Shown piece after piece: positions 1 through 40,411 of a stretch of 40,411 bases of DNA. The notes beneath the pieces were generated by a model that was given only the letters and a program-made list of their open reading frames with translations, was not told where the DNA came from and searched no databases. Positions within the stretch are counted from its first letter, which is position 1. Every line of letters starts with the position of its first letter. Both the position numbers and the translations under genes were made by a program. Source of the stretch: a bacterium (GTDB lineage: Bacteria > Patescibacteriota > CPR2 > UBA1875 > JAJYID01); assembly GCA_021794535.1 (NCBI GenBank), contig JAJYQQ010000007.1, positions 1 to 40,411 on the forward strand. Direction: 5' to 3'.

Positions 1-56
1 AGCAAACAGTAAAGCCTGCAACGAAAAGCAGACCAAGACCGAGGAAGAAGAAATAG
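1..56 (+). CDS. 3' end of a gene for a protein with a basic C-terminal tail (partial)
   Basis: Reading from base 3 gives a short open stretch rich in Lys, Arg and Pro that ends RPRPRKKK and stops at TAG (54-56), just before an intrinsic terminator. Basic tails of this kind occur on nucleoid (HU-like) and ribosomal proteins, but too little is visible to name the family. The supporting context is the stop codon sitting 16 bases before the terminator. Confidence 0.4.
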   Translation, partial: QTVKPATKSRPRPRKKK

Positions 57-72
57 TTGGTTTAAAAGAAAG

Positions 73-96
73 GGTCCGGTTCGCCGGGCCTTTTTT
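73..96 (+). terminator. Intrinsic terminator
   Basis: GGTCCGG (73-79), a TTCG tetraloop, CCGGGCC (84-90), then six T. Seven base pairs with one G-U. It ends the upstream unit. Confidence 0.85.
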
Positions 97-136
97 GATT
101 GAGGTTTTCCAAAATTTAAATTATAATTTTCCTGTG

Positions 137-319
137 ATGAAAGAAGACAAAGAAAAGAGAAATCCAGAAGAACAAGATGAAGGCCAGGAGCTTTGCCCGA
201 AATGCGGCAACTTAATGCTTAGGGAAGGCGGAGAGCTCATTTGTTCAAGTTGTGTGGATGATATAGATTTCTTTGGCGAGGAGGATGACACAGAGGATGT
301 CCCCGAAGATGAGTCTTAG
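137..319 (+). CDS. Small acidic zinc-ribbon protein
   Basis: This encodes 60 residues. A single zinc ribbon is visible: CPKCG near residues 20-24 and CSSC near 37-40, inside a strongly acidic chain (DDIDFFGEEDDTEDVPEDES at the C-terminus). I chose the ATG at 137 because the longer reading would start with a TTG inside the terminator. No clear Shine-Dalgarno is seen. The 3' end overlaps the next gene by 11 bases, suggesting translational coupling. The function is unknown; a zinc-stabilised adaptor or nucleic-acid-associated protein is possible. Confidence 0.7.
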   Translation: MKEDKEKRNPEEQDEGQELCPKCGNLMLREGGELICSSCVDDIDFFGEEDDTEDVPEDES

Positions 320-707
320 GTATTTATTTAGCATCGATTATCTTTTTTCTACGACTGGCAAGCTGTCGTATGGGCTCCTATACTTGCTGTTCTTTCTGGC
401 TGCCACTGTTGCCGGCATAACCTACCGCATATTGGCAAAGAGAAAAAATGACTACATTGCCAAGGAGGATTTTGTAAAACAGTTTTTTTGGATTTACGTA
501 CTTTGGGGCGCCTTGGGTCTTGTGTCTGTCTTTGCTCGAGCCCAGAATCTGCCGGTTTTTGGCGCCCGAATATTTACGATTGCAATCATTTTCCTTTTTG
601 CCATTTCAAATTTTTGGCTGGTTATCTACCACCAGAAATGGACGAAGAAGGAAATCTATAAATTTACGAACAAGAAGCGAAAAGAAAAATGGCTAAAGAA
701 GAAATAG
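309..707 (+). CDS. Three-helix membrane protein, hypothetical
   Basis: 132 residues starting at the ATG at 309, which overlaps the preceding gene. Three hydrophobic segments can be seen (about residues 20-40, 62-82 and 90-110), and the C-terminus is strongly basic (KKRKEKWLKKK), which would be expected to stay in the cytoplasm. An N-terminally longer reading from 273 would run deep inside the zinc-ribbon gene and is unlikely. No family is recognised. The stop TAG (705-707) abuts the -35 box of the 16S promoter. Confidence 0.75.
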   Translation: MSLRYLFSIDYLFSTTGKLSYGLLYLLFFLAATVAGITYRILAKRKNDYIAKEDFVKQFFWIYVLWGALGLVSVFARAQNLPVFGARIFTIAIIFLFAISNFWLVIYHQKWTKKEIYKFTNKKRKEKWLKKK

Positions 708-736
708 TTGACTTCTTCGCCGTTTTGAATTAATAT
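708..736 (+). promoter_or_regulatory. Likely 16S rRNA promoter
   Basis: TTGACT (708-713), a 17-base spacer, TAATAT (731-736). This is close to the sigma70 consensus and about 190 bases upstream of mature 16S. The leader between holds an imperfect dyad: GCACAAA at 752-758 pairs with TTTGTGC at 799-805. Confidence 0.7.
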
Positions 737-843
737 ATTTTTAGTATTTCAGCACAAATCAAGGAGGGGTAACAAGTCTGGAAACAGATGGTCCTGTTTT
801 TGTGCGTTAAAAAGATACTTGAAATATAGGACCTTGAAAACTG

Positions 844-858
844 AAAAGTAGAGAAAAT
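844..858 (+). other. 5' strand of the 16S processing stem
   Basis: AAAGTAGAGAAAAT (845-858) is perfectly complementary to ATTTTCTCTACTTT (2845-2858) downstream of 16S. The two would form a 14-bp helix closing the pre-16S transcript, the usual substrate of RNase III-type processing. Confidence 0.75.
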
Positions 859-928
859 TTAAATCACGTCAATGTAAATTTTGAGTAAGATTACTCATAA
901 AAATAGAATCGCGAAAGCGATTCACTTT

Positions 929-976
<48 letters not shown>

Positions 977-1241
977 AACATGCAAGTCGAATGCCGCACC
1001 TTTTAGCCCCATTTTCAAATCAGTGGATTTGAAGGCTAAAAGGTGCGGCATGGCGAACGGGTGAGTAATACATTGGTATCTGTCCTTCTCTCAGGGATAA
1101 CCCATCGAAAGGTGGGATAATACCTGATAGTCCCTTCGGGGTAAAGTTCCGGCGGAGAAGGAGGAGCCTATGTCCTATCAGCTTGTTGGTGGGGTAATGG
1201 CCTACCAAGGCGACGACGGGTAGCTGGATCGAGAGGTTGAC

Positions 1242-1292
<51 letters not shown>

Positions 1293-1407
1293 TAGGAATA
1301 TTGCACAATGGGCGAAAGCCTGATGCAGCGACGCCGCATGAATGATGAAGGCCTTAGGGTCGTAAAGTTCTTTTAACCGGGAAGATTATGACGGTACCGG
1401 TTGAATA

Positions 1408-1454
<47 letters not shown>

Positions 1455-1620
1455 AAGCGTTATCCGGAATTATTGGGCGTAAAGAGTGTGTAGGCGGTAT
1501 TTTAAGTCAGATGTGAAATCTGCAGGCTTAACTTGCAATATGCATCCGAAACTAGAATACTTGAGTCTGGAAGAGGTAAGCGGAATTTCTGGTGTAGCAG
1601 TGAAATGCATAGATATCAGA

Positions 1621-1651
<31 letters not shown>

Positions 1652-1681
1652 GACAGTACTGACGCTGAGACACGAAAGCGT

Positions 1682-1715
<34 letters not shown>

Positions 1716-1816
1716 ACGCCGTAAACGATGCCTACTAGCTGTATGGGGTCTCGACCCCTTATGTAGCGAAGCTAACGCGTTAAGTAGGCCGCCTGGGGAG
1801 TACGATCGCAAGATTA

Positions 1817-1856
<40 letters not shown>

Positions 1857-1958
1857 ACGTGTGGTTTAATTCGACAATAAGCGAAGAACCTTACCGAGGC
1901 TTGACATCCCGCGAATCGACTGGAAACAGTCGAGTGCCCCTCATAGGGTACGATTCGC

Positions 1959-2060
1959 AATTTTCAAGTAATAATTTTCAATTTTCATTAAATTTTCATT
2001 GAGATATTGATTCATTGAAAATTCATTAGAAATTCTAAACTGAAAATTATAAATTGTAAT
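1959..2060 (+). repeat. AT-rich palindromic insertion in 16S V6 (h33 region)
   Basis: About 100 nt of almost pure A/T interrupts the V6 arm between CGATTCGCA and TCCTCGCACTC. ATAATTTTCA (1971-1980) is the exact reverse complement of TGAAAATTAT (2041-2050), so the block can fold on itself. Its words (TTTTCAATTTTCA, TCATTGAAAATT) match the style of intergenic repeats at 26100-26137 and 29505-29608. Confidence 0.75.
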
Positions 2061-2088
2061 CCTCGCACTCTGCGAGGGGAACGCGGTG

Positions 2089-2131
<43 letters not shown>

Positions 2132-2204
2132 CGGTTAAGTCCGTCAACGAGCGCAACCCTCATCCTGTGTTATATTTCTCACAGGAAACTGCCCTGGTCA
2201 ACAG

Positions 2205-2240
<36 letters not shown>

Positions 2241-2404
2241 CTTACGCCTCGGGCTACACACGCGTTACAATGGCCGGTACAATGGGCTGCGAACCCGCGA
2301 GGGGGAGCCAATCCCATCAAAACCGGTCCCAGTTCGGATTGAAGGCTGCAACTCGCCTTCATGAAGTCGGAATCGCTAGTAAACGTAGGTCAGCTATACT
2401 ACGT

Positions 2405-2443
<39 letters not shown>

Positions 2444-2496
2444 CCACGAAAGTTGGTAACATCCGAAGCCCCGGCCAAGTTCGCAGGAACTTGGGG

Positions 2497-2592
2497 CAAG
2501 TTGGTTAGTTTATAAAGTTTATAAGTTACTAAGTTTATTGGATTGAAATCAGTCCTTAGTAACTTAACAACTAATAACTTATCAACTGACCC
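2497..2592 (+). repeat. AT-rich palindromic insertion at the tip of 16S helix 44
   Basis: The h44 tip is extended by about 95 nt. AAGTTACTAAG (2523-2533) pairs perfectly with CTTAGTAACTT (2555-2565), and flanking ATAAGTT/AACTTAT words continue the arm imperfectly. The normal h44 base resumes with GGTGGGACCAGCGATTGGGG. Confidence 0.75.
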
Positions 2593-2692
2593 AAACCTGT
2601 TGGTTTGGCCCGGGTCTAAGGTGGGACCAGCGATTGGGGTGAAGTCGTAACAAGGTATCCGTAGCGGAAGCTGCGGATGGATCACCTCCTTT

Positions 2693-3008
2693 CTAGGGAG
2701 AATTTCCCATTCAATTGGGATTACTTCCAGGTCGAACCCCGCACATACGGGATCCTTATGCTAAATATAAAATGTATTCTTTGTTAGAAGAATCGTTCTG
2801 GAGAAGGCAAGGGATTCGGTATGTGCGGGGTAAATGTGATGGCGATTTTCTCTACTTTCCAGCATTCAAGTAAAACAAAAGATTGATTTTTGGGCATAAA
2901 GCGGTTAAAATACGATAGTTAAAACCGTTTTTTGTTTTACCGAAATTTCACATTTTCAGCCAAAGGCTGATCAGCCCTTGGCTGAGAATTGAAATCGGAA
3001 TTAGTTAA
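2693..3008 (+). other. 16S-tRNA spacer with processing stems and palindromes
   Basis: No gene is seen. The spacer holds a hairpin closed by CCCCGCACATAC (2737-2748) and GTATGTGCGGGG (2819-2830), then the 3' strand of the 16S processing stem (2845-2858). Next comes an imperfect hairpin built on AAGCGGTTAAAA and TTAAAACCGTTTTTT (about 2899-2935). Last are two adjacent small palindromes, CAGCCAAAGGCTG and TCAGCCCTTGGCTGA (2957-2985), of the same family as those in the tRNA-Ala remnants. Confidence 0.6.
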
Positions 3009-3085
<77 letters not shown>

Positions 3086-3204
3086 TTTTGCGCCGGAGGT
3101 GAAAAATTTCGCACTCAGAGCGGACATGGAGGATATATACCGCAAGGGGATTTCTATTTTGGGTTTCAAATGGTGAGCAAAAAATGTGATATAGGAGGTA
3201 AGCA

Positions 3205-3423
3205 ATGGGATTTTTAATACGATTAATAGTTGGCCTCGGTTTGGCTGGAGTCGGCATCATTCTTCTTGGCAAAAGTTATAAGATAGTCCAAAAAATCGGT
3301 TACAATGACTGGGCGGAAGAACATCTCGGCGGCGGCGGGACATACCTACTGGTGAAAATAATTGGAATACTGGCCATCCTGCTTGCGGTTCTGCTGATTT
3401 TCGGCATTATAAAACCTTTTTAA
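3205..3423 (+). CDS. Small two-helix membrane protein
   Basis: 72 residues with a strong Shine-Dalgarno (AGGAGGT, about 7 bases before the ATG). Two hydrophobic helices are separated by a short polar loop (KIGYNDWAEEHLGGGGTYL), and the N-terminal helix is rich in glycine. No family is recognised, but two-helix miniproteins like this are common in CPR genomes. It sits between tRNA-Ile and tRNA-Ala inside the rRNA locus, so it may be carried on the rRNA transcript. The function is unknown. Confidence 0.75.
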   Translation: MGFLIRLIVGLGLAGVGIILLGKSYKIVQKIGYNDWAEEHLGGGGTYLLVKIIGILAILLAVLLIFGIIKPF

Positions 3424-3597
3424 TATTTTTGTTGGAATTTCTTAGTTTGCAAATTGTTTAGAGATTAGAAATTCGAATTGAAAAATTAACGGTTTGATTT
3501 TCTCCAAGATTTGATGGGGCTCCGACCACAAAGAGTCATAGGAGAACTTGGAAAAATAATTGTGCATTGTAAATTTAAAATTGTTAATTAACATTGT
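3424..3597 (+). repeat. AT-rich inverted-repeat spacer
   Basis: No gene. It is built from the AATT/GAAATT words found in the rRNA expansions (GATTAGAAATTCGAATTG near the left, TTTAAAATTGTTAATT near the right) around a less AT-rich middle. TTTTCTCCAAG (3498-3508) and CTTGGAAAAA (3548-3557) can pair imperfectly. Confidence 0.4.
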
Positions 3598-3669
3598 GGG
3601 CCTGTAGCTTCCGCCAGAGGCGGACAAGCAGTTTCGTCCAGAGGACGATCAGCCTTTGGCTGAGGCTAG
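3598..3669 (+). pseudogene. 5' fragment of tRNA-Ala broken by palindromic insertions
   Basis: Removing two palindromic insertions leaves GGGCCTGTAGCT + CAGTT + GGCTAG, an exact match to the first 23 bases of the intact tRNA-Ala at 3972. The first insertion is built on TCCGCC-AGA-GGCGGA (from 3610). The second combines TCGTCC-AGA-GGACGA and TCAGCC-TTT-GGCTGA (3634-3663). The tRNA sequence stops after GGCTAG. Bases 3629-3669 are repeated exactly at 4067-4107. This is a tRNA remnant, not a functional gene. Confidence 0.8.
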
Positions 3670-3688
3670 TAACTTTAAAGAGAATCAA

Positions 3689-3937
3689 ATGTATCATGTA
3701 TATATTTTAGTAAGTGAGAGGAATGGTAAAAGTTATGTTGGATATACTTCAAAGAATGCAGAAGAGAGATTAAATGAACATAATTTAGGCAGTAATAAGT
3801 GGACATCTTTGAACAAACCTTTTAGTTTGGTATATTATGAAAGCTATGTTTGTAAAGAAGATGCCATAAGAAGGGAGAAATTCTTGAAAAGTGGTGTTGG
3901 TAAGAAACTTGTAAAGTTAATTAAAGAAAATTATTAA
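3689..3937 (+). CDS. GIY-YIG domain endonuclease (UPF0213/YhbQ-like)
   Basis: 82 residues forming essentially one GIY-YIG (URI) nuclease domain: YHVYILVS at residues 2-9, YVGYT at about 18-22, then the helix with conserved Arg (EERLNEHN), the glutamate region (YYESYVCKEDAIRREKFLKS), and a basic end. I start at the ATG at 3689; an upstream in-frame ATG at 3656 lies in the tRNA remnant and palindrome. Stand-alone proteins of this size are the UPF0213 type, which is small and lacks a separate DNA-binding domain. The gene lies between a tRNA-Ala fragment and an intact tRNA-Ala, enclosed by 41-nt direct repeats, which suggests mobility. Codon use is AT-rich. Confidence 0.88.
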   Translation: MYHVYILVSERNGKSYVGYTSKNAEERLNEHNLGSNKWTSLNKPFSLVYYESYVCKEDAIRREKFLKSGVGKKLVKLIKENY

Positions 3938-3955
3938 GGCAGAGACTCACTAGAG

Positions 3956-4060
3956 ATTAAGTGCTTTTGGAGGGCCTGTAGCTCAGTTGGCTAGAGCGCC
4001 TCGCTTGCACCGAGGAGGTCGCAGGTTCGACTCCTGTCAGGTCCACCAAAAGCACTTAAT
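3956..4060. repeat. 15-bp inverted repeat enclosing tRNA-Ala
   Basis: ATTAAGTGCTTTTGG (3956-3970) is the perfect reverse complement of CCAAAAGCACTTAAT (4046-4060). The right arm includes the tRNA CCA end. In RNA this would form a helix coaxial with the acceptor stem, probably for processing, or it may mark the ends of a moved cassette. Confidence 0.8.
3972..4048 (+). tRNA. tRNA-Ala (anticodon UGC)
   Basis: Intact cloverleaf. The acceptor stem is GGGCCTG with CAGGTCC (one G-U), the D-arm has TAGCTCAGTTGGCTAGAGC, the anticodon loop is CTTGCAC, the T-arm is GCAGG-TTCGACT-CCTGT, and CCA is encoded (4046-4048). Together with tRNA-Ile it forms the usual pair of an rRNA spacer. Confidence 0.97.
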
Positions 4061-4061
4061 T

Positions 4062-4161
4062 TAGCTCAGTTTCGTCCAGAGGACGATCAGCCTTTGGCTG
4101 AGGCTAGAGCGCCTCGTTTGCACCGAGGAGGTCAGGAGTTCGAATCCCCTGGGGTCCACCA
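4062..4161 (+). pseudogene. Second tRNA-Ala-like sequence with a palindrome in the D-loop and no 5' acceptor strand
   Basis: From TAGCTCAGTT it follows tRNA-Ala through the D-arm, an anticodon arm with loop TTTGCAC, a variable loop and T-arm (AGGAG-TTCGAAT-CCCCT, one mismatch) to GGGGTCCACCA. About 30 nt (two adjacent palindromes) are inserted in the D-loop. The bases before TAGC (ACTTAATT) do not pair with GGGGTCC, so no acceptor stem forms locally. The 5' strand of the remnant at 3598 (GGGCCTG) could pair at six of seven positions. Probably non-functional. Confidence 0.75.
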
Positions 4162-4200
4162 AAGCAAAGCCCCCATTGAAAGATGGGGACTTTGCTTTGG
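4159..4200 (+). terminator. Strong hairpin starting at the CCA of the tRNA-like sequence
   Basis: CCAAAGCAAAG (4159-4169) pairs with CTTTGCTTTGG (4190-4200) and CCCCAT with ATGGGG inside. About 17 bp with one mismatch. There is no U-run, so it may be a processing signal rather than a classical terminator. Confidence 0.6.
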
Positions 4201-4246
4201 TGATGGTTTCAAATGCCGGTTTCATAAGAGAAGCCGGATTAAAAAA

Positions 4247-4275
4247 TTTTGCAAGGACAGCCAAAGCAGTATAAT
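4247..4275 (+). promoter_or_regulatory. Probable promoter of the gene at 4321
   Basis: Perfect TATAAT at 4270-4275, with TTTTGC (4247-4252, 17-base spacer) or TTTGCA (16-base spacer) as a weak -35 box. Confidence 0.55.
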
Positions 4276-4320
4276 ATAGATGGGATTTAGACCGTGATTA
4301 TTTAAGGAGGCTTATAAAAA

Positions 4321-4725
4321 ATGCTTGTAACAACTCATGCTATGGTTGCGGCAACTGTCGCCATAAAGACCGGCAACCCCTACATTTATATACCTTTTGC
4401 CGCCGCTGATCATTTCACTTTTGATGCTTTTCCTCATTTTGGAGGGAAGTGGATAAATGATCATTTTAAGTCTGTAGCCATAATCGACGCAGTTGTCGGC
4501 ATTACGCTTTTTCTAATCCTCGCCCGTTACACAAAGTTTTCAGTTTTAATATTGCTGGCAGTTTGTTTGCTTGCCGGCTGGCCGGATCTCCTGTGGCTGA
4601 CAAAGCGCAGAAGATTTCCGAAGTTCTTCAAATTTCACGCCGGAATTCAAAAGTTTGAAGCTACTTCAGGAATCCTTATTGAAGTAGCAATAGTCGCAGT
4701 TTGCCTAGCACTCATATTTGTTTAG
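4321..4725 (+). CDS. Membrane protein resembling YdjM/DUF457-type metal-dependent hydrolases
   Basis: 134 residues, preceded by AAGGAGG with good spacing. The N-terminus carries THAMVAATVA (His at about 6) and then ADHFTFDAFPHFG (residues 29-41), in a chain with two or three further hydrophobic helices. A His near the start followed by Asp/His pairs before a membrane helix is the pattern of the YdjM family, so membrane phospholipase-like activity is conceivable. The match is by pattern only, and the family is named tentatively. It has its own promoter and Shine-Dalgarno, which supports a gene independent of rRNA transcription. Confidence 0.75.
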   Translation: MLVTTHAMVAATVAIKTGNPYIYIPFAAADHFTFDAFPHFGGKWINDHFKSVAIIDAVVGITLFLILARYTKFSVLILLAVCLLAGWPDLLWLTKRRRFPKFFKFHAGIQKFEATSGILIEVAIVAVCLALIFV

Positions 4726-4727
4726 TG

Positions 4728-4780
4728 TTGTCATTCCGACCGACTTCGCGGAGCAACGAGCGGAGGAATCTCTTTCCCTG
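4728..4780. repeat. TCATTCC-type palindromic repeat, left of the Nudix gene
   Basis: TCATTCCGACCGACTTC followed by GCGGAGGAATC. The same words appear in reverse complement at 5277-5326, so the Nudix gene is flanked by inverted copies. Related copies lie at 14072, 20013, 26144, 27621 and 37811. Confidence 0.75.
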
Positions 4781-4847
4781 AAAAATTAGCATAACTACAG
4801 TTGAGCTTTGTTGGATTTTCTGATATGTTTGGATTAAAGGAGCAAAT

Positions 4848-5300
4848 ATGGATTTAAGTAAATTTGATAGAGGTGTTTTTCTTGTAAATTTACTGGCTAT
4901 TATTTACAGCCCAAAGACAAGAAAGATTCTGATTGGGAAGAGGGAAAATGATCCTCATATTAAAGAACTATCATGGGTTTTTCCGGGTGGCAGGCCAGGG
5001 TACGAGAAAGATTTGGAGCATTATTTACAGAAAGAGATCAAAGAGAAAACAGGAGTAGATGTTAATGTCAAAGATGCTGTTTTTGCCAAAACTTATCCTG
5101 AAAAAAGAGAATTTCTTTCAGTTTACTATTATTGTGAATGCGAGTTAACTAGCGGAGAAGAAAAACCGGGCGGAAATCTGGTTGAGCTAAAATGGGTCAA
5201 GCCAAGAGAAGTGGAAAATTACTTTACGACCTCACTGCATCCAAGGATCTTGGAATATTTGAAAACTTTAGATCAAAGGGATTCCTCCGCTTGTCCTTAG
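4848..5300 (+). CDS. Nudix hydrolase with an altered Nudix box
   Basis: 150 residues, with AAAGGAG before the ATG. The Nudix box spans residues 48-70: G48, then K54 where Glu is usual, and KEIKEKTGV (62-70) in place of REUXEEXGU, so the second Glu of the EE pair is Lys67. E63 and E66 remain. Nudix enzymes cleave nucleoside diphosphate-linked compounds and use the box glutamates to bind magnesium, so substrate or metal handling may differ here. The last codons (RDSSACP) come from a palindromic repeat that starts inside the gene. A hydrophobic beta-strand region (residues 10-32) precedes the box as expected for the fold. Confidence 0.88.
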   Translation: MDLSKFDRGVFLVNLLAIIYSPKTRKILIGKRENDPHIKELSWVFPGGRPGYEKDLEHYLQKEIKEKTGVDVNVKDAVFAKTYPEKREFLSVYYYCECELTSGEEKPGGNLVELKWVKPREVENYFTTSLHPRILEYLKTLDQRDSSACP

Positions 5301-5326
5301 CAGGAAGTCGGTCGGAATGACAGGGA
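5277..5326. repeat. TCATTCC-type palindromic repeat overlapping the Nudix 3' end
   Basis: The reverse complement reads TGTCATTCCGACCGACTTCC, then AAGCGGAGGAATCCC. It overlaps the last codons and the stop of the Nudix gene (TAG 5298-5300), so part of the C-terminus is repeat-encoded. Confidence 0.75.
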
Positions 5327-5466
5327 GACAAAAAAGCTTGATTTATTTTCGAGAGTTTGCTAAACTTTATAAAGCTAATAAATAAGGTCTAAATATGATA
5401 AATGAACTTACAGCTAAATATGGTGGCGGAAGAAACTAAAAAAGTCTTAGATTGTGCTTGAGTAAG

Positions 5467-5487
5467 TCCGCTAAAAGGCGGATTTTT
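5467..5487 (+). terminator. Intrinsic terminator
   Basis: TCCGC (5467-5471), loop TAAAAG, GCGGA (5478-5482), then five T. It separates the Nudix unit from 23S. Confidence 0.7.
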
Positions 5488-5715
5488 AAATTGTCTGGGC
5501 AAATGGGCTGGGAAAACTTTCTAAGTCGATCCAGTCTAGACAACTTCAGAACCTTGAGCCAATACTTCGGTAAAGAAGAATCTAGAATAGTAGAATAATA
5601 GAATAAGAATAAAGAATATTGAATCCGGAAACAAAAGCTATTTATTCTAAACTCTACATTCCCATTCAAAATTCCATTATTCCAAATTCCAGATTCTGGT
5701 CTCGGGTCATGGACT

Positions 5716-5745
5716 TTGACAATTGAATAACGGTATACATACAAG
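5716..5745 (+). promoter_or_regulatory. Candidate 23S rRNA promoter
   Basis: A consensus TTGACA (5716-5721) is followed after 18 bases by TACAAG (5740-5745). The -10 box is imperfect. It lies about 95 bases before mature 23S and downstream of a terminator, so 23S probably has its own promoter. Confidence 0.5.
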
Positions 5746-6076
5746 CCTTAAGTGTATGTATATTGTGATGATGGGTAAACGAATTATTGCAATTCAAATC
5801 GAACGAAAAATCCAGTTGATGATTACTGGTTAAAAAAAATCATTAAGTCAAGTAAGAGCATATGGTGGATGCCTTGGGATTTCAGGCCGATGAAGGACGT
5901 AGTAAACTGCGATAAGCTTCGGGGAAGTGTTAAACAACTTTTGATCCGGAGATTTCCGAATGGGGCAACCCGGCTCGGGTTATGCCGAGTCACTCTCATC
6001 TGAATACATAGGACGAGCAGAGGGCACGCGGAGAACTGAAACATCTTAGTACCCGCAGGAAAAGACATCAACCGAT

Positions 6077-6107
<31 letters not shown>

Positions 6108-6448
6108 AAGCCAAAACTTTTTATACGTGATAGCTTATGGGCGTTGTATAAAGAGTGTTGTGAGGTAGACATACTCCTTTTGGAGACTAAGCTCGGGATT
6201 TGGACAGATTCAAGATTCGTCTTGGAAATGTCTAATTCCGAAATTAGGACCAAAGACCATAATCTTTGGGTAAGGTAAGAAAATTTGAGCTTTAATGGAA
6301 TGTGCCTGGAAAGGCCGACCATAGAGGGTGATAGTCCCGTACATGAAAAAACTCTAGTCCTTATATGTTTATTCTCTAGTACTACGGAGCCCGTGAAACT
6401 CTGTAGGAATCTGGGTGGACCACCATCCAAGGCTAAATACCTGAAATC

Positions 6449-6493
<45 letters not shown>

Positions 6494-6563
6494 TGTTAGG
6501 GGAGTGAAATAGAATCTGAAACCGTATGCTTACAGACGGTCGGAGCCGATACTTTGTATCGGG

Positions 6564-6672
6564 AATGTCTAATTTCCAATTAGCAATTTCCAGTCAATGA
6601 ATAAATGTCTAATTTCCAATTTTGGAATTTAAAGCATTAGGATTTGATTGGACATTAGAAATTGGTCATTGG
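6564..6672 (+). repeat. AT-rich expansion of 23S helix 25
   Basis: About 110 nt inserted between CGATACTTTGTATCGGG and CCGATACAGAGTGTCGG. The 18-base word AATGTCTAATTTCCAATT occurs twice (6564-6581 and 6604-6621), and an inverted form (GGACATTAGAAATTGG) closes the arm. Confidence 0.75.
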
Positions 6673-7339
6673 TAATTCCGATACAGAGTGTCGGTGACGG
6701 CGTGCCTTTTGTAGAATGAGCCAACGAGTTACCCCGCACTTTTTGTCTAAGCCGTTCCGCGGTGGAGGCGAAGGGAAACCGAGTGTTAATAGCGCGATTT
6801 TAAAAGTGCTGGGTAGACCCGAAACCGGGTGACCTATCCATGGGCAGGCTGAAGCGGCGTTAAACCGTCGTGGAGGGCCGAACCCACTTACGTTGCAATG
6901 TGAGGGGATGACCTGTGGATAGCGGAGAAATTCCAATCGAACCCGGAAATAGCTGGTTCTCTCCGAAATAGCTTTAGGGCTAGCGTCATAAATTCGCTTT
7001 TGGAGGTAGAGCACTGACTGGGCTAGGGGGCATATAGCTTACCAAACCCAAATAAACTCCGAATTCCGAAAGTTTTATTATGGCAGTCAGAACGTGGGGG
7101 CTAAGCTCCACGCTCGAAAGGGAAACAGCCCAGATCGCCATCTAAGGTCCCTAAGTCTATGCTAAGTGGAAAAGGATGTGAGATCGCATAAACAACCAGG
7201 AGGTTGGCTTAGAAGCAGCCATGCCTTTAAAGAGTGCGTAACAGCTCACTGGTCTAATGCGATTTTGCGCCGAAGATATAACGGGGCTAAGCATAGCACC
7301 GAAGATGCGAGTTCGCCGTAGGCGAACACAGAGTAACTA

Positions 7340-7424
7340 AAGAACCAAGGAACGGAAGAACAAAAAGACAAATTCATTTGTTTTAAGTTTTTCAGTTCTT
7401 ATGTTCATCTGTTATTTTGTGCTC
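7340..7424 (+). repeat. AT-rich expansion of 23S near helix 45
   Basis: About 80 extra nt between GCACCGAAGATGCG and GGTAGGAGAGCGTTC, made of AGAACAAAAAGACAAATT and imperfect complements (TTCAGTTCTTATGTTC). No ORF is supported. Confidence 0.6.
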
Positions 7425-7711
7425 GTCTATGGCGAGCGGTAGGAGAGCGTTCCATACTGCAGTGAAGCTGAACTGGAAAGTTTGGTGGAGTGTATGGAAG
7501 TGAGAATGTTGGCATGAGTAACCAAAATCCCTGTGAAAAACAGGGACACCGTAAACCCAAGGTTTCCTGGGCAACGATAATCGTCCCAGGGTTAGTCGGT
7601 CCTAAGCCGAGGCCGAAAGGCGTAGGCGATGGACAACAGGTTGATATTCCTGTACTGCTTATTTTGTTCCCACAAGTGACGCAGGATGGTAGCCGGAGCA
7701 TTTTATGGCTA

Positions 7712-7862
7712 TAGGTGTCTAAGTGTCTAGGTGCTTCGCTTTTGTTTCGCAAGTGAAAAGTTAAAAATGCAAAGTGAAAAGTTGTCGTATTCTTCGGATG
7801 ATTTATAATCGTCGCGAAGCGACTCATAAACTTTCAACTTTTAAATTTGAACTTTAAATTAT
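7712..7862 (+). repeat. AT-rich expansion of 23S domain III (about H58/59)
   Basis: An extra arm carrying AAGTGAAAAGTT repeated (7750-7788) and its complement AACTTTCAACTTTTAAATT (about 7829-7847) in a region that is compact in E. coli. Confidence 0.55.
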
Positions 7863-8340
7863 TTGCGACGCGTAAGCGGAGCATTGAAGCACGAATGAAA
7901 TCTCCGTAAAACGAGAAATTCCGGTAAGCCAAACTGACTAGAAAAGCTTGTGATTAATAGAGATAAGCAACCGTACCGAAAACCAACACAGGTGGGTGGG
8001 TAGAGAATACCAAGGTGCTCGGGAGAACCCTCGTTAAGGAACTCGGCAAAACAGCGGGCGTAACTTCGGGATAAGCCCTGCCTGGGTGTGCCGCTTTGTT
8101 CCTGAGAACGAAATGCATAAAAACAAAAAGTTGAGAAAAGAAGTGAAGACAAGAAACTCGGGAGCATAGCGGCACATCTAGGCCGCAGCGAATGAGTCCA
8201 GGCGACTGTTTATCAAAAACACAGGTCTCTGCTAAATCGTAAGATGAAGTATAGGGGCTGACGCCTGCCCAGTGCTGGAAGGTTAAGTGGATGGGTGCAA
8301 GCTCTGAAATGAAGCCCCAGTAAACGGCGGCCGTAACTAT

Positions 8341-9056
8341 AAAACGGACCATTGTAGTTACGTAAAAAAATCTAACTAAATGCTGGAAAACCCGCTTTGT
8401 TATGGCAGTACTCACCTGTTTTTTTACAGGAAGTGACAATCTGCTTGTAATAATCTTCAAAAAGATTGGCGGACAATCAGCAGGAAAGACTTCTATGAAG
8501 AAAAAAATACCCCCAAAAATTGGTTATTATCTGGCAGGATTTGCAGATGGCGAAGGAAGCTTCAATGTTTCCTTTAGGCCAAGGCCGGATTATAAACACA
8601 GATGGAAAGTATCAGCTTGCTTCAATGTTTCCCAAAAAGATACGGTAATTCTAGCGCTTTATAAAAGATGGCTGGGTTGCGGAACTTTAAGAGGAAGACA
8701 AGATGGAGTGTGGTACTACGAAGTAAATAACTTAAATGCTATTTGCGAAAATGTAATCCCATTTTTTAAAGAATTCGGCTTTTTATCAGCAAAGAAAAAA
8801 AGAGATTTTGCCAAATTCCAACAGATTGTGGATATTATTGTAAGCGGTGAGCATTTGAAAAAAGATGGCGCGCAGAAAATTCTGGAAATCAGAAAAGATA
8901 TGAATGATGGAGGCAAAAGGAAATACTCTCGCAGCCAAATAGAAGAATCCTCAGAGACTATACGTTAGATTCGGATATTACCGGAAAGATATAGTCCGAT
9001 CTCTATGGCAACATAGAGCCCAGATGGGAAATCTCGAAAGAGATTAACAGCAAATG
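8341..9056 (+). ncRNA. Group I intron in 23S after U1917 (helix 69), with a LAGLIDADG gene
   Basis: Exons read GGCCGTAACTAT | AACGGTCCTAAGG, so the intron sits after the position equivalent to E. coli U1917. The internal guide GTAGTTAC (8354-8361) pairs with the 5' exon GTAACTAT, leaving the U-G wobble at the splice site, and the intron ends in G (9056). Core elements follow consensus: P AAATGCTGGAAAA (8378-8390), Q AATCAGCAGG (8475-8484), R TCAGAGACTA (8951-8960), S AAGATATAGTCC (8986-8997). The endonuclease gene lies between Q and R. The length is 716 nt. From memory, a group I intron at L1917 is known in Coxiella. Confidence 0.93.
8495..8968 (+). CDS. LAGLIDADG homing endonuclease of the L1917 intron
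   Basis: 157 residues with one LAGLIDADG motif (YYLAGFADGEGSF, residues 11-23; catalytic-type acid D18), so it should act as a homodimer like I-CreI. The ATG at 8495 follows AGGAAAG (8482-8488), which overlaps the ribozyme Q strand. A longer reading from 8402 would run through the P and Q elements. The last codons (SSETIR and stop) overlap the R element. The expected target is the intronless 23S sequence around TAACTATAACGGTCC, close to the I-CeuI recognition region, but specificity is inferred only from location. Confidence 0.93.
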   Translation: MKKKIPPKIGYYLAGFADGEGSFNVSFRPRPDYKHRWKVSACFNVSQKDTVILALYKRWLGCGTLRGRQDGVWYYEVNNLNAICENVIPFFKEFGFLSAKKKRDFAKFQQIVDIIVSGEHLKKDGAQKILEIRKDMNDGGKRKYSRSQIEESSETIR

Positions 9057-9109
<53 letters not shown>

Positions 9110-9351
9110 TGGCGGAACGGTCTGGACACTGTCTCAACGAGGGACCCGGTGAAATTGCAATAGCGGTAAAGATGCCGTTTACCCGCGACAAGACGGAAAG
9201 ACCCCGTGGAGCTTTACTACAGCTTGGCATTGGATTAGGGTCTTGCATGTGTAGGATAGGTGGGAGACTTTGAAGCTCGGACGCTAGTTCGGGTGGAGTC
9301 ATCCTTGAAATACCACCCTTGTAAGGTTTTGATTCTAACCGACGCCACAAA

Positions 9352-9530
9352 TTGGATACAATTTGGGGAAATTTTAAGCACTAAATCCGAAATACTAAAC
9401 AAATTCAAAATTCAAAAATTTCAAACAAAAAAAGAAATTAGAATATTTGAATTTAAATATTAGATATTGTTTAGGGTTTCGATATTAGAATTTAGGATTT
9501 GACCCAGAAATTGTAAACAATTTCTGGCGC
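9352..9530 (+). repeat. AT-rich expansion of 23S helix 79
   Basis: About 140 extra nt lie between the GATTCTAACC segment and the CGGAACAGTGTCTGGTGGG block. It contains TTCAAAATTCAAAAATTTC-like words, then a perfect hairpin CCAGAAATTG / CAATTTCTGG (9504-9527). The style is the same as the intergenic AT-rich repeats. Confidence 0.7.
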
Positions 9531-9546
9531 CGGAACAGTGTCTGGT

Positions 9547-9579
<33 letters not shown>

Positions 9580-9799
9580 AGTAACGGAGGCGTTCAAAGG
9601 TGGGCTAGGTCTGGATGGAAATCAGACTGATAGTGCAAACGCATAAGCCCGCTTGACTGCAAGACTTACAAGTCGCGCAGAGACGAAAGTCGGAGTTAGT
9701 GATCTTTTGTGTGCACGTGGGTGCCACATTGCTTAACGGACAAAAGCTACCCCGGGGATAACAGGCTTATAGGATCCAAGAGTCCACATCGACGATCCT

Positions 9800-9836
<37 letters not shown>

Positions 9837-9870
9837 GTGAAGCAGCTCCCAAGGGTTTGGCTGTTCGCCA

Positions 9871-9903
<33 letters not shown>

Positions 9904-10690
9904 AAACTACATTGCGTTCTATCACAGTAATGTGATAAAATAAATTTGGCTCATATCGGTGAAACCCTCCTTGTTCATCCGAACGAACAAAAGGGCAATG
10001 CCGAGGGAAGACGAATTTTATGCAAAAAGAACTTCTTAGTTATATTGCCGGTTTTCTTGATGGAGATGGCTGTGTCATGGCGCAGCTTGTTCATCGCAAG
10101 GATTATCGGCTGGGATACCAAATACGGCTTAGCATTGTTTTTTATCAGAAGGAACAGAATGTTCAATTTCTGGAATGGTTAAAAACGAAGCTAGTTTATG
10201 GGTATATCAGAAGAAGAAATGATGGTATGGCAGAGTATACAATTGTTGGAGCGGATTATACGGCGAAAATACTAAAAAAATTACTTCCATACCTCAGACT
10301 AAAAAGAAAACTTGCGGAAATCGTTTTGGAAATATCCAAAATGCCCAAGAAAATAACACCCGAAGATCTTCTAAAGTATTCTGAGCTGGTCGATTTGACA
10401 GCGAAATATACTTATTCAAAGAAAAGAACGAATACAAAAAGTGTTGTAGAGGATTACTTTAAGAAGCATAAAATTTTGTCCCCGTAACGACTGATTCCTG
10501 GAATTTTTTCAGTAACTAAGGATGAGATAGTGTGTTCCTATCCTAACTAGGATATAAATTATAACCATTATCATACGCCAACGCCTACTCTTCGAAACAT
10601 TCGGAGGTATGAGGATGAAGGTATAGTCTATGCCGCAGGAAACTGCGGGTAAAATCTCGAGAGAAAAGCTGTTCTCTCAAGACAATCATG
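9904..10690 (+). ncRNA. Group I intron in 23S after U2593, with an I-CreI-like gene
   Basis: Exons read GGGTTCAGAACGT | CGTGAGACAGTTCGG, the site of the Chlamydomonas reinhardtii chloroplast LSU intron (E. coli 2593). The guide GCGTTCT (9914-9920) pairs with exon AGAACGT, giving U-G at the splice site, and the last base is G. Q is AATGCCGAGG (9997-10006), R is TAACGACTG (10485-10493) and S is AAGGTATAGTC (10618-10628); R GACTG and S TAGTC pair. The P element is less clear. The length is 787 nt. Confidence 0.9.
10020..10487 (+). CDS. I-CreI-like LAGLIDADG homing endonuclease of the L2593 intron
   Basis: 155 residues, collinear with I-CreI over nearly the whole length (163 aa in I-CreI, from memory). 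The motif SYIAGFLDGDGCVMAQ carries D14, equivalent to I-CreI D20. Residues equivalent to Q26, Y33, Q38, Q47, R68, R70 and K98 appear retained, while K28 and Q44 positions are Val. Retained contacts and the same insertion site suggest the same 23S target (AACGTCGTGAGACAG). GAGGGA (10003-10008), overlapping the Q strand, serves as Shine-Dalgarno, and the TAA stop (10485-10487) lies in R. Confidence 0.96.
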   Translation: MQKELLSYIAGFLDGDGCVMAQLVHRKDYRLGYQIRLSIVFYQKEQNVQFLEWLKTKLVYGYIRRRNDGMAEYTIVGADYTAKILKKLLPYLRLKRKLAEIVLEISKMPKKITPEDLLKYSELVDLTAKYTYSKKRTNTKSVVEDYFKKHKILSP

Positions 10691-10739
10691 CGTGAGACAG
10701 TTCGGTCCCTATCTGTCGTGGGCGTTGAAACTTGAGGAG

Positions 10740-10772
<33 letters not shown>

Positions 10773-11167
10773 CAACCTATGGTGTGCCAGTTGTTCTGCC
10801 AAGAGCATCGCTGGGTAGCTATGTTGGGAATGGATAAGCGCTGAAAGCATATAAGCGCGAAGCCAACTTCAAGATTAGGTTTCTTAGATCCCTTATAGAC
10901 TATGAGGTTGATAGGCTCTAGGTGTAAGTGCGGTAACGCATTCAGCTGAGGAGTACTAATAGATCAATGACTTAATGATTCGCTTTGCGAATACTTGAGA
11001 CGAAATAACCGAATAACAGAAAAACAAAATGACTTAGGTTGTTATGTTTCTAAGTTCTTTAGTTGTTTTGTTCTTAAGTAATCGCTGAAAGCGATTTAAC
11101 CAGTAATCAATAATTGGATTTACCCAGTTATTTGTTAGTTTCGCATTTTGAATTGTGAATTAACGGC

Positions 11168-11496
<329 letters not shown>

Positions 11497-11517
11497 TGAA
11501 ATTGAAGAACAGGCTTT

Positions 11518-11553
11518 AAAAGGCACATTAAATTTATATTTAGTGTGCCTTTT
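11518..11553 (+). terminator. Terminator of the 23S-5S unit
   Basis: AAAAGGCACA-T-TAAAT, a short loop, ATTTA-G-TGTGCCTTTT, followed by ATATT. A long stem with A-run and T-run. Confidence 0.85.
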
Positions 11554-11576
11554 ATATTGTTATGAGTGATTTTTGG

Positions 11577-11611
11577 AAAAGAAAAGGCGCGGAGCGAGAT
11601 GGCTCCGCGCC
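11577..11611 (-). terminator. Terminator of the minus-strand DGQHR-like gene
   Basis: On the minus strand GGCGCGGAGC, a six-base loop, GCTCCGCGCC, then TTTTCTTTTCC. A GC-rich 10-bp stem. Confidence 0.85.
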
Positions 11612-11635
11612 GTGCAGGCACTTATTTGCGGGCTT

Positions 11636-12670
11636 TTAGGACGGGATTTCTACAGCCTTTGTTCTGGGCTGCAATTTCCTTGTCCTTTTACCGCTGTTGA
11701 TATGATCGACGATCAGGTTATAAAGTATCTCCTTGGCTTTCCCTGTCGCAGAGCAGAGATTTGCTACATACGGGTCGGAAGAGACAGGAAATAACTTTAT
11801 TTTTCGGATGAGCGAGGCTTCGATGAAAAGCCGGTTTTCCTTCCAGAAATTCGTGTGGTTGGAAAAAACGGTAGCAAGCACCATCAAAAACGATGACCGC
11901 ATATATGGCGCACCGGCTGAGTAGGTAATGCACCGTATTCCCCAGCATTGATCGACAATCTGGAAGAATGTCTTCACGTTTTCACGCAAGATGTTTCTCC
12001 CTGTCCTGACCATGATCTTCTGAACACCGGCGCCCAGTTCGTCGATATGGCTGGATTTACCCGGACCGATATGAGCATGAAGCGCCCCGGTGACCTTTAA
12101 AAAAGTCACGGCCGAAATGAGCTCTGATCGTCTCATTCGTTGTTGCCAGCTCACCCTGTTATTCATGACAAAGGCTTTGTCTTGACACAGGCGATAGAAA
12201 AGATTAATCACCTCAAAATCATGACGCATGTTACGAAGCAAAACGTTTGATGAAAGTTTTGTCCGGTCAGCGTTCAGGATCTTGAAGCGGTTTCTTTCCC
12301 ACCTTTCGTTGGTGCCGAAGTGGACGGTAGCCCCCAATCTGGGAAGTCTTTCGCCATTTTCCTGTATTATCTGTCTTGCGGCAGTGACTCGCTGAAGACC
12401 GTCAATGATGAATACAGGATCATGTAGATAGAAGCTTTCGCCTCTTTCCATGTACTTTTCTCCTCGCATTCCGAGGTCTATGTCGGGGATCGAGCCGTTA
12501 TTAAATCCAGCGACAATTGAGCCGATTGTTGAGAGGGGAAGCACTTCTCTCTGGTAATCTGCTACCTTGAGAAGGGGAAGAGAATCGGGATCGATCCTCC
12601 CCCGCAAGATGATTTCTCCTTCAAGAGTCTCATCAAGCGCGGCATGATTCATTTTGATGCTCTCTGTCAT
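11636..12670 (-). CDS. DGQHR/ParB-like domain protein
   Basis: 344 residues from the ATG at 12670, preceded by AAGGAGGGTG. A longer reading from 12754 would begin inside the -10 box. The sequence FIIDGLQRVTAARQ (residues 87-100) is a DGQHR-type motif, and RFKILNADRTKLSSN (128-142) fits the second conserved segment of that fold, seen in DndB, DUF262 and ParB-like proteins that bind nucleotides or DNA. The rest is unrecognised. The gene faces the rRNA locus tail to tail and has higher GC content than its neighbours, with its own promoter and terminator, which suggests acquisition by transfer. A role in DNA modification or defence is only a guess. Confidence 0.8.
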   Translation of the reverse strand: MTESIKMNHAALDETLEGEIILRGRIDPDSLPLLKVADYQREVLPLSTIGSIVAGFNNGSIPDIDLGMRGEKYMERGESFYLHDPVFIIDGLQRVTAARQIIQENGERLPRLGATVHFGTNERWERNRFKILNADRTKLSSNVLLRNMRHDFEVINLFYRLCQDKAFVMNNRVSWQQRMRRSELISAVTFLKVTGALHAHIGPGKSSHIDELGAGVQKIMVRTGRNILRENVKTFFQIVDQCWGIRCITYSAGAPYMRSSFLMVLATVFSNHTNFWKENRLFIEASLIRKIKLFPVSSDPYVANLCSATGKAKEILYNLIVDHINSGKRTRKLQPRTKAVEIPS

Positions 12671-13011
12671 AGAGCACCCTCCTTTAGATAGTGGGTCTAG
12701 CTCCCTTAGGATAGCGACCCTTTTCAAAGTGCCTGCTATTATATTATAACACAAACTTAATCATGTTGGAAGGTTTTTCGCGACTCCAATTGACCCTTAA
12801 ACATTCCAAAATTTTTGGAATGTTTCTATCTGCTTGGTTTTACGACGGGTTTTCAGCCCATTCTCAGCTCACGTAGTTAGTATTTATAAATAATCCACAA
12901 AATTCTTCGCTTAAATTTTTGGTTTTGACTAATGTTTGGATGCTTCCTTTAGAATACTATGGGGCAAGATAAAGCGGGAGTTTTATTAATAAAAGAAGGG
13001 AGATGATTATT
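12671..13011. other. Intergenic region between divergent genes
   Basis: No gene is seen. It contains the minus promoter above and a symmetric hairpin AAACATTCCA / TGGAATGTTT (12799-12825), which could end transcription in either direction. A loose promoter for the KGG gene also lies here: TTGACT (12925-12930), 19 bases, TAGAAT (12950-12955). Confidence 0.5.
12743..12771 (-). promoter_or_regulatory. Promoter of the DGQHR-like gene
   Basis: On the minus strand TTCCAA, 17 bases, TATAAT (12748-12743). The leader of about 65 nt contains a small dyad, GGGTC with GACCC, before the Shine-Dalgarno. Confidence 0.6.
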
Positions 13012-13209
13012 ATGGCAGGTACAAAAAAGGGCGGAGTACAAGCCGCAAAGACCAATAAAGCCAGATACGGCAGAGATTTCTATGAGAAGATCGGCCGCAT
13101 CGGCGGCAGACGCGGTACAACCGGCGGGTTTGCCGCAAACCCGGAACTTGCGAAAGAGGCCGGCAGAAAAGGCGGCAAGGCGAGCGCGGCGAAAAGAAAG
13201 AAGCAATAG
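13012..13209 (+). CDS. KGG-repeat stress protein (YciG/con-10-like)
   Basis: 65 residues, rich in Gly, Lys, Arg and Ala. KGG-type repeats are visible: KKGGVQAA, RIGGRRG and RKGGKASAAK, with the typical FAANPELAKEAGRKGG stretch. Proteins with this motif are small, hydrophilic and usually induced in stress or stationary phase. The ATG at 13012 is preferred to 13003 because the AAGGGAG Shine-Dalgarno lies 9 bases before it. The molecular role is unknown. Confidence 0.9.
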   Translation: MAGTKKGGVQAAKTNKARYGRDFYEKIGRIGGRRGTTGGFAANPELAKEAGRKGGKASAAKRKKQ

Positions 13210-13296
13210 GGCTACTGATTACTAATCTTAAACGAATCTACGAATTGTACAAATGTATTATTCACAAGGAAATTCGTAATTCAGGATAAGGAAAAA

Positions 13297-13461
13297 ATGG
13301 GCAAAACTTTTAGATCGGGAGAGAGGACGGGGGCAAAAATTAAAAAAAATTCCGGAAAGTTTCCGGAGCTCATTTCTCCCAGAACTTTTTACAACAAACT
13401 AAATATGAAAGATATAAGGCCAAAGCGCTTATCCCAAAAGGGTAGAACCACCTATAAGTAG
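13297..13461 (+). CDS. Small basic protein, 54 residues, hypothetical
   Basis: ATG at 13297 with AAGGA a few bases upstream, open to TAG at 13459-13461. The product starts MGKTFRSGERTGAKIKKNSG and ends RLSQKGRTTYK. It is strongly basic, with no membrane segment. It follows the KGG gene in the same direction and ends in a hairpin shared with the convergent metallopeptidase gene. No family is recognised. The ribosome-binding site and codon pattern favour a real gene. Confidence 0.6.
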   Translation: MGKTFRSGERTGAKIKKNSGKFPELISPRTFYNKLNMKDIRPKRLSQKGRTTYK

Positions 13462-13480
13462 CGGAAAGTGCTACTTATAG
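13452..13480. terminator. Hairpin between convergent genes
   Basis: CTATAAGTAGC (13452-13462) and GCTACTTATAG (13470-13480), perfect 11-bp stem with a 7-base loop. No clear U-run. Confidence 0.5.
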
Positions 13481-14022
13481 AAGAAACAAGAGACAAGGAA
13501 TAGGAGGCAGGGAACAAGTTGTCTGTGTTTTTGGGATTTAATTATGGCTTGTGTCTTATCACTAGTATCTTGTAGCTTTGAAATTATCTTTTTTCGGACA
13601 CGCCGGTCTTTTCTTTCATTTACCTCCCAGTAGCAGTCGCACACAAAGCAGCCGAAAGTATTGTCACTTCTTTGAAGGGAATAAGTGCCGCACCTGGGGC
13701 AGCTCGCTCTTTTTGACAGCCACTGGTCATAACTTTTCAGGCATTCCTCAATGTGGTCTTCGTCGATATTTAGCCCATAGTCCTTTGCCAGCCTTCTGGT
13801 TTCCTCCCAGGCTTCGTGCTCGAGATCCAGGAGCTCAATATCATATTTATAAGTAAAATGCCCAAGTTTCATGTGGGCTATTTCATGCAAAAGCGCCAGC
13901 TTTCCTTCCTCGCGGCTCAACTCTTCCGGAATGTATGTGATAGTCTGCGTCCTGGCGTTAAATGAAAAAACACCGCCCGCTTGGCAGTTGTAATTTCCTA
14001 GAATTTCCTGGATTTTTTTCAT
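13471..14022 (-). CDS. HEXXH zinc metallopeptidase-like protein with a zinc ribbon
   Basis: 183 residues from the ATG at 14022 (AGGA upstream); the further 7 codons to a TTG are not needed. LLHEIAHMKLGH (about residues 45-56) is a gluzincin/ImmA-like HEXXH motif, with a Glu-rich helix (LEHEAWEETRRLAKDYG) that may supply the third zinc ligand. A zinc ribbon CPRCG...CFVCDC follows at about 107-126. The C-terminus (PCLLFLVSCFFYK) is encoded by a run of the GAAACAAG/AACAAG microsatellite on the other strand and looks like a repeat-derived extension. Family assignment is by motif. Confidence 0.82.
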   Translation of the reverse strand: MKKIQEILGNYNCQAGGVFSFNARTQTITYIPEELSREEGKLALLHEIAHMKLGHFTYKYDIELLDLEHEAWEETRRLAKDYGLNIDEDHIEECLKSYDQWLSKRASCPRCGTYSLQRSDNTFGCFVCDCYWEVNERKDRRVRKKIISKLQDTSDKTQAIIKSQKHRQLVPCLLFLVSCFFYK

Positions 14023-14337
14023 GTATCCTATTTTATCTCTCAAGTTATCCCCATGTAAAGCATATCCATTTTGTCATTCCCGCACTGAATTAAATTCAGC
14101 ATAAACTCCGGCGGGAATCTAGCCCTAATTAAAAATTTCCAATCTCCCTGCCTCGCCGGCAGGCAGGTAATCAAATCCTAGATTCTTAAATTACAAAAAA
14201 TGTGAGAACGGGGACATTCCTTGTTTCCGTATTTTGCGGGGTGGTGAAAATCAGGGACATTCCTTGCTTTTGCATTTTGCAAGGTGTGTCCCTGTGTTTT
14301 GTTTTTCACTAGTTCTTGGTTATGATAAACTTTAAAT
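14023..14337. repeat. Repeat-filled intergenic region
   Basis: No gene. In order: a TCATTCC-type palindrome (14072-14125; TGTCATTCCCGC with GCGGGAATCT), a short AAAAATTTCCAATC piece, and the palindrome CCTGCCTCGCCGGCAGGCAG (14147-14166). Two tandem copies of a hairpin element then follow (14185-14308; words GGGGACATTCCTTG, GCATTTTGCAAGG, GTGTCCCTGTG). A promoter-like TATGAT (14321-14326) precedes the next gene. Confidence 0.65.
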
Positions 14338-14949
14338 ATGAAAAGAGGTCAAGAGAAAAGAGCCATCGACGTTGTCCTGATTCCGCCCGATGAAGTTATT
14401 GAAAAACTGATTAGTATCAACCGGCAGGCGGGGGAAGATGTCTGGGGACCGCTCGGGCAGGATGATTATATTCCCCACATTTCTTTGGCAATGGGCTGTG
14501 TGAAGGAGAGTGAATTGGCAGCGGTCCGAGAAATTGTTGAGAAAGTGGCAGGAAAGTTCGGTTCGATTTCGATCGTGCTAGACAAGCTCTACTTTGCCGA
14601 CAAACCCGGCGGCGATAGAAACTATGCTATTGGCGCAAAGAAATCCCTGCTGTTACAGGAATTGCACGAGAGTATGATGAAGGCACTCCAGAATTACCTT
14701 TATTATGATTGTGCGAAAGAGATGCTTTTCCGAGAACCGGGGCAAGGCGTAACCGAACCGAATTACATAAATAAATTTCTCTCCTCACATAGTTTTGAAA
14801 ATTTCGATCCGCACATAACTACGAGAGCCAAGGTTGATGTTGGCAAGGATGATTTGCCAATGGCGTTTGCTGCAGACCGGATAGCCGTTTGGCATATCGG
14901 CACTATGACGACTTGCAGAAAAGTGCTTTTTGAAACAAAATTAATCTAA
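14338..14949 (+). CDS. 2H phosphoesterase (2'-5' RNA ligase/CPDase-like)
   Basis: 203 residues with the two H-x-S/T motifs that define the 2H superfamily: PHISL (H47, S49) and DPHITT (H159, T161). The spacing fits the pseudo-symmetric two-lobe fold of LigT/ThpR-type enzymes, which open or join 2',3'-cyclic or 2'-5' phosphate bonds in RNA. A TATGAT box lies only about 11 bases before the ATG and there is no Shine-Dalgarno, so the mRNA is probably leaderless. The next gene starts one base after its stop. Confidence 0.88.
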   Translation: MKRGQEKRAIDVVLIPPDEVIEKLISINRQAGEDVWGPLGQDDYIPHISLAMGCVKESELAAVREIVEKVAGKFGSISIVLDKLYFADKPGGDRNYAIGAKKSLLLQELHESMMKALQNYLYYDCAKEMLFREPGQGVTEPNYINKFLSSHSFENFDPHITTRAKVDVGKDDLPMAFAADRIAVWHIGTMTTCRKVLFETKLI

Positions 14950-14950
14950 T

Positions 14951-15283
14951 ATGGGATACCGATATACATACATTTTGATGGCGCTAATCTTCTTCGCTGT
15001 TTGGCTGGCGCTCTACATTTTGAGAAAAGATAACAGGCGGGAAATGATTGTAATGTCTCTGATTTTCGGATTTATAGGGCCTTTTGCGGACATCCTTTAC
15101 ACAAAGGATTGGTGGCAGTCACTGACTCCCGGTTAGGTTCAGGCTTTTTGGTTTTTTAGAAATGTTCCGCATCTGGTTATTTTAAATATTCCCGTTGATG
15201 ATATGATTTGGTATTTCCTGGCGGGTTTATTTATCGGTCCGCTTTATGAATATTGGAAAGAAGGAACACTAATAAAAGCCTAA
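14951..15283 (+). pseudogene. Broken membrane protein gene (lycopene-cyclase-domain-like)
   Basis: An ATG one base after the 2H gene opens 61 codons with two hydrophobic helices and GFIGPFADILYTKDWWQSLTPG (14951-15133), then TAG (15134-15136). The same frame stays open past the stop for another 48 codons (AFWFFRNVPHL..., IPVDDMIWYFLAGLF, IGPLYEYWKEGTLIKA) to TAA at 15281. The two halves look like the ends of a longer membrane protein; repeated GPxxxxxY/W elements resemble lycopene cyclase-domain proteins. The middle appears lost as well, so this is most likely a decayed gene, though the first 61 codons could still be expressed. Confidence 0.65.
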
Positions 15284-15299
15284 CACTTTCATTGTTACC

Positions 15300-15330
15300 A
15301 ACAAATCCGACACCTGGTGTGGGATTTGTT
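15300..15330 (+). terminator. Terminator-like hairpin
   Basis: AACAAATCC (15300-15308) and GGATTTGTT (15322-15330) flank ACACC/GGTGT. It shares the core ACACCTGGTGTGGGAT with the hairpin at 15675. Confidence 0.6.
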
Positions 15331-15410
15331 CTTAAATTACAAAAAATATGGGAATGGGGATATTCCTTGCTTTCGCATTTTGCAAGGCGTGTCCCCGTGT
15401 TTTGTTTTTC
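15331..15410. repeat. GGGGA-hairpin repeat, third copy
   Basis: CTTAAATTACAAAAAATATG then GGGGATATTCCTTGC and GCAAGGCGTGTCCCC, ending GTGTTTTGTTTTTCA. It is nearly the same as the tandem copies at 14185-14308, and both copies end just before a promoter and a short gene. Confidence 0.75.
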
Positions 15411-15429
15411 ATTCAGATCAAATCCGTGC

Positions 15430-15435
15430 TATACT
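15430..15435 (+). promoter_or_regulatory. -10 box for a probably leaderless transcript
   Basis: TATACT (15430-15435) ends 6 bases before the ATG at 15442. A -35-like TTCATT or TTTTCA is supplied by the end of the repeat. Confidence 0.5.
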
Positions 15436-15441
15436 GAATTT

Positions 15442-15666
15442 ATGGGAAAAGCGGATGATTTAGTGGGCCAGTTTATCGAAGATTACAATCTGCTTTTCAA
15501 TGTGCCTCAAACAAAAGCGACGAAAGGCCTCTGCAATTTATACAAAAACGAGCATCCGAACGAGTTTAAAACCACTGCTGAGTGGTCGATAGGAAAACAC
15601 AGAAAAAGGTTTATGGACTGGATGTCGAAGCAAAGACCCGAGACGATAGAACTCCTGAATAAATAA
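15442..15666 (+). CDS. Small hypothetical protein, 74 residues
   Basis: The start is the ATG at 15442, placed one leaderless distance after TATACT; the longer reading from 15253 runs through repeats. The product (MGKADDLVGQFIEDYNLLFN...) is soluble, mixed charge and helical in appearance, with one Cys and two Trp. No family is recognised. A perfect hairpin follows the stop. Confidence 0.65.
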   Translation: MGKADDLVGQFIEDYNLLFNVPQTKATKGLCNLYKNEHPNEFKTTAEWSIGKHRKRFMDWMSKQRPETIELLNK

Positions 15667-15674
15667 ATTCTCGA

Positions 15675-15705
15675 CTATAATCCCACACCTGGTGTGGGAT
15701 TATAG
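15675..15705. terminator. Perfect hairpin after the 74-residue gene
   Basis: CTATAATCCCACACC and GGTGTGGGATTATAG, 12-15 bp. No long U-run follows (TTAGTGG). Confidence 0.6.
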
Positions 15706-15887
15706 TTAGTGGGGTAAATATTAAAGATCTTTGATTCAATAAATTGTAATGAATGTCAGGCGAATTTCATTGTTTTTATTTCAGATAAGGTATTATTGGC
15801 CTATCCGTAATGAATGCTTCAATATCCTCAAATTACAAGAATCCATGTAAAAAGTTGTGGCAACAAGTTTTTAAATAAAAAGTGGTA

Positions 15888-17136
15888 GGCTCTAAGTAAC
15901 TAAACAAGGAACCTACCATGAGTTACTTTATCAATAAATTCTTTCATTTTAAAGGTTATGAGGTCCGAAAAGTTAATACAAGCAGTTCAGAATATCTTGT
16001 CTATCTCTCCTCCAGAAGGAAAACCGCCATGTGTCCGAGGTGCGGCAAGAAATCCAAGACTGTCTTTGCGAATGGCGGACAAAGAAAAGTAAAGCACTCC
16101 CGCTATGAAGGGAGGGTGGTTACCATTGTTTTTCCTAAAAAAAGATTTACCTGCCAACACTGTAAGAGACCTTTTAGCGAAAAACCAGACTTTGTAGAAG
16201 CAAGAGCCAGAACAACAAGCAACTTTGCTTCTGAAGCCGTCTGCGCCCTTTCCAGAAGCTCATTTAGCACTGTTTGCGAATCATACCAAACAAGCTATAG
16301 TTTTCTGGCCAGAAGCCTGCTTAAGATCAAGTTTGACGACCCTTGGCCAGGCGGAGAATTAAGATTAGGCTTTGACGAGCACGCTTACGGCAAGCGGCAT
16401 ATGATGATAACCGTTTGCGATCTTAAAAACCATAAACTGCTGGCTATCTTGCCTCATTACACCAAAGAAGTGGTTATCAGATATTTAGAAAGCCGGACAG
16501 AGGAAGAAATGTCCCGAGTTACAGAACTCTGTTTCGACATGGGATTCAAGCAACAAAGAGCAGTTGAGAGTTTCTTTCCACAAGCTCAAACTGTAATTGA
16601 CAAGTTCCATGTTCTTTTCTACTGCGCCAACTTAATTGACGCCGACAGGAGAATTATCTGCCCCGGAACCGGCAGATATAAGTATGAGAACTTAAGACAA
16701 AATATGCGCAAACCGGATTGGAAGCTAACCGAAAAACAAAGAGAATACTTGTTTAAAGTCTTCAATGATTATCCGGAGCTGAAAACAAGATGGGATATCT
16801 ACCAAAGTTTAGGCAAGTTCTACAGTAGTAGGAATAAGGATGAAGGCAGAAAGAGATTAAAGGAGATCAGAGATGATATTGAAAAGCTCGAAGGAAGATC
16901 CTATCTTAAATCTTTTGCTGGCACATTAAAAAGGCTTGAGGACGAGATTCTAAACTACTTCGACAACAGAACCACCAATGCTTACACAGAAGGAGTGCAC
17001 ACTAAGATTAAGATGATTAAAAGAACCTCATACGGTTTTAAGAACATTGATATTTATATTAAAAAGATGATGCTTTCTTTTCTGCCGTTTCTGGTTATTT
17101 CTTCGTTGTTTTTACCACACTAAGTGACGAAGAGCC
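15888..17136 (+). mobile_element. ISL3-family insertion sequence, apparently complete
   Basis: About 1249 bp. The left end GGCTCTAAGTAACTAAAC and the reverse complement of the right end GGCTCTTCGTCACTTAGT agree at 14 of 18 positions as terminal inverted repeats. The single ORF fills the element. The flanks (AAGTGGTA left, CGAAAATA right) show no direct 8-bp duplication, so the target duplication may have decayed or the ends may lie a few bases off. Confidence 0.85.
15918..17123 (+). CDS. ISL3-family transposase
   Basis: 401 residues, full length for the family. The N-terminal zinc finger reads CPRCGKKS (about 39) and CQHCKRPF (about 79). A helix-turn-helix region follows, then the DDE domain: LGFDEHAYGKRH (first Asp at about 153), the second Asp in VIDKFHV (about 227), and the C-terminal NAYTEGVHTKIKMIKRTSYGFKN with the catalytic Glu. 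No frameshift is seen, so it may be active. It starts about 30 bases after the left inverted repeat, preceded by AAGGAA. Confidence 0.95.
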   Translation: MSYFINKFFHFKGYEVRKVNTSSSEYLVYLSSRRKTAMCPRCGKKSKTVFANGGQRKVKHSRYEGRVVTIVFPKKRFTCQHCKRPFSEKPDFVEARARTTSNFASEAVCALSRSSFSTVCESYQTSYSFLARSLLKIKFDDPWPGGELRLGFDEHAYGKRHMMITVCDLKNHKLLAILPHYTKEVVIRYLESRTEEEMSRVTELCFDMGFKQQRAVESFFPQAQTVIDKFHVLFYCANLIDADRRIICPGTGRYKYENLRQNMRKPDWKLTEKQREYLFKVFNDYPELKTRWDIYQSLGKFYSSRNKDEGRKRLKEIRDDIEKLEGRSYLKSFAGTLKRLEDEILNYFDNRTTNAYTEGVHTKIKMIKRTSYGFKNIDIYIKKMMLSFLPFLVISSLFLPH

Positions 17137-17145
17137 CGAAAATAC

Positions 17146-17174
17146 TTGACAATAATATATATTTGTGTTATATT
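17146..17174 (+). promoter_or_regulatory. Consensus sigma70 promoter
   Basis: TTGACA (17146-17151), 17-base spacer, TATATT (17169-17174), placed 10 bases after the ISL3 right end. A leader of about 125 nt follows, with a perfect 11-bp hairpin arm CCGCAAATTGC (17214-17224) and GCAATTTGCGG (17242-17252). Confidence 0.85.
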
Positions 17175-17306
17175 CCCAATGTTCAAACGCACTTTTTTAC
17201 AAGTGGGGACCGGGCCGCAAATTGCTTGTCATTCTTGACCGGCAATTTGCGGTCTTACCGTCGCCACTACAAATGAAGCTTTCAAAACCAAGAAAGGATG
17301 ATTTCG

Positions 17307-17603
17307 ATGACCAGCACAAACATTCTTATTGGCCTTCCGTTCTACACGCTAGTCATAATTTACACCACCTTGATGGTTCTCAGTCTGATTTATTCAGAAC
17401 TGAGACACAAGATTAGCTTTCAGTGTATGGTTGGCATGATAGCGATCTTTATCTCTGCTGCCTTCTTCTATGCACTTCTAGCGAATCAAGACAACAGTTG
17501 GTGGGTATTGTATGGCGCCCTTTCGTTTGCGCTTATGTCAATACTCGAATGCATCGGTTCCATCGATGCGTATAACGGATATCGCAAGTCCAAGAAGGGC
17601 TAG
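17307..17603 (+). CDS. Three-helix membrane protein, hypothetical
   Basis: 98 residues from the ATG at 17307, about 9 bases after AAAGG; an in-frame ATG at 17298 is too close to that site. Three hydrophobic helices can be seen (about residues 5-26, 42-60 and 66-86), followed by a short basic end (YRKSKKG). GC content is higher than in neighbouring genes. It is transcribed from the strong promoter beside the IS element through a structured leader, and closed by a clean terminator. The family is unknown. Confidence 0.75.
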   Translation: MTSTNILIGLPFYTLVIIYTTLMVLSLIYSELRHKISFQCMVGMIAIFISAAFFYALLANQDNSWWVLYGALSFALMSILECIGSIDAYNGYRKSKKG

Positions 17604-17626
17604 AAACCGGTGTCAAAGCTTTATTT

Positions 17627-17652
17627 AAAAGCCTCTCATGTGAGAGGCTTTT
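17627..17652 (+). terminator. Intrinsic terminator
   Basis: AAAAGCCTCT, loop CATGTG, AGAGGCTTTT; perfect 10-bp stem extended by C-G pairs. Confidence 0.9.
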
Positions 17653-17870
17653 AACGTTATGGTAAAATATCAAGAATTGTTTCTGCCAGACTTTAGGAAC
17701 CTGATTTAAGAATTTGTTTTGAACAATTATTCCGGAGCTTGTTAAAATTTGGTTGGACAATATTATTTTTTAAAAAGTGTACGTGGGCCAGGTTTTTATA
17801 TTGAAAAGCCTTCAAATTAAGCCTTTTTCGGAGTATATTAATTCTCTCAGGAAAGGTGTGGGGAATAATC

Positions 17871-18545
17871 ATGGATGGATATAATCAAAATCTAGCAAAT
17901 GAATGGATCGACTGGGTGGAAACGCCGGATCCACAGGGAGCCAGAGAAAAGGACATCATTCCTTTTATCAAAAATTGGCTAGGAGAGCTGCGGCCCGAAG
18001 TTTTATGCGATATTGGCTGCGGCCAGGGAATTGCTTCGGAGTTGATAGATGAAAAAACTAAATATATCGGCGTTGATCCTTCGCAAACACTTCTTAATCG
18101 CGCTCGTGTTCTTTATCCTTCCATTAACAAGCAATTTATTGAAGGTAACGCCCATGGCATTCCATTGGAAAATGAGTCAGTTGATGCTGTCGTTTCTATA
18201 TGGGTTTGGTCTCATTTGGAAAATCTGAACTCAGCTACGAGTGAAGCGTTTAGAATATTAAAACCAAAGGGAAAATTTCTGATGGTTACCGCCAACCCGG
18301 AAACGTATGAGGAACGAAAGACATTTTACAAACATTACAAAATTGAGGGTAATCTTTTGATGGGAGACTTTGACTTGGGCGACGGGAAAGCCCTTACAGA
18401 CACAACGCTGTATCTCCACACCAGAGATGATATAGAAAGAGCAATTAAACAAGTAGGGTTTAAGATTTATAATATCAAAAGAATGGGGCAAGCCGAAACT
18501 AGCGACAAGGGACTATATCTTGCCATTGAGAGCTCAAAATCTTAA
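17871..18545 (+). CDS. Class I SAM-dependent methyltransferase (Methyltransf_11 type)
   Basis: About 224 residues. SAM-binding motif I is VLCDIGCGQGIASEL (about 45-59), followed by the acidic end of strand 2 (YIGVDPSQ), motif II-like VDAVVSIWVWSHLEN, and the FRILKPKGKFLMV post-II segment. The substrate cannot be told. A GTG at 17856 right after AGGAAAG is an alternative start, adding five residues. The gene stands alone, with AT-rich spacers on both sides. Confidence 0.88.
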   Translation: MDGYNQNLANEWIDWVETPDPQGAREKDIIPFIKNWLGELRPEVLCDIGCGQGIASELIDEKTKYIGVDPSQTLLNRARVLYPSINKQFIEGNAHGIPLENESVDAVVSIWVWSHLENLNSATSEAFRILKPKGKFLMVTANPETYEERKTFYKHYKIEGNLLMGDFDLGDGKALTDTTLYLHTRDDIERAIKQVGFKIYNIKRMGQAETSDKGLYLAIESSKS

Positions 18546-18672
18546 GACATTTATATTTCTTCCCCGGCAAACTCATTTCGATAAATTCTTTCCGCTCCCT
18601 TGTATTTCAGAAATCGCTTCAAATGAAGGTTGTCTTGGAGTATGCTTGATGAGAGATTAACCCGATATCTAA

Positions 18673-18954
18673 ATGGAAATTAGAAACATATTACAACAAG
18701 GGCGCGAGATCTGGAGCGACGAAAAGCTTGGTTTAAGCCAGATCATTGTTCGGATGGGAAAAGTTTTTGGTGATATTTGCCGTTGGGAAAGGGATGCCGA
18801 GAAAGATAAGGGCACTCATACTGACGAGGAGCTTAAAAAAGAACTGGGAAATATAATTTTTTCTACCATTCTATGGTGTGACGAACTTGGTTATGATCCA
18901 GAGGAGTGCATAAGGATAGCTATTAACTGCCAAAAAGAATTTCAAAAGAAGTAA
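18673..18954 (+). CDS. MazG-like nucleotide pyrophosphohydrolase family protein
   Basis: 93 residues, mainly helical. The order of a hydrophobic helix, an acidic segment (WERDAEKDKGTHTDEELKKEL) and GNIIFSTILWCDELGYDPEEC fits the short all-alpha MazG-like proteins, which hydrolyse NTPs to monophosphates. The usual second metal motif ExxD appears as ELGN, so the Asp is missing and catalysis is doubtful. No Shine-Dalgarno is obvious. Family confidence is moderate. Confidence 0.6.
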   Translation: MEIRNILQQGREIWSDEKLGLSQIIVRMGKVFGDICRWERDAEKDKGTHTDEELKKELGNIIFSTILWCDELGYDPEECIRIAINCQKEFQKK

Positions 18955-18966
18955 TCAGGTTGTTTT

Positions 18967-19089
18967 ATGAGGAAAGTTGTTGATATGCCCCACCCGCCAA
19001 AACTCAATCCAGAACAATCTTTAGGTAGCGACTGTCTGATTGAATTAGCTCATTATACCCTCATTAAACCCGACATTTCTTTCTATTAA
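18967..19089 (+). CDS. Possible 40-residue ORF
   Basis: ATG 12 bases after the MazG-like stop, open to TAA at 19087. The product begins MRKVVDMPHPPKLNPEQSLG. The weak upstream signal and lack of any family make it doubtful. It may be the remnant of a longer gene. Confidence 0.25.
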   Translation: MRKVVDMPHPPKLNPEQSLGSDCLIELAHYTLIKPDISFY

Positions 19090-19099
19090 CCGGCAAGTG

Positions 19100-19125
19100 T
19101 TACACTAATATGTATTAGTGTAACA
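19100..19125. promoter_or_regulatory. 12-bp dyad, downstream of the TrpR-like gene
   Basis: GTTACACTAATA, two bases, TATTAGTGTAAC: a perfect palindrome about 60 bases past the regulator stop codon. The same arms recur at 19563. Confidence 0.7.
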
Positions 19126-19184
19126 AACAAAATATCCTCAAATAACCTGCGATGTCTTGGACCTAGAAATCTTGAGCCAACCTA

Positions 19185-19532
19185 TTAACCAGTTACTTTC
19201 ACTCCTTTGTATCTTATAGTTCTTCTTCTTGTTGGTGTTTTGGATTTCTTGGGTTTGGATAGGCCTGAACTTTTTTGAAATCCGAAACCGCACTTAGTGG
19301 CCAAGCGATTTAGGGTTGTGGGACTCATTCCCGTTGCCATTCTGATGTCAGCATATGATTTGCCTTCATCAATCATTATAAGCGCTTGATAACGTCTCCC
19401 AATGTCATTAATTTCTCTAGGTGTCAAAACTCTATCAAAAATTTTCCTCACCTCATCGATGCCTTTGCATTCCACAAACAGAGACATAACGTCCAAAACC
19501 TCCTTGTCATGCCAAACTAATCTCTTACTCAT
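19185..19532 (-). CDS. YerC/YecD-type TrpR-like transcriptional regulator
   Basis: 115 residues. The core IFDRVLTPREINDIGRRYQALIMIDEGKSYADIRMATGMSPTTLNRL (quoted here by its ends: VLTPREINDIGRRYQA ... ATGMSPTTLNRL) is the TrpR/YerC helix-turn-helix. A basic C-terminal tail (KPKKSKTPTRRRTIRYKG) probably adds DNA contacts. A strong Shine-Dalgarno (GGGAGGGG) precedes the ATG. Identical palindromes flank the gene, one of them at its promoter, suggesting autoregulation. The ligand is unknown and tryptophan is not assured. Confidence 0.9.
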   Translation of the reverse strand: MSKRLVWHDKEVLDVMSLFVECKGIDEVRKIFDRVLTPREINDIGRRYQALIMIDEGKSYADIRMATGMSPTTLNRLATKCGFGFQKSSGLSKPKKSKTPTRRRTIRYKGVKVTG

Positions 19533-19562
19533 TTCCCCCCTCCCTTTAAATAACTATCCTCT

Positions 19563-19588
19563 GTTACACTAATACATATTAGTGTAAC
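19563..19588. promoter_or_regulatory. Likely operator of the TrpR-like gene
   Basis: GTTACACTAATA, CA, TATTAGTGTAAC, perfect 12-bp arms, 31 bases upstream of the start codon. On the minus strand the palindrome contains the -10-like TAATAT/TATTAG, so a bound protein would block transcription. Confidence 0.65.
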
Positions 19589-19635
19589 GAAACAAGTATA
19601 CATTTTTCACTGAGTTGTTTTGGGGCGATGGGGTC

Positions 19636-20952
19636 TTATTTTTTGATTTTCTTTCTCATCAAACTCATTTCGGGGTAGGTTTTGGAGAGTTTCAAATATG
19701 CCATCTGGTTGGTGTGTCCGGGATTTATGACGTCTAATTCATTACCCGATTCGTTAGTGATGCCGAGGATTTTTTCTTTTGTGACGCCTTCTGGCGTTAT
19801 GACGTCTATTTTATCGCCGACTTTGATTTGATTACGGACCTCTATATAGCTTAGGTCTTTATATTTTCCTTTTGGTCTCACAACGGCTATGAAGTTATAA
19901 TTCCTGACGGGTTGGCGAGATGGGTAGGTTTCGCCACTTTTTGCATTACCGAATGCAAATCCTGTGGTGTAACCGCGGTAGTTGAGGGTTTCGAGTTCTT
20001 TTTTTAATTCGGGAAGGATTCCAAGCAAGCCAGAATGACGGGAAGAGGCGAGTGAATCAAGCGCCGTTCTATAAGCGCGCGTTACAACACCAAGATAATA
20101 AATAGATTTATTTCGGCCTTCTATTTTCAGTCCGGTAACGCCTGCTTTTTGGATCTCGTTCAAGTGTTCTATTAGTGCTAAATCTTTGGAGTTCATTAAA
20201 TATGTGCCATCTGCATTTTCTTCGACAGGGAAGAGTTCGCCTGGGCGTAGTTTTTCTTCGAGGAAATATTCCGACTTTTCGCATTTAGAGGTGCGACCTA
20301 TGGCATGGGTCGCACCTCTTTCACCAGAGTGAACCTTATATTGCCAACGGCAAGGCTGGGCGCAGTCGCCGAGATTGGCTTCGCGTCCGGTCATGTAGGC
20401 GGATAGCAGGCAACGGCCGGAGTAGGAGATACACATGGCGCCGTGCACGAACATTTCAAGTTCGATGTCGGGCACTTCGTCGTGGATTTTCTTTATTTCT
20501 TTCAATGATAATTCTCGAGCCAAGATCACTCTTTTTATGCCGAAATCTTTCCATAGCTTCACTGCCTCGGCATTGACCGTATTTTGCTGGGTTGAGATGT
20601 GAATCGGGATTTTCGGCGCATTTTTGCGGATAATATTTAAAACTCCCATATCTGCGATAACAAATGCATCAGGGTTTAAGGCTGCAATTTTTTTAATGTC
20701 AGAGGCCAATGTTTTCAGGTGCTTATCGTGAGCGAAGATATTGAAAGTGATATAAACTCTTTTGCCCAGTTTGTGCGCATAATCAATTGTTTTTCCAATT
20801 TCAGAAATAGTGAAGCGAACCTCAGTTTTCCGCATGCTATACTTTGCCATACCGAGATAAACGGCATCAGCGCCGTACTCAAAAGCAAAGCGCGCTTTTT
20901 CCGGATCCCCGGCTGGTAAGATTAGTTCTGGTTTTGTCTTTATAGCCTGCAA
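19636..20952 (-). CDS. Peptidase U32 family protein (TrhP/YegQ-like) with repeat-derived insertions
   Basis: About 438 residues. It opens with the U32 signature ELILPAGDPEKARFAFEYGADAVYLG (quoted by ends: ELILPAGD ... GADAVYLG), and has the Cys-rich core FVHGAMCISYSGRC and DCAQPCRW. In E. coli this family (TrhP/RlhA) takes part in prephenate-dependent hydroxylation of RNA. A TATAAT (minus strand, 20958-20953) overlaps the first codons, so translation must start at TTG 20952 or slightly later on a leaderless mRNA. Two in-frame segments are palindromic repeats: GERGATHAIGRTS (DNA 20287-20319) and SLASSRHSGLLGILPEL (DNA about 20013-20044). Confidence 0.92.
   Translation of the reverse strand: MQAIKTKPELILPAGDPEKARFAFEYGADAVYLGMAKYSMRKTEVRFTISEIGKTIDYAHKLGKRVYITFNIFAHDKHLKTLASDIKKIAALNPDAFVIADMGVLNIIRKNAPKIPIHISTQQNTVNAEAVKLWKDFGIKRVILARELSLKEIKKIHDEVPDIELEMFVHGAMCISYSGRCLLSAYMTGREANLGDCAQPCRWQYKVHSGERGATHAIGRTSKCEKSEYFLEEKLRPGELFPVEENADGTYLMNSKDLALIEHLNEIQKAGVTGLKIEGRNKSIYYLGVVTRAYRTALDSLASSRHSGLLGILPELKKELETLNYRGYTTGFAFGNAKSGETYPSRQPVRNYNFIAVVRPKGKYKDLSYIEVRNQIKVGDKIDVITPEGVTKEKILGITNESGNELDVINPGHTNQMAYLKLSKTYPEMSLMRKKIKK
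20013..20044. repeat. TCATTCT-type repeat inside the U32 gene
   Basis: On the minus strand CGTCATTCTGGCTTGCTTGG then AATCC. The same TCATTCTGGCTT word opens the repeat at 27621. It is translated in frame as part of SSRHSGLLGIL. Confidence 0.75.
20287..20319. repeat. Perfect palindrome inside the U32 gene
   Basis: AGAGGTGCGACC (20287-20298) and GGTCGCACCTCT (20308-20319) with a 9-base loop. It is translated as ERGATHAIGRTS between two conserved blocks of the protein. Confidence 0.85.
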
Positions 20953-20982
20953 ATTATAGCACAAGGTTGCTTTTTCTTGAAG

Positions 20983-21012
20983 TTGATTTAATACTTATAA
21001 TCGGCTTATAAT
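20983..21012 (+). promoter_or_regulatory. Promoter of the nitroreductase gene
   Basis: TTGATT (20983-20988), 18 bases, TATAAT (21007-21012). It is divergent from the U32 -10 box. Confidence 0.75.
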
Positions 21013-21038
21013 AAAGTAAGGATTAGTTTGAGGTTAGC

Positions 21039-21554
21039 ATGAATGTAAACGAAGCCATAAACAAAAGAAAAAGCATTCGAAAATATCAAGATAGAGAAAT
21101 TTCGGCAGAGACTGCCAGTGAACTTCTCAATGCTGCCAGAAAGGCACCCTCTGCAAAAAATGTACAGTCTCATCGGTATTTTGTTGTGAAAAATAAAGAT
21201 ATCAAAGAGAAACTGGTAAATAATAAAGTGTTTAAGCAAGATTATGTTTATAATGCGCCCCTAATCATTGTTTGTTGTGCCGATCCTTCTCAGTATCCAA
21301 AAAGTGTGGACGTTGATGAGACGCCTGAACATTATGCATATATAGATCTTTCTGTTGCAGCTTCTTTTTTAATTCTCAGAGCCACAGAGTTGGGGTTGGG
21401 GGGTGTGTTTGTTGCCTGGATATATCGGGATAAGTTAAGGAAGGCCTTAAATATACCAGAAAATTATATTATCCCGTTTGTCTTACCTATAGGTTATCCC
21501 GCAGAGGACCCTCCTTCTAAGCCAAGAAAGAGTTTAAATGAAATTTGTGAGTGA
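21039..21554 (+). CDS. Nitroreductase family flavoprotein
   Basis: 171 residues. FMN-binding features are seen: KRKSIRKYQDREIS at the N-terminus, ARKAPSAKNVQSHRYFVV (about 32-49), a central helix SVAASFLILRATELGLGGVFV (quoted in parts: SVAASFLIL and ELGLGGVFV), and IIPFVLPIGYPAE near the C-terminus. Such enzymes reduce nitro compounds, quinones or flavins with NAD(P)H; the substrate is unknown. It ends with TGA, four bases before the next ATG, so the two form an operon. Confidence 0.92.
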   Translation: MNVNEAINKRKSIRKYQDREISAETASELLNAARKAPSAKNVQSHRYFVVKNKDIKEKLVNNKVFKQDYVYNAPLIIVCCADPSQYPKSVDVDETPEHYAYIDLSVAASFLILRATELGLGGVFVAWIYRDKLRKALNIPENYIIPFVLPIGYPAEDPPSKPRKSLNEICE

Positions 21555-21557
21555 GGT

Positions 21558-21965
21558 ATGTTAAAAATAGATCAAACTGACCTAATAACAATTGCCAGAG
21601 AAAATTTCGACACCTGGAATGAAGCGCTAAAAAGCCGGGACGCCGAACTGATATCTTCACTCTATACCGATAATGCCACTTTCTTGCCGACAATCTCACC
21701 CGAGCTAAAGGCGGGTATAGCCGGTGAGAAGGATTATTTTATACATTTTATGAAAAAGGAACCAATCGGGAAGATTATAGAAGACGTGATACAGCCAATC
21801 GATGACAATATTTACGTGCACTGCGGGATGTATGACTTTACACTTGACTCAAAAAATGGGCGGGAGGTAGTGAAGGCTAGATTTACATTTATCTGGATGA
21901 AAGATGAGGATGGCAACTGGCAAATAATGCATCACCATTCATCACTAAAGCCCAAAGCAGAATAA
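21558..21965 (+). CDS. SnoaL/NTF2-like protein (SgcJ/EcaC, CaMKII-association type)
   Basis: 135 residues. ARENFDTWNEALKSRDAELISSLYTDNATFLPT (quoted by ends: ARENFDTWNEAL ... SLYTDNATFLPT) is the standard opening of this family, and ARFTFIWMKDEDGNWQIMHHHSS is the end of the cone-shaped fold (given here as RFTFIWMKDEDGNWQI and MHHHSS). The role may be a small-molecule binding pocket. It is probably co-transcribed with the nitroreductase. Confidence 0.88.
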   Translation: MLKIDQTDLITIARENFDTWNEALKSRDAELISSLYTDNATFLPTISPELKAGIAGEKDYFIHFMKKEPIGKIIEDVIQPIDDNIYVHCGMYDFTLDSKNGREVVKARFTFIWMKDEDGNWQIMHHHSSLKPKAE

Positions 21966-22034
21966 TCTGTGAAAATGCATAATTCATTTGATAGTATTTA
22001 TGTTAGATTTGAATTTATAAAATAAGGAGGAAAA

Positions 22035-22541
22035 ATGGCAGAGGAGACAAAAACCGAGAGAAATATGAAGTTTGCGCTTGCGGGAGAGTCGCAGGCAAGG
22101 AGGAAGTACAAGGCATTCAAGGAAAAGGCTCAGGAAGAAGGGCTGGAGCAGGCGGCCAAGATGTTTAAAGCCGCGGAGATGGGCGAGACGGCTCACTCCG
22201 GCTATTTCTTGAATAAATTAAATGGTGTAAAAAGTACGAGTGAAAATCTGCAGGGCGCCATAGAAGGTGAGAAATATGAGGCCGAGCAAGTCTACCCTGC
22301 AGTGATTGACGACGCTGACGAAGATGGGCAAGCTGATGTGAAGAAATACGTGGGCTATGTGAAGACGGTTGAAGGCGAGCATGCAGAATTGTTTAAAGGA
22401 ATTCTGGACAACCTCGGGGACAATGAAGAGGCTGAATATTATGTCTGCGGCAACTGCGGCCATGTTCACTTGAGTGAGGCGCCGGAGGTATGCCCGGTTT
22501 GCGGCGCGCTGAAGAAAAGTTTCAAGTTGGTAAGTTTGTAA
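22035..22541 (+). CDS. rbr: Rubrerythrin
   Basis: 168 residues. The N-terminal four-helix diiron domain shows E18 (AGESQARRKY), E51-H54 (EMGETAH), the EGEKYE segment (78-83) and EGEHAELF (114-121). The C-terminal rubredoxin-like domain has C138, C141, C153 and C156 (CGNCG ... CPVCG). It acts as a cytoplasmic peroxidase that protects from oxidative stress. AAGGAGG precedes the ATG. It is spaced from the SnoaL gene by about 70 AT-rich bases, so it may have its own promoter. Confidence 0.96.
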   Translation: MAEETKTERNMKFALAGESQARRKYKAFKEKAQEEGLEQAAKMFKAAEMGETAHSGYFLNKLNGVKSTSENLQGAIEGEKYEAEQVYPAVIDDADEDGQADVKKYVGYVKTVEGEHAELFKGILDNLGDNEEAEYYVCGNCGHVHLSEAPEVCPVCGALKKSFKLVSL

Positions 22542-22556
22542 AGTTGCTAAGGATAG

Positions 22557-22669
22557 TTACTAATTACAAATGTGAGACTCCAATCTACTTATTCTAGGTT
22601 GGGAAAGTTTTGTCCGAATCTTTGTTCTTGAGAATCTGTAGATTAGGGTATTAAATACGTAATTAGTAA
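22557..22669. repeat. Inverted-repeat element of about 113 bp
   Basis: TTACTAATTAC (22557-22567) and GTAATTAGTAA (22659-22669) are perfect terminal inverted repeats. Inside them CCAATCTAC faces GTAGATTAGG. It has no coding capacity and looks like a small non-autonomous palindromic element. Confidence 0.6.
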
Positions 22670-22681
22670 AAGGAGCCAAGG

Positions 22682-22731
22682 GCGTCAAAAAAACAGCGTC
22701 AAAAAATGCGTCAAAAAACACGCCCAAAAAA
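22682..22731 (+). promoter_or_regulatory. Four tandem GCGTCAAAAAA motifs upstream of a promoter
   Basis: GCGTC + A-tract at 22682, 22696 and 22708, and ACGCCC + A-tract at 22720, spaced 14, 12 and 12 bases. They sit directly before the -35 box, so they may act as activator sites or an UP-like curved A-tract array. Confidence 0.65.
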
Positions 22732-22735
22732 ACAC

Positions 22736-22764
22736 TTGACAAGACATCATAAACGTGATACTAT
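22736..22764 (+). promoter_or_regulatory. Consensus promoter overlapped by a dyad
   Basis: TTGACA (22736-22741), 17 bases, TACTAT (22759-22764). The dyad CGTGATA (22754-22760) and TATCACG (22769-22775) covers the -10 box, consistent with a repressor site. Confidence 0.8.
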
Positions 22765-22770
22765 GCTATA

Positions 22771-23058
22771 TCACGACAGAAATAGAGAGTAGTGGTTGAG
22801 CGAAAAGGTATTTTGAAAAATTGATTGTAACCGGAGCAACTGGGGACGCGCCACATATCCTTTGGAAGGGACACGTACCGTGTCAAAGCGGGATGTATCA
22901 TTAACTTGATCCCAAAGCTTTTCTGGAGGAAGATGACCTTCTTTGGCTGCTCTTTTAGTTTAAATTGTGCTAATTGTTGTAATTGATCTGAATGTCATGA
23001 TAAACAATACAATTCCAACAGCTAAAACAATTAAAACTTTTAAACGGAGATTTATAAA
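22771..23058 (+). other. Long, structured 5' leader
   Basis: About 290 nt between promoter and gene, without a credible ORF. Hairpins can be drawn: GACACG-TAC-CGTGTC (about 22869-22883), GGGAT with ATCCC (about 22890-22914), and GGAAG with CTTCT near 22927-22943. Blocks such as GGAGCAACTGGGGACGCG look non-random. It may be a riboswitch or other cis-acting RNA, but I cannot match it to a known class. Confidence 0.5.
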
Positions 23059-23664
23059 ATGAATGAAGTGAACTGGAAAATGCTGATAGTACCCCTAGTT
23101 ATTTTATTTGTATTTATTGGCGGCATTATCGGTATAGTAAACTGGCAGAAGTCGCAGCAGGGAAATAGCGCCATAACGGTGAATATACCAGAAGGCGCAG
23201 TCCAGACGAGTGAATCCTCGACCATTATTAGTGGAAAAGTTGCTCCAGGGAGCAAGGTTACCATAAACGGCAAGGATGCCAAGGTGGGCGATGACGGAAC
23301 CTACAGCGAAACGGTTTCACTGAACCAAGGCGATAATAAGATAGAGATCAAGGCCGAGAAAGACGGCAAGACCCAAACCATCGAGAGAAGCATCAAGGAG
23401 GTGGGCGCAACTACGGCTTCAAGCGCCCCCCCGACAACCGCTCCGGCAACACAGCCGGCGCCTCAGGCGGGAGGCCAGCCATCTCAAGCCCCGGCCACAG
23501 GATCTGCTCCTTCTTCAACGCCTGCAACAACCGTTCCTTCAAGCCTTTCGACTTCGGGACCAGCCGATATGATACTCCCGGTTGCCGGATTTGCGGGAAT
23601 AGTTATGGTTGGCGGATATTACCTGAAAAGCAGAAAGAAACTTGAAAAATCAATGAGAAAATAA
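23059..23664 (+). CDS. Surface protein: membrane anchor, Ig-like domain, Pro/Thr-rich stalk, C-terminal anchor
   Basis: 201 residues. The N-terminal helix (about 8-28) is followed by a beta-rich domain (AITVNIPEGAVQ ... VAPGSKVTINGKDAKVGDDG ... VSLNQGDNKIEIKAEKDGKT) typical of bacterial Ig/glucodextranase-B-like repeats. Next comes a low-complexity Ala/Pro/Thr/Ser linker (about 115-170), a second hydrophobic helix (PVAGFAGIVMVGGYYL) and a basic tail. Both ends would lie in the membrane with the domain outside. CGGAG precedes the ATG. Expression is likely controlled, given the motif array, dyad and long leader. Confidence 0.85.
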   Translation: MNEVNWKMLIVPLVILFVFIGGIIGIVNWQKSQQGNSAITVNIPEGAVQTSESSTIISGKVAPGSKVTINGKDAKVGDDGTYSETVSLNQGDNKIEIKAEKDGKTQTIERSIKEVGATTASSAPPTTAPATQPAPQAGGQPSQAPATGSAPSSTPATTVPSSLSTSGPADMILPVAGFAGIVMVGGYYLKSRKKLEKSMRK

Positions 23665-23680
23665 AGAACAATTAATTTAA

Positions 23681-23709
23681 AAAATAACGGCTCAAAAGGC
23701 CGTTATTTT
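23681..23709 (+). terminator. Terminator, AATAACGG family
   Basis: AAAATAACGGC, loop, GCCGTTATTTT. The same stem recurs at 24192, 24687 and 25726. Confidence 0.9.
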
Positions 23710-23711
23710 GA

Positions 23712-23740
23712 TTGTCTTATTTGGTATAGAAGGCTATAAT
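23712..23740 (+). promoter_or_regulatory. Promoter of a leaderless gene
   Basis: TTGTCT (23712-23717), 17 bases, TATAAT (23735-23740). The ATG at 23747 lies where transcription should start. Confidence 0.8.
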
Positions 23741-23746
23741 TTTAGC

Positions 23747-24193
23747 ATGAGTGATTTAATATCTTCACAGGCCAAAACTGAAAGTGAGCTTCCAGCCGAA
23801 CTAGATCAATTTAACTGGGGTGCATTCCTTCTGACCTGGATATGGGGAATTGGCCATCGCGTTTGGATTGCCCTAACAATTTTGGGTATTTGGATTGGAT
23901 TTCAGGTTCTTTCAACAGGAGTTCTTTTTATTCCGGGTCCATTTGGCCTATTGGCATCGATCATATTCGGATTTTTAGAATTTCCTGCCGAGATAGGTTT
24001 TGCCATTTGGCTCGGTTTAAAAGGCAATCAACTTGCTTGGAAGACAGGTCGCTATAATGACGTCGAAAAATATAAAGTTGCTGAGAAGAAGTGGACGATT
24101 GCCGGAATAATTCTTTGGGTATCTTTGATATTAATCTTCTTACTTTTAACTATTCTGATTAATTTTATCGGGGTAACAAGTTTGGATAAATAA
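23747..24193 (+). CDS. Membrane protein of the WGAFLLTWIWGIG family
   Basis: 148 residues with four hydrophobic helices. The stretch ELPAELDQFNWGAFLLTWIW is nearly identical to the gene at 24780, as is the segment GNQLAWKTGRYNDVEKYKVAEKKWTIAG. No Shine-Dalgarno; the ATG is 6 bases after TATAAT, so the mRNA should be leaderless. The family has no function known to me. A soluble N-terminus of about 25 residues precedes the Trp-rich first helix. Confidence 0.8.
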   Translation: MSDLISSQAKTESELPAELDQFNWGAFLLTWIWGIGHRVWIALTILGIWIGFQVLSTGVLFIPGPFGLLASIIFGFLEFPAEIGFAIWLGLKGNQLAWKTGRYNDVEKYKVAEKKWTIAGIILWVSLILIFLLLTILINFIGVTSLDK

Positions 24194-24222
24194 AATAACG
24201 GTCCATTCGGGCCGTTATTTTT
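24192..24222 (+). terminator. Terminator, AATAACGG family
   Basis: AAATAACGGTCC, ATTC, GGGCCGTTATTT + TT. It overlaps the stop of the preceding gene. Confidence 0.9.
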
Positions 24223-24231
24223 ACACCCAGC

Positions 24232-24259
24232 TACTACACTAATATAGTTTAGTGTAGTG
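24232..24259. promoter_or_regulatory. ACTACACTAA dyad
   Basis: ACTACACTAA, six bases, TTAGTGTAGT. It is related to the palindromes around the TrpR-like gene (shared CACTAA/TTAGTG). Confidence 0.5.
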
Positions 24260-24388
24260 GCTTCGTTTTGATTATCTGTGTTTTAAAGAATTGATTTTTT
24301 TGGGTGAGAGCAGAAAAAAGATTGCAAAAAAAATGATTATTTATAATTAAGCTTACGAGAATTAAATGTATTAAAAGAAAGGTAAATT

Positions 24389-24637
24389 ATGGTAGGAGGA
24401 ATAGGTGAAATTGTGCAACCGGAAGAGGAGAGAGGAGAAGAAAAACCGGTCTGGCCAGAAGAAGGTGAACAAGACCAAGCGGAAAAAATCTCAATGTTTG
24501 AAAAACAAAGACGTCAAATAGTAGAAAAAATCGCAGAGGAGAGAGGAGAACCAATACCGGTGTGGTCAGAAGAAGGTGGACCATACCAAGCCGATGAGTA
24601 TAGAAGACAAAGGCAGAAGAAGTCTGAAGAGAAGTAG
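24389..24637 (+). CDS. Small acidic protein with an internal duplication
   Basis: 82 residues, very rich in Glu, Gln and Lys. Two related blocks are seen: ERGEEKPVWPEEGEQDQAE (about 13-31) and ERGEPIPVWSEEGGPYQADE (about 50-69). No membrane helix or known domain. GAAAGG stands about 6 bases before the ATG, and a terminator of the local AATAACGG family follows. It is probably real but unrecognised. Confidence 0.6.
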   Translation: MVGGIGEIVQPEEERGEEKPVWPEEGEQDQAEKISMFEKQRRQIVEKIAEERGEPIPVWSEEGGPYQADEYRRQRQKKSEEK

Positions 24638-24686
24638 AAACAACTTCACGCATCATGAGAAAATGATTAGAATTAAATTCTAAAAA

Positions 24687-24714
24687 AATAACGGCTTGCT
24701 TGGGCCGTTATTTT
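24687..24714 (+). terminator. Terminator, AATAACGG family
   Basis: AAATAACGGC, loop TTGCTTG, GCCGTTATTTT. Confidence 0.9.
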
Positions 24715-24779
24715 ATTGGCATATACAAAATGAACCGCAAGTTAAAATGTAACCATAAACATTAAAGGAGAAGTATCAA

Positions 24780-25667
24780 ATGTATTGTCCAAATTGCGGG
24801 AAAAAAAACGAGGATTCAGCTCAGGTTTGTTTTGCTTGCGGTAAAAGCCTTGTAAGCCAAGTGTCCCCGGATCAAAACTCACAACAAGTTTATAGCCAAG
24901 CGCAAAGTGTCGGCGCAAATCCGGCGGCAGAAAATACACAAACTGCAAATGAACTTCCATCTGAGCTCAATAAATTCAACTGGGGAGCATTTCTTCTGAC
25001 TTGGATATGGGGTATCGGGAATGGCGTTTGGCTTGCTCTTTGGATTTTTGCCTTTTACCCGATTCAATGGATTATTCTAGGGATAGGTTTTGCGATTGGC
25101 GCTGTCGCTGGCAATGAAATAGCGGCAGTCATAAGGGTCTTGTTAGTGCTGATTGGCCTTATTTTCTCCTTTGGTTTTATCGTCTGGCTTGGAAAAAATG
25201 GAAATCGCCTTGCCCGGAAAACCGGAAGATGGCAAGATGTTGAAAAATTTAAGAGTTTTCAGAAAAAGTGGGCAATTGCTGGTTTGGTTATCGCTCTTTT
25301 TTACTCAGTTATTATTGTAGGAATGTTAACACTTATAGTGATTGGCGCCACGAAAGAAGCTAAAAATAGAGCCGATAATACGAGAAATGAATCGAATGCG
25401 AGAATGGTTCAAACTTATCTTGAGCAGGAGTATTCTATGGATCATGTATATTGTGGAAGTGCTGCGGGAGAGATATCTTGCGGCACATATTCATTCAAAG
25501 ATGCAATAGGCAAGTTAAACAGCGGGGCTTATGTCCTTGACTCTTGTCCCAACACAGATGTTCAAGGTGGCGGCAAGGTCATTATTCAGGCAAGCAGCTA
25601 TACCATCACTGCCTATGACGCAAGTTGTAGTCGGGCTATATCGGGTGGCACATTAAGAAATCAGTAG
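24780..25667 (+). CDS. Zinc-ribbon membrane protein with a pilin-like C-terminal domain
   Basis: 295 residues in three parts. Residues 1-25 are a zinc ribbon (CPNCGKKN ... CFACGKSL). Residues about 60-200 are the WGAFLLTWIWGIG membrane module shared with 23747, including RLARKTGRWQDVEKFKSF. Residues about 205-295 form an extracytoplasmic part that starts after a helix with small residues (TKEAKNRADNTRNESNARMV) and has several Cys (YCGSAAGEISCGTYSF, SCPNTD, ASCSRA), like type IV pilin-type heads. AAAGGAG precedes the ATG. The module may scaffold a surface or secretion structure; that is inference. Confidence 0.82.
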   Translation: MYCPNCGKKNEDSAQVCFACGKSLVSQVSPDQNSQQVYSQAQSVGANPAAENTQTANELPSELNKFNWGAFLLTWIWGIGNGVWLALWIFAFYPIQWIILGIGFAIGAVAGNEIAAVIRVLLVLIGLIFSFGFIVWLGKNGNRLARKTGRWQDVEKFKSFQKKWAIAGLVIALFYSVIIVGMLTLIVIGATKEAKNRADNTRNESNARMVQTYLEQEYSMDHVYCGSAAGEISCGTYSFKDAIGKLNSGAYVLDSCPNTDVQGGGKVIIQASSYTITAYDASCSRAISGGTLRNQ

Positions 25668-25725
25668 CGATTGTCGGGCGGCGCTTTTCTTCTTGCCCTT
25701 CGAGGTAGTAAATTTCAATTCATTT

Positions 25726-25755
25726 AAAAATAACGGTCCAGGTTGACCGTTATTT
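25726..25755 (+). terminator. Terminator, AATAACGG family
   Basis: AAAAATAACGGTC, CAGGTT, GACCGTTATTTTT, perfect stem. Confidence 0.92.
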
Positions 25756-25764
25756 TTATTTCAG

Positions 25765-25795
25765 CCACTACGCTAATACAGTTTAGCGTAGTGGT
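25765..25795. promoter_or_regulatory. CCACTACGCTAA dyad
   Basis: CCACTACGCTAA, six bases, TTAGCGTAGTGG, perfect 12-bp arms. It belongs to the same loose family as 24232. It lies between a + strand terminator and the convergent DUF5652-like gene. Confidence 0.55.
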
Positions 25796-25827
25796 TTAAT
25801 TTCCAAATTTTTATCAGTTTAGCTGGT

Positions 25828-26025
25828 TTACTTTGTTTTTCTTTTGCTAAAGACAAAAATGTAGAAAATTTCAAGGATTGCTAAGGTGTTTACGATTAAA
25901 ATTACAATGAACCACGGTTTGTCGTCATTTCTTGCCGCCTTCCAAAGGGCGACGCCTTTCCAGGGAATGGTCCATATAACAAGCAGTGCGATAATCCAAA
26001 GGTTTTGTTGTAAAAATTCTTTCAT
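25828..26025 (-). CDS. DUF5652-like two-helix membrane protein
   Basis: 65 residues. Two helices flank the conserved-looking centre WKAARNDDKPWFIVILIVNTLA(I)LEI, quoted as WKAARNDDKPWFIV and NTLAILEIFYIF, with a basic C-terminus (SKRKTK). This pattern matches the DUF5652 family found widely in CPR bacteria. AGAGG precedes the ATG, and a TATAAT box lies about 30 bases upstream on the minus strand. Function unknown. Confidence 0.82.
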   Translation of the reverse strand: MKEFLQQNLWIIALLVIWTIPWKGVALWKAARNDDKPWFIVILIVNTLAILEIFYIFVFSKRKTK

Positions 26026-26332
26026 TTTTTTCCTCTATGAGTTAGTTATTTACATCATTATAGCACAAGAATTCCATTTATCATTATGGCATTTGACATT
26101 TCTTTAGAAATTAGAAATTTTGAATTGGAAATTTGAGATGTAAGGGATTTCTCCGCTCGCCCCTCCCGGGAAGTCGGTCGAAATGACAGAAAGAATTCAG
26201 AACAATGATGTTTATTCTTTACATAAAGGCGATTTTTTGGTATCATTTTATAGTCTCATCCGAAGGCTTGAGGCTAAATCAAAAGAAAGAAATCTCGGGG
26301 AGTGAAGATCTCGGGATGATAGGAAAAAGAAA
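26026..26332. repeat. Repeat-containing spacer before rpsA
   Basis: No gene. It holds an AT-rich repeat (26102-26137; TTAGAAATTTTGAATTGGAA) and a TCATTCC-type palindrome (26144-26189; reverse complement TGTCATTTCGACCGACTTCC). An AT-rich stretch with a possible promoter (TTTTTTGGTATCATTTTATAG, about 26232-26252) and the rpsA leader follow. Confidence 0.55.
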
Positions 26333-27538
26333 ATGGCGAAGGCTAAAGAAATGACAATGGAAGATCTGATGGCATCTTATGGCGACATAAATGTGCCGAA
26401 AGAAGGAGACGTGCTTGAGGGTACCATTATTAATGTTACAAAAAATGGAGTTTGGCTTGATCTCGGCACATTCGGCACCGGTCTGGTGGTCGGACCGGAA
26501 GTTTATGATCTCGAAAGCGAGGTTAAGGTGGGAGATGCCATGAACGCTTCCGTTATTTCCCAGGAAACCGATGAAGGTTATGTGCTTTTGTCGCTCAGAA
26601 AGGCAACCCGTGAGAAGGTTTGGGAGAAGCTGGCGCGGATGATGAATGAAGGAGAAGTTTTCAAAGTCAAGCCGTTTGACGCGAATAAGGGCGGATTGCT
26701 TATCGAATATGAAACAGTGAGAGGATTTTTGCCGGTTTCGCAGCTTTCGACTGAGCACTATCCGAGAGTATCAGACAAGGACGAGATACTTATCCGGCTA
26801 AATGAACTGATCGGGAAACCGCTGGATGTGGTTGTCCTCGATACGGACAAAGCGGAACAGAAACTGATATTTTCAGAGAAAGCCGCCAACAAAGACAAGA
26901 CGGAAGAGCTTCTTTCCAAGTTTAAGGTTAATGACAAAGTCAAAGGCAGGGTTACCGGTGTGGTAGATTTTGGCATTTTCCTGAATGTTCAGGGAGTTGA
27001 GGGTTTGGTGCACATCTCGGAAATTTCCTGGGACAGAGTCGAGAATCCGTCAGACTTTGTGAAGATTGGCGATGGGGTGGATGTTCAGATTATTGGCATT
27101 GAGAATGAGAAAATATCATTGTCGATGAAAAGGCTTGCCGACGATCCATGGCTCAAAAAGGTGAAAGACCTGGCGGTCGGAGATAATGTAAAGGGTGAGG
27201 TTTCAAGGATTACTCCATTTGGGGCCTTTGTGAAGCTTCCACAAGGCATAGAAGCGCTGGTGCATATATCCGAACTCTCAGACAAACATATTGGTTCGCC
27301 CGATGAGGTTGTAAGTGAAGGCAAGGAATATGAATTCAAGGTTATTTCGCTTGACGCCGATAATCATAAGCTGGCATTAAGCCTAAAGGGCGCCACAGGC
27401 AAGAAGAAAGCGGACGCGAAAGTAGCCGTGAAAAAGGAAGCGGCAGAAAAAGAAACAGCGAAGAAAGAAGCACCGGAAAAAGAAGAGAAGTTGGCCAAAA
27501 AAGCTAAGGCTGCAAAGACCAAAAAGGCTGAAAAATAA
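26333..27538 (+). CDS. rpsA: 30S ribosomal protein S1
   Basis: 401 residues with four S1 RNA-binding domains, at about residues 22-88, 104-172, 190-262 and 276-350. Domain ends are recognisable, e.g. VKGRVTGVVDFGIFLNVQGV, GLVHISEISWDRV, VKGEVSRITPFGAFVKLPQG and ALVHISELSDKH. The C-terminus is a Lys/Ala/Glu-rich tail of about 45 residues. E. coli S1 has six domains; four is usual for smaller bacterial S1 proteins. S1 binds mRNA at the 30S platform. ATAGGA precedes the ATG, and a terminator and palindrome follow, separating it from infB. Confidence 0.95.
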   Translation: MAKAKEMTMEDLMASYGDINVPKEGDVLEGTIINVTKNGVWLDLGTFGTGLVVGPEVYDLESEVKVGDAMNASVISQETDEGYVLLSLRKATREKVWEKLARMMNEGEVFKVKPFDANKGGLLIEYETVRGFLPVSQLSTEHYPRVSDKDEILIRLNELIGKPLDVVVLDTDKAEQKLIFSEKAANKDKTEELLSKFKVNDKVKGRVTGVVDFGIFLNVQGVEGLVHISEISWDRVENPSDFVKIGDGVDVQIIGIENEKISLSMKRLADDPWLKKVKDLAVGDNVKGEVSRITPFGAFVKLPQGIEALVHISELSDKHIGSPDEVVSEGKEYEFKVISLDADNHKLALSLKGATGKKKADAKVAVKKEAAEKETAKKEAPEKEEKLAKKAKAAKTKKAEK

Positions 27539-27578
27539 TAAGATGATGTAGAAAGTCCTCTTAAATTTTGAAATTTTC

Positions 27579-27608
27579 AAAAAATCCGCCTTTTTGAGGG
27601 GATTTTTT
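27579..27608 (+). terminator. Terminator of rpsA
   Basis: AAAAAATCCGCC, loop TTTTTGA, GGGGATTTTTT. Long A/T-flanked stem with one mismatch. Confidence 0.85.
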
Positions 27609-27620
27609 GATACCGCATCT

Positions 27621-27687
27621 CGTCATTCTGGCTTCGACCAGAATCTAACGAGGGCGGGAAAGAGATTCTGGACAAGCCAGAATGACA
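27621..27687. repeat. TCATTCT-type palindrome between rpsA and infB
   Basis: TCATTCTGGCTT ... CCAGAATCT (left) and AGATTCTGG ... AAGCCAGAATGA (right) pair over more than 20 bp around AACGAGGGCGGGAAAG. A fuller copy of the word inserted in the U32 gene. Confidence 0.85.
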
Positions 27688-27715
27688 AAAAAAGTAGTGT
27701 AATTGTTGAAAAAAT

Positions 27716-29491
27716 ATGACAGAAAAAACAGACAAAAAACAAATACCGGAGGTTGTGACAGTGGGCGAGTTCGCTCGCGCGCTTGATATTCCTGTTGCCC
27801 AGGTTGTGGCTGAGCTTATGAAAAACGGCGTTATGGCAACCATTAACGAATATATCGACTTCGAAACGGCAGCCATTATCGGCGAATATTTGGGCTTTGA
27901 AATAGAAAAGAAGGAAGAAACCGGGAAGGAAACAAGAAACAAGAAACAAGAAACAGGCATCGCCGAGGATTCTGCCAATCTGGTTCCTCGCCCGCCGATT
28001 GTTGCCGTTTTGGGTCATGTCGACCACGGGAAGACATCCCTTCTTGACGCTATCAGGGAGACCAACGTAGTCGGCAAAGAATCCGGCGGCATCACTCAGC
28101 ACATTGGAGCCTATCAAGTGGAGCGAAATGGCAGGAAGATAACATTTTTGGATACGCCGGGACACGCCGCATTTGAGAAAATGAGAGAGCAGGGAGCGCA
28201 GGTTACCGATATCTCCCTTATATTAATCGCGGCCGACGACGGTATAAAGCCGCAAACCGTCGAGGCTATAAATCACTCGAAAAAGGCGGAAACGCCGATG
28301 ATTGTTGTGATTACCAAAATTGACAAACCGGACTCTGACATCAACAGAATAAAGACTCAAATGGCCGAGCTTGGCCTAAATCCGGAGGAGTGGGGCGGAG
28401 ATATTCCAGTTGCCGAGGTATCGGCAAAAAACAAAGAAGGCCTGGACGATCTCCTGGATTTAATATTGATTATGGCCGACGTCAAAGATTTTAAGGCCGA
28501 TCCCGGCATGCCCGCTTCAGGCATTGTTATCGAAACGCACATAGATTACGGCAAGGGACCCGTTGCCACGGTACTGATCAAAAACGGGACTCTCCGCGTG
28601 GGCGATTTTGTCGCAGTCGGGGAAACATACGGGAAGATCAGAAGCATGGAGAGTTACGGCAAAAAGAAAATCAAGGAAGCCACACCATCGATGCCGGCAA
28701 AAATATCCGGCTTAAAAGGCGTGCCTAAAATTTCCGATTTGCTTCAAGTTTTCGGTGACGAGAAAGAGGCAAAGTCAGAGGTTGAAAACATTAAGCGAAG
28801 CAAAACCATAAGCAGCCTTTCGAAAATCAAAAAAATAGGCGTCGAGGAACTATCTGCTTCTATGCGCAATAGCGAGAAGCGGGAACTTGGCATAGTTTTG
28901 AAGGCTGATGTTCGCGGCTCTCTGGACGCTATCAAGGAAGCATTTGACAAAATTTCAACTTCTGAAGTTTGTGTCAAGGTTGTTTCGGGGAAGGTTGGAC
29001 CTGTGAATGAGAGCGATATCGCTATGGCAAAGTCATCCGACAATATCATTATCGGGTTCAACGTTTCCGCGCCGGCAAACATTCTGCAGATGGCGAAAAA
29101 TGAAAAAGTGAAAATTTATTCATATAAGGTCATTTATGAACTTCTTGACGATGTCAAAAATCTCCTCTCAGATCTTCTGCCGGAAGAGACAAAGGAGCTT
29201 ACGCTGGGCAAACTTAAGGTGCTGGCAATATTTAAGTCAAAAAAAGGCCAGATGGTTGTCGGCGGCGAAGTCAAGGAAGGCAAGATTGAGAAAAATACCG
29301 AGGCGAAAGTTATTCGCGGCAAAGAAGAAATCGGCAGGGCAAACATAATCCTTGTCAAAAGAGAAAAGGAAGAAGCGAGAGAGGCTATAGTTGGCAGCCA
29401 GTGTGGTATCAGCCTGGACAAAGAACTGCCGATCGAAGAGGGAGATATAGTCGAATCTTTCAGAACGGAAAAGGTAAAAAGAAGCCTTTAG
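27716..29491 (+). CDS. infB: Translation initiation factor IF-2
   Basis: 591 residues. A short N-terminal IF2-N domain (TVGEFARALDIPVAQVVAEL) leads through a variable linker to the GTPase: G1 GHVDHGKTS (100-108), switch II DTPGHAAF (about 146), TKID (about 200) and SAKN. Domains II, III and IV follow (DYGKGPVATVL; VLKADVRGSLDAIKEA; GKLKVLAIFKS). It delivers initiator tRNA to the ribosome. The linker (residues about 66-82, GKETRNKKQETG) is encoded by tandem GAAACAA repeats (27928-27955). No Shine-Dalgarno is evident near the ATG. It heads a cluster with rbfA and a DHH protein. Confidence 0.97.
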   Translation: MTEKTDKKQIPEVVTVGEFARALDIPVAQVVAELMKNGVMATINEYIDFETAAIIGEYLGFEIEKKEETGKETRNKKQETGIAEDSANLVPRPPIVAVLGHVDHGKTSLLDAIRETNVVGKESGGITQHIGAYQVERNGRKITFLDTPGHAAFEKMREQGAQVTDISLILIAADDGIKPQTVEAINHSKKAETPMIVVITKIDKPDSDINRIKTQMAELGLNPEEWGGDIPVAEVSAKNKEGLDDLLDLILIMADVKDFKADPGMPASGIVIETHIDYGKGPVATVLIKNGTLRVGDFVAVGETYGKIRSMESYGKKKIKEATPSMPAKISGLKGVPKISDLLQVFGDEKEAKSEVENIKRSKTISSLSKIKKIGVEELSASMRNSEKRELGIVLKADVRGSLDAIKEAFDKISTSEVCVKVVSGKVGPVNESDIAMAKSSDNIIIGFNVSAPANILQMAKNEKVKIYSYKVIYELLDDVKNLLSDLLPEETKELTLGKLKVLAIFKSKKGQMVVGGEVKEGKIEKNTEAKVIRGKEEIGRANIILVKREKEEAREAIVGSQCGISLDKELPIEEGDIVESFRTEKVKRSL

Positions 29492-29618
29492 GGGAATTTT
29501 CAATGTCCAATATCCAATTTTCAATCAAGGCTCAATGGACCAATGTCTCAAATTTAAGAATTGAAAAATTGAAACATTCATTAAAAATTAAAAATTGTTA
29601 ATTGGAAATTATAAAGAT
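29492..29618. repeat. AT-rich repeat between infB and rbfA
   Basis: TTTTCAATGTCCAATATCC and GCTCAATGGACCAATG on the left, AATTGAAAAATTGAAACATT and GTTAATTGGAAATTAT on the right: interrupted inverted words like those in 16S V6 and 23S H25. It replaces any normal ribosome-binding region before rbfA. Confidence 0.7.
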
Positions 29619-29939
29619 ATGTCTGACAGAGTAAAAAAAGTAAATGAATTTTTAAGGCAGGAAGTGGCGCGGGGCCTGGAAATGCTGGATTTTCGGGAAT
29701 TGGTTACAGTGAAAGCGGTGGAAACCAGCCGAGACTTGAAGCATGCCGATATCTGGATCGGCATCCTTGGCGACGAAGAAAGCGCCATGGATAAGATTAT
29801 GAAAAACCAGAGAAATCTTCAGTTTGCGGTAAATAGAAAAATGCCGACAAAAAATGTTCCGAAGCTGCGCTTCAGGATCGACCATTCCGGCGAGCATGCC
29901 TTAAAAATAGAGGAGCTTTTAAAAGGTGAAACGGGTTAG
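29619..29939 (+). CDS. rbfA: Ribosome-binding factor A
   Basis: 106 residues from the ATG at 29619. The KH-like fold pattern is visible: RVKKVNEFLRQEVARGLEML, then LVTVKAVETSRDLKHADIWI, and LRFRIDHSGEHALKIEELL at the end. RbfA binds the immature 30S subunit and helps 16S 5' end maturation; the neighbouring infB fits. An in-frame ATG at 29595 is inside the AT-rich repeat. The 3' end overlaps the next gene by 14 bases. Confidence 0.93.
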   Translation: MSDRVKKVNEFLRQEVARGLEMLDFRELVTVKAVETSRDLKHADIWIGILGDEESAMDKIMKNQRNLQFAVNRKMPTKNVPKLRFRIDHSGEHALKIEELLKGETG

Positions 29940-30903
29940 CGCAAGAGATATTGCCGAGGTTTTGGATAATGCCGAAAGGGTGGCCATCTTCGGCCATGTC
30001 CAGCCGGATAGCGACTGCTACGGCAGCGCTGTGGGCCTAAAAATCGGTCTGGAAAGCGTCGGAAAGGAAGCATTTGTGTATCTTCCGGATGATCTGCCGT
30101 ATGATCTTGCCTTTCTAAACGGTTTTGCTGTTTTCGGTGAGGAAAAAATGATGCAGGATGTTGACGCGGTTGTGATAGTCGACAGCGCCAGCCTGGACAG
30201 GGTTCATGCGCGCGAAATTCTGGAAGACTATAAACAAAAAGGCATTCAGACTGTTCTCCTCGACCATCATCTTGCAAGCGATCTGATAAATTTTGCCGAT
30301 ATCGGTTGGCAGGATGAGAAGGTAAGCTCGGTAAGCGAAATGGTTTTGGCGGTATTAAAAGAAATGAATGCCACAATCCAAAAGGACATTGCGACTTACC
30401 TTTTGGCTGGCATTGAAGGCGACACCGGCAGTTTCCAAAATCAAAACACCACAAAAGACTCGTTTGAGGATGCCGCATACTTGATGTCAAAGGGGGCGAG
30501 ATTTAGGTCTATTATCAACAATGCCGTAAATTCAAAAAGAAACATTAATCTTATCAAGCTCTATGGCTTGGCGCTTGAACGGGTCGTATACAACAAGAAA
30601 TATAAAACAGCCGCTACATATGTTACCCTTCAGGATCTGAAAAATTATGGCCTGGAGGAAGAGGCTTCATATAGTGAAATGATAAACTTTCTAAACACCA
30701 TTGGCGGCATTAAGATGATCGTTCTCATAACAGAGCGGGAAGAAGGAGTTCTGAAGGTAAGCCTTAGAACCAGAGATGATCACGTGAATGTTCAAAGGCT
30801 GGCAAACGCTTTTGGCGGAGGTGGGCACATAAAGGCGAGCGGATTTTCACTCTCGGGGAAAATAGTAAGCGAAAACGGCAGGGTAAAAATAAGTTGTCCT
30901 TAA
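29926..30903 (+). CDS. DHH-family phosphoesterase (NrnA-like oligoribonuclease/pAp phosphatase)
   Basis: 325 residues with a GTG start overlapping rbfA; AGGAG lies about 10 bases before it. DHH motifs: GHVQPDSDCYGS (23-34), IVDSA (about 84-88, D86), LLDHH (111-115). The C-terminal DHHA1 domain has FGGGGHIKASGF. Such proteins degrade nanoRNA and 3'-phosphoadenosine 5'-phosphate. The usual Gly of motif I (PDGD) is Ser here. Position after rbfA is usual for bacterial nrnA. Confidence 0.92.
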   Translation: MKRVSARDIAEVLDNAERVAIFGHVQPDSDCYGSAVGLKIGLESVGKEAFVYLPDDLPYDLAFLNGFAVFGEEKMMQDVDAVVIVDSASLDRVHAREILEDYKQKGIQTVLLDHHLASDLINFADIGWQDEKVSSVSEMVLAVLKEMNATIQKDIATYLLAGIEGDTGSFQNQNTTKDSFEDAAYLMSKGARFRSIINNAVNSKRNINLIKLYGLALERVVYNKKYKTAATYVTLQDLKNYGLEEEASYSEMINFLNTIGGIKMIVLITEREEGVLKVSLRTRDDHVNVQRLANAFGGGGHIKASGFSLSGKIVSENGRVKISCP

Positions 30904-30923
30904 AATAATATGTGTGCTAAAAT
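30894..30923 (+). promoter_or_regulatory. Promoter of the CheY-like gene
   Basis: TTGTCC (30894-30899), 18 bases, TAAAAT (30918-30923), partly inside the 3' end of the DHH gene. Confidence 0.6.
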
Positions 30924-30945
30924 AACTATTATTACAGGAGGTAAA

Positions 30946-31329
30946 ATGGAAGAGAGTAAAAAAGCCAAAATTCTCATTATCGAAGACGATAGATTTATCG
31001 CAAAGATGTATCAAACCAAGCTCGGTCTGGATGGTTATGATGTTGAAGTTGCAGAAAACGGCAAGATTGGTGTTGAAAAGATCAAGAGTTTTCAGCCGGA
31101 TCTCGTACTGCTTGACATTATAATGCCGGAAATGGATGGCTTTGGAGTGCTTGAATCCATTCGCGATGATGCCTCCATAAACTCTACGCCGGTAATTATA
31201 ATGAGCAATCTGGCGCAAGAAGATCACCTGAAAAGGGCCAGAGCTCTCGGCGCCAAAGATTATATAGTAAAAAGCCAATATACGCCGCTTGATGTGGTGA
31301 AAAAAATACAGGAAGTTTTGGCGCGCTAG
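30946..31329 (+). CDS. Stand-alone response regulator receiver (CheY-like)
   Basis: 127 residues, a receiver domain only. Acidic pocket E13-D14-D15 (IIEDDR), phosphoacceptor D57 (LVLLDIIMPEMDG), the Thr/Ser switch S87 (IMSN) and K109 (DYIVKSQ) are all present. AGGAGG precedes the ATG. Without an output domain it probably works by protein contacts; no histidine kinase is visible in the window. Confidence 0.93.
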   Translation: MEESKKAKILIIEDDRFIAKMYQTKLGLDGYDVEVAENGKIGVEKIKSFQPDLVLLDIIMPEMDGFGVLESIRDDASINSTPVIIMSNLAQEDHLKRARALGAKDYIVKSQYTPLDVVKKIQEVLAR

Positions 31330-31380
31330 TTTCAACAAAATAACATAAAACCGATTAACATAATAACAAATTTAGATTAA

Positions 31381-31408
31381 AAAAATCAGCCTACCAGCTG
31401 ATTTTTTT
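31381..31408. terminator. Bidirectional terminator
   Basis: AAAAATCAGC, CTACCA, GCTGATTTTTTT between convergent genes; A-run and T-run serve both directions. Confidence 0.9.
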
Positions 31409-31410
31409 GT

Positions 31411-32382
31411 TTAACGCTTATCTCTAGGTTCCAAAATACTTTTTAAAATATCAGGATAACCCTTTATAAAATCGAAGACGTCTAGCGGTTTTTTACCTTC
31501 TAGCTGGAGTTTGTTGATAAGCAGGGTGCCTTTTCCTGTTTGGACGCCATAAAGCCTTGTCAGCCCGGACCCCGATCCGGAATCCAGTTCTATAAAAGCA
31601 CCGATCTTTTGCCCGGATTCATTGTCCGATACAGCCGCCTCTATAATTTTTAGCATTTTTCCATTCCAGAAGGTATAGGTTCCGGGCCAGGGATGGTAGG
31701 CTCGCACCTTTCTTTCAATTATTTCCGCCGGTTCGTTCCAGTCGATTTTGCCGTCAGATTTCTCTATCATTTTTGTAAACGAGGCCTTTGAGTGATTCTG
31801 CTTCCGGGGAAGTATTTTGCCCGAGGTATAATCCTCTATAATGCCTATAATCTTCTTCGCTCCAAGTTCAGACAATTTTGCGCCGAGGCTGGCTGTAGTT
31901 TCGCTTCCGTTTAAGCTAATTTCCTCCTGTCCGATAATGTCTCCCGAGTCGACTTCGGCGGCCATTTTCTGAATTGTGACGCCCGCTTTTTTGTCTCCAT
32001 TTAGTATTGTTGTCTGCACCGGACAGGATCCGCGATGCAAAGGGAGCAGCGAGAAATGAACATTTAGAAAACCATATTTTGGCATATCGAGCGTTTTCTG
32101 GGTAATAATAATTCCCAGCGAAGCGACGATCACGAGGTCGGGCTTCACTTTCGCGACAATTTCCTCCATCTCGAGCTTATTTTTAGGCTCGTAGATTTGA
32201 ATGTTTTTTTTCTTTGCCAGTTCTTTAATGGGGGAAGCTTCTACCTTTCCGCCGCGCCCTTTTGGCTTGTCCCTCTTGGTAATTAAAACTAGATCCCCAT
32301 AATTTTCCGCCAACTTTGTGAATATTGGCACTGCAAAAGGACCCCCGCCGGCAAAAGCAACTTTGAAATTATTTTTCCGCAT
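31411..32382 (-). CDS. fmt: Methionyl-tRNA formyltransferase
   Basis: 323 residues from the ATG at 32382 (MRKNNFKVAFAGGGPFAVPIF). Catalytic N107, H109 and D145 fit E. coli N106, H108 and D144 (FLNVHFSLLPLHRGSCPVQ and AEVDSGDI). GRGGKVEASPIKELA marks the loop after the nucleotide-like fold. The C-terminal OB-like domain starts at about 210 (KVRAYHPWPGTYTFW). The gene overlaps def by 14 bases; an ATG at 32391 is an alternative start. It formylates initiator Met-tRNA. Confidence 0.96.
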   Translation of the reverse strand: MRKNNFKVAFAGGGPFAVPIFTKLAENYGDLVLITKRDKPKGRGGKVEASPIKELAKKKNIQIYEPKNKLEMEEIVAKVKPDLVIVASLGIIITQKTLDMPKYGFLNVHFSLLPLHRGSCPVQTTILNGDKKAGVTIQKMAAEVDSGDIIGQEEISLNGSETTASLGAKLSELGAKKIIGIIEDYTSGKILPRKQNHSKASFTKMIEKSDGKIDWNEPAEIIERKVRAYHPWPGTYTFWNGKMLKIIEAAVSDNESGQKIGAFIELDSGSGSGLTRLYGVQTGKGTLLINKLQLEGKKPLDVFDFIKGYPDILKSILEPRDKR

Positions 32383-32905
32383 CTTCGGCATTCGCACCAA
32401 TCTTTCTTAGTTTCTTTTTATCGGTTAATTTATCTATGAAAAGTATGCCGTCAAGATGATCGACCTCGTGCTGCACGATACGTGCCAGCAGTCCCGCGGC
32501 ATTCATTTTCGTCTTCTTTCCTTTTTGGTTCGTGGCTTCAAATCTTATTTTTTCTGCCCTTTCGACCGGTCCGTAAAGACCGGGACAGCTCAGACATCCT
32601 TCCTCTGACACGCTTTTTTCTTTGGAAAATTTAGTAATCTCCGGATTAATGTAGACAGAAAGGGGAATCCTTTTTTGTGTGATGCGGCCATCTTCGTCTC
32701 TGGTCTCCCTAACCCTGACAACAACGATTCTTTTATTTGTTCCTATTTGCGGCGCCGCTATGGCCAGGCCCTCAATTTTTGAGGCATTCAAGGCGCCGAT
32801 CATAGCCTTTATAGTCTCTTTCGTTTCCGCATCCAGCGCATCCACTTTCTTGGATTTTTTCCTTAATATAGGATTTGGCGAGGTGATAATTTCGAATTTA
32901 TCCAT
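32369..32905 (-). CDS. def: Peptide deformylase
   Basis: 178 residues. Motif 1 is GLAIAAPQIG (46-55), where the usual second Gly is Ala48; motif 2 is EEGCLS (C104); motif 3 is QHEVDH (H146, E147, H150). Metal ligands and the catalytic Glu are complete. It removes the formyl group from nascent peptides. The start ATG overlaps the priA stop (TAATG), so the order priA-def-fmt is one operon. Confidence 0.97.
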   Translation of the reverse strand: MDKFEIITSPNPILRKKSKKVDALDAETKETIKAMIGALNASKIEGLAIAAPQIGTNKRIVVVRVRETRDEDGRITQKRIPLSVYINPEITKFSKEKSVSEEGCLSCPGLYGPVERAEKIRFEATNQKGKKTKMNAAGLLARIVQHEVDHLDGILFIDKLTDKKKLRKIGANAEDAEK

Positions 32906-34869
32906 TAAATAGTTCCCATTGGGTTAATATCTATTTTCCATTTTGTAGGAGTATATTGTACCACTTTTTTCGCTACATCATCAAGGTTTTTGTCGGCGCC
33001 AACTTTTAAAAGTATTTGCCTGCGGTATAAATTGTTTATTTTTGGCAGAAATGCCGGGGATGGGCCGACTAGGATAATTCCTTTCTCTTTTTTTGTAATT
33101 TCCTGAGTAAATATATTACTCAAATCTCTTGCCCGGTCTTCGGCTTCCTTGGAATTTTTATTCGAATACGTCAAATGGATAAGGCGGGAATAAGGAGGGT
33201 AAAACAGCTCCTTTCTTTTGGGCAGTTCGCTTTCAAAGAAGGACGGATAGTCGTGGCGGGCTGCCATTTTTAATATTGGGTTTTCCGGATCGTAGGTTTG
33301 CAAAACAATTCTGCCTCTGTTTTTGCCCCTGCCGGTTCTGCCTGACACCTGCGTGACCAGACTGAAAGCATGCTCGGAAGCCCGAAAATCGGGGAGATTT
33401 AGGATATTATCCGCGCTTATGATGCCGACAAGGTCAACGTCAGGGAGGTCCCACCCTTTGGCTATCATCTGCGTGCCGACAAGGATGTCAAAATCCTTGT
33501 TTTTGAACTCCTCGTAGATATTTTTATGATCCTTTCGGACGGAGTCGGCATCCATTCTTTTGACCCGGGCTTCAGGAAAAAGGCTTCTTATCTCGCTCTC
33601 TATTTTCTGGGTTCCTTTGCCGAAGTATTTGATGGCATGTGATCCGCACTCCGGACAAAGGCCTGGAACTGCAGCGCGGTAGGCGCAGTGGTGGCAAAAG
33701 AGGCCTGTTTGCCCCTTGGCATCATGGTAGACAAGGGGAATGTCGCAGTTTGGGCAGCTGACTACGAAACCGCAGTCGCGGCATGAGACAAAGGTGGAAA
33801 ATCCGCGCCTATTTATGAAAAGGACAATTTGCCGTTTTTCGGCCAGAACTTTCTTCATTTCACTTTGCAGTTTTTCCGATAAAACAGATTTATTGCCATA
33901 CTGAAACTCGTTTCTCATATCCACTATTTCAGTTTTGGGCATTTTTTCCTGGATGAACCTTTCATTCAAAATATGGAGATAATATTTTCCGGTTTTTGCA
34001 TAAAAAAATGTTTCAATTGACGGGGTGGCGCTGCCAAGAATTAAAACGCTGCCGATTATCTCCCGGATTTTTTCCGCTACCTCCCGCGTTTGGTATTTTG
34101 GATTTTTGTCCTGCTTGTAGCTGGTTTCGTGCTCTTCGTCCATAACGATTAACCCCAGATTGTTAAAGGGCAGAAAAAGGGCGCTTCTGGAGCCGACAAT
34201 GATATTCTTTTTGCCTTCAAATAGGCTTTTCCAAACCTGGGCTCTCTCGGTTTCCTTTAAATAACTATGGTAGAGGGCCACCTGACCCGGAAATCTCTCT
34301 TCAAATCTGGTGACAGTCTGCGGCGTCAAAGCCACTTCGGGCACCAGTATTACCGCCTGTTTTCCGGAGGCAACGATCTCCTCCAGCACGTCTAAGTAAA
34401 CTTCGGTTTTGCCGGAACCGGTTACTCCGAATATGAGATGGGGCTTGTCCCGGTGCCCGATAATTTCTTTAGCTATGCTTGCCTGATTTTTGGTCAGTTC
34501 AGGCCTTTTCCTTATTTGTTGGTGTAGTTTTTGGGCTTCCAAAATCCTTCTTTTCTTCAAAACTCCTGTCGGCAATATGGTCTTGATAATTTCCGAAATG
34601 GGGGAGGCGTAGTGGCCGCTCATCCAGGGGATTAATTCTATCAAATGCCGCGGCAAAGGATTCTCCACTAAAATGCCGGTTATTTCCTTCGTTTCAAAAC
34701 CCGGCTTATTTGTAGAATCAAGAACTATGCCGGCTGATTTTCTACCCCGAAACGGCAAAGAAACAATATGCCCGATTTCCAATTTATTTTTCAGGTTTTC
34801 GGGCACTTTATAAGTAAAAAAATCCTGCTTTCCGCTGCCTCCGGCAACGCCGCACAAAACATATTTCAT
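32905..34869 (-). CDS. priA: Primosomal replication restart helicase PriA
   Basis: 654 residues, slightly shorter than E. coli PriA (about 730). An N-terminal DNA-binding part (SLPFRGRKSAGIVL at about 37-50) is followed by Walker A GVTGSGKTE (148-156) and DEEH (243-246). Eight Cys form two zinc sites (C362, C365, C371, C374, C391, C394, C404, C407). The C-terminal helicase motifs are VGTQMIAKGWDLPDVDLVG and VSGRTGRG. A TATAAT (minus, 34881-34876) ends 6 bases before the ATG, so the mRNA is probably leaderless. It heads the priA-def-fmt operon. Confidence 0.97.
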   Translation of the reverse strand: MKYVLCGVAGGSGKQDFFTYKVPENLKNKLEIGHIVSLPFRGRKSAGIVLDSTNKPGFETKEITGILVENPLPRHLIELIPWMSGHYASPISEIIKTILPTGVLKKRRILEAQKLHQQIRKRPELTKNQASIAKEIIGHRDKPHLIFGVTGSGKTEVYLDVLEEIVASGKQAVILVPEVALTPQTVTRFEERFPGQVALYHSYLKETERAQVWKSLFEGKKNIIVGSRSALFLPFNNLGLIVMDEEHETSYKQDKNPKYQTREVAEKIREIIGSVLILGSATPSIETFFYAKTGKYYLHILNERFIQEKMPKTEIVDMRNEFQYGNKSVLSEKLQSEMKKVLAEKRQIVLFINRRGFSTFVSCRDCGFVVSCPNCDIPLVYHDAKGQTGLFCHHCAYRAAVPGLCPECGSHAIKYFGKGTQKIESEIRSLFPEARVKRMDADSVRKDHKNIYEEFKNKDFDILVGTQMIAKGWDLPDVDLVGIISADNILNLPDFRASEHAFSLVTQVSGRTGRGKNRGRIVLQTYDPENPILKMAARHDYPSFFESELPKRKELFYPPYSRLIHLTYSNKNSKEAEDRARDLSNIFTQEITKKEKGIILVGPSPAFLPKINNLYRRQILLKVGADKNLDDVAKKVVQYTPTKWKIDINPMGTI

Positions 34870-34875
34870 AAAAAC

Positions 34876-34904
34876 ATTATAAAGTATCTTGTCCCAAACC
34901 CCAA
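34876..34904 (-). promoter_or_regulatory. Promoter of priA-def-fmt (leaderless)
   Basis: Minus strand TTGGGG, 17 bases, TATAAT ending 6 bases before the ATG. Confidence 0.65.
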
Positions 34905-34920
34905 GTAGGTAAGCCAGTGG

Positions 34921-34949
34921 TTTACAATTATGCTTAAAAATGCTATAAT
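34921..34949 (+). promoter_or_regulatory. Promoter of the gene at 35033
   Basis: TTTACA (34921-34926), 17 bases, TATAAT (34944-34949). Confidence 0.85.
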
Positions 34950-35032
34950 CGTGTCAGTTGTAGGAAGCAAGAGTGAGAGGTCTTGCCTCTTATTTCCTTT
35001 TTCTGCAAAGCACGTACTATTGGGAGGATGGA

Positions 35033-35569
35033 ATGCAAGAAGAATGTTTGGAATCCGGCCTTACTATTCATAAGGTGGAAGGTGAGGAGGTCGGAGCGTC
35101 ATTTTGCGTAAAGGCTTATGTGGAAGGAATTCCAATGCCACAGAATGCCAGGATCATGGTATGCTCTGGTTTCACCCCGGGGTATTATCTGTTCCAGGGT
35201 ACGGGAATTTTCCTGAACCGTCAGGGGCTAGCCTTTGATTACCGGGAACACGGCCAGCGGGCGTTCTCCGGGCTTTGGAGGAAGCTCTGTCGGAAAGGAG
35301 AATCGGCATACGACGAACTGGGGCTTGCGAATGGTTGCTTCAAAAATGGCAAGCCGCGGTTTTCCCTGGATGACGAAATGATCCACGGCACGCTTACGAC
35401 CGAGAACCAACAGGGAGTGATCGTTATGGCCTTCGACTTCGTTGATGGCCCCAAAAGCCGTATTCTGATCGAGGGCACCGACAAGGTGCTTCTCGGGAAG
35501 GCGATAGAAATTGCGGAATGCGCATACGATGCCTTCTCTTTCAACGAAAAAATAAAGGAGCTTACCTAA
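35033..35569 (+). CDS. Hypothetical soluble protein, 178 residues
   Basis: The ATG at 35033 follows GGGAGGA closely; a GTG reading from 34973 has no ribosome site. The product (MQEECLESGLTIHKVEGEEV...) has no membrane helix and several beta-like stretches (GYYLFQGTGIFL; GVIVMAFDFVDGPKSRILI). GC content is high for the window. No family is recognised. It overlaps the next gene as TAATG, with AAGGAG inside its 3' end, so the two are translationally coupled. Confidence 0.75.
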   Translation: MQEECLESGLTIHKVEGEEVGASFCVKAYVEGIPMPQNARIMVCSGFTPGYYLFQGTGIFLNRQGLAFDYREHGQRAFSGLWRKLCRKGESAYDELGLANGCFKNGKPRFSLDDEMIHGTLTTENQQGVIVMAFDFVDGPKSRILIEGTDKVLLGKAIEIAECAYDAFSFNEKIKELT

Positions 35570-35736
35570 TGGACGACCATACAGATTATCAACCCTCGGG
35601 ATTTCGGTTGGCAGTATTTTTGGCGGCAGTGATCTTGTTTACTGCCATGTTTTCCTTAGCCGTCGGGCGATATATTCCCACCAGTGACTCGCCGAGCGCC
35701 GCGCAAACGCCAGCGAGCCATACGCATGCGCCTTAA
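35569..35736 (+). CDS. Small single-helix membrane protein
   Basis: 55 residues beginning MDDHTDYQPSG, with one membrane helix (LAVFLAAVILFTAMFSLAVG, about residues 14-33) and a Ser/Pro/His-rich end outside. AAGGAG precedes the overlapping ATG. It is coupled to the 178-residue gene and may anchor that protein at the membrane, which is inference. Confidence 0.72.
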   Translation: MDDHTDYQPSGFRLAVFLAAVILFTAMFSLAVGRYIPTSDSPSAAQTPASHTHAP

Positions 35737-35789
35737 CCTTTCCCGCTTGGCGTAGCGGGGAATAGTCATTCTCCTCCAAAAACGCCGGG

Positions 35790-35815
35790 GCGGCGCTTCC
35801 TCACCGAAGCGCCGC
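35790..35815 (+). terminator. GC-rich hairpin terminator
   Basis: GCGGCGCTTC, loop CTCACC, GAAGCGCCGC, then TTACTATC; T-run weak. It closes the two-gene unit before it. Confidence 0.6.
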
Positions 35816-35873
35816 TTACTATCTTGATAATAGAGATAAGTTGCGCCATTTTTGATTAAGAAGCAAAAATCAG

Positions 35874-35897
35874 AGGGCAAAGGCCCTTATTTTTTAT
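35874..35897 (+). terminator. Intrinsic terminator
   Basis: AGGGC, AAAG, GCCCT, followed by TATTTTTTATT. Confidence 0.75.
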
Positions 35898-36147
35898 TCC
35901 ACAAAAAGTAAACGGCTCTTACCAATCATTGCGGCAAAATTAATAAACTAATGTAGTTTGGTAAAGTAGGTCAAATTTCAACAATACTTCGATGCATCGG
36001 CTTAACGGAGAGGAAAACATAATTACAAGTGAATAATACCCCGTCCACTAGCCTAAACCGGTTTAGGCTAGTATTGGCTTGAATGGCAAGGAGCGCGCAG
36101 GGAAGGCCGGATTTTTATTTTTCATTCATTGGGTTTAAAATATAAAA

Positions 36148-36312
36148 ATGGAAAAGAAAACTATATTGCTCGGGATGCTTATCGGTTCCACTCTCGGCAG
36201 TTTTGTTCCGATGGTTTGGGGCGGTGATCTCCTTTCATTCACATCGATTATTTGCGGCGCCTTTGGCGGACTCTTTGGCATTTGGGGAGGCTATAAGCTG
36301 GCAAATATATAA
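36148..36312 (+). CDS. Small glycine-rich membrane protein, 54 residues
   Basis: ATG at 36148 right after an AT-rich -10-like TAAAATATAAAA, with no Shine-Dalgarno, so the mRNA is probably leaderless. The sequence starts MEKKTILLGMLIGSTLGSFV and ends FGGLFGIWGGYKLANI. It has two Gly-rich hydrophobic segments (small-xxx-small spacing), like glycine-zipper miniproteins common in CPR bacteria. A terminator follows the stop within a few bases, which supports a real gene. Confidence 0.7.
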   Translation: MEKKTILLGMLIGSTLGSFVPMVWGGDLLSFTSIICGAFGGLFGIWGGYKLANI

Positions 36313-36317
36313 AGAGG

Positions 36318-36343
36318 AAAAGACGATCCGGAGATCGCCTTTT
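36318..36343 (+). terminator. Intrinsic terminator
   Basis: AAAAGACGATC, CGGA, GATCGCCTTTT; one mismatch in the stem. Confidence 0.8.
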
Positions 36344-36363
36344 GTATAAATCGGGAGGGGTGC

Positions 36364-36714
36364 TTATTGGAGCCAGCCGGCGTGATGGTTGGCCAGTTGC
36401 TCTAATATCTTTTGCCTGCGGACTTGCCAGGCGAGGAACATATTTGGGGAAGGTGTGGCAATGGCGAGGTTATTTGCGTTTTCCAGCTGCTTTATCTGAG
36501 ACTTTTGCCAGAGATACACTGTTTCCGGATCGGCCATTCTGATTTCTTCTTTGGAATAATAGAGGGGATCATCGTCAGTTATCAAGCTATTATAATATCC
36601 GACAAGGGGCCGAACAGAGACTAAGCCGATATTTCTGCTGATGGCCAAAACCTCCGCCAAAGCGAAGTCGTCTGTGGCCACAAGGTGGCCGACTTCAAAA
36701 TTCAAAATTTTCAT
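36364..36714 (-). CDS. Hypothetical soluble protein, 116 residues
   Basis: ATG at 36714 with AAGGGTG upstream; an 18-codon longer reading lacks a ribosome site. The product (MKILNFEVGHLVATDDFALA...) has a beta-rich first half (HLVATDDFALAEVLAISRNIGLVSVRPLVG, quoted as HLVATDDFALAEVL and IGLVSVRPLVGYYN). The second half is a helical Gln-rich region (WQVRRQKILEQLANHHAGWLQ, quoted as RRQKILEQLANHH). No family is recognised. A TAAAAT box lies about 45 bases upstream on the minus strand. Its base composition resembles 35033. Confidence 0.65.
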   Translation of the reverse strand: MKILNFEVGHLVATDDFALAEVLAISRNIGLVSVRPLVGYYNSLITDDDPLYYSKEEIRMADPETVYLWQKSQIKQLENANNLAIATPSPNMFLAWQVRRQKILEQLANHHAGWLQ

Positions 36715-36833
36715 GGTACACCCTTTCGTTCGCGGATCCGTGGAATTGCCGCAGCTGTATTTTAGCACGAGATTATGAGGGATTCGACACTTTTAATTTA
36801 TAAAATTAAAAAGCCTTATGCTAAAATAAAATT

Positions 36834-37751
36834 ATGAAAAAAGAACACCTCTATATTATAATCGCAGGGATACTTTCCGGGGGCATAGTATTTAGTACGG
36901 CGTTTCTCGCGAAAATGGGCTTGTCGTTATATCAAATATCGGTTTTCGGCTTTATTTTTTCCTGCATATTTTTGGCTCCGTATGTCGTTTACAAGAAAGA
37001 CTTTCTGCAAAACAAAGGAGAGTTAAAACACTTTGCTTTATTTGGCCTTATCGGTGTTCCTCTGGTGCTTACGGAGTTTGCACCTGTTGTTCTTGGTGTG
37101 CCAGTGGCTCTTTCCGTGCTCCTTCTTTATACCCAGCCGATATGGAATATCCTGATGAGCCATATGTATCTAAAAGAGAAAATAACCAAAACGAAAGTTC
37201 TGGCGCTTGTTGTTGCGATGGTCGGCATTGTAACACTTATAAATCCGTTCACGATAGGACATATTGGAAATATTTGGGGGATAGCGGCGGGGCTGTTTAG
37301 CGGGATAGTTTTTGCCGGCTGGATAATGTTTGGCAGGATTTCGGGCGAGAAAAATGTCAAACCAGTGACAACCCAGTTTTATCAGGCGGCGTTTGCCTTG
37401 GTGTTTCTTCTTGTCGCATATCCGTTTCTTGCAATGGTTATAAGGGATCCGAAACTAATTACATTATCTTTTAATATTCCCTGGTTTGCTTGGATTTATT
37501 TAGCGGTTTTTGAGATTTTATTCTATATTATCGCCCACATATTTTTATTTGAGGGGCAGAAAAAAGTGTCGGCTTCAACGAGCGGAATGATACTTCTCCT
37601 GGAGCCGGTTTCAGCTGCTATTTTAGCTCTCATTTTTCTCGGCCAGCACATAACTTTCAATATCATTATTGGAGGTATATTTATATCCCTGGCAAATTAT
37701 TTGGTCATAAGAGGTGAGCCAAGAATCCAAGAGGTAAGCGCTAGCCTTTAA
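36834..37751 (+). CDS. DMT superfamily transporter (EamA type)
   Basis: 305 residues with ten predicted hydrophobic helices in two EamA repeats. Each repeat ends in the typical pattern (LSVLLLYTQPIWNILMSHMYLKEKIT at about 90-115, quoted as LLLYTQPIWNILM; and SGMILLLEPVSAAILALIFLGQ near 263-284, quoted as LLLEPVSAAILALIF). Such proteins export or import small metabolites such as amino acids; the substrate is not evident. TAAAAT (36822-36827) ends 6 bases before the ATG, so the mRNA is probably leaderless. Confidence 0.93.
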   Translation: MKKEHLYIIIAGILSGGIVFSTAFLAKMGLSLYQISVFGFIFSCIFLAPYVVYKKDFLQNKGELKHFALFGLIGVPLVLTEFAPVVLGVPVALSVLLLYTQPIWNILMSHMYLKEKITKTKVLALVVAMVGIVTLINPFTIGHIGNIWGIAAGLFSGIVFAGWIMFGRISGEKNVKPVTTQFYQAAFALVFLLVAYPFLAMVIRDPKLITLSFNIPWFAWIYLAVFEILFYIIAHIFLFEGQKKVSASTSGMILLLEPVSAAILALIFLGQHITFNIIIGGIFISLANYLVIRGEPRIQEVSASL

Positions 37752-37810
37752 TTTCTTTACTAATACGCGTAAATAGGCTACAATTTGCTGAGTAAAAACC
37801 CAAGAAATGG

Positions 37811-37854
37811 ATTCTTCGGCTCGTCTTTTCATGAAGTCGCTCAGAATGACGGGG
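37811..37854. repeat. TCATTCT-type repeat before secD
   Basis: The reverse complement reads GTCATTCTGAGCGACTTC ... GAAGAATC, another member of the palindromic family in this window. Confidence 0.7.
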
Positions 37855-37908
37855 ATAGAATTCGTAATTTGTATCATTGGCAGTTGGTAAAAGAGGAGTG
37901 TGGCGGCG

Positions 37909-39213
37909 GTGAAAAAAAGAAAAAATTGGATAAAGGTTGTTTTGATAGCGGCATTACTTATTATTGCCGTTATTATCGATTGGCCGGGCGGATTCAAGCT
38001 TCAGTACAAGCCGTTGAAAATTGACTGGAAGGCTCCTCATTTTTCTATCAAGCAAGGCTTGGACTTGCAAGGCGGAACAAGCATTACTTACAAAGCCGAT
38101 CTTTCAAAAACCCCGGGCAATCAGCAGGCCGATGCCATGAGCTCGCTGCAAAAAGTTATCGAAAATCGTATTAATGCGTTTGGCGTAAAGGAGCCGGTTA
38201 TCCAGACTACCCAGGTGGGCTCCGAGCATAGATTGGTAGTCGAGCTGCCCGGAGTAAGCGATGTGCAGCAGGCGATGGATTTGATAGGCAAAACCGCACA
38301 GTTGGAATTCAAGACATTGGGGCCAACCGGCGAGCCGCAAAGCATCGGACTGACCGGCAAGGATTTGAAGCAGGCAACACAGGTTTATGACCCGAATACC
38401 AACCAGCCGGAGGTTTCGATAGAATTTAGCGGCGATGGCGCCAAGAAATTTGAGCAAGCAACAGCGCAGAACGTCGGAAAGCCAATCTATATTTTTCTTG
38501 ACGGGCAAGTCGTTTCCGCGCCAAAAGTGAACGAAAAAATATCGGGCGGCAAGGCGGTCATATCGGGCCAATTTACGCTAAAAGAGGCCAAGAATCTGGC
38601 AATCCAGCTAAATGCCGGCGCTTTGCCGGTGCCAATAAACGTCATCCAGCAGCAGACGGTGGGCGCGACTCTCGGCCAGACGGCTATCAAGGAAAGCCTT
38701 TTTGCCGGAATCGTCGGCGTGATTTTGGTCATTGCCTTTATGGCGCTTTACTACCGCCTTCCGGGCCTGATAGCCGACATTGCCCTTTTGCTGTATTCTG
38801 TCTTTGTTTTGGCGATATTTAAAATGTTTGGCGTAACGCTTACGCTTGCCGGAGTCGCGGCGTTCATCTTATCAATCGGCATGGCGGTGGATGCGAATGT
38901 TTTGATATTTGAGAGAATGAAGGAAGAGCTGCATACAGGCAAGAGCCTGGCGAGCGCGGTGGAAGTCGGCTTCAAGCGCGCCTGGACATCCATTCGCGAC
39001 TCAAATCTGGCGTCCATCATCACTGCTTCGATATTGTTTGCCTTTGGTTCCGGCATGATTCGCGGCTTTGCAGTGGTTCTCATCATCGGCGTATTAGTCA
39101 GCATGTTCACGGCCGTTAATGTCTCAAGGACGCTTCTTCGAATCGTTGTCAGGAGGAAAATATTTGCAAGGCCCGCATTTTTTCTGGGCGCATCCAAGGA
39201 GGGAAAGAAATGA
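37909..39213 (+). CDS. secD: Protein translocase subunit SecD
   Basis: 434 residues from the GTG at 37909, about 10 bases after AGAGGAG; a GTG at 37900 is too close to that site. One N-terminal helix, then the large external P1-like domain with the conserved LDLQGGTSITY (GLDLQGG), and KVIENRINAFGVKEPVIQ. The five-helix C-terminal block has AAFILSIGMAVDANVLIFER and GFKRAWTSIRDSNLASIITA. SecD uses the proton gradient to complete protein export. It is shorter than E. coli SecD (615) but typical of small genomes. It overlaps secF by 4 bases. Confidence 0.96.
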   Translation: MKKRKNWIKVVLIAALLIIAVIIDWPGGFKLQYKPLKIDWKAPHFSIKQGLDLQGGTSITYKADLSKTPGNQQADAMSSLQKVIENRINAFGVKEPVIQTTQVGSEHRLVVELPGVSDVQQAMDLIGKTAQLEFKTLGPTGEPQSIGLTGKDLKQATQVYDPNTNQPEVSIEFSGDGAKKFEQATAQNVGKPIYIFLDGQVVSAPKVNEKISGGKAVISGQFTLKEAKNLAIQLNAGALPVPINVIQQQTVGATLGQTAIKESLFAGIVGVILVIAFMALYYRLPGLIADIALLLYSVFVLAIFKMFGVTLTLAGVAAFILSIGMAVDANVLIFERMKEELHTGKSLASAVEVGFKRAWTSIRDSNLASIITASILFAFGSGMIRGFAVVLIIGVLVSMFTAVNVSRTLLRIVVRRKIFARPAFFLGASKEGKK

Positions 39214-40094
39214 ATATAATGGGGCGCAAAAAGATTTGGTTTGGCATATCGCTTGCCATAATTATTCCCGGCGTTATCTCGATGCTTTTGTGGGGACTCC
39301 GCCTGGGGCTTGACTTTACCGGCGGGTCATCGATCGAGATACAGGGAACGCAAAATGACCAGAAGGCCATCGAAATAGTTAAAAAAGACGGTATGCGGGA
39401 TCCGACAATTCAAAAGGCCGGCGGCGACTCGCTCACCATCCGCAGCAAACAGATTTCAGAAGACTTGCATAGGAAAGTTGTGAAGGATTTGAGCCAGGAG
39501 CTCTCCGTCAAAGAAACGCAGTTCGAAACTGTCGGGCCGACTGTTTCTGCCGATATCACATTTAAGGCTTTCGAGCTGATTGTCGCGGCGTCGGTGCTGA
39601 TCGTGCTGTTTCTTGCCTATTCATTCCGAAAAGTGCCGAAGCCGGTCAGTTCGTGGCAGTTTGGCGTCTGCGCTATCATCGCTCTCTTGCATGATGTTTT
39701 GGTAATGCTTGGTGTTTTCTCCATTCTAGGGCACTTCTTTGGGGTCGAGCTGGACAGCATGTTTGTGGTGGCGGCGCTGACCGTCATCGGATTCTCGGTT
39801 CATGACACCATTGTTGTTTTTGATAGAATTCGGGAAAATTTGATAAGGCAGGGGTCAAGCGACTTTGAGGAACTGGCAAACCAAAGCGTTCTCGAGACAT
39901 TCTCCAGATCCCTGAATACTTCATTTCTTACATTTGCGGTGCTTCTCGCCCTGTACCTTTTGGGCGGAGAATCTACAAAAGTTTTTGTTCTGGCGCTTCT
40001 GGTCGGTATTGCCACGGGAACTTATTCATCTATCTTCAACGCTTCGCCGATGCTTGTGGTCTGGCAAAACTGGAAAAATAAAAGGGCTAAATAA
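39210..40094 (+). CDS. secF: Protein translocase subunit SecF
   Basis: 294 residues; ATG overlaps the secD stop (ATGA), with GGAGGGAAAG upstream. Helix 1 is followed by GLDFTGGSSIEIQ (the SecF signature), the external domain (VKETQFETVGPTVS), then the membrane block with ALTVIGFSVHDTIVVFDRIREN and the C-terminal SLNTSFLTFAVLLALYLLGG (within 20-residue limits: LNTSFLTFAVLLALYLLGG). It forms the SecDF complex with SecD. Confidence 0.96.
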   Translation: MNIMGRKKIWFGISLAIIIPGVISMLLWGLRLGLDFTGGSSIEIQGTQNDQKAIEIVKKDGMRDPTIQKAGGDSLTIRSKQISEDLHRKVVKDLSQELSVKETQFETVGPTVSADITFKAFELIVAASVLIVLFLAYSFRKVPKPVSSWQFGVCAIIALLHDVLVMLGVFSILGHFFGVELDSMFVVAALTVIGFSVHDTIVVFDRIRENLIRQGSSDFEELANQSVLETFSRSLNTSFLTFAVLLALYLLGGESTKVFVLALLVGIATGTYSSIFNASPMLVVWQNWKNKRAK

Positions 40095-40123
40095 ACCGGC
40101 AAGTGAAGCCCCGCCGGGTCACT

Positions 40124-40411
40124 AGTGTCCGGTTAAATTTCTCTTAAAATACAAAAAACCTCTAGAGACGGATATAATTAGTTTGTTGAAACAATTAATA
40201 TCTCTGGAGGTTTTATGTACCAGTATTCTAACACTATCTTCAACCAATTACTAAATTTTCTACCCAAATTTAGGTTTAAAGAGTTTGTTGCCCAACATGA
40301 TGGTGATAAACACATCAGAAGCCTTACCACTTGGAATCAGCTTGTAGTATTGCTCTACGCTCAAGCAACCGGCAAGGATAGTTTAAGGGAGATAGAGACC
40401 GGTAGATCGGA
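40124..40411 (+). mobile_element. Left end of an IS4-type insertion sequence, cut by the window edge
   Basis: TAGTGTCCGGTTAAATTT at 40124 looks like the terminal inverted repeat common in this IS group, and the transposase starts about 90 bases inside. The right end lies outside the window. Confidence 0.7.
40215..40411 (+). CDS. IS4-family transposase with DUF4372 N-terminus (partial)
   Basis: 65 codons are visible, running off the right edge. MYQYSNTIFNQLLNFLPKF (residues 1-19) and TTWNQLVVLLYAQATGKDSL (about 39-58), followed by REIETG, are typical of the DUF4372 domain that begins many IS4-type transposases. CTGGAGGT precedes the ATG, and TATAAT stands at 40173-40178. The catalytic DDE domain is not in view. 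Confidence 0.9.
   Translation, partial: MYQYSNTIFNQLLNFLPKFRFKEFVAQHDGDKHIRSLTTWNQLVVLLYAQATGKDSLREIETGRS

Follow-up and report, generated by a model that had tools for sequence, protein, structure and literature searches.

The window examined here is a DNA stretch of 40,411 nucleotides (contig JAJYQQ010000007.1 of assembly GCA_021794535.1), which holds an rRNA operon of an uncultured bacterium of the Patescibacteria (CPR). The features of this operon are listed in the table below. Both 16S (1767 nt) and 23S (4108 nt) genes are clearly longer than the bacterial models, i.e., they carry inserts, as is usual in CPR. Two LAGLIDADG endonuclease ORFs (PF00961) were also found and, together with a GIY-YIG gene located downstream of tRNA-Ile, this single operon holds three homing-type nucleases.

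Features of the rRNA operon and of the disrupted tRNA-Ala locus (positions in the window)
Position	Strand	Feature	Details
926-2692		16S rRNA	
2956-2985		Palindrome pair	TCAGCCAAAGGCTGA-TCAGCCCTTGGCTGA, just upstream of tRNA-Ile
3009-3085	+	tRNA-Ile(GAT)	Upstream neighbor of the site in all empty-site relatives read
3205-3423		Small ORF	72 aa, membrane-like by its composition, no Pfam match; kept between tRNA-Ile and tRNA-Ala in several genera and families
3598-3669	+	5' piece of resident tRNA-Ala	
3598-3609	+	5' end of the disrupted tRNA-Ala	Acceptor strand and start of D-stem (GGGCCTGTAGCT); at the position of the unbroken tRNA-Ala of congeners
3610-3628	+	Extra palindrome plus CAAG	TCCGCCAGAGGCGGA (3610-3624), inserted between TAGCT and CAG of the 5' piece
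3629-3669	+	41-nt repeat, first copy	CAGTT, TCGTCCAGAGGACGA (3634-3648), TCAGCCTTTGGCTGA (3649-3663), GGCTAG
3689-3937	+	GIY-YIG endonuclease gene	82 aa, ATG 3689, stop 3935-3937; catalytic domain only
3956-3978	+	Left arm of inverted repeat	91% complementary; extends the acceptor stem of the intact tRNA
3972-4048	+	Intact tRNA-Ala(TGC)	Replacement copy
4038-4060	+	Right arm of inverted repeat	Around the intact tRNA
4062-4161	+	3' piece of resident tRNA-Ala	TAGCTCAGTT, palindromes 4072-4086 and 4087-4101, then GGCTAG to CCA
4067-4107	+	41-nt repeat, second copy	
4157-4202	+	Hairpin	Terminator-like core, directly after the 3' piece
5846-9953		23S rRNA	
8402-8968		LAGLIDADG ORF	Inside the 23S gene
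10020-10487		LAGLIDADG ORF	Between 23S and 5S
11272-11388		5S rRNA	

The resident tRNA-Ala(TGC) of this operon is split into two pieces which share an identical 41-nt segment, with no other copy in the window and 0 expected from shuffled sequences. This segment is D-arm sequence interrupted at CAGTT^GG by two perfect 15-nt palindromes. ARAGORN and Rfam searches detected one strong tRNA-Ala, the intact copy (69.7 bits), and a poor one at about 4087-4160 (33.4 bits), whereas the 5' piece was reported by neither. The acceptor strand of the 5' piece (GGGCCTG) can pair with that of the 3' piece (GGGGTCC) at 6 of 7 positions, two of which are G-U. Thus, the original prediction of a broken tRNA-Ala pair enclosing a GIY-YIG gene and an intact tRNA-Ala is confirmed, with two minor corrections: the broken tRNA continues a few nucleotides past the palindromes on both sides, and the 5' acceptor GGGCCTG equals that of the intact copy rather than the GGGCCCT of the congeners.

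To determine which copy is the resident, we compared this locus with two congeners (G001 and G002; loci L017 and L018), in which the same order of tRNA-Ile, small ORF, and tRNA-Ala holds one unbroken tRNA-Ala. With the palindromes set aside, the 3' piece equals that gene at 69 of 70 positions, whereas the intact copy matches it at only 65 of 77, with differences in the acceptor stem, T-arm, and anticodon loop. The best match to the intact copy outside this genome is the tRNA-Ala of G003, another genus of the same family (95%). So an uninterrupted gene was split and a different tRNA-Ala came in. In the 0.73 Mb of this genome that was analyzed, the intact copy is the only good tRNA-Ala(TGC), and GGC and CGC species lie elsewhere.

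The 82-aa protein matches the GIY-YIG profile PF01541 at 60.1 bits (cut-off 22.6) and consists of the catalytic domain only. The catalytic-type residues Y5, Y16, R27, H31, and E63 are invariant in 8 relatives. A confident structural model (pLDDT 95.5) has UPF0213 BH0048, Slx1, and, weakly, the I-TevI domain as its nearest solved folds. Selection keeps the protein (dN/dS 0.17 in L050/L072, the one pair of loci with measurable dS), yet broken copies occur, with an in-frame TAG in L049 and an early stop in L056. No match to a defence system was found using PADLOC, and the phage collection gave no match, with only short partial matches in viral contigs.

Interestingly, the arrangement is not unique to this locus. 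The three nearest nuclease homologs in 84,980 genomes are located at tRNA-Asp (L039), tRNA-Pro (L040, Howlettbacteria), and tRNA-Pro (L041, Curtissbacteria), each between a 5' tRNA piece with the same kind of palindrome in its D-loop and an intact tRNA of the same isotype. A profile search of 380 genomes of the phylum gave 47 places in 39 genomes (E <= 1e-20). Of the 48 loci including L041, 32 have a same-strand tRNA within 120 nt and none has an antisense one (chance per gene about 2.5%, P about 1e-39). We read about 26 of these loci as carrying a palindrome-containing remnant of the neighboring tRNA, at Ala, Asp, Pro, Asn, Ser, Thr, Val, Ile, and probably Gln genes. In 21 of them the remnant side exceeds shuffled flanks at p < 0.05; the alignment score alone misses the short remnants of L040, L055, and L069 and selected a neighboring tRNA-Cys for L085, so these four were read by eye, and the 5' match of L049 was borderline (p = 0.06). 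The intron-bearing tRNAs of L056 and L072 are called tRNA-Thr by ARAGORN, but we read them as tRNA-Asn from the 5' half shared with L050, L051, and L053. A further member (L173, at tRNA-Asp) was found in a later search.

Two layouts were observed, the majority having a 5' remnant, the nuclease, and an intact tRNA, and the mirror image having an intact tRNA, the nuclease, and a 3' remnant (L045, L052, and L062). Displaced 3' remnants downstream of the intact copy are present in L040, L041, L046, L061, L070, and L073, and by eye in L049; both remnants survive in the window and in L041, L046, L049, L061, and L073, among others. In L073, L061, and L049, the acceptor strands of the two remnants pair with each other (GGGTCGG with CCGACCC, 7/7; GCCGTCC with GGACGGC, 7/7; GGGCCGA with TCGGGCC, 6/7), i.e., they are one interrupted gene, while the intact tRNA in between has a different, self-consistent acceptor stem. 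Besides the window, syntenic empty sites were read for three elements: tRNA-Asp of G009 against G012 (same family), tRNA-Ala(GGC) of G158 against G178 (same genus), and tRNA-Asp of G390 against G349 (same genus). However, about half of the elements show no 3' remnant, and in these (e.g., G009 and G390) the intact copy may instead be the resident, with only a partial 5' duplicate beside it, which explains the layout equally well.

Some related GIY-YIG genes differ in their context. In L057, L058, L064, L074, L078, and L088, the gene lies downstream of an intact tRNA with repeated ACGTAA/ACGTGGC-like flanks and no clear remnant, and possibly targets the tRNA trailer. Others are located at different structured RNAs: directly before an RNase P RNA (L081), within what reads as an RNase P RNA (L067), and just after tmRNA (L075 and L080). 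The target range may be structured-RNA genes in general.

We then examined whether the target follows nuclease relatedness. On a tree of 25 nucleases with a clear target, isotype needs 10 changes, against a mean of 16.6 for shuffled labels (0 of 200 as low). All five Asn elements in the tree, from hosts in four families, form one side of a branch, as do the two Ser elements. In the clade of the window, the palindromes split AGTT^GG in the D-loop of Ala, Pro, and Asp genes, whereas in the Asn clade the same CAGTT^GGCT letters are split in the anticodon stem (or AATC^GG/GA in some), which points to a DNA motif and not a position in the tRNA. L173 differs in that its palindrome lies at TAGCT^CAATTGG.

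A GC-rich hairpin lies within 100 nt on the remnant side in 23 of 26 loci but in only 15 of 639 control stretches of the same loci (p = 1.7e-29). The units are 15-mers such as TCnnCC-nnn-GGnnGA, often in pairs, with different letters in different genomes. In the analyzed 0.73 Mb of the window's genome, similar pairs also occur at about four places away from tRNAs, and one pair lies beside tRNA-Ile, absent from congener L018 at the same place. Thus, the palindromes are not a tRNA-only unit and may be an independent repeat. Their constant presence at the break is the least explained part of this arrangement; we think that they mark or block the cut site.

The genome of the window shows three stages of such elements: the complete tRNA-Ala element; a second element at tRNA-Asn (L072, contig C32, about 1296-2060), whose intact copy also contains a group I intron (RF00028, 77.9 bits), so that one tRNA gene carries two kinds of insertion; and a 5' tRNA-Ser remnant split by two palindromes (L120, contig C33, 6879-6919), 68 nt upstream of an intact tRNA-Ser(GGA) in the region 6879-7072, with no nuclease gene, which looks like the tombstone of an older element. 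Gain, decay, and tombstone is what a homing life cycle predicts. A tRNA in the same genome (L139, contig C52, 9660-9766) has about 31 extra nt in the anticodon region and is called tRNA-Val with an intron by ARAGORN while another tRNA-Val(TAC) exists; by eye, the extra sequence is not palindromic.

A reasonable hypothesis, to which we assign a probability of roughly two-thirds, is that this is a minimal selfish element of about 0.4-0.5 kb, made of a GIY-YIG endonuclease gene and a complete tRNA gene, which disrupts a tRNA gene and survives by supplying a whole replacement. We infer that the nuclease cuts tRNA genes at a short motif (CAGTT^GG in this clade), that repair with the element-bearing copy as template carries the element across (homing), and that, because cutting an essential single-copy tRNA gene would be lethal, the element spreads only with its own rescue tRNA. 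The palindromes at the cut site would make the remnants uncuttable. However, cleavage has not been shown, the protein resembles UPF0213 and Slx1, which are not known as homing enzymes, and the intact tRNA keeps the CAGTTGG motif, so its protection must come from wider recognition (I-TevI-like enzymes may contact DNA far from the cut) or from something else, such as low or structure-dependent activity. In addition, the acceptor sequence of the newcomer in the 5' piece needs co-conversion or mutation. The nuclease is probably cotranscribed with the rRNA-tRNA operon, the intact tRNA being freed by normal processing. The original prediction that a cassette carrying a nuclease plus a replacement tRNA entered a tRNA already hit by a palindrome is supported in its main point, although the palindrome may have come either before the cassette or with it. 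A broader reading, about as likely as not, is a natural cleave-and-rescue drive: a phylum-wide family of 80-90 aa GIY-YIG nucleases, each clade specialized on a tRNA gene, that spread by destroying the resident gene and supplying their own, with a palindrome stamped into the cut site as an immunity mark, and thereby replace tRNA genes across CPR lineages.

Among alternative explanations, the one that deserves most attention, although we consider it unlikely, is that the palindromes themselves are the mobile unit. In this view the GIY-YIG protein is a structure-specific nuclease that handles hairpins, as RAYT transposases handle REP palindromes, and inserts them with or without its own gene into loops of structured-RNA genes, the second tRNA arising by repair-associated duplication. 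The palindrome at the break in nearly all elements, the similar dimers elsewhere in the genome, the similarity to UPF0213 and to Slx1, which cuts branched DNA, and the absence of an extra DNA-binding domain are consistent with this possibility. On the other hand, the nuclease gene is not bracketed by palindromes in most elements, as tRNA sequence continues past the palindrome up to the ORF; newcomer tRNAs with different acceptor stems (window, L049, L061, and L073) are not explained by local duplication; and the dispersed palindromes have no nuclease beside them.

It is less likely still that the nuclease has a cellular role, for example in tRNA-gene maintenance or RNA processing, with its place beside tRNA genes kept by selection and the remnants being debris of unrelated tRNA duplications. 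Purifying selection in the single measurable pair and the existence of UPF0213 relatives in ordinary bacteria would agree with such a role, but the gene is patchily distributed and absent from congeners, disrupted copies occur, and remnant, nuclease, and same-isotype tRNA occur together at many different isotypes. Plain tandem duplication with a chance insertion, or a metagenome assembly error, is very improbable: although the 41-nt repeat could mislead an assembler, empty sites exist, the two Ala copies are not recent duplicates, and the same layout recurs in independently assembled genomes with different tRNAs and different palindromes. Even less likely is a split tRNA joined in trans or an intron; the outer halves can indeed pair, but they overlap by the same 41 nt, an intact copy is present, and no group I or II intron was found in the window, the group I intron in the tRNA-Asn of this genome being a separate insertion.

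Homing endonucleases are usually thought to survive in essential genes by hiding in self-splicing introns or inteins. A whole replacement gene is a further solution, known so far, to our knowledge, only as partial protein-gene ends in fungal mitochondria; we found no report of endonuclease elements that carry a replacement tRNA in full-text searches that did not cover subscription papers and preprints. If true, our hypothesis would explain how tRNA genes get replaced in reduced genomes, give many testable target sites for very small nucleases, and warn that CPR tRNA annotation contains many remnants beside working copies.

The closest precedent is the mobile ORFs (mORFs) of fungal mitochondria (Allomyces and Glomus), which carry a replacement C-terminus of atp6, atp9, cox2, or nad3 (PMC3630166). 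There, a free-standing endonuclease gene (GIY-YIG in one of the Glomus cases) enters an essential gene and brings a foreign substitute, and the displaced resident end remains downstream. However, that substitute is the 3' end of a protein gene fused in frame, whereas here it is a complete tRNA gene, in bacteria, with palindromes at the break. SegB, a free-standing GIY-YIG homing endonuclease in the tRNA region of T-even phages, is also encoded next to tRNA genes and has been suggested to cut in tRNA-containing sequence and to move by recombination (PMC13096335, PMC2988022), but we found no description there of a broken resident tRNA plus a replacement tRNA. GIY-YIG-encoding insertion sequences in CPR rRNA genes (PMC11270868) belong to the same phylum and superfamily and are inserted in structured-RNA genes without intron similarity; that 2024 survey looked at rRNA genes, does not mention tRNA, describes no replacement gene, and judged the GIY-YIG insertions to lie outside spread by homing. 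Integrative elements with tyrosine recombinases also appear to target tRNA genes and to restore their function after insertion, but no integrase lies in the insert studied here, a whole tRNA is supplied rather than just an overlap, and the target is the D-arm or anticodon stem and not the probably more usual 3' end. Finally, synthetic Cleave and Rescue (toxin-antidote) gene drives (PMC7951863) follow the same logic of destroying an essential gene and supplying a rescue copy, to which the present element would be a natural counterpart; they are engineered and act in sexual animals, whereas here the rescue sits at the cut site and any spread would be by homing and gene transfer.
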